From positions 1 to 21,765 of IMG/VR virus record IMGVR_UViG_3300011258_000814: DNA of 21,765 bases; one strand, given 5' to 3'. Numbering within the stretch: the first letter of the stretch is position 1; each line of letters begins with the position of its first letter. Both the position numbers and the translations under genes were made by a program. Below the pieces are notes generated by a model. The model saw only the letters and a program-made list of their open reading frames with translations. It was not told the DNA's origin and did no database searches. The DNA comes from a virus. This document shows, in pieces, positions 1-21,765 of the stretch.

Positions 1-74
1 TTCTAGGTCGCCCCGACAGCTCAGCGTTTTTTCGAGGTTTTTTTCAAAAACATTTACCACTTTAATTTTTAAAA

Positions 75-692
75 ATGAAAACACACTGCACATATTCCAA
101 AAAACTAAAACTCGATGAGATTCAGGAGCATCCCCAGAATCCCAATATGCACCCTGAGCATCAAATCGAGCTTCTAGCTAAGATTATCAAAAAACATGGT
201 TGGCGTAGACCGATCGTTGTCAGCAATCGAACTGGTAAGAACGTAATCATCAAGGGTCACGGTAGGTTTGAAGCTGCCAAGCTGCTCAAAGTGAAAAACG
301 TTCCAGTCGACATTCAGACATACGATTCGGAGCAGGCTGAACTTGAAGACCTAGTTGCTGACAATCGCCTGACAGAGTTAATTGACGTAGACATGGAGAA
401 GCTGAAGGATGCACTTTCAAAGATTGATACAGACAATCTTGAGACGGGTTACACATCAGGTGAGGTCGAATCGATTATCAATAGCATTGAGATTGATGAA
501 AATGAATTAGTGCTTGAGCGTGAAGTCGACGTTGACCCTAAGGAGGCATCAGGTCAGAAATCCTTGGTATTGCACTATACGCTTGAAGAGCATACTAAAT
601 TAATCCCCATGATTGAAGTTCTGCAGAAAATGTATAACTGCAAAAATACCAGCATGACTATTTTAACCGTACTGAAAAACTTACACCCATGA
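75..692 (+). CDS. ParB-like nuclease-domain protein
   Basis: 205 residues. The N-terminal half (about residues 10-90) has the ParB/Srx-like layout: a segment with HPxNPNxHPExQIELLAxII, then GWRRPIVVSN, then the signature KGHGRFEAAK (around residues 60-69), then NVPVDIQTY and an LVADNRLTEL helix. Phage ParB-like proteins of this type sit next to terminase and DNA-modification genes; they may bind nucleotide or DNA, but their exact role is not settled. The C-terminal half is acidic and shows no motif I recognise. It is the first complete gene in the window, has no Shine-Dalgarno (the leader is A/T-rich), and overlaps the next ParB-like gene by 4 nt, so the two are probably co-translated. The family call is strong; an accessory role in base modification or packaging is inferred from the neighbours. 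Confidence 0.85.
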   Translation: MKTHCTYSKKLKLDEIQEHPQNPNMHPEHQIELLAKIIKKHGWRRPIVVSNRTGKNVIIKGHGRFEAAKLLKVKNVPVDIQTYDSEQAELEDLVADNRLTELIDVDMEKLKDALSKIDTDNLETGYTSGEVESIINSIEIDENELVLEREVDVDPKEASGQKSLVLHYTLEEHTKLIPMIEVLQKMYNCKNTSMTILTVLKNLHP

Positions 693-1318
693 AAATATAT
701 TGTTCACATACTGAGTTGCGCAATGTGACTGACTTAAAGGTTCACGAATACAGCCCGTACGTTCACAGCAAATCCCAGATAGCCATCCTTACCAAAATCA
801 TACAAGGTAACGGCTGGCGCAATTGCATTGTTGTCAGTGCTAGGGATAACATGACGATTGTGAAAGGTAGGCTTCTTTTTGAAACTGCCGTAGCAAATGG
901 TTGGGATGAAGTTCCAGTAGAATATCAGGAGTATGCAGGCATCAGTGATGAGATGGCTGACATGATTGCAGATAACAAAGTAACAGGCATGTCGCAGATC
1001 GATGATTTTGCACTTGCCGATGTTATTGAAAATCTAAGTTTACTTGGAGGTGACATTGGAAATACAGGCTACGATGAAGCTATGCTCGATGCAATCATTG
1101 GTCAGTTTCATGATGACATTGTTCTTGGCGGTGAGGTAGAGTTCGAGGTAGATGAAGATGAATCAGGAATCAAAACTGTTAAATTGATTTATGATGAAGT
1201 TGATTATAAGCTTTTCGCTAAAATAATTACTAAGATTTGCGAAGATACCGATACTGTTCCATCACAATTAATTTACAACTCAGTCTTGAAAGCATATCAT
1301 GAAGATTCAGGTCGTTAA
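689..1318 (+). CDS. second, divergent ParB-like protein
   Basis: 209 residues, and colinear with the preceding gene product: an N-terminal 'H.YSPYVHSKSQIAILTKII' block, 'NGWRNCIVVSARD', 'TIVKGRLLFETA', 'VPVEYQEY', 'DMIADNKVTGMSQID' and a late 'ETGY/NTGY'-like spacer. This indicates tandem duplication followed by divergence. The key GHGR signature of the first copy is replaced by KGRLLFE, so the conserved His and one Gly are gone and the active or nucleotide-binding site is probably altered. It overlaps the upstream gene by 4 nt and the downstream dioxygenase by 20 nt. It may act as a structural partner of a heteromer with the first ParB-like protein; that is inference only. Confidence 0.75.
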   Translation: MKIYCSHTELRNVTDLKVHEYSPYVHSKSQIAILTKIIQGNGWRNCIVVSARDNMTIVKGRLLFETAVANGWDEVPVEYQEYAGISDEMADMIADNKVTGMSQIDDFALADVIENLSLLGGDIGNTGYDEAMLDAIIGQFHDDIVLGGEVEFEVDEDESGIKTVKLIYDEVDYKLFAKIITKICEDTDTVPSQLIYNSVLKAYHEDSGR

Positions 1319-2093
1319 TCGAAAGAAAATAAACTATAAGAACTACGTTAAGCGCAGGGCATCGAAAGATGATTGTTTGATTGAGGTCACTGAACCATGT
1401 AAAGTTTTCGATCAGAATAACGAACTAGTTTGCGTTTACGACATGGTAGACTTGGACACTTCGGAACTCGTTGATGAAATGAAATCAATGAAGTATTCCG
1501 AGACTACTCGAACTGGAGGTTTGGTAACTACTAGCCGCATCTTCGGTTTCCAACCTAGACTCGAGCGCAGACAACGTGCTTTCTGCAATCAGACAAGTTT
1601 AGCTAGAGATAACCCTAAGGCTGAAGCGATGCTTCGCAGTTTAGCTACCCACATAACTAAAAAATATTTCAATGCGGCACCTGAAGTTGCCGATAACCAT
1701 AAAGAGTTACTAGATGAGGTAATAGATGAGTGGAGGATGCCAGAATCATTATTTACCAGTGGCATCGTTAATAAGAACAATCCCCTTTCTTACCACTTCG
1801 ATGCTGGCAACTTCAAAAACGTCCTTTCATGCATGCTTGTTTTGCGTGAAGAGATGGAAGGCGGCTGGCTTTGTGTTCCAGAAATCAATACTAGATTCTT
1901 ATTGAAGCATAATTCACTATTCATGTTTGATGGTCAAAAGATACTTCATGGAGTTAGCCCGATGACTCCCACTACGGATGACGGCTACAGGTTTTCAATA
2001 GTTTATTACAGCCTAAAGGGGATGTGGAAATGTTTAACTTTAACTGAAGAGTTACTTAGGGCTAGGAAAATTGAACTAGACAAATTAAAATGA
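1299..2093 (+). CDS. TET/JBP-type 2-oxoglutarate/Fe(II) dioxygenase
   Basis: 264 residues. The C-terminal half carries the double-stranded beta-helix metal site: H166-x-D168 in 'YHFDAGN', the distal H217 in 'KILHGVSP', and R231 in 'GYRFSIVYY' as the likely 2-oxoglutarate-binding Arg. The 'GGWLCVPE' and 'NSLFMFDGQKILHGVSPM' blocks resemble the TET/JBP superfamily, whose members oxidise 5-methylcytosine or thymine in DNA. Phage members are known to sit with ParB-like proteins and glycosyltransferases in base hypermodification clusters, which is exactly the context here: it overlaps the ParB-like gene before it and, by 4 nt, the glycosyltransferase after it. The substrate base cannot be read from sequence, and no DNA methyltransferase is present in the window. 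A different DNA-acting 2OG oxygenase remains possible. Confidence 0.8.
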   Translation: MKIQVVNRKKINYKNYVKRRASKDDCLIEVTEPCKVFDQNNELVCVYDMVDLDTSELVDEMKSMKYSETTRTGGLVTTSRIFGFQPRLERRQRAFCNQTSLARDNPKAEAMLRSLATHITKKYFNAAPEVADNHKELLDEVIDEWRMPESLFTSGIVNKNNPLSYHFDAGNFKNVLSCMLVLREEMEGGWLCVPEINTRFLLKHNSLFMFDGQKILHGVSPMTPTTDDGYRFSIVYYSLKGMWKCLTLTEELLRARKIELDKLK

Positions 2094-2908
2094 AATATCA
2101 AATAGTCATACCAAGCTACAAACGCCACGATACGATTCAGAATAAAACACTGAAGTTTCTTGAAGGTCACGGCATCGACCCTAGCCTCATCAAGATATTC
2201 GTTAACGATGAAGATCCCGATGAATACGATAACTATAAAAAAGCTCTTGCTACTAACGAATACGCTAAGGACATCGAGATAGTTAAAGGTGTAGCTACAT
2301 TAGGATTACAACGTAATTTCATTGAGCGTTACTACCCTGAGGGAACTAACCTCATGATGTTTGATGATGATATCGAGCAGGTGCTTACCAAATCGGATGA
2401 CAAGTTGGTAACAGTTTCTGACTTGGAGCAGGATGTTATCATTCGCGGCTTCGCGGCTTGCCATAAGCATAAAGCTAAATTGTTTGGGATATACGCTGCA
2501 TCAAATCCTTTCTTCATGAAGCATCGGACATACACTAAACTTTCCTACATCGTTGGCTGCATGTTTGGTGTTGTTGTTGAGCATGACGATTTCTTAAAGC
2601 GTGTCACTAACCATGGTGAAGATTATGAATACTGCATCAGGCAATACCATAAGAATAAAGTTGTCATAAGGCTGGATGACATAACGGCTAAGACTGTTTA
2701 TTACCATGAAGCAGGTGGTCTTCAAGAGGTCAGGACTGAACAATATATATATGATTCAATCAAAAAAATAGCTTCTACGTTTCCGCAATACTGCAAAATG
2801 TACATTCGAAAAACTACAGGTCACGCTGAGTTGCGCTTGAATGACCAATCACCTAAAGCTAAAAGGAAAAGTGCATTGGCAAGTGCATTAAGAAAAAGTC
2901 GCAAATGA
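2090..2908 (+). CDS. TET-associated-type glycosyltransferase (GT-A fold)
   Basis: 272 residues. It opens with a GT-A nucleotide-sugar strand ('YQIVIPSYKRHDTI', residues 3-16), followed by 'IKIFVNDEDPDEY' and an acidic metal-binding motif 'MMFDDDIE' with DDD at 92-94 (DxD type). Residues 174-180 (NHGEDYE) supply a likely catalytic or acceptor-site acidic cluster, and H206 in 'VYYHEAGG' a possible late metal ligand. The tail is very basic ('SPKAKRKSALASALRKSRK'), which suits DNA binding. Its 4-nt overlap with the dioxygenase gene indicates it glycosylates the hydroxylated base made by that enzyme, as proposed for phage TET clusters. The sugar donor is unknown. It also overlaps the small terminase gene by 4 nt, tying modification to packaging in one transcript. 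Confidence 0.8.
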   Translation: MKYQIVIPSYKRHDTIQNKTLKFLEGHGIDPSLIKIFVNDEDPDEYDNYKKALATNEYAKDIEIVKGVATLGLQRNFIERYYPEGTNLMMFDDDIEQVLTKSDDKLVTVSDLEQDVIIRGFAACHKHKAKLFGIYAASNPFFMKHRTYTKLSYIVGCMFGVVVEHDDFLKRVTNHGEDYEYCIRQYHKNKVVIRLDDITAKTVYYHEAGGLQEVRTEQYIYDSIKKIASTFPQYCKMYIRKTTGHAELRLNDQSPKAKRKSALASALRKSRK

Positions 2909-3537
2909 TAGACCAATCATTATTAGATAATGTTAATAAAAAGCTACTCTCAAACATTGTTGCCAAGGTCAAAGATGGAAAGACGCTGACTGCTCAGGAG
3001 TCTGCTTTCTTAGATTCACAGGGTAAAAACAACTCTAGCGATAGGCTGGATGGCGACTCAGTGATTAAGACCTCAGAGTTAGTTGACCTATTCGGAGTCA
3101 CAGCTCAACAGATAGCTAACTTATCAAATGACAAAGTTATATCTAAAATATCAAATGGAAGATATAAGGCTTGGGAATCTATTAGGAATTATATTCGACT
3201 TCTACAGAAAAATAGAAAATCGAAGCATGGTTCGGGTGCTACGATGGATGAACTGCGTAAGAAACTAACTGAAGAGCAGGGGAGAAAAGAGTCTGCTGTT
3301 GCTTCCCTGAAAGAATTAGAACTTAGGATGAAGGCAGATGCACTGATACCAGAATCAGAAGCTGCTGAGAAGGTAATAAAACTCCTTACACCACTCAGGA
3401 GGCTACTAGATGGTTTGCCTAGAGAAGTTGCTGCCTTAGCAAATCCATCAAATCCACAGATAGCTGAACTCGCTATACGCAATGGACTTGACGAACGGGT
3501 CTTTTCTGAGATAAGTAAAATATTTTCCGATGGGTAG
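2905..3537 (+). CDS. terS: terminase small subunit (Nu1-like)
   Basis: 210 residues. Residues about 50-90 ('VIKTSELVDLFGVTAQQIANLSNDKVISKISNGRYKAWESIRNYIRLLQ') form a winged helix-turn-helix like that of lambda Nu1 and related small terminases: a helix-turn-helix, then a G-R-Y-based wing, then a helix. The second half (about 105-175) is a charged, probably coiled-coil helix followed by 'LLTPLRRLLDGLPREVAALANP', typical of Nu1-like oligomerisation or terminase-contact regions. It would bind the packaging site and recruit the large subunit. The large terminase is unusually distant (about 1.4 kb downstream), separated by an RNA-like element and three small genes. Its start codon overlaps the stop of the glycosyltransferase gene (ATGA). 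Confidence 0.85.
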   Translation: MIDQSLLDNVNKKLLSNIVAKVKDGKTLTAQESAFLDSQGKNNSSDRLDGDSVIKTSELVDLFGVTAQQIANLSNDKVISKISNGRYKAWESIRNYIRLLQKNRKSKHGSGATMDELRKKLTEEQGRKESAVASLKELELRMKADALIPESEAAEKVIKLLTPLRRLLDGLPREVAALANPSNPQIAELAIRNGLDERVFSEISKIFSDG

Positions 3538-3592
3538 TCGAACTATTAAGATGTTCGGGGTTTGTAGTATTTCCTTTGTAACCACCCATCGG
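3527..3592 (+). repeat. inverted repeat across the terS stop, enclosing a second complementary arm
   Basis: CCGATGGGT (3527-3535, ending in the terS stop region) is the exact reverse complement of ACCCATCGG (3584-3592). Inside the loop, ATTTCCTTTG (3569-3578) is the exact reverse complement of CAAAGGAAAT (3611-3620), which lies outside the loop in the tmRNA-like element. The two helices cross, so if both form the RNA would be a pseudoknot. A small local hairpin CGAAC (3539-3543)/GTTCG (3553-3557) fits in the loop. There is no good U-tract after 3592, so this is not a convincing terminator. Confidence 0.6.
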
Positions 3593-3603
3593 ATTAATTT
3601 TCT

Positions 3604-3667
3604 GGGGATGCAAAGGAAATCGACTTGATTTATTTCAAGCACTGGGGTTCAATTCCCCACATCTCCA
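3604..3667 (+). ncRNA. tmRNA-like tRNA-like domain without mRNA domain (mini-tmRNA candidate)
   Basis: The element folds as an alanine-type tRNA-like domain. The acceptor stem GGGGATG (3604-3610) pairs with CATCTCC (3660-3666), and the third pair is G3606:U3664, which is the G3:U70 identity element read by alanyl-tRNA synthetase. A discriminator A (3667) is followed by CA, not a full CCA. The T-arm is perfect: TGGGG (3643-3647), loop TTCAATT (3648-3654), CCCCA (3655-3659). The 5' part GGAAATCGAC (3615-3624) resembles the tmRNA D-loop (GGnUUCGAC). In place of the anticodon arm is a short hairpin CTTGA (3624-3628)/TCAAG (3635-3639), which would be a cut-down P2 helix. There is no tag-coding region or pseudoknot chain between the two halves. 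Alternatives are a decayed tmRNA, an att site derived from host ssrA, or a D-armless tRNA-like regulator. Confidence 0.6.
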
Positions 3668-3686
3668 CATAACCACACATAATACT

Positions 3687-3980
3687 ATGAAAAAACAAAA
3701 AAATAAAGAGGAATCAATTTGTCAGGAAGCTTATCGAATTCAGGGCGGCGATCGGCAGCAGGATTATGGAAGTCCTGATAAAAATCTAAGAGAAATAGGT
3801 GCTTCTTGGGAATGGTATCTTAAAACAAGCTGCGATATAGAAGTATCAATTTCCGCTAGAGATGTAGCTCACATGATGATACTGATGAAAGTTGCTAGGA
3901 ATGTCCATAAACCTAAAAGAGATAATTGGGTAGACATTGCAGGTTACTCCCAATGCGGTGGAAAGATTGATGACCTATGA
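3687..3980 (+). CDS. DUF6378-like phage protein
   Basis: 97 residues. The pattern 'GGDRQQDYGSPDKNLREIGASWEWYL ... ISARDVAHMMILMKVARN ... KRDNWVDIAGY' matches a small conserved phage family I know as DUF6378, of unknown function, often near nucleotide metabolism or modification genes. All the recognisable blocks of the family (QDYG, DVA.MMI..K.AR, DNW.DIAGY) are present, so the gene looks intact. It begins 20 nt after the tmRNA-like element, with an A/T-rich leader and no Shine-Dalgarno, and overlaps the next gene by 4 nt. Confidence 0.7.
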   Translation: MKKQKNKEESICQEAYRIQGGDRQQDYGSPDKNLREIGASWEWYLKTSCDIEVSISARDVAHMMILMKVARNVHKPKRDNWVDIAGYSQCGGKIDDL

Positions 3981-4180
3981 ATTACTACAGAATAACCTAT
4001 ACTAGAAGTGATATGCCTAATCCATTATCTTTAGGAAAATACGCTAAAGATGAAAAACATGCTTGCAAGTTAGCTTTTGGCAAAGCTCCAGATAAAAACG
4101 GCTTCTTACTTTATTACAGAGTTGTTAAAGTTAATATACTTTCAATTGTTAAAGTTAATGAGATTGCCTATACGCATTGA
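3977..4180 (+). CDS. small hypothetical protein
   Basis: 67 residues, no family recognised. The start overlaps the stop of the DUF6378-like gene (ATGA), which supports translation. The sequence 'YYRITYTRSDMPNPLSLGKYAKDEKHACKLAFGKAPDKNGFLLYYRVVKV' reads like a compact alpha/beta fold. The C-terminus contains a short in-frame duplication, VKVN-ILSI-VKVN, caused by a 14-bp direct repeat in the DNA. It may be a small modulator, but there is no direct evidence. Confidence 0.6.
   Translation: MNYYRITYTRSDMPNPLSLGKYAKDEKHACKLAFGKAPDKNGFLLYYRVVKVNILSIVKVNEIAYTH
4122..4159 (+). repeat. 14-bp direct repeat inside a small gene
   Basis: TTGTTAAAGTTAAT occurs at 4122-4135 and again at 4146-4159, a 24-bp period that keeps the reading frame and gives the peptide repeat VKVN. 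It is probably a recent small tandem duplication near the 3' end of the gene. Confidence 0.7.
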
Positions 4181-4196
4181 CATCGCAGCTATTTTT

Positions 4197-4964
4197 ATGT
4201 CAAAGCTAGTTAAGTTGAACGATACAGGTTTTAACAATATGATCGGTCACTTGCGCAGAGGAACTGGTGCCACATTAAAAGAGGTTACTCGAACTGTAAC
4301 TGGTTCAATACTTCAGAATGCCGCTGTGCATACTGGTAAATCTAGCTATAAAAATATCGTTGCTGATGTGGACAGGTCGCTTTCTAGAATATTTATATCA
4401 AGCACTGGTGTTAAGGTTAGAAAAGGTAAGGATGGTTCACTAGTGGTTAAGAGTCCTGCCGTGACTAACAATAAATGGGTCAAGGTTCGAGATGACTACA
4501 AGGTAAATGCTATCAGTGCCAAAGCTCCTTCAGGTAGAAGTTTCAGTAAGAAACAAACTAGCGCAATCAATAAGGCTCTAGGTGAACTCAGAAAGAAAAG
4601 GACTCAAATGCTTAAGGCTAAAAAGAAAAATATAGCATCGGGTCAGGCTACATTTATTTACATGCTTAGGAAGTTGAGAATAAAGCTAAAGAGCAACAGG
4701 GGACTTGGCGCAGCATTAAAAGTAAAGTTACCTTTGGTTCACACTAGAGCTTTGAGTGCTAGAGAATTTAATGTTGGCAAGGATGAATATATCATCATGC
4801 TTAAAAGTAAATCCATGTCTGCGCTGAACATTCACGCTAAGGGCATGGATGCTTTTAGGAGAGCATTCAATATGCAGGTAAAAGGATTCGAGACTGCGGC
4901 TAAAAAAAACATGAAAGCTTTTACAAAAAAATTCGCTACAAAAAATGGGTTCACTATTAGATAA
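4197..4964 (+). CDS. lysine-rich basic phage protein, function unknown
   Basis: 255 residues from the ATG at 4197. The frame is open upstream to 4077, but that part would overlap the preceding gene and is not needed. The protein is very rich in Lys and Arg (for example 'ELRKKRTQMLKAKKKNIASG' in the middle and 'AAKKNMKAFTKKFATKNGF' at the end). The N-terminal 'DTGFNNMIGHLRRGTGATLKEVTRTVTGSILQNAAVHT' vaguely recalls small tail-completion or head-tail joining proteins, whose genes normally lie after the capsid gene. Here it precedes and overlaps the large terminase by 20 nt. The basic character would also suit a DNA- or RNA-binding virion protein. The function is unassigned. Confidence 0.65.
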   Translation: MSKLVKLNDTGFNNMIGHLRRGTGATLKEVTRTVTGSILQNAAVHTGKSSYKNIVADVDRSLSRIFISSTGVKVRKGKDGSLVVKSPAVTNNKWVKVRDDYKVNAISAKAPSGRSFSKKQTSAINKALGELRKKRTQMLKAKKKNIASGQATFIYMLRKLRIKLKSNRGLGAALKVKLPLVHTRALSAREFNVGKDEYIIMLKSKSMSALNIHAKGMDAFRRAFNMQVKGFETAAKKNMKAFTKKFATKNGFTIR

Positions 4965-6747
4965 CAAAATAAACAATTTATTCTCACCTAGAGAATTAAA
5001 ATCTCCAGTAGATTGGGCATTTGAGAACTGCACCCTTCGTGATAATATATCGGAACTGCCTGGATCTTTGCGCATATTCCCATACGCTAAGCAGCCTCTT
5101 GAGGATCTAATTGACCCTTACGTAAACAAGGTCACACTATGTTGGGGTTCGCAGTCTAGTAAGACTACCACCATGTATACAGGTCTCGCTTACTTATTAA
5201 GTGAGTTTCCGAAAGATACTATATGGATTATGCCATCGGCTGAGAATGCTAGGCAATTTTCAAAAGGCAGATGGTTGCCATTCATCGATGACTGCAAACC
5301 TCTAAAGGCTCAATGCCCTTTAAGTCCTGCAACTGGTAAAGTAGATTCAGACAAAATCACAAATATGCGTCAGGAGTTTCTCTCATGCACATTAACCTTC
5401 GCAGGTGCAGGATCTGAGAATAATGTTAAGTCTGCCCCTGTCGCTTACCTAGTCTTAGATGAAATTGATGAAATTGATCCTGATATTAGACTCGCTGCGC
5501 ATGAACGTATTAAGGGTCGCAGGCAGTATAAGATAATTCAGACTTCCACTCCAAAGGATGAGGAGGGTGGAATCTGGGAGGAATACCTATACGGCGATCA
5601 ACGCAAATACGAAATGCCTTGCCCACATTGCAATGAAGATATCCAGTTTACTTGGAGGCAAACTGATAAGGGTGGTAATCTTAGATACTCAATAGCTTTT
5701 GATGAGGATGCAAAGCTAGAGGAGGGATACGACTTTGAACTTGTAGCTTCAACTGCGCATTACAGATGCGAAAAGTGTGACGGCAAAATATTAGATGCAC
5801 ATAAGCATGACATGATAAAAAATGGCAAATGGGTTTCTGAGAATCCCAATGCACCTAAAGGGCATCACAGCTACCACCTCAATTCCATGTATGCACCTGT
5901 TATGACATTCGCATCATTGATGGTTTCTTGGCTTCAAGTTTGCCATTCAACCCATGGACTAAAGAAGTTTGTTCAGGGTAACTTAGCTGAACCTTGGCGT
6001 GAAGATTGGGCTAATCAGGATCAGGCTGACGCTCACCAGTTGGAGCTAGATTATCAACAGGGTGACATGAAGGGTGAAGTTAGGATACTTGCTGCGGATA
6101 CTCAAACTGATTCGTTCTGGTTTGTCGTTCGCGGCTTCAACAGGGATGGCGATAGCTACTTAATTGATTGCGGTCAGGTGGCTACATTTGCTGAGCTTGA
6201 TGGAAAGTATGATCAGCACACATGCCAATCCGCTATAGTCGACTGCGCAGGCGATAGAACTGCTGAGATTTACGAGGAAGTCCACAAGCGCAGATCTAAG
6301 TGGTTCGGCTCAAGAGGTTGGAAAAATCTGCAAGGGGATCAGCCTTATAGAATGCAAATGAAAGATCCGTTCACTGGAGACAATAAGGGGCGAGCAGGTA
6401 AATCGAAAATACGATACCTCCATGTCAATAAAACTTTGTACGAGGATGAACTCGCCCGCTTGCGTTCTGCTCAGATCACAGGCTTCTATACATTTGCCGA
6501 TACACCTAAGGTTTATTACGATCAATTGTTTTCAACTTACTGGACTAAGGAGACTAACAAGTCTGGTCACATCAAAGTTGTTAAAAAAGTAAAACGCGGT
6601 AAAGGTGATCACATGTGGGACTGCGAAATACTTGCTAGAGCTTTATCTAAGTTCATCGGCATAGCTCGAATAGATGTTAATCAAGATCCTGTTCCCAAGC
6701 GTAAGAAGGTAAGAGGAGGTCAGACTTCAACAGGGTTCTGGAGCTAA
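4945..6747 (+). CDS. terL: terminase large subunit (GpA family)
   Basis: 600 residues, normal for the lambda GpA family. The ATPase domain has a variant P-loop WGSQSSKTT (about 67-75) and Walker B YLVLDEID (168-175), followed by the coupling segment 'IIQTSTPKDEEGG'. A Cys-rich insertion with CPHC (226-229) and CEKC (275-278) is typical of GpA-type enzymes and probably binds zinc. The nuclease domain starts near 'ILAADTQTDSFWF' (D385), with a further acidic strand 'AIVDCAGDRTAEI' and a late 'GDHMWDCE'. It would drive DNA into the procapsid and cut it with the Nu1-like partner. The start at 4945 overlaps the upstream gene by 20 nt and has an A-rich leader. The stop codon lies inside the first promoter repeat. 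Confidence 0.95.
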   Translation: MGSLLDNKINNLFSPRELKSPVDWAFENCTLRDNISELPGSLRIFPYAKQPLEDLIDPYVNKVTLCWGSQSSKTTTMYTGLAYLLSEFPKDTIWIMPSAENARQFSKGRWLPFIDDCKPLKAQCPLSPATGKVDSDKITNMRQEFLSCTLTFAGAGSENNVKSAPVAYLVLDEIDEIDPDIRLAAHERIKGRRQYKIIQTSTPKDEEGGIWEEYLYGDQRKYEMPCPHCNEDIQFTWRQTDKGGNLRYSIAFDEDAKLEEGYDFELVASTAHYRCEKCDGKILDAHKHDMIKNGKWVSENPNAPKGHHSYHLNSMYAPVMTFASLMVSWLQVCHSTHGLKKFVQGNLAEPWREDWANQDQADAHQLELDYQQGDMKGEVRILAADTQTDSFWFVVRGFNRDGDSYLIDCGQVATFAELDGKYDQHTCQSAIVDCAGDRTAEIYEEVHKRRSKWFGSRGWKNLQGDQPYRMQMKDPFTGDNKGRAGKSKIRYLHVNKTLYEDELARLRSAQITGFYTFADTPKVYYDQLFSTYWTKETNKSGHIKVVKKVKRGKGDHMWDCEILARALSKFIGIARIDVNQDPVPKRKKVRGGQTSTGFWS

Positions 6748-6810
6748 TTAAAAAAAAGTTTAAAAAAAGTTAAAAAAAGGCTTGCAATTACTTTGTAGTC
6801 AGCCATAGTA
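6744..6810 (+). promoter_or_regulatory. promoter module, copy 1, with phased A-tracts
   Basis: Three A-runs (6750-6757, 6762-6768, 6772-6778) are spaced about one helical turn and would bend the DNA or act as an UP element. They are followed by TTGCAA (6782-6787) and CATAGT (6804-6809), 16 bp apart, a possible sigma70 pair. The bases most conserved with copy 2 (8838-8903) are in between, TTACTTTGTAGTCAGCC. TTACTTTG (6788-6795) is one base from the Bacteroidota -7 element TAnnTTTG, so that may be the true core, with transcription starting near 6802. It lies at the end of terL and drives the accessory cassette. Confidence 0.65.
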
Positions 6811-6840
6811 GTATTAAGCTCAACGATGAGTGACACTACT

Positions 6841-6864
6841 AAACTACTAAAAAATACTACTATG
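6841..6864 (+). promoter_or_regulatory. repeated translation-start leader, copy 1
   Basis: The form is AAACTACTAA-AAAA-TACTACTAT-G, the last three bases being the start codon. The same 24-nt layout precedes three other genes of this cassette. There is no Shine-Dalgarno. Just upstream, CATAGTAGTATT (6804-6815) is the exact reverse complement of AATACTACTATG (6853-6864), so if it is transcribed it could fold over the start codon. Confidence 0.75.
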
Positions 6865-7239
6865 AAAAACATCACAATCCTCTCTCGCCACAATAACCTC
6901 GAAGATGCAATCGCTGAAGCTGGCGGTCTTAATCGCGGATTCAACCCTGCTGTTTTCGATAAAGAAGTCGAAGATGTTAAAAAACGAGCTGCTGTTCAAG
7001 AGTTCTTAGTTATCGAATACTGCGGTCGTAAAGAAGTCCTTTACACATTTCAATGCGACATCAGACTTCTTAATAAGTTCGAAGCTGGTGGCGGTTGCAT
7101 CAGTAATACAACCCTAATCACTTGGATGATTGATGACGAGCTATGTAATATCCAATCGATTCCTAACAATGATAAAAATCGAAAACTTATTTCTAGTGTT
7201 GGAAATGGCGACAAAAGTTTCTACGTCCTGAACATATAA
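6862..7239 (+). CDS. hypothetical accessory protein 1
   Basis: 125 residues, family not recognised. The start at 6862 is preferred over the in-frame ATG at 6826 because the shared 24-nt leader ends exactly at 6862, as it does at the starts of three neighbours. The N-terminus 'MKNITILSRHNNLEDAIAEAGGLNRGFNPAVFDKE' is helical and charged. The middle 'EFLVIEYCGRKEVLYTFQCDIRLLNKF' is beta-rich. There is no signal peptide or membrane segment. It is the first gene after promoter copy 1 and is followed by a strong terminator, so it can be made as a monocistronic message. It is probably an early or moron-type gene. Confidence 0.65.
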   Translation: MKNITILSRHNNLEDAIAEAGGLNRGFNPAVFDKEVEDVKKRAAVQEFLVIEYCGRKEVLYTFQCDIRLLNKFEAGGGCISNTTLITWMIDDELCNIQSIPNNDKNRKLISSVGNGDKSFYVLNI

Positions 7240-7245
7240 AAAATC

Positions 7246-7280
7246 AGCCTCCTCACACAGCGTGGGGAGGCTACTATTTT
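7246..7280 (+). terminator. intrinsic terminator after accessory gene 1
   Basis: An 11-bp stem AGCCTCCTCAC (7246-7256)/GTGGGGAGGCT (7262-7272), with one G:U pair and loop ACAGC, is followed by ACTATTTT. It sits 6 nt after the stop codon and immediately before the next leader, so downstream expression needs read-through. Confidence 0.85.
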
Positions 7281-7304
7281 AACCTACTAAATACTACTAC
7301 TATG
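7281..7304 (+). promoter_or_regulatory. repeated translation-start leader, copy 2
   Basis: The form is AACCTACTAA-ATAC-TACTACTAT-G, ending in the ATG at 7302. It differs from the other copies only at the third base and in the 4-nt linker. It starts directly at the end of the terminator T-run. Confidence 0.75.
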
Positions 7305-8129
7305 ATCGCTACTCAAAAAATCTCAAAGCATCGCCTCTCTGGAGGCTTCGACCCTAAATCCTACTCATTTGTTGATTGCTTCGACCATCGCATGAATGAG
7401 TCTTATGACCATACCAATGGAACTTACTATGGTGAGGCTAATGACCCTCTCGACTCCTCATACGTTGATGAGCTAGAATCTAATGGCTACAACTGCGACC
7501 AATGCACTCATTGTGGCACTCACCTCAAACATGGATCACTTTACCGCCATACTAGCGGTGAGCTGGTTGTTATTGGTCCTACTTGCGTAGATCGCCTTCA
7601 GTTCGATTCCTGCGATGAAATCCAAGCTCTTCACATTGCAAATCGCTTACGCCTCGCTCGCCTCCGCTCGCTTATGAAGCGCAGCTGGCGTTGGAAAATT
7701 GTTGGTGATTTTCTCATGGAGAATGAGGATAAGAATGCTATCATCGGTGACATGCTCAACAAGCTCAACAAATACTTGAGTATCTCTCGCAAGCAAATCG
7801 CCTTTGCTCGCAAACTGGTTCGCGATGAAGCTGAGCGTGAGTCTCGCAAAGCTGAGCGTGAGGCTAAACTAGTCAACACTCCAGACTGGCAGGATGGTCG
7901 GCTTGAGATTGAAGGTAAGGTGCTATCTTGCAAATGGAAGGATTCTGACTTCGGCGGTGGATATAAGCTACTCATCGAGATTGAGGATGGTCGCAGATGC
8001 TGGGGTTCTGCTCCTCAAAAATACTTCGATGCTGGTGAGCCTAAAACTATCCGCATCAAGGCTGGATTCACACCTTCCCGTGACGATAAAAAGTTTGCCT
8101 TCTACAAGCGTCCCACTTTCATTGCTTAA
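7302..8129 (+). CDS. zinc-binding phage protein with basic coiled region
   Basis: 275 residues. A Cys-rich N-terminal module spans residues 65-95: C65-x2-C68-x2-C71, then H77 and H83, then 'VVIGPTC95VDRL', which reads as a zinc ribbon or treble clef with a CxxCG knuckle. The middle (about 110-190) is a strongly basic helix set ('RLRLARLRSLMKRSWRWK', 'ESRKAEREAKL'). The C-terminal 75 residues ('GRLEIEGKVLSCKWKDSDFGGGYKLLIEIEDG ... KTIRIKAGFTPSRDDKKFAFYKRP') look like a beta-barrel, possibly OB-like. A nucleic-acid-binding role fits, but no named family is claimed. It is second in the accessory cassette and uses the shared leader. Confidence 0.7.
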   Translation: MIATQKISKHRLSGGFDPKSYSFVDCFDHRMNESYDHTNGTYYGEANDPLDSSYVDELESNGYNCDQCTHCGTHLKHGSLYRHTSGELVVIGPTCVDRLQFDSCDEIQALHIANRLRLARLRSLMKRSWRWKIVGDFLMENEDKNAIIGDMLNKLNKYLSISRKQIAFARKLVRDEAERESRKAEREAKLVNTPDWQDGRLEIEGKVLSCKWKDSDFGGGYKLLIEIEDGRRCWGSAPQKYFDAGEPKTIRIKAGFTPSRDDKKFAFYKRPTFIA

Positions 8130-8151
8130 ACTACTAACCAATACTACTATG
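8128..8151 (+). promoter_or_regulatory. repeated translation-start leader, copy 3
   Basis: The form is AAACTACTAA-CCAA-TACTACTAT-G, overlapping the stop codon of the preceding gene (8127-8129) and ending in the ATG at 8149. Both arms are exactly complementary to the element at 8668-8688, downstream of the same gene. Confidence 0.8.
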
Positions 8152-8667
8152 AATATATTCGCTATCGACTCTAACCCATGTCTGGCAGCAAAACATCTTT
8201 GCGATCAACATATTGTTAAGATGATCTTAGAAAGCTCTCAAATCCTAGCCTCCGCTTGCATCCGTCACGGAGTAGAGGAAAGCAGGATGCCACTAACTAA
8301 GAGTGGCACTACTGCAAAGGGTGGTTACCACCATCACCCATCAACTGTTTGGGCAGGCAATAACCGATCCAACTATTATTGGGTAGTAATGCACATGATG
8401 AGACTTTGCACGGAATACACTGAGCGTTTCGACAAGCATCATTTTTGCGAGAGTCAGTGTAAGGTTTACTACAACCTCGCTGAACGCATCCCCGATGGTG
8501 AGCTTGAGCGATTCAGCATTGCCATCAGTAAAGAAGCAAAATGCCGTTCTGCAATAAAAAACTTTGACAAGATGCATCCAGTCTCTCAATATCGTGCATA
8601 TTATAAATACGATAAAACTTTTGGCAGGTGGAAAAAAAATAAGCCTGATTGGCTTACCACCTACTAG
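8149..8667 (+). CDS. conserved phage protein of the MNIF...HIVKMILES type
   Basis: 172 residues from 8149. An upstream in-frame extension to 7894 exists but would lie inside the previous gene, and the shared leader marks 8149. The pattern 'MNIFAIDSNPCLAAKHLCDQHIVKMILESSQILASA ... HHHPSTVWAGNNRSNYYWVVMHMMRLCTEYTERF ... HPVSQYRAYYKYDK..GRWKKNKPDW' is one I recognise from many uncharacterised phage proteins. The conserved N-terminal D and H/K (KHLCDQHIVKM), the His cluster at 'YHHHPSTVWA' and the closing 'YRAYY...K...W' are all present. No biochemical function is known to me. Its stop codon is directly followed by the antisense element and a terminator. Confidence 0.8.
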   Translation: MNIFAIDSNPCLAAKHLCDQHIVKMILESSQILASACIRHGVEESRMPLTKSGTTAKGGYHHHPSTVWAGNNRSNYYWVVMHMMRLCTEYTERFDKHHFCESQCKVYYNLAERIPDGELERFSIAISKEAKCRSAIKNFDKMHPVSQYRAYYKYDKTFGRWKKNKPDWLTTY

Positions 8668-8688
8668 ATAGTAGTAAATTAGTAGTTT
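8668..8688 (+). ncRNA. 3'UTR element antisense to the repeated leaders
   Basis: ATAGTAGTA-AA-TTAGTAGTTT begins one base after the stop codon of the preceding gene. ATAGTAGTA is the reverse complement of TACTACTAT, and TTAGTAGTTT is the reverse complement of AAACTACTAA, the two arms of the 24-nt leader. It could therefore pair with three of the four leaders over 9 + 10 bp and with the fourth with one mismatch, covering the AU of AUG. It runs straight into a terminator hairpin, which is the layout of a 3'UTR-derived small RNA (about 8668-8721). It could instead close a long-range loop with the leader of its own gene. Confidence 0.6.
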
Positions 8689-8721
8689 CCACACCCTTTT
8701 TAGTAGGGGGGTGTGGAATTT
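8687..8721 (+). terminator. intrinsic terminator after the antisense element
   Basis: A 10-bp perfect stem TTCCACACCC (8687-8696)/GGGTGTGGAA (8709-8718) with a 12-nt loop is followed by a short TTT. The U-tract is weak, so part of its role may be to protect a 3' RNA end. Confidence 0.7.
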
Positions 8722-8806
8722 GGAAGCGGTAACTCAGTATCCCAAGTCTCCAATAAAAATAAGGGCTTGAAAATCTAGCGTGTCATTTGCGTTACCCGAT
8801 GGGCTT
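8722..8806 (+). other. noncoding stretch between two terminators, possible structured RNA
   Basis: There is no credible reading frame. GGTAAC (8728-8733) can pair with GTTACC (8791-8796), enclosing a hairpin CAAGTC (8743-8748)/GGCTTG (8764-8769, one G:U pair). The segment has hairpin terminators on both sides. I match it to no known RNA family. With promoter copy 2 further downstream, it forms a 240-bp gene-free gap. Confidence 0.35.
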
Positions 8807-8835
8807 TGAGGCTATCCTAGCAGCCTCACCTTTTT
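8807..8835 (+). terminator. intrinsic terminator before promoter copy 2
   Basis: The stem TGAGGCT (8807-8813)/AGCCTCA (8822-8828) with an 8-nt loop is followed by CC and TTTTT. It would insulate the second promoter from upstream transcription. Confidence 0.8.
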
Positions 8836-8837
8836 CT

Positions 8838-8903
8838 CTAATTGAAAAAAAGTTTAAAAAAAGTTAAAAAAAGCTTGCAATTACTTTGTAGTCAGCCACA
8901 ATA
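8838..8903 (+). promoter_or_regulatory. promoter module, copy 2, with phased A-tracts
   Basis: This is nearly identical to 6744-6810: one substitution and one 1-nt deletion up to the end of the AGTCAGCC block. A-runs lie at 8845-8851, 8856-8862 and 8866-8872. TTGCAA is at 8875-8880, TTACTTTG at 8881-8888, and CACAAT at 8897-8902. Beyond 8897 the copies diverge. If the sigma70 reading holds, transcription would begin at about the ATG of the next gene (leaderless); under the Bacteroidota-like reading the leader is about 14 nt. Confidence 0.65.
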
Positions 8904-8908
8904 CAAGT

Positions 8909-9082
8909 ATGATAACATTAAACACTACTTCTCGCCTCTCAGAAATTCGCAAAGCTATCCGCTCTGGATCTAACCTTACAAAATCAGGAGCTGCTTACTT
9001 TGTTGATGGTAACAAAATCGGCACTGGTCATGGAGCAACAATTGCACGTGAAATCAGAAGCGCAAAAATCGTTCGTATCTAA
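8909..9082 (+). CDS. short basic hypothetical protein
   Basis: 57 residues, beginning MITLNTTSRLSEIRKAIRS, then 'GSNLTKSGAAYFVDGNKIGTG' and ending 'HGATIAREIRSAKIVRI'. No family recognised. The product is basic with a helix-strand-strand-helix look, so a small DNA- or RNA-binding protein is possible. Support for it being real: it starts just downstream of promoter copy 2, fills the space up to the next shared leader, and its codons resemble those of the neighbours. Unlike the other four genes of the cassette it lacks the 24-nt leader and would have a very short or absent 5'UTR. Confidence 0.55.
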   Translation: MITLNTTSRLSEIRKAIRSGSNLTKSGAAYFVDGNKIGTGHGATIAREIRSAKIVRI

Positions 9083-9091
9083 TCCAAACAT

Positions 9092-9115
9092 AAACTACTA
9101 AAAAATACTACTATG
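9092..9115 (+). promoter_or_regulatory. repeated translation-start leader, copy 4
   Basis: The form is AAACTACTAA-AAAA-TACTACTAT-G, identical to copy 1 over all 24 nt and ending in the ATG at 9113. There is no Shine-Dalgarno. Confidence 0.75.
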
Positions 9116-9358
9116 AGACTTACCGATAACACGAACAAGGCAACCCGCGCATGGGTCGACGGCATTTTGTGTCAGCTCGATTTAGTGATTTCTGAGGGCT
9201 CTTATCGTGATGTCTTTGAGACATTGAAGGCACATCAAATTGCCAACAGCTCATCCGATGAGGTTACTGAGTCACTTACCATCTACCTATGCATGACTAA
9301 ATTTGAGGCAGACGCCAAGCGCGGATTGTATAAAAAAAAATCACATTTCTTAATTTAG
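9113..9358 (+). CDS. hypothetical accessory protein, last of the cassette
   Basis: 81 residues, mostly helical ('NKATRAWVDGILCQLDLVISEGSYRDVFETLKAHQIANSSSDEVTESLTIYLCMTKFEADAKRG') with a Lys-rich end (YKKKSHFLI). There is no membrane segment and no family I recognise. It uses the shared 24-nt leader, shares a transcript with the 57-residue gene from promoter copy 2, and is followed by the strongest terminator of the window. Confidence 0.6.
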   Translation: MRLTDNTNKATRAWVDGILCQLDLVISEGSYRDVFETLKAHQIANSSSDEVTESLTIYLCMTKFEADAKRGLYKKKSHFLI

Positions 9359-9390
9359 TTATCGAATCCCTCTAAGAGAAAAAAATCAAG

Positions 9391-9413
9391 CCTCCCTTCG
9401 GGGAGGTTTTTTT
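9391..9413 (+). terminator. strong intrinsic terminator closing the accessory cassette
   Basis: CCTCCC (9391-9396), tetraloop TTCG, GGGAGG (9401-9406), then seven T (9407-9413) make a textbook terminator. It separates the accessory cassette from the head genes. Confidence 0.95.
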
Positions 9414-9443
9414 GTGCCTAGATTGACAGATTTACTGTTCTTA

Positions 9444-9686
9444 ATGGCTTCCACTACTACAACTGCTCAATTTGTTATAATCCGTGACAAGTTACTTCTT
9501 GCAATTAACAAACTAGCTGAAGAGGGTGTTACTAGTTATAGTATAGGTGACCAAACATTCTCCCTAGCTGATGTTGGAAACTTAATTGACCAAGTGGAGA
9601 AGCTCGATAAACTTATTGCCCTAAAAGACAGGACGCTTGGTGCGCGTGGTCAAAATCGCATCACAATGAGACATTTTAATGGCTAA
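9444..9686 (+). CDS. gpW-like head-tail adaptor
   Basis: 80 residues from the ATG at 9444. A GTG at 9414 in frame is unlikely because it directly follows the terminator T-run. The position immediately before the portal and the size match lambda gpW. The pattern is also right: an N-terminal helix, then a beta hairpin 'EGVTSYSIGDQTFSLADVGNL', then a helix 'IDQVEKLDKLIALKDRT'. gpW closes the portal after packaging and helps bind the tail-joining protein. The stop overlaps the portal start by 8 nt. Confidence 0.75.
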   Translation: MASTTTTAQFVIIRDKLLLAINKLAEEGVTSYSIGDQTFSLADVGNLIDQVEKLDKLIALKDRTLGARGQNRITMRHFNG

Positions 9687-11139
9687 TAAAAATAAAAAAA
9701 CATCCAAGTTGAGTTTCGCTGCTCGCCAGTTCTGGCATGCACTGCGTGGCTATGACGCTGTGCAAAATACTCGCTATCGTGCGAATCGTGGGAATCAACC
9801 TATCCAGAGTGAAGAGTTGGAGCTTAAGAATTACGATCGAGATCACCTTGTTTCGTCATGTTTAAATTTGCGCAGGAATAACCCGATCGTAGCTTCGCTT
9901 TCAAGATTACGTAAAGCTGACATTGTTGGTCGCGGCATCAACCCTCAACCTTCTACTGGTGATACTGAATTAGACACTAAAATCGAAGAATGTTGGCATG
10001 AATTTTCAAAGTCTCCTGAAATAACTGGAATGATGGACATGCGTGACCTCCAGCAGCAGATGATCGATTCCCTATTGTTTTATGGAGATTGTGGACTAAT
10101 TATTGGAAATCAGGAGGTTCAATTTGTCGACGGCTCACGCATCGCTAACCCATCAGGTTACTCCACGAGTAATGAAACTTCAGAGTATCAGAATGGCGTT
10201 CGAGTAAATGAGCTAGGTCGACCTACTGGTTATGTAGTTGGCAATAGAGTTTCTGGAACTGTAAGAGATCAGAAGATAATTCCTGCTAGAGATTTCATTC
10301 CATTCCTAAAAAGAATCAGACCTGTTCAGTATCGAGGAATACCTGAACTAGCTCCAATTTTAAATACCCTGCAAGACTGCGATGAGTATGATCGGGTAGA
10401 GATGATTTCTGCTAAAGTTTCAGCATCACTATCTGTTGCAGTCAAGCGTGACAACTCTTACGAGTTCGAGCTACAAAATAGACTAAACTCCTCAGAGCAG
10501 GATGATCTTGGCAATTTAGAACAGTTTGAACCTGGTCGTTTCCATTACCTTGAAGCAGGTGAAGACATTAGTGTTATTGGAGGTGGCGGTCGCCCTAATG
10601 TTGATGGCATCCAATGGGTAAGTTATTTACTTAGAAAAGTTGGCAGTGCTGTCGGCATACCTCTTGAGTTCCTAATGATGGAAATCGGAGGTTCTAGTTT
10701 CTCCGCATCACAAGGTGTTGTTCTGCAATACCAGCAAACTGTTGAAAGCTACCAGAGTGACCTAATTAAAGTTATGGATTCACTGTACCGCCGATGGCTT
10801 TCCCAAAAAATAGCAGCAGGGGAAATAGACATTTCTAATACTTCAAGTCCGTTTAAGGTCAGGTGGCAACGTCCAGCTTTCAGATGGATCAACAGGGCTG
10901 CGCAGGTAAAGGCTGACATGGAATATTTCCGAGCAGGTGCAATGTCACTAGATGACATCACAGCTCCATTTGGCTACACGGCTGAAGATGTATTAAGGCG
11001 TAAGGCTCAAAACATTCTGAAGGCTCAATCAATAGCTCAGGAATCAGGTCTAGATTGGAAGGAACTAATTAACCCGTTCCCAACATCATTAAGTGGTAAC
11101 TATTCAGAAGTTGTAGATGGCGATCAAAAATCAATTTGA
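9679..11139 (+). CDS. portal protein (lambda GpB type)
   Basis: 486 residues, typical of the GpB/Phage_portal_2 family. Recognisable segments are the N-terminal 'RYRANRGNQPIQSEELELKNYDRDHLVSSCLNLRRNNPIVASLSRLRKADIVGRGINPQP' (about 32-97), 'RDFIPFLKRIRPVQYRGIPELAPILNTLQDCDEYDRVE' (around 210), and the late 'VGIPLEFLMMEIGGSSFSASQGVVLQYQQTVESYQ' block (around 335). It would form the dodecameric ring through which DNA enters and leaves the capsid. It overlaps gpW by 8 nt and the head protease by 23 nt. Intact. Confidence 0.93.
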   Translation: MANKNKKTSKLSFAARQFWHALRGYDAVQNTRYRANRGNQPIQSEELELKNYDRDHLVSSCLNLRRNNPIVASLSRLRKADIVGRGINPQPSTGDTELDTKIEECWHEFSKSPEITGMMDMRDLQQQMIDSLLFYGDCGLIIGNQEVQFVDGSRIANPSGYSTSNETSEYQNGVRVNELGRPTGYVVGNRVSGTVRDQKIIPARDFIPFLKRIRPVQYRGIPELAPILNTLQDCDEYDRVEMISAKVSASLSVAVKRDNSYEFELQNRLNSSEQDDLGNLEQFEPGRFHYLEAGEDISVIGGGGRPNVDGIQWVSYLLRKVGSAVGIPLEFLMMEIGGSSFSASQGVVLQYQQTVESYQSDLIKVMDSLYRRWLSQKIAAGEIDISNTSSPFKVRWQRPAFRWINRAAQVKADMEYFRAGAMSLDDITAPFGYTAEDVLRRKAQNILKAQSIAQESGLDWKELINPFPTSLSGNYSEVVDGDQKSI

Positions 11140-12640
11140 AACATATAACGATTATCCAACATCGGCTACTAACAATGCTAAACGTGCATTGAAGTATAAA
11201 GATGAGAATGCGGATAATAAGTGCGGCACTCCAGTAGGTTGGGCTAGAGCTAACCAGTTAGCCAGTCGTGAAAAGATAAGTCGTGACACTATTGCTCGCA
11301 TGGCATCATTTAAACGCCATCAACAGCATAAAGATGTTCCATACGACAAGGGATGCGGAGGTCTTATGTGGGACGCATGGGGAGGAACCTCGGGCGTTGA
11401 ATGGGCTATTAAGAAACTAGCTCAAATTGACAATAAGAAGGAAAATAGTATGAATAAACAATTCGCTTTTGCAATTAACAACACTGAGTATGCTCAAATC
11501 AGCCGTGATGACGGCACCATGGAGGGCGTATCGTTAATCTCAGTTGGTCCTGCTTTGGGTCATGGTTTGTATGTAGATAGCAAATCTCTAGAAACTATCA
11601 TTGATGAACTCGAAGGAACTAAGCTACCTGCCTATATCACTCACAGGGGTGCATTGTTTGAAGATAGGCTTACCAGAGAAATCGGAATCTTCACTAACTT
11701 CAGAGTTGAAGATGAAAGAATCCTTGGCGACTTCCAAGCATTCGATTCTTTCCGTGAAGATGACACTCGCAAATTTAACAGATTGTTTGAATTGGCAGAA
11801 AAAATGCCTGAAAGATTCGGACTTTCTATCGTATTCTCAGCAAATTCTGCATGGGCTACTGACGTGGGCGATGTGGATACTGAAGAGAAACCTGATGATG
11901 CATTGTTTAATTTCCCCTCCATTCGTGTTGAGGAAGTTTCCAGTGCTGATTTCGTTGATCAACCTGCCGCTAATCAAAAAGGTCTTTTTGATAAAGTTGA
12001 CAGTAAACCCGTGTATAAGATGACTAAAGCTGAACTATTAGAACAAAATGAAACGCTCGAAGCTGAAAAAACTCAGCTTACCGAGGATAACCTCCAGCTT
12101 TCCGTCAAGGTGGCTGACGCTGAAGCGCAAGCAGAAGCTTTTCAAATCCAACTCGCTGAAACTAAAGAATTTCGCGAAAGCAAAACTCTTCCAGATGCTC
12201 GCCCAATGGCTGAAGATGAAGATGAAGCTGAAGTCGAAGCTGAAGTCGAAACTGAAGCTGCTGCTGAGGATGAAGATGAGATGGCTAAACTCCAAAAGGA
12301 ACTAGAAGATGCTAAAGAGGAAATCGCTTCCTTGCAGGGCAAAATCGAAGCTACTGAGAAGAAACTCGAAGGTAAAGATGGTGAAATGAAAGCTGTTTCT
12401 GAAGAGAAGGAAGCTGTTTCTGTCACTGCCTCTGAACTTTCGGTAAAGGTAGAATCTCTCGAGAAACTAATTGAGGGCTCAGGCGAATCTTTCGCTAAAG
12501 CTTCTGATTCTGAAGATTACTCACCATCAAAAGCTTCTCGCTCTAAGCTAATTTCCGAGTTCGCTAAAGAAAATAACATTTCTGAATTTTCCGCTACTTT
12601 ACAATTAGGTAAAGAGCGTCCTGAATTATTTAAAATTTAA
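11117..12640 (+). CDS. head maturation protease fused to scaffold, with extra N-terminal domain
   Basis: 507 residues in three parts. Residues about 12-101 hold a separate conserved domain ('YPTSATNNAKRALKY', 'CGTPVGWARANQLASRE', 'RMASFKRHQQHKDVPYDKGCGGLMWDAWGG') that I recall at the front of some phage head proteases. Residues about 112-290 resemble a prohead protease: H176 in 'AYITHRGAL' and S237 in 'FGLSIVFS' are the likely catalytic pair, followed by 'SSADFVDQPAAN'. Residues about 310-470 are a highly acidic Glu/Ala coiled coil, the likely internal scaffold. An in-frame ATG at 11450 (residue 112) begins the protease domain and has an upstream AAGGA, so a shorter product may also be made, as with nested scaffolds such as lambda Nu3. 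Confidence 0.82.
   Translation: MAIKNQFETYNDYPTSATNNAKRALKYKDENADNKCGTPVGWARANQLASREKISRDTIARMASFKRHQQHKDVPYDKGCGGLMWDAWGGTSGVEWAIKKLAQIDNKKENSMNKQFAFAINNTEYAQISRDDGTMEGVSLISVGPALGHGLYVDSKSLETIIDELEGTKLPAYITHRGALFEDRLTREIGIFTNFRVEDERILGDFQAFDSFREDDTRKFNRLFELAEKMPERFGLSIVFSANSAWATDVGDVDTEEKPDDALFNFPSIRVEEVSSADFVDQPAANQKGLFDKVDSKPVYKMTKAELLEQNETLEAEKTQLTEDNLQLSVKVADAEAQAEAFQIQLAETKEFRESKTLPDARPMAEDEDEAEVEAEVETEAAAEDEDEMAKLQKELEDAKEEIASLQGKIEATEKKLEGKDGEMKAVSEEKEAVSVTASELSVKVESLEKLIEGSGESFAKASDSEDYSPSKASRSKLISEFAKENNISEFSATLQLGKERPELFKI
11438..11452 (+). promoter_or_regulatory. Shine-Dalgarno-like site with internal start in the protease gene
   Basis: AAGGA (11438-11442) lies 7 nt before the ATG at 11450, in frame with the protease. 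Almost no other gene here has such a site, which makes this one noteworthy. It would yield a product lacking the N-terminal 111 residues. Confidence 0.45.
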
Positions 12641-12659
12641 CCCATAACTTATTATTATT

Positions 12660-13028
12660 ATGTCCGCTACAACTATTGACAATACAACTCGCACTTTCGT
12701 TGCTGCTGAAGCAATCGGTGCTTATATCCTAGTAAAAGTTGATTCCAGTGGTCTCATCGAGACTGCTAGTGCAACTGCCGCTGAGCCTAAAGTTGGATAC
12801 ACTACTACTGCTGTATCCCTTGGTCAAGCTGCCAACGTATCTCTCATCCACGGTGGAGGTTCTTCTTACGCTACAGCAGCAGAAGCTCTTGCTATTGGCG
12901 ACTTCGTTTACGGTGACGCAAATGGTAAAGTATCTGCTACTGGCTCTAGCGGTGACAAGGTCGGCATTACGCTGACTACCGCAACTGCCGATGGCGATGT
13001 CATCGAGGTTCTGCCTATCCACTCTTAA
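12660..13028 (+). CDS. capsid decoration protein
   Basis: 122 residues, Ala/Gly/Thr-rich and all-beta in appearance ('TFVAAEAIGAYILVKVDSSGLIETASATAAEPKVGYTTTAVSLGQAANVSLI ... AIGDFVYGDANGKVSAT'). It lies between the protease/scaffold and major capsid genes, the place of lambda gpD. The pattern also resembles DUF2190-type capsid decoration proteins. It would bind at capsid three-fold sites after expansion and stabilise the packed head. The start codon follows a TTATTATTATT run and no Shine-Dalgarno. Confidence 0.78.
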   Translation: MSATTIDNTTRTFVAAEAIGAYILVKVDSSGLIETASATAAEPKVGYTTTAVSLGQAANVSLIHGGGSSYATAAEALAIGDFVYGDANGKVSATGSSGDKVGITLTTATADGDVIEVLPIHS

Positions 13029-13048
13029 TTTATAACTAATAAACAATT

Positions 13049-13963
13049 ATGTCTTTATCTACATCCGCTTCTTTCAATCCGATCCTTTCGGAAGCTCTCA
13101 ATAAGATTGGAGAAAACAAGTTCGTTGGAACTCAAATTCTCCCAATCCGAATTGCACCCACCAAAAATGGTGACTACCCTGTATTTGGTGATGATCAATT
13201 CGACATCAATGCATCCAAGGTTCGTGCTGCAGGTTCTTCGTTCGCTCGTCGTGATTTCGATTACGATAAGCAGAGTTACTCTTGCCAACAGTACGCACTA
13301 GAAGGTGTGCTTCCTGATGAAGATGCTTCGCTTGCGGGCGACAACGGCATCAGCGATGCTGCTGGTTCTATTGCTCAGAAGTTACAACGTGACATTATGA
13401 TTGGTCATGAGCTTCGCGTTTCGAGCCTCATGACTAATGCAGGCTTCAATGGAACTGCCGCTTCTGCTGCCATGAGCGCAGCAGGTGCGACTCCTATCGT
13501 CGACATTCAAAATGCTGTTGAGCGACTCAACGCAAATGGTTTCTACGATGGTCTTAGCCTAATGATGGAAGTTAGCCTCTTCAATGAGATGCTCAACACT
13601 CCTGACGTTCGCGGAATCTTCAATGGCAATGGTCAGTACACCAATCGCCAAGTTCTTCGTGATGCATTCGGTGTTGAAAACATCATCATCCTCCCAACTC
13701 GTTACAACAGTGCTGCCAAGGGTAAAGCTGCTTCTCGCAGTAAGATCTGGGCTGATACTGAATACTTCGTCGGTCAAGTCGCAGGTGGTGACTTCTCCAA
13801 CGGTGGATTCGGTCGCACACTCGCTTACTCTGCTGACGGTGGTGCATTCACTGCTGAAACATACCGCGATGAGCCTATCAAGAGTGATGTTCTACGAGTA
13901 TTCAATAGCGTTGATGAAGTTATCGTCAACACTAACGCTGCCGAGAAAATCACTGGAGCATAA
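13049..13963 (+). CDS. major capsid protein
   Basis: 304 residues, consistent in size and pattern with a HK97-fold capsid protein of the lambda gpE group. The N-terminal arm (1-40) leads to 'APTKNGDYPVFGDDQFDINASKVRAAGSSFARRDFDYDKQSYSCQQYALEGVLPDEDA' (P-domain and E-loop region). The A-domain contains 'NGFYDGLSLMMEVSLFNEMLNTPDVRGIF' and 'VLRDAFGVENIIILPTRYNS', and there is a closing beta segment 'EPIKSDVLRVFNSVDEVIVN'. Its place after the decoration gene fits. A strong terminator just downstream suggests extra control of its dosage. Confidence 0.9.
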   Translation: MSLSTSASFNPILSEALNKIGENKFVGTQILPIRIAPTKNGDYPVFGDDQFDINASKVRAAGSSFARRDFDYDKQSYSCQQYALEGVLPDEDASLAGDNGISDAAGSIAQKLQRDIMIGHELRVSSLMTNAGFNGTAASAAMSAAGATPIVDIQNAVERLNANGFYDGLSLMMEVSLFNEMLNTPDVRGIFNGNGQYTNRQVLRDAFGVENIIILPTRYNSAAKGKAASRSKIWADTEYFVGQVAGGDFSNGGFGRTLAYSADGGAFTAETYRDEPIKSDVLRVFNSVDEVIVNTNAAEKITGA

Positions 13964-13984
13964 TTTCCCCAAACTCCCATTTCT

Positions 13985-14019
13985 GAAGCCTCACCTTAAT
14001 TGGTGGGGCTTCTTTGTTT
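13985..14019 (+). terminator. intrinsic terminator after the capsid gene
   Basis: An 11-bp stem GAAGCCTCACC (13985-13995)/GGTGGGGCTTC (14002-14012) with one T:G pair and loop TTAATT is followed by TTTGTTT. It is placed inside the late operon, so it must be partly read through or counteracted for tail expression. Confidence 0.88.
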
Positions 14020-14037
14020 ACAAGGCACTATAAGTAA

Positions 14038-14379
14038 ATGAGCTTAACAAATCTTATAAGCGAAAATCTAAATTTCGCAATATCCCAACTTCAAGTTTCC
14101 TTAACTCAAGTAACTGCATCTGGTTCAGCGCATCCAACTAATACTCAAACCTATTTGGCAAGCAGGCAAGATGTAGAGGAATCCTTTGAAATTTACGAGG
14201 ATGGTAGAGAGGTCACAATAGATACAAAGTTTTATATTAACAAAAGCTCCTATTCACCACTGCCCACTAAAGGCATGCTGCTTTCGGATGGAACTACTAC
14301 ATACAAGGTTATGGGTCATTTCGATGACTCAGTAAGCGTAACTCGCAGGCTTGATTGCAATGCACAAAATCAACGATAA
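14038..14379 (+). CDS. head-tail joining protein candidate
   Basis: 113 residues. Its place right after the capsid gene and its size are those of lambda FII-like or other head-completion proteins. The first 40 residues are helical with Thr/Ser; the rest is beta-rich ('QDVEESFEIYEDGREVTIDTKFYINKSSYSPLPTKGMLLSDGTTTYKVMGHFDDSVSVTRRLDC'), a pattern also seen in small adaptor proteins that form a ring under the portal. The assignment rests mainly on order. It ends 2 nt before the next gene. Confidence 0.6.
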   Translation: MSLTNLISENLNFAISQLQVSLTQVTASGSAHPTNTQTYLASRQDVEESFEIYEDGREVTIDTKFYINKSSYSPLPTKGMLLSDGTTTYKVMGHFDDSVSVTRRLDCNAQNQR

Positions 14380-14381
14380 AA

Positions 14382-14852
14382 ATGGCATATTTAGACTTTG
14401 AAACAAACTTTGAAGACGCTGCAAAGATCTTCCTAGAGACTGCAACAGGACTTCCTGCTTCCAGTTTTTTCGCTTCATTAGATCAAGATGTTTTCGTTTC
14501 CCCTCGACTATCCATACGAGCAGAAGTCGGTGGAGCGGATGATCCTCCCACTTTATCCGCAGGGGGTTCACTGGAATACAGTCAGTATAACTTGACGCTA
14601 TCCATATCAATCGTCTCAGACGCTGCCATCGACGGGACTCAGACAGATCACAGATCCTATCGCGAGCAGGTACGAGGGGCGATGCTTTTAAATGCAGACA
14701 ATTGGACTACCCTTGATGGAGGGGGCTCATACATTCTCCCTTATTACGAGGTAAAGTATATGCGACCATCAGGAACTGACTTTGAGGTAGATGGCGATAT
14801 AGCAGTCTCGACTCTAACTTACGACATCAAGTTCACCATCAATTCGGATTAG
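14382..14852 (+). CDS. tail terminator or tail-completion candidate
   Basis: 156 residues from the ATG at 14382. An in-frame ATG at 14355 would overlap the upstream gene by 25 nt and is less likely. The layout, with an N-terminal helix pair 'NFEDAAKIFLETATGLPA' followed by beta strands with 'SPRLSIRAEVGGADDPPTLSAGGSLEYSQYNLTLSISIVSD' and a late 'YDIKFTINSD', fits gpU/Z-type proteins that cap the tail tube. The position between the joining protein and the tube candidate supports this, but no family signature is certain. Confidence 0.55.
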   Translation: MAYLDFETNFEDAAKIFLETATGLPASSFFASLDQDVFVSPRLSIRAEVGGADDPPTLSAGGSLEYSQYNLTLSISIVSDAAIDGTQTDHRSYREQVRGAMLLNADNWTTLDGGGSYILPYYEVKYMRPSGTDFEVDGDIAVSTLTYDIKFTINSD

Positions 14853-14859
14853 CTCTAAA

Positions 14860-14888
14860 TTGACAGTAAAAGTATTTTTGAACCTTTA
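14860..14888 (+). promoter_or_regulatory. possible promoter before the tail-tube gene
   Basis: The 63-bp gap before the tube candidate is unusually long and A/T-rich for this block. It holds TTGACA (14860-14865), a perfect sigma70 -35 but without a good -10, and TATTTTTG (14873-14880), a perfect TAnnTTTG box. Neither reading has both elements in ideal register. Confidence 0.35.
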
Positions 14889-14915
14889 ACACTAAATTTT
14901 TAATTATTTAATACC

Positions 14916-15254
14916 ATGGCTATTACATCAGATGGAGATCAACTCTTTGGCATAACTACTGCAACTTTCGGAGCTAGCAGCTTAATCGTTGAAAGCTTTT
15001 CAAGAACTGGCGGTTCTAATCGCGTCGACCTAGACAACGGAGACGGGGAGCCTCTCGGAGCTACAGTTGTTCCTGGTCGCATCGAGGTATCGCTCACTGT
15101 TCAAGTGGGTGCTGCTTTATCTAGCGACATGGTAGCAGGTGGAGAACTCACCTATGGTAATGATACTATCATTATCACTGAAGCTGCACTTGCTGAGAAT
15201 CAAGCAGACTACCAGCGTTATAACGTCTCTGGTTATATCAAAACGAACGCTTAA
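14916..15254 (+). CDS. tail tube protein candidate
   Basis: 112 residues, all-beta. The segment 'VDLDNGDGEPLGATVVPGRIEVSLTVQVGAAL' recalls the 'DANGEPVGVT...' signature of small tail-tube-like proteins, and 'AENQADYQRYNVSGYIKTN' reads like the closing strands of the tube fold. Placement before the chaperone and tape-measure genes matches lambda gpV, although gpV is about twice as long because of an extra Ig-like domain. A long A/T-rich leader suggests independent, strong expression. A neck protein is the main alternative. Confidence 0.6.
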   Translation: MAITSDGDQLFGITTATFGASSLIVESFSRTGGSNRVDLDNGDGEPLGATVVPGRIEVSLTVQVGAALSSDMVAGGELTYGNDTIIITEAALAENQADYQRYNVSGYIKTNA

Positions 15255-15266
15255 ATTGTGGTTTCA

Positions 15267-15884
15267 ATGGCGGTCAACTTTGAACAGGCTGCCTCAAAAC
15301 GACTAAAGGAGGCTGCTAGTTTAGAAAAAAGATTAAGACTAGAGTCTTTCCTGAAGATACCATGTAGTGTATCGTGTTTTAGTTTAAGGCAACCCACTGT
15401 TCGCGACATACTCAAATTAGAGTATGCTGAGAATAAATTGGTTGCAGGTGGCGACCCTGAATTAGATGACTATTTGCATTTAGTTATAATGTTGTCAGAT
15501 GATGTTGGATCAAAGTTTATAAAAAACGCTGCTAAGGTTATAAAAATGTCCCCTCACGTTCGAGAGGAAATAAGCTGTTTTTTTAACATTTGCTTCAACG
15601 ATATGCCTTCACTTGGCGAATCGAACGATGATTCATCTAACATCGACAGCTCAGTATGGCTCTGTAGTGTAATAGACAGCTTAGGTGAGTCTTACGGATG
15701 GTCTTTAGAGGATATACTAAACACTGAACTTTCTACATGCCTTCAGCTTATGCAAAGGATCTTAAAAAGAAACCTCGGCGACAAGTACGCTATAAGAAAT
15801 GGCATCACTCAACAGGTTAAGGCTGACATCCTGAATGAACTTAACGATTTAAATAAAAATGGCGATACAATCATTACTTGCTAA
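15267..15884 (+). CDS. tail assembly chaperone candidate
   Basis: 205 residues from the ATG at 15267; a GTG at 15258 in frame would add three. The segment 'LRQPTVRDILKLEYAENKLVAGGDPELDDYLHLVIMLSDD' looks like the tail-chaperone opening in which a 'RxPTVRDILxxE' motif begins the globular domain. The remainder is helical. It sits directly before the tape-measure gene and overlaps it by 26 nt, the place of lambda gpG. No second frame (the gpGT extension) is present: the T-TTA-AAT heptamer near the end would lead straight to a stop. Confidence 0.65.
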   Translation: MAVNFEQAASKRLKEAASLEKRLRLESFLKIPCSVSCFSLRQPTVRDILKLEYAENKLVAGGDPELDDYLHLVIMLSDDVGSKFIKNAAKVIKMSPHVREEISCFFNICFNDMPSLGESNDDSSNIDSSVWLCSVIDSLGESYGWSLEDILNTELSTCLQLMQRILKRNLGDKYAIRNGITQQVKADILNELNDLNKNGDTIITC

Positions 15885-17577
15885 AATTGGTGTTGATACA
15901 AAAGCTTTCAATAGCGGTCTGAAGGGTGCAGAAAAACGTGTCGGCATGTTTCGTGGTGCCATAACGAAACTAGGTGCTGCAATTGCGGGTATAGGATTCA
16001 TTGCAATGGCTCGCAATGCCATTAACACAGGCTCACGCATAAGTGACCTTTCAGAGCAACTGCGGATCAATGCAGAGGCATTACAGACCCTAAACGCAAT
16101 AGCGATCAAAGCAGGTGTAGAGCAAAAGACACTAGAAAGAGCTATTCGCAATGTTAGCATTAGAACTCAAGAGGCTGTTGATGGGAATAAGACCTATTTG
16201 GAAGCATTTGAACGTCTAGGAATTAGTATTAAAAACTTCACTAACTTGCCTACGGAAAAAAAGCTAGAGGCTATTGCTCAGTCTTATAGTCGAGCAGGAA
16301 AAAGTCAGGAAGCTTTTGCCGACATCGCCAATATACTTGGTCAAAAAGCAGGTCCTGAAATGCTAGAAGTTCTACGCAGAATCAATGATGAAGGTTTAGA
16401 TAACCTGATTCAAGGTGCTAAGGATACAGGTCAAGTCATGGAGAATGACGTAATTAAAACAATGGATGATGCTGCTGACGTTCTTGGCAGGCTCGGAAAT
16501 GCCCTAACAGTTGCTTCAGCAAATATATTGAGTAATTTCGCTCCCTCGATAATTAAACTAACTGATTTCGTTACAAATAACTCAAAACAAGTTTTAATTT
16601 GGACTAGAAGGTTAGCTTCCTTTGTTATTGGTATCAAAGCTGCGGCGGTGGTTCTCCCACTATTAACTGGTGCAGTTAAGGCTTACACTATTGGAGCTAG
16701 AGGTGCAGCACTTATCACTTCAGTTTTAAGTGTAGCTTTGACTACTTTAAAATTAAAAATTCAAATGCTTCTAGGTGCAACTGGCATTGGACTTCTTTTT
16801 GTTGGCGTTACTGAGGTGGCAAGTCGAATGATAATATGGAAGGATAAAACTGAAGATTTAAATACCACTTTGGATGATGCTAGTGAATCAACTTATGATG
16901 CTGCTGCGGAAATAGAAAATATGAATGCTCAACTTGAAGCTGCCTTATCTGGAGCAGATAGTTTTAACGATTCGCTGAACAAACTAACTACGGCTGAAGA
17001 GGATGCTACTAAAGCATCTAAGGATCGTGCTGATGCACTTAAAGCTGAAGCAAAGGCTCAGGAGGAACTAACCAGAGAAGTCGAAGATCAATTTTTCAAA
17101 GAAAAGGAACTGCAATTATTACGACTAAAAGCTGCTGGTAAAAATAAAGAAGCTGAAGCACTGGAAAAACAAATAGCACTTACCAGAGAAGCAAATGAAC
17201 TGATGAAAAAGTTTAACATCACTAAAGAGGAGGCTATACAAATCACTAAAGCTCTTGAAGCTGAAAGGAATAAGGAGAATGAAACTACTGAAGAGGGAAC
17301 TAAAACTGAAGCTAAAGCTCAAGAGCAATCCAAATCATCCACATTAACTGGTCATGCTTTAAAGAAAGCTGCTAACGTAGCAGGAAAAGATAAAAATATC
17401 AGATTTGAAAAGATGGGCGATGGAACATTTCAACAATTCGTTAACGGCAAAAAAGGTGAAAAATTTACAGAGGCTCAACTTCAAAAGGGTCTAGGTAATC
17501 AAATCGATAAGGATGACACTGGAAGTCTCCTAGAAAAAATTAACAAAACGCTAGAAGGTAAGTTCGTATCACAATAA
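15859..17577 (+). CDS. tail tape measure protein
   Basis: 572 residues, short for the family and therefore suggestive of a fairly short tail. The N-terminus 'IGVDTKAFNSGLKGAEKRVGMFRGAITKLGAAIAGIGFIAMARNAINTGSRISDLSEQLRINAEALQTL' is characteristic of tape measures. Hydrophobic segments at about 36-52, 250-275 and 290-316 may be membrane-penetrating parts used at DNA entry. A long Lys/Glu/Ala-rich coiled coil covers about 360-480. The last 80 residues are Lys- and Gly-rich. It begins inside the chaperone gene, which is usual. Confidence 0.88.
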   Translation: MAIQSLLAKIGVDTKAFNSGLKGAEKRVGMFRGAITKLGAAIAGIGFIAMARNAINTGSRISDLSEQLRINAEALQTLNAIAIKAGVEQKTLERAIRNVSIRTQEAVDGNKTYLEAFERLGISIKNFTNLPTEKKLEAIAQSYSRAGKSQEAFADIANILGQKAGPEMLEVLRRINDEGLDNLIQGAKDTGQVMENDVIKTMDDAADVLGRLGNALTVASANILSNFAPSIIKLTDFVTNNSKQVLIWTRRLASFVIGIKAAAVVLPLLTGAVKAYTIGARGAALITSVLSVALTTLKLKIQMLLGATGIGLLFVGVTEVASRMIIWKDKTEDLNTTLDDASESTYDAAAEIENMNAQLEAALSGADSFNDSLNKLTTAEEDATKASKDRADALKAEAKAQEELTREVEDQFFKEKELQLLRLKAAGKNKEAEALEKQIALTREANELMKKFNITKEEAIQITKALEAERNKENETTEEGTKTEAKAQEQSKSSTLTGHALKKAANVAGKDKNIRFEKMGDGTFQQFVNGKKGEKFTEAQLQKGLGNQIDKDDTGSLLEKINKTLEGKFVSQ

Positions 17578-17580
17578 ATT

Positions 17581-18342
17581 ATGGCTAGAACAGATGACAT
17601 GCCTTCAAACTCCCCCTTGACGGGGCGAGTAACTTTAGACTCAGAAGCTAACTTCTTCATTAAGGACGTAAACTTTCCTGAGTCTTATGTCGTCGTCGAG
17701 AAGTATGTTCAGAATAAAGATGCCTACACTCCTCAAGCAATAGGAACGGCACATCCTACTCGCACTACCTACTTTCTTTATGAAGAGTCTGTCAGCGACA
17801 TCGGTAACGGACTATTCGAGATCGATTCTAAATACGCTGTCGTCCCTCCTACATCTTACTCCTTTGAAGTCATTCAACTTCCCTACGTCAAGTTCTGGGG
17901 TCTAGCTGTCATAGGCGGAGGAGGGATATCTATCGGGACTTCTTATCTTTACTCGTTTTTAAATGTTCAATCTACTGCTGATTTGCATAATTTCTCAACA
18001 GAAGGTTTTGTCGATACGAAAGAAAAGTCGGGGACTATTAACGCAGCTTGTCGTGTAAAAACTGTTTTCACGTCAATAACTTTAGCGAATAGAAAAGACG
18101 GATTAATAGATCTTAAATTCCCAGTTTCTACGTCTCCTCAATCAGTCGGGGACGGAGATTACAACTGCGGATATTTCGGTAACACTGCTAACCCAGTTCA
18201 AAACGTATCCATTGACAATGAGCAGACATTCGCATTCACGGCAGCAGCTCCTTCTCCTAAAGTTCAAATCTCTAGCTCGGTATACGCAGGGAATATCTTC
18301 ATGCAAAAAACCTATGAAATTATAGGAACTGTAAAAGTTTAA
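17581..18342 (+). CDS. tail-associated protein, function unknown
   Basis: 253 residues, beta-rich, no family recognised. It starts 4 nt after the tape-measure stop, where distal tail or baseplate hub proteins are usually encoded. Notable segments are 'NFPESYVVVEKYVQNKDAYTPQAIGTAHPTRTTYFLYEES' and 'LPYVKFWGLAVIGGGGISIGTSYLYSF', the latter a Gly-rich hydrophobic stretch. Codon choice shifts here towards more C-ending codons and GTC/CGT runs than in the tape measure, which may mark a module boundary. Confidence 0.6.
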   Translation: MARTDDMPSNSPLTGRVTLDSEANFFIKDVNFPESYVVVEKYVQNKDAYTPQAIGTAHPTRTTYFLYEESVSDIGNGLFEIDSKYAVVPPTSYSFEVIQLPYVKFWGLAVIGGGGISIGTSYLYSFLNVQSTADLHNFSTEGFVDTKEKSGTINAACRVKTVFTSITLANRKDGLIDLKFPVSTSPQSVGDGDYNCGYFGNTANPVQNVSIDNEQTFAFTAAAPSPKVQISSSVYAGNIFMQKTYEIIGTVKV

Positions 18343-18343
18343 T

Positions 18344-18928
18344 ATGATCAAGAGACTGACAAAGGGAGAGAGCCCCTCACTCGTAGACACTGACAAGGCT
18401 AACGAATTGATCGATACGATTAACGCGATTACTAATTCTAAGGGTGCGGCAGGGATACAAGTTAGAGCGGATCAGTCTGGCGCTCTAACAATCTTTCCTA
18501 GCGGTGCTAGCGGAGTATCTCCTACTTATCATCCTTTTCAAATTATTGGTATTACAGAATCTGATATATCTATAAATGCAGGAACTATTAATAACGAGCT
18601 AGTAGTTCCAGTAGGAGGAGTTAGTCATAGCGCAGTAGCTTCATTGCAGTATCTAGTTATTGATGTTAATGCTTCATCGACTGGAATTAACTCTGCCGAG
18701 TTTAAAGTTCTAGGGTCTCCTCCAGACTCTTACGAGTTTAAAGAAAATGCAATCCCTCCTAGAATTGAAATATTAATCGCAGTAATTAAGAATTTAGAAT
18801 GGGAGCAGGTAGTATCTACTAATCTAAGTGCGAACATCGTTAAAGTTTACGAGAACCCTAAAGAATCTGTAGAGATAGGAGAATACGACTCAGACATCTT
18901 CTGGAGGTGGAACGTCACAAGTGCTTAA
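18344..18928 (+). CDS. tail-tip or fibre-assembly candidate, function unknown
   Basis: 194 residues. The opening 'MIKRLTKGESPSLVDTDKANELIDTINAITN' is helical and similar in style to short N-terminal adaptors found in tail-tip proteins: a proline-marked start, then a helix with 'ANELIDTINAI'. The rest is beta-strand-like. It is separated by 1 nt from the upstream gene and 3 nt from the large Ser/Thr-rich gene, so the three form a translational unit. No enzymatic motif is visible. Confidence 0.55.
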   Translation: MIKRLTKGESPSLVDTDKANELIDTINAITNSKGAAGIQVRADQSGALTIFPSGASGVSPTYHPFQIIGITESDISINAGTINNELVVPVGGVSHSAVASLQYLVIDVNASSTGINSAEFKVLGSPPDSYEFKENAIPPRIEILIAVIKNLEWEQVVSTNLSANIVKVYENPKESVEIGEYDSDIFWRWNVTSA

Positions 18929-18931
18929 AAA

Positions 18932-21511
18932 ATGGGATCTCGAAATGCTTTTATTTTTACAGATTCTTCCTCTGGCTATCTAAAACCTGCCAGCCTATAC
19001 GACGGGGAAAGCTTCACTGAATCAAGTTTTTATTCTAATTCCTCAACTTATGGAAATAGCTTTATTTCAAGTACTACAAGTCAAGCAGATCATACATATG
19101 AACAGGGAGCAGAGAATGGCGGCACAACTCTAGGAAGATCTTCTGTAAATTCAGGTTCTTTTCAAGATGAAGGCGTAACTTCAAGCTCCCAATTTTCTTA
19201 TGATATTAAAAGATCGAATAGCATCTCCTCAACTTCTAGTAGCTATATTGCCAATAGGTCAGTATTGCAGCTTACTGACAATACTGTTATAACAGAGAGT
19301 TTTACTGCAACTGCTGGAGATGGTCCAGTAGGTGATGAGACTATTACTTGGAGTTCTGAGTCTGGAGGCACTACTACGAGAGTAAATCTAAGAAATATTA
19401 CAAATTCTACTTCAAATTCTGCAGACACTGTTCGATCATTAAATGAGCTTTCATTTTCTCGCACTCGTGATGAAAATGTGAAAACTCAAAGTTACGAATA
19501 CCAAGAATCTTCGACGGATCTTGTAAAAAGTACTTACATTACTGAAGATGAAGGCGGAAATACTGGCTACGAAAACACGCAATATGCGACGTCTAGATAT
19601 ACAAGTAATAGAACTGTCATTACAAGTAGAATATACGGTTCTGGATCATCATTATCTAGAACTATAACTGCAGGAGCAACAGGGACTGAACTTACAGCAG
19701 AATATACTAGGGAGCGGACTAGTGAATACGGTGATTCCGTTGATATATCAGGCGGTTTCACACGATTTAATGAATATACTATTGAAAATGCTACAAGTAC
19801 TACAAATTCTAGTAATATAGCAACATCAGAGTATACTGGCAACACGGTAACATTTTCCTCTGAGACTAGTAATACATTCGCCGCATTTGTTACAGTAAAT
19901 TCAAAAATAGTAAATACAACTAGTGATATAACTAACTCAGTATATCAATCTACGACGCTAACTTCTAGTCAAAATCTAGGAAGTTTTTTTAATCAGCAGG
20001 TAACGCAGAGATATACTAGAATATCATCTGCTGATACTATAGAGCAAAGTAGCTATGGGCAAATCACGACTACTGCCCCTACTGATAGTTGGGATGATAC
20101 GAAATACGATTTCTTAACAGATAAAACAATTTTAGCTACTGGCGGCGTATACGGCTTTATCCCAAATTTAAAGCAATCTATAAGTGATAGTTTTACAATA
20201 TCTACAAAACTATCTGAAGCTGACAGTTCTTATGTCTTAGATGGAGAGTCATGGATTCCACTAAATGAGATACTTTCATCTACTAGAGGAACGGAGACGT
20301 CGCAACAAAGTATTACTTTATCTACAACAGTTACGCTAACTGAAACTATTGGGATAGATTATACTTTTACTGACAGAAATCTTTCCGATACTTACTCGTA
20401 TTATAAATCTGGAGGGCAAACTGGGACTAATTATCTTAAAAACGGATACCTAGGAGCTACAATTATTACTGCAGATCTTACGACTGGTTCAATTAATATT
20501 TACTGGGGTCAAAGTTCTAGTAGTTCTACAGAAGGAAGAGCTACAACGGATTCTACTTATGATAGAATAGACTCTCCTAGTATTCAAACCTCTGTTATTT
20601 ATACAAGTTCTACTACAGTAATGGGGAGCTATTTCGGATCGGAGGAAGTCTCAACTTACGTTAGATCTTCTATATCGAATATCTCTTCTACATCTTCATC
20701 ATATATCTCTACTAGAAACGGATCGAATATTACTTGGCAATCATTAGATAATCGAACACTATATGGTCAATTTGATCGCTTATCATTAAAAGCTATTCAA
20801 ATTTCTGCTGCATCATACGAAAGCATGAATTTCGCAAATGGAGAAAAACCTTTTTGCTCAGTAACAAACACAAATAGACAAAGTCGGAATAAAGCTACAC
20901 CTCCTGACATAGATTATAAAGAATTCTTCCTAACGACTACAGTTGATTCAGACTCAGTTACTAAATACTCTCAAAGTACTAGAACGGCTGATAGTTGGTT
21001 CATTCCTCAAGCTAGATCTTCGTCAATCAACGGAATGATCTATGTCCCGAAAGATGAAAATTTTGAAATAATTGATCATGGGACTAACACTATGTCCTTC
21101 TCTGGGAATAATCAAAATACTCAGATAGTACAAGTTACTTTTTCGAATGTCTCAAGTGGACTAACAAGGTCTACTATCTCAAAGTTTGTGAGATTCTTTA
21201 CAGTCGGCGGCGGTCTTCAAACTAAAGATCAGCCGAAATCCTTCTCGCAAACTGGTTTCCTTAGTTTTTCTCCTGAAATAATGGGTGGGGATAATGCTTA
21301 CAGTGATAATGGGACTGCATTTTTGTATAAAGATTGTACGGCGACTATTTTAGATATATCTGGAGGTTCTACTGTTTTTACAAATAAGGAAAGCGATAAT
21401 AATTTTACGTCTTCTACACTCCCGACAGGAATGGTCTATATTTCAGCTAAAGATCAACTATTTAGAGTAAGCGATAATTTTAAAAATAACTATATATTAA
21501 CACGTAGATGA
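18932..21511 (+). CDS. large Ser/Thr-rich tail fibre or adhesin-like protein
   Basis: 859 residues, strikingly rich in Ser and Thr, with many short beta-strand-like blocks of the type 'SRYTSNRTVITSRIYGS' and 'SEYTGNTVTFSSETSN'. The motif SSTSSSYI occurs twice, at about residues 99-106 and again near residue 590, each followed by an Asn/Arg-containing turn (ANRS, STRNG). Only about two cysteines are present, both in the C-terminal third. The last 230 residues have a more mixed composition ('NGEKPFCSVTNTNRQSRNKATPPDIDYKEFF ...') and may be the globular tip. Position after the tape-measure and tail-tip genes suggests a receptor-binding fibre or a virion surface protein. No chaperone or collagen repeats are seen. 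Confidence 0.65.
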   Translation: MGSRNAFIFTDSSSGYLKPASLYDGESFTESSFYSNSSTYGNSFISSTTSQADHTYEQGAENGGTTLGRSSVNSGSFQDEGVTSSSQFSYDIKRSNSISSTSSSYIANRSVLQLTDNTVITESFTATAGDGPVGDETITWSSESGGTTTRVNLRNITNSTSNSADTVRSLNELSFSRTRDENVKTQSYEYQESSTDLVKSTYITEDEGGNTGYENTQYATSRYTSNRTVITSRIYGSGSSLSRTITAGATGTELTAEYTRERTSEYGDSVDISGGFTRFNEYTIENATSTTNSSNIATSEYTGNTVTFSSETSNTFAAFVTVNSKIVNTTSDITNSVYQSTTLTSSQNLGSFFNQQVTQRYTRISSADTIEQSSYGQITTTAPTDSWDDTKYDFLTDKTILATGGVYGFIPNLKQSISDSFTISTKLSEADSSYVLDGESWIPLNEILSSTRGTETSQQSITLSTTVTLTETIGIDYTFTDRNLSDTYSYYKSGGQTGTNYLKNGYLGATIITADLTTGSINIYWGQSSSSSTEGRATTDSTYDRIDSPSIQTSVIYTSSTTVMGSYFGSEEVSTYVRSSISNISSTSSSYISTRNGSNITWQSLDNRTLYGQFDRLSLKAIQISAASYESMNFANGEKPFCSVTNTNRQSRNKATPPDIDYKEFFLTTTVDSDSVTKYSQSTRTADSWFIPQARSSSINGMIYVPKDENFEIIDHGTNTMSFSGNNQNTQIVQVTFSNVSSGLTRSTISKFVRFFTVGGGLQTKDQPKSFSQTGFLSFSPEIMGGDNAYSDNGTAFLYKDCTATILDISGGSTVFTNKESDNNFTSSTLPTGMVYISAKDQLFRVSDNFKNNYILTRR

Positions 21512-21571
21512 GAAGATGAATATGGGTATTGATGAATTGACATATTAAAAATATATATATAAAAAACTCTC

Positions 21572-21765
21572 ATGAAAATAGCATCAGTCATTGTCGCGAC
21601 TAAATCCTATATCGACCCTCTCGAAGTCTGCCTTCGTAGAACTAGAACTGCTATCGAGCATGAGAGCAGCAGCTTCGATCATCGGTTAATCGTCGTAACT
21701 GATAAAGCTAGTAAGATTCGAGTAGAGGAGATGACTACAGACTTTGAAGATCGCGAGATTATAGC
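21572..21765 (+). CDS. partial gene, possible glycosyltransferase (cut by window end)
   Basis: Only the first 64 codons are present. The translation begins MKIASVIVATKSYIDPLEVC and continues with 'LRRTRTAIEHESSSFDHRLIVVTDKASKIRVEEM'. The first strand 'IASVIVATKSYIDPLEVCLRRTRTAIE' followed by a 'RLIVVTDKAS' strand has the layout of the N-terminal nucleotide-sugar half of GT-A glycosyltransferases. Another glycosyltransferase gene next to a Ser/Thr-rich surface protein would make sense, but the diagnostic DxD is beyond the window. The leader is A/T-rich without a Shine-Dalgarno. Confidence 0.45.
   Translation, partial: MKIASVIVATKSYIDPLEVCLRRTRTAIEHESSSFDHRLIVVTDKASKIRVEEMTTDFEDREII

Follow-up and report, generated by a model that had tools for sequence, protein, structure and literature searches.

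A tRNA-like-domain-only tmRNA of bacteriophages with invariant alanine identity elements, a putative antagonist of host trans-translation

In trans-translation, the charged tRNA-like domain (TLD) of tmRNA enters, together with SmpB, a ribosome whose A site is empty and accepts the nascent chain. Mycobacterium phage DS6A has been described to carry a tmRNA consisting of little more than the TLD (PMC4131195, PMC11915505). According to the account in PMC4131195, which cites Mao et al. 2009, a DS6A-like molecule strongly inhibits tmRNA regardless of whether it can be charged, perhaps by titrating SmpB, and PMC11915505, citing the same work, refers to this inhibition as observed in E. coli. The ‘standard, no CDS’ type of tmRNA accounts for 9 of 97,179 sequences in this literature (PMC4131195, PMC11915505). 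TLD-only tmRNA is already known as a kind, represented in these sources by DS6A and by the CDS-less tmRNAs of plastids and mitochondria. Our search of the open-licence literature, to which subscription papers do not belong, found no survey of TLD-only tmRNA in phages, and phage TLD-only forms came up there only in PMC4131195 and PMC11915505. Here we show that TLD-only phage tmRNA is far commoner than reported, with 67 short and at least 108 longer distinct sequences. The breadth of the family, its two architectures and the test of the G3:U70 pair appear to be new.

The starting point is an IMG/VR virus record of 21,765 bases, analysed over its whole length and referred to as the window, which carries a 64-nt element at 3604-3667 on the plus strand. 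Its sequence reads GGGGATG / CAAAGGAAATCGA / CTTGA-TTTATT-TCAAG / CAC / TGGGG-TTCAATT-CCCCA / CATCTCC / A, where CAC connects the P2 hairpin with the T-arm, and its D-region is GGAAATCGAC. The features of the locus are as follows:

2905..3537, plus strand: terminase small subunit (TerS) gene, flanking the element (phrog_57, E 1.2e-14)
3604..3667, plus strand: TLD-only tmRNA, short form, 64 nt (Rfam RF00023 and covariance model R1)
3604..3610, plus strand: 5' strand of the acceptor stem with G3 at 3606 (sequence; 7/7 pairs with 3660-3666)
3611..3624, plus strand: D-region ending in the tmRNA-type TCGAC at 3620-3624 (sequence; aligned to the Rfam tmRNA D-region)
3624..3639, plus strand: P2 hairpin CTTGA-TTTATT-TCAAG in the place of the mRNA-like domain (fold; P2 covariation in relatives)
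3643..3659, plus strand: T-arm TGGGG-TTCAATT-CCCCA (sequence; T-stem covariation; 5/5 stem pairs)
3660..3667, plus strand: 3' strand of the acceptor stem, carrying U70 (3664) and the discriminator A73 (3667) (sequence; invariance tests)
3687..3980, plus strand: gene for a phrog_474-type protein (‘phosphofructokinase’ in PHROGs), flanking the element (E 2.1e-26)
4945..6747, plus strand: terminase large subunit (TerL) gene (phrog_15, E 3.4e-92)

That 3604-3667 is a TLD-only tmRNA can be regarded as nearly certain, given the Rfam match, the orthologues at the same place, the covariation of three stems and the invariance of G3:U70 and A73. The initial annotation had read the stretch as a tag-less tmRNA TLD, and its details are borne out as well. 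The 7-bp acceptor with the G3:U70 wobble forms all seven pairs, with 3606 opposite 3664; the T-arm with its TTCAATT loop is perfect, with five of five stem pairs; the tmRNA-type D-loop can be read directly and is aligned in RF00023; the 5-bp hairpin in place of the tag and pseudoknot part is seen in both sequence and fold; and the element indeed lies between two phage genes, encoding TerS and the phrog_474-type protein, on the same strand as both and with the TerL gene further downstream. The window element lacks the mRNA-like domain, including its tag frame and pseudoknots, and has a 16-base hairpin instead. Present are the features of a tmRNA-type TLD, that is the 7-bp acceptor, the T-arm and a D-region without a D-stem. 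With its complete TLD, which a short hairpin closes off, and no tag frame, the element has the make-up of a TLD-only (CDS-less) tmRNA of the DS6A kind. The Infernal-type comparison that the annotation had named as a check returned RF00023 from end to end (model positions 1-374, the middle being left out) at 42.2 bits and an E-value of 2e-15, the curated cut-off being 47. Our own covariance model R1, of which the element is one of 22 seeds, matches it at 70.6 bits (E 3e-13). In RNA folding, minimum free energy (MFE) and centroid structures both correspond to the TLD shape (-20.9 kcal/mol, z -2.66), and a structural scan yielded one match in the window as compared to none in 300 mononucleotide shuffles. 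CCA is not encoded, as A73 is directly followed by CAT, and neither a sigma-70-type promoter nor a terminator was seen near the element.

ARAGORN reports 0 genes in the whole window and misses the element; a canonical tRNA was discarded as a reading in view of this result and of the missing D-stem and anticodon arm. Those elements of the family described below that were checked are likewise missed or miscalled by ARAGORN. A tRNA-Ser call over the element in relative L005 is taken as spurious, and a ‘tmRNA*’ call overlapping the mini-element in L033 is likely so. A permuted two-piece tmRNA (RF04321) was also dismissed, as the order is 5' acceptor followed by 3' acceptor and the score is 18.3 bits versus 47. 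ARAGORN does call permuted tmRNAs in several of the phages examined, among them unannotated two-piece molecules with tags starting AND in L337, L338, L339, L341 and L268, which are Alcaligenes, Acinetobacter, Stenotrophomonas and Pseudomonas phages.

To obtain relatives independently of the RNA, we retrieved them by TerL, which gave 38 in IMG/VR. R1 matches 8 of the 39 sources (window plus relatives) at E < 2e-9, namely the window, L003, L005, L006, L013, L033, L035 and L036, with the next match at E 0.43; the scores of the window, L003, L013, L033 and L035 are biased upward since these are seeds of R1. All eight elements were first detected by a plain base-pairing scan. Wherever the small terminase gene is recognisable, the orthologous elements sit between it and the gene for the large subunit, and P2 is wholly different between relatives (CTTGA/TCAAG in the window versus CCGGCGC/GCGCCGG in L035, for example). 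Thus, the comparison with related phages revealed stems that are conserved and covary and a G3:U70 pair that is kept, the opposite of the unconserved stems that the annotation had named as counter-evidence. The element is nonetheless dispensable, because L004 (TerL 90% identical) contains a decayed copy, L038 lacks the mini-tmRNA at the corresponding place, and L002 (TerL 99% identical) has other genes at this site. In many further TerL relatives, the upstream region is different or the sequence stops short of the site. In L013, a tRNA-Glu (ttc) at 1129-1203 ends 5 bases upstream of the mini-tmRNA, as if both came from one transcript.

A second structured stretch is located immediately upstream of the mini-tmRNA, at 3526-3593 of the window. 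It consists of a long closing stem, TCCGATGGG/CCCATCGGA, enclosing a hairpin with a TATTAAGA loop and a TTTCC motif. The sequence of the closing stem differs in L038, L033, L035, L212, L218 and L013, with complementarity being kept, and L038 has this structure without a mini-tmRNA. Rfam provided no convincing match covering 3526-3593, which we regard as a candidate new structured RNA adjoining the small terminase gene.

Selection on the structure is evident from alignment A1, which comprises 22 diverse elements and is the basis of R1. Pairs are formed in 99.2% of 396 cells as compared to 79.5% after shuffling, double-change cells number 83 versus 22.9, and the covariation score is 0.590 versus 0.175; none of 500 shuffles was as high on these measures, which overstates significance because many of the sequences are closely related. 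Less affected by kinship are the stem changes between groups and a slid control, in which shifting the partners by 1-3 columns left 43-58% of cells paired. The acceptor, P2 and T stems all covary. All 67 distinct short-form sequences show standard pairing at 5:68 and 6:67, the free pairs of the acceptor; their T-stem pairs are standard save for one cell; and P2, which was never included in the search pattern, has 4.84 of the first 5 pairs formed versus 3.11 with shuffled partners. Folding of single relatives gives the TLD as MFE structure for the window and nearly so for L035, and L148, L058, L209 and L042 fold otherwise; the claim of a TLD rests on covariation, not on fold energy.

The family comprises two architectures, one in which P2 is a hairpin and nothing more (59-69 nt) and one with an inner hairpin added to P2 (mostly 73-82 nt). 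The completed pattern scan of IMG/VR returned 110 stretches of the short form, and scan matches together with the loci fetched by terminase amount to 67 distinct sequences of 59-69 nt. RF00023 matches all of 50 short-form records tested, 43 of them above the cut-off of 47. Grouping of 116 short-form locus entries by shared proteins, with some contigs entered twice in opposite orientation, resulted in 17 gene-neighbourhood groups. The largest accounts for 54 entries, and in those of its members that were sampled the element is close to replication and exonuclease genes; in 22 entries it is found where the portal gene has its 3' end, the window's group contributes 15, and the remainder are small groups, in which the neighbours include a T7-type adaptor (L170), RIIA (L220) or tail genes (L243). 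The gene identities derive from a sample of 20 flanking proteins. A packaging signal, an idea raised by the siting between TerS and TerL, was discarded in view of these varied neighbourhoods in other phages, as the same RNA occurs by DnaB helicase/exonuclease genes, the portal 3' end, RIIA, the T7-type adaptor and tail genes. In L040 (4017-4078) and others of the 22-locus group, the mini-tmRNA is actually contained within the 3' end of the portal reading frame, which extends 95 bases beyond it. In L099, most of the P2 hairpin sequence is repeated (TTGATTTATTTCAAG) shortly 3' of the element.

The longer form is represented by at least 108 distinct sequences, counted with 7/7 acceptor and 5/5 T-stem pairs and pooled from IMG/VR, genome contigs and phages. 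Its extra hairpin within P2 has the form ‘AAARCC...GGA’ (L041, L047, L094, L103 and others; L266 991-1068), and the inner stem varies, pairing being maintained in many cases. By a crude count among the 108 longer-form matches listed, 17 lack a 3-bp inner stem, and in 10 P2 is at most 3 bp long. When 84,980 bacterial and archaeal genomes were searched with the combined pattern, only 18 stretches were obtained, indicating that the RNA is chiefly viral in the collections scanned. Thirteen of the 18 have 7/7 acceptor and 5/5 T-stem pairs, and all of these are of the longer form (L248, L250, L252-L255, L257-L260, L262, L263 and L265). The remaining five consist of four chance-like matches and L251, which measures 51 nt with 6 acceptor and 5 T-stem pairs.

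Copies of the longer form are also present in cultured phages. They reside in tRNA clusters, without annotation as RNA, in Streptomyces phages pSt2308 (PV588686.1 33356-33433), LuckySocke (OR725497.1 17977-18054), Shaeky (MT701595.1 42932-43010) and GiJojo (PP725410.1 17025-17102), in the last of which an annotated hypothetical protein overlaps the element. The same holds for Streptomyces phage BRock (KX925554.1 97143-97220, minus strand), which belongs to the longer form by model score only, at 45.6 bits. The acceptor of LuckySocke and GiJojo, GGGTCTG/CAGATCC, has U:A at 4:69 and retains G3:U70. One of the Streptomyces phages with a copy was isolated on S. lividans JI 1326. Alone3, at only 28.1 bits, was not counted as longer form, and a number of phages with blastn matches (Sixama, S-CRM01, Sarge, SM1, Kumao, QDWS595, BUCT628, BUCTxx99, PA_L9 and others) were set aside, mostly having full-length or permuted tmRNA, tRNA, 3'-end remnants or no complete TLD.

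G3:U70 and A73 are identity elements of substrates of alanyl-tRNA synthetase (AlaRS). As the patterns used to find the family forced U70, we tested this base by releasing it. With base 70 varied in the same short-form pattern, IMG/VR returned 110 stretches for U and 0 for A, C or G; non-U70 stretches numbered 0 also with the 5' strand unconstrained and 0 in the longer form. The ambiguity code itself works, since its use at the discriminator gave 112 stretches including two new loci, and a local control was run in addition. When U70 was kept and the 5' acceptor strand left free, 110 distinct elements resulted, of which 108 have G3, and in the other two no more than 4 or 5 acceptor pairs form. 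Fully paired (7/7) acceptors have G3:U70 in 105 of 105 cases. The neighbouring pair 4:69 is GC in 101, CG in 5 and TA in 2 of the 110 and unpaired in 2. The discriminator is always A, the two non-A matches being devoid of a T-stem, and CCA directly follows A73 in 35 of the 67 distinct short-form sequences. A need for charging is the simplest reading of this invariance. The result argues for a role of charging in nature, and the invariant G3:U70 thereby favours an antagonist that would be charged and enter the ribosome over passive titration of SmpB. However, the published inhibition by an unchargeable form, as related in PMC4131195, stands against charging as a requirement.

Partners of the RNA were sought in the 50 short-form records, most of which are fragments. 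SmpB was detected in 0 of the 50, as compared to detection in 10 bacterial genomes used as control, and a second tmRNA above 17 bits was found in none of these mostly fragmentary records. With neither of the two found on the phage side, the RNA would act with SmpB, AlaRS and EF-Tu of the host.

Antagonism of host trans-translation, which the initial annotation had raised, is the putative function with the best support, and it agrees with the published inhibition as cited in PMC4131195 and PMC11915505. In our model, which presupposes host SmpB and tmRNA, the RNA would be excised from the phage transcript like a tRNA and would receive CCA by addition in the case of the window element; roughly half the short-form relatives encode CCA. 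Host AlaRS would charge it with alanine through G3:U70 and A73, as suggested by their strict invariance, and the kept TLD would presumably bind host SmpB and EF-Tu. The charged RNA could then replace host tmRNA in stalled ribosomes whose A site is empty and receive the nascent chain while offering neither reading frame nor stop codon. Having no resume codon and no stop codon, it would not permit tagging and ordinary exit from the stall; because the TLD would accept the chain yet could not finish, it would be a competitor of host tmRNA, and the net outcome during infection would be dominant-negative competition with host trans-translation. We consider this mechanism as a whole somewhat more probable than its negation. 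As many different phages retain the RNA together with its alanine mark, it is likely to enter stalled ribosomes and to jam or divert host rescue. In its broadest form, the proposal is that charged tag-less tmRNAs of two architectures constitute a widespread, repeatedly selected phage counter-measure, in which RNA poisons would have to be alanylated for EF-Tu and SmpB to carry them into stalled ribosomes, where they would shut down or divert host rescue; to this we give an even chance.

The same structural and identity evidence would also fit a helper role, in which the charged TLD and SmpB free stalled ribosomes without tagging, with the aid of host release factors, which would save phage proteins from being degraded. 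Something similar has been suggested for mitochondrial tmRNA, which, according to PMC11915505, still contributes to coping with incomplete mRNAs even though it has no tag frame. However, the single experimental report cited in PMC4131195 and PMC11915505 describes inhibition rather than rescue, and we regard this role as rather unlikely. A passive sponge for SmpB would not need charging, in line with the statements in PMC4131195 that inhibition occurs ‘whether or not chargeable’ and ‘perhaps acting by titrating SmpB’. But a pure sponge would have no need of alanine identity, whereas G3:U70 and A73 are invariant where neighbouring acceptor pairs covary and CCA is encoded in 35/67, which makes this explanation quite improbable. 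Invariance of G3:U70 could alternatively reflect a sink for AlaRS or EF-Tu instead of the tmRNA pathway. An AlaRS sink, however, would not require the tmRNA-type D-region and connector, and both are retained: GG precedes TCGAC in the listed D-regions though it was not forced, TCGAC itself being forced in the patterns, and GAC-type connectors dominate (46/67 GAC, 10/67 CAC). Such a sink is therefore very improbable, and we hold equally little of a decoy for a host defence nuclease with tRNA-like RNAs or tmRNA as its substrates; phage tRNAs do adjoin some copies (tRNA-Glu in L013, the tRNA clusters in Streptomyces phages), but the strict alanine identity would be left unexplained.

The alternative offered by the initial annotation, an ssrA-derived attachment site, did not hold up. 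Genes for tmRNA are common integration sites, and Arthrobacter phage Sarge has a match to the 3' end only, near an integrase. The elements described here instead comprise a complete TLD, with both acceptor strands, the D-region and a covarying P2; a tyrosine integrase was found in 1 of the 50 short-form records, most of which are fragments; and the surrounding gene order differs widely among phage groups. An attachment site is thus extremely improbable. Should the preferred reading be correct and trans-translation be blocked, phages and bacteria would quite generally be in conflict over ribosome rescue. The invariant G3:U70 offers a sharp discriminator between charged ribosome entry and mere titration of SmpB, and the copies in cultured Streptomyces phages make this question practically testable.

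How does this RNA compare with known molecules? It shares G3:U70, A73 and the T-arm with tRNA-Ala, but lacks D-stem, anticodon arm and variable loop, and R1 scores annotated tRNAs at no more than 35 bits as compared to at least 54 bits for the elements of the window's group. Full-length phage tmRNAs such as that of Mycobacterium phage Kumao have the same TLD and the same acceptor logic; unlike the element, they carry a tag frame (407 nt with a predicted tag in Kumao). The tmRNA of DS6A is likewise phage-borne and cut down to little more than the TLD, and a molecule of this kind is reported to inhibit endogenous tmRNA; whereas DS6A is a single phage on record in the sources cited above, the short form described here recurs in 17 neighbourhood groups. 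The CDS-less plastid tmRNA of Mallomonadaceae (~65 bp) also keeps the TLD, has lost the tag frame and is of similar length, and mitochondrial tmRNA without a tag frame has undergone the same loss with the TLD kept, as described in PMC11915505. However, these organellar CDS-less tmRNAs serve the translation of their own organelle, whereas the phage form is carried by a parasite, beside the full tmRNA that its bacterial hosts generally have of their own.

Follow-up and report, generated by a model that had tools for sequence, protein, structure and literature searches.

A putative antisense RNA element complementary to a repeated translation-start leader in a family of uncultured phages

The c4 antisense RNA of P1/P7 carries loops that present complements to the ribosome-binding region of a phage mRNA (PMC12197685), and the 3'UTR of icaR in S. 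aureus prevents initiation by pairing with the region of the translation start (PMC3868564). A sequence repeated at gene starts has been described in cluster K mycobacteriophages, where the start-associated sequence (SAS), 13 bp long and asymmetric, is present in 11-19 copies, each only a few bp from a start codon (Pope et al. 2011, PMC3203893). The same study recorded one SAS of opposite orientation in each of four K1 phages, with no gene start associated. The role of the SAS, reported in 2011, was still called unknown in 2024.

Most descriptions of phage antisense RNAs give them a single target mRNA or a few. At the present locus, a single element appears to address a regulon whose genes share a repeated tag at their translation starts. 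A preliminary description of this locus knew of no described system of such form, and left unnamed what are its closest precedents: the cluster K SAS, c4 RNA, LhrC and the icaR 3'UTR. We consider the locus to be a variant of antisense or sRNA control, with its function inferred, and found no paper reporting this architecture in the literature searched, the coverage of which is incomplete.

Leaders and antisense element in the window

The window is the whole stretch of DNA that was analysed, a virus record of 21,765 bases (IMG/VR IMGVR_UViG_3300011258_000814, positions 1 to 21,765). An island of small genes lies between the terminase large subunit gene (4945-6747, GpA type) and the connector/portal genes (9414-11139). 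Four island genes, starting at 6862, 7302, 8149 and 9113, begin with a common leader of the form AAACTACTAA-N4-TACTACTATG, and the functions of these genes are mostly unknown. The features of the island are as follows, with L and G numbers designating related phages.

6750-6804, plus strand: A/T-rich promoter-like stretch ending in TTGCAATTACTTTGTAGTCAGCCA, recognised from its sequence; a near-identical copy lies at ~8843-8898, before the gene at 8909
6841-6864, plus strand: leader 1, exact AAACTACTAA-AAAA-TACTACTATG, start of gene 6862; kept in L012, L102, L103 and L104
6862-7239, plus strand: leader gene 1, 125 aa, no family
7281-7304, plus strand: leader 2, one mismatch, AACCTACTAA-ATAC-TACTACTATG, start of gene 7302; kept in L012 and L101-L104
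7302-8129, plus strand: leader gene 2, 275 aa, PHROGs of unknown function, centre rich in cysteine
8128-8151, plus strand: leader 3, exact AAACTACTAA-CCAA-TACTACTATG, start of gene 8149; kept in L012, L103 and L104
8149-8667, plus strand: leader gene 3, 172 aa, Pyr_excise (pyrimidine dimer DNA glycosylase) domain (PF03013, 1e-9; phrog_624)
8668-8688, plus strand: antisense arm ATAGTAGTA-AA-TTAGTAGTTT, reverse complement of both leader arms, predicted to be single-stranded (unpaired in the predicted fold)
8687-8718, plus strand: hairpin TTCCACACCC-TTTTTAGTAGG-GGGTGTGGAA, -21.1 kcal/mol, z -4.5
9092-9115, plus strand: leader 4, exact AAACTACTAA-AAAA-TACTACTATG, start of gene 9113
9113-9358, plus strand: leader gene 4, 81 aa, no family

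The preliminary description had claimed leaders before all four genes, and this held, with one of the four copies carrying a single mismatch; none is expected in shuffled sequence. The leaders lack a Shine-Dalgarno sequence, lie directly against the AUG and are predicted to be unstructured. Leader 3 overlaps the stop codon of the gene at 7302-8129. Transcripts of the leader genes probably start at the stretch 6750-6804, the promoter function of which is inferred. Among relatives, a promoter and a short 5'UTR hairpin recur ahead of several island operons.

The antisense arm lies within the 3'UTR of leader gene 3. As had been claimed, it is an exact reverse complement of both leader arms in the right order, an arrangement that allows one continuous duplex with the leader, interrupted by an internal loop. 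It is the sole such site in the window even when up to three mismatches are allowed, and none is expected by chance. The element had been placed one base after the stop codon, and this was incorrect: the stop codon of the gene ends at 8667, leaving a gap of 0 bases. Duplex prediction with RNAduplex gave -18.7 kcal/mol when the 21-nt arm was paired with leader 1 or leader 3. A further copy of ATAGTAGTA at 6805-6813, near the first promoter, was set aside as it is not conserved (L103, L012).

The claim that a hairpin follows the element also held, but the part that called it a terminator was not shown for the window phage. An intrinsic terminator consists of a GC-rich hairpin followed by a T-run, and no T-run follows 8687-8718, which was missing from the terminator scan and is therefore not a canonical terminator in this phage. 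T-runs are present after the homologous hairpins in most relatives. The stem of the window hairpin differs in L103 and L012 with its pairing preserved. Inside this hairpin lies a third TAGTAG (in TTTTTAGTAGG), which is complementary to CTACTAAAAA of leaders 1 and 4 and is partly paired in the predicted fold.

No Rfam covariance model matched the window element at its gathering score. Elsewhere, the region 9331-9415, at a terminator, gave a sub-threshold match to Phe_leader (29.1 bits versus a gathering score of 55) that is probably due to chance. Outside the island, a Tet_JBP oxygenase (1299-2093) adjoins a TET-associated glycosyltransferase (TAGT; 2090-2908), suggesting DNA base hypermodification.

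Covariation between leaders and elements in relatives

Relatives retrieved from IMG/VR by terminase and portal searches (terminase 73-99% identical) make up a phage family with a layout like that of the window. No cultured phage resembles the island DNA, and none among those listed has a terminase above 30% identity. A host search of genome contigs found nothing.

Across the family, the leader core is AYACKAC, located 0-3 nt from the ATG, and the loop is GTMGTRT. Leaders precede several to eight phage genes per genome and are spread over the genome. The leader types are distributed as follows.

AATACGAC: L108-110, L113, L118, L120, L121, L128, L135, L180, L192, L193, G010
ACACGAC: L105-107, L112, L114-117, L123, L124, L127, L137, L167, L168, L172, L176, L188, L189, L205
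ACACTAC: L136/G011
ATACTAC: the window group

In the three non-window types, the loops are exact complements (GTCGTAT, GTCGTGT and GTAGTGT), and the antisense loop usually belongs to a real terminator that closes one leader operon in the island. The window hairpin at 8687-8718 is the positional homologue of this terminator; in its group the complement GTAGTA resides in a single-stranded stretch 5' of the hairpin, not in the loop. The closest members (L012, L139, L103/G002 and L104/G001) keep CTACTA leaders together with a TAGTAGTA..TAGTAGT element immediately 5' of a hairpin whose stem differs and still pairs. At the corresponding position, leaderless relatives (e.g. L133, L134, L194 and L197-L201) carry a tetraloop or some other loop. 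One exception, L111, has leader-like sites but no antisense loop.

Both variable leader positions (Y and K) have changed on both sides, and all four of the possible combinations are found, each with a matching element. The preliminary description would have been refuted by relatives that keep the leaders without the element or that show no compensatory change; the opposite was found, in the form of co-occurrence and covariation. Exactly one antisense-loop hairpin is present in each of the 34 contigs with such a terminator loop, and 97 of their 105 leaders match the loop of their own contig exactly over 7 nt. Five of the eight that mismatch are one homologous gene.

Pair counting for the leader-element duplex gave 93.8% of cells paired and two pairs with changes on both sides (UA/CG and GC/UA), a count that does not by itself exceed that of shuffles. 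The covariation score was 0.262, compared with 0.111 in shuffles (0/500) and no more than 0.073 when the two sides were slid. We assembled the rows for these calculations ourselves, one for each distinct leader-element combination; the window group was represented by its upstream arm. Related rows inflate such scores. In the stems of the loop hairpins, 7 of 11 pairs have changes on both sides, and the loop core is constant within each type. RNA duplex prediction found the cognate loop-leader energy to be best or joint best for each loop type. In a check that used no motif, 304 terminator-like hairpins from 68 contigs were compared with the start region of every ORF. Those that complemented several of these regions were overwhelmingly island terminators, and same-orientation matches were mostly the reverse strand of these hairpins or single chance matches.

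Some candidate sites were rejected. A second antisense arm, TAGGTT (against AACCTA in the leader), 5' of terminators is not specific, for TAGG is also present in the leaderless L099, L133, L134 and L194. Matches to the antisense pattern in L138 and L140-L143, and to the leader pattern in L005, L007, L008, L010 and L014-L016, look like chance or coding repeats. Separately, the distant relatives L195/L196 (loop GTATTTT, leader AAAATAC), L204 and L210 may have further partial complements, inside this terminator or close to it, but their leaders are too few for a judgement.

The leader might instead be merely an initiation enhancer for a host that seldom relies on Shine-Dalgarno sequences, with the loop serving as a mimic or decoy for a third partner. 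The absence of a Shine-Dalgarno sequence from leaders set against the AUG is in keeping with this idea. However, direct complementarity between leader and loop tracks across the four types, and a third partner would need to change in step in every host. We therefore regard this explanation as very unlikely.

Leaders far from the loop bear on whether any regulation would be confined to the carrier operon. Sixteen leaders lie on the opposite strand to the loop or at a distance of over 3 kb from it, and 14 of them match it over 7 nt. For example, G001 has four leaders in the island and four others ~21-24 kb away, and outlying leaders are also present in G003, G006, G009, G010, G011 and G012. The loop type is also shared by leaders that belong to other transcription units and lie beyond the terminator, at distances of up to ~17 kb or more. 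By a cis-only explanation, 3'UTR-5'UTR pairing would circularise the mRNA that carries the element and control that operon alone, without any trans RNA. In its favour, the element is always in the 3'UTR of a leader operon, and such pairing has been proven for icaR in S. aureus (PMC3868564). However, a cis-only element is not expected to constrain leaders of other transcription units, and these match the loop type. Pairing in cis alone is thus unlikely, and the matching distant leaders favour action in trans on the regulon.

On a portal tree, the leader types are clustered, without each forming one clade, and 7 label changes are found in total when leaderless phages are counted. In L124, the flanks are 95-97% identical to those of L121, the island is 96% identical to that of L116, and leaders and loop are both of the L116 type. 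Comparison of L124 with L121, L128 and L116 shows that the whole accessory island was recently replaced between nearly identical flanks. Leaders and loop were exchanged jointly in L124, so the matched set moves as a module. Such modular movement also means that few independent compensatory events are available.

Exchange of islands between phages could also be cited for a DNA-level explanation, under which the leader would serve as a site for protein binding or recombination and the element would be another copy in opposite orientation. A reverse complement is equally an inverted DNA copy, and leader 3 and the element flank one gene in the window as inverted repeats. However, in most relatives a covarying RNA hairpin holds the inverted copy in its apical loop, leaders are also found between genes within operons and directly against the AUG, and the exchange boundaries in L124 (~3278 and ~5320) are away from the leaders. 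A DNA-level site is accordingly very unlikely.

A proposed mechanism of translational control

Our preferred reading is that the element at 8668-8718 is likely to be part of a phage-family antisense RNA regulator that would block translation starts in trans; its expression, pairing and repression are inferred. The 3' end of one operon, usually a terminator, would display the leader complement in a loop or single-stranded stretch. This 3'UTR, or an RNA fragment derived from it, would pair with each leader over or beside the AUG, through 7-10 bp in most relatives and 9+10 bp in the window. Such pairing would block 30S binding, so that expression of the operon would lower translation throughout the leader regulon, giving negative feedback in cis on the operon itself and in trans on distant leader genes. 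No promoter specific to the element was identified, and for this reason we consider an origin from the 3'UTR more probable than a separate sRNA gene.

The sequences show that the leaders are repeated, that each genome holds a single complement, that a hairpin with this complement accessible is predicted, and that leader and complement co-occur and undergo compensatory change. Transcription, release as a separate RNA, actual pairing, and repression rather than activation are all inferred from sequence alone. The preliminary proposal of a small RNA or 3'UTR feedback element that controls a whole regulon is thus supported at the level of covariation, with the transcript, the separate RNA and repression remaining inferences. 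With regard to membership among trans-acting antisense RNAs and sRNAs, complementarity to target starts and compensatory evolution are both satisfied, and a trans effect is supported only indirectly by the matching distant leaders, there being no expression data.

Several points count against this reading, including the lack of expression data and of a known host, the small number of independent events, the exception L111, and the eight mismatches among 105 leaders. For the window group in particular, the main antisense sequence lies 5' of the hairpin instead of in a well-open loop, and the hairpin has no T-run. In effect, the matching tags and antitags found in nature form a set of compensatory mutants that already exists.

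Comparison with cluster K SAS and other described systems

The opposite-orientation SAS was located in three of the four K1 phages (Adephagia 58682, Anaya 59870 and Angelica 58634), where it forms the loop of a long, conserved hairpin near the right end. This region was matched in 126 phage records.

L216:28640-28745 (Adephagia 58639-58744): K1 reverse-SAS hairpin; also in L217, L218 and L227-L233

In ten aligned examples, 4 of 26 predicted pairs have changes on both sides and the loop is nearly constant. Pairing between this loop and the SAS is predicted at -18.2 kcal/mol. The source papers on the SAS call its function unknown, and no mention of the hairpin was found in them.

Among the other cluster K genomes examined, no clear coding-strand antisense hairpin was found in Pixie, Kratio, Unicorn, ZoeJ or Aminay. 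Amginevirus has an imperfect loop, and clear antisense hairpins were found in K1 phages only. Strong intergenic hairpins whose loops hold an SAS core (GGATAGG, ATAGGAG) were observed in L219 (Pixie 58804-58841) and L223 (Aminay 37138-37170). In both of these hairpins, Pixie 58804 and Aminay 37138, it is the sense sequence that lies on the plus strand, and they were not counted as antisense; the antisense sequence would appear on a leftward transcript. In Ekdilam, the loop departs from the SAS complement and the SAS is unchanged, so this candidate provides no covariation.

Like the window family, the K1 phages combine a repeated start tag with a lone reverse copy in a hairpin loop. The phages are unrelated, however, and the SAS contains a Shine-Dalgarno AGGAG. 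The window leader does not match the SAS consensus GGGATAGGAGCCC, and only the architecture is similar. Because the SAS hardly varies, leader-loop covariation is untestable in cluster K, unlike in the window family. By analogy, the K1 parallel is a possible one that is suggestive without proving a general rule. A bolder reading is that a start tag with one complement-bearing hairpin, shutting a regulon in trans, is a convergent phage strategy. This joint claim entails at least two origins, one in the uncultured phages with their four tag/antitag types and one in cluster K, where it would explain the SAS; on present evidence, we lean slightly against it. The window family also offers a specific hypothesis, open to experiment, for the SAS of cluster K, whose phages grow on a standard laboratory host.

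The c4 RNA resembles the window element on the basis of literature only, and has been described against ant mRNA alone, whereas in the window family the leader is repeated before many genes. The LhrC sRNAs of Listeria base-pair via a terminator loop, and the window element likewise has several seed copies. However, LhrC RNAs are products of bacterial sRNA genes that use a general UCCC motif against G-rich or SD sequences, whereas the window family has a phage-specific leader outside the SD and a location in the 3'UTR. The icaR 3'UTR controls its own mRNA, without the multi-gene regulon and common leader that distinguish the window family.
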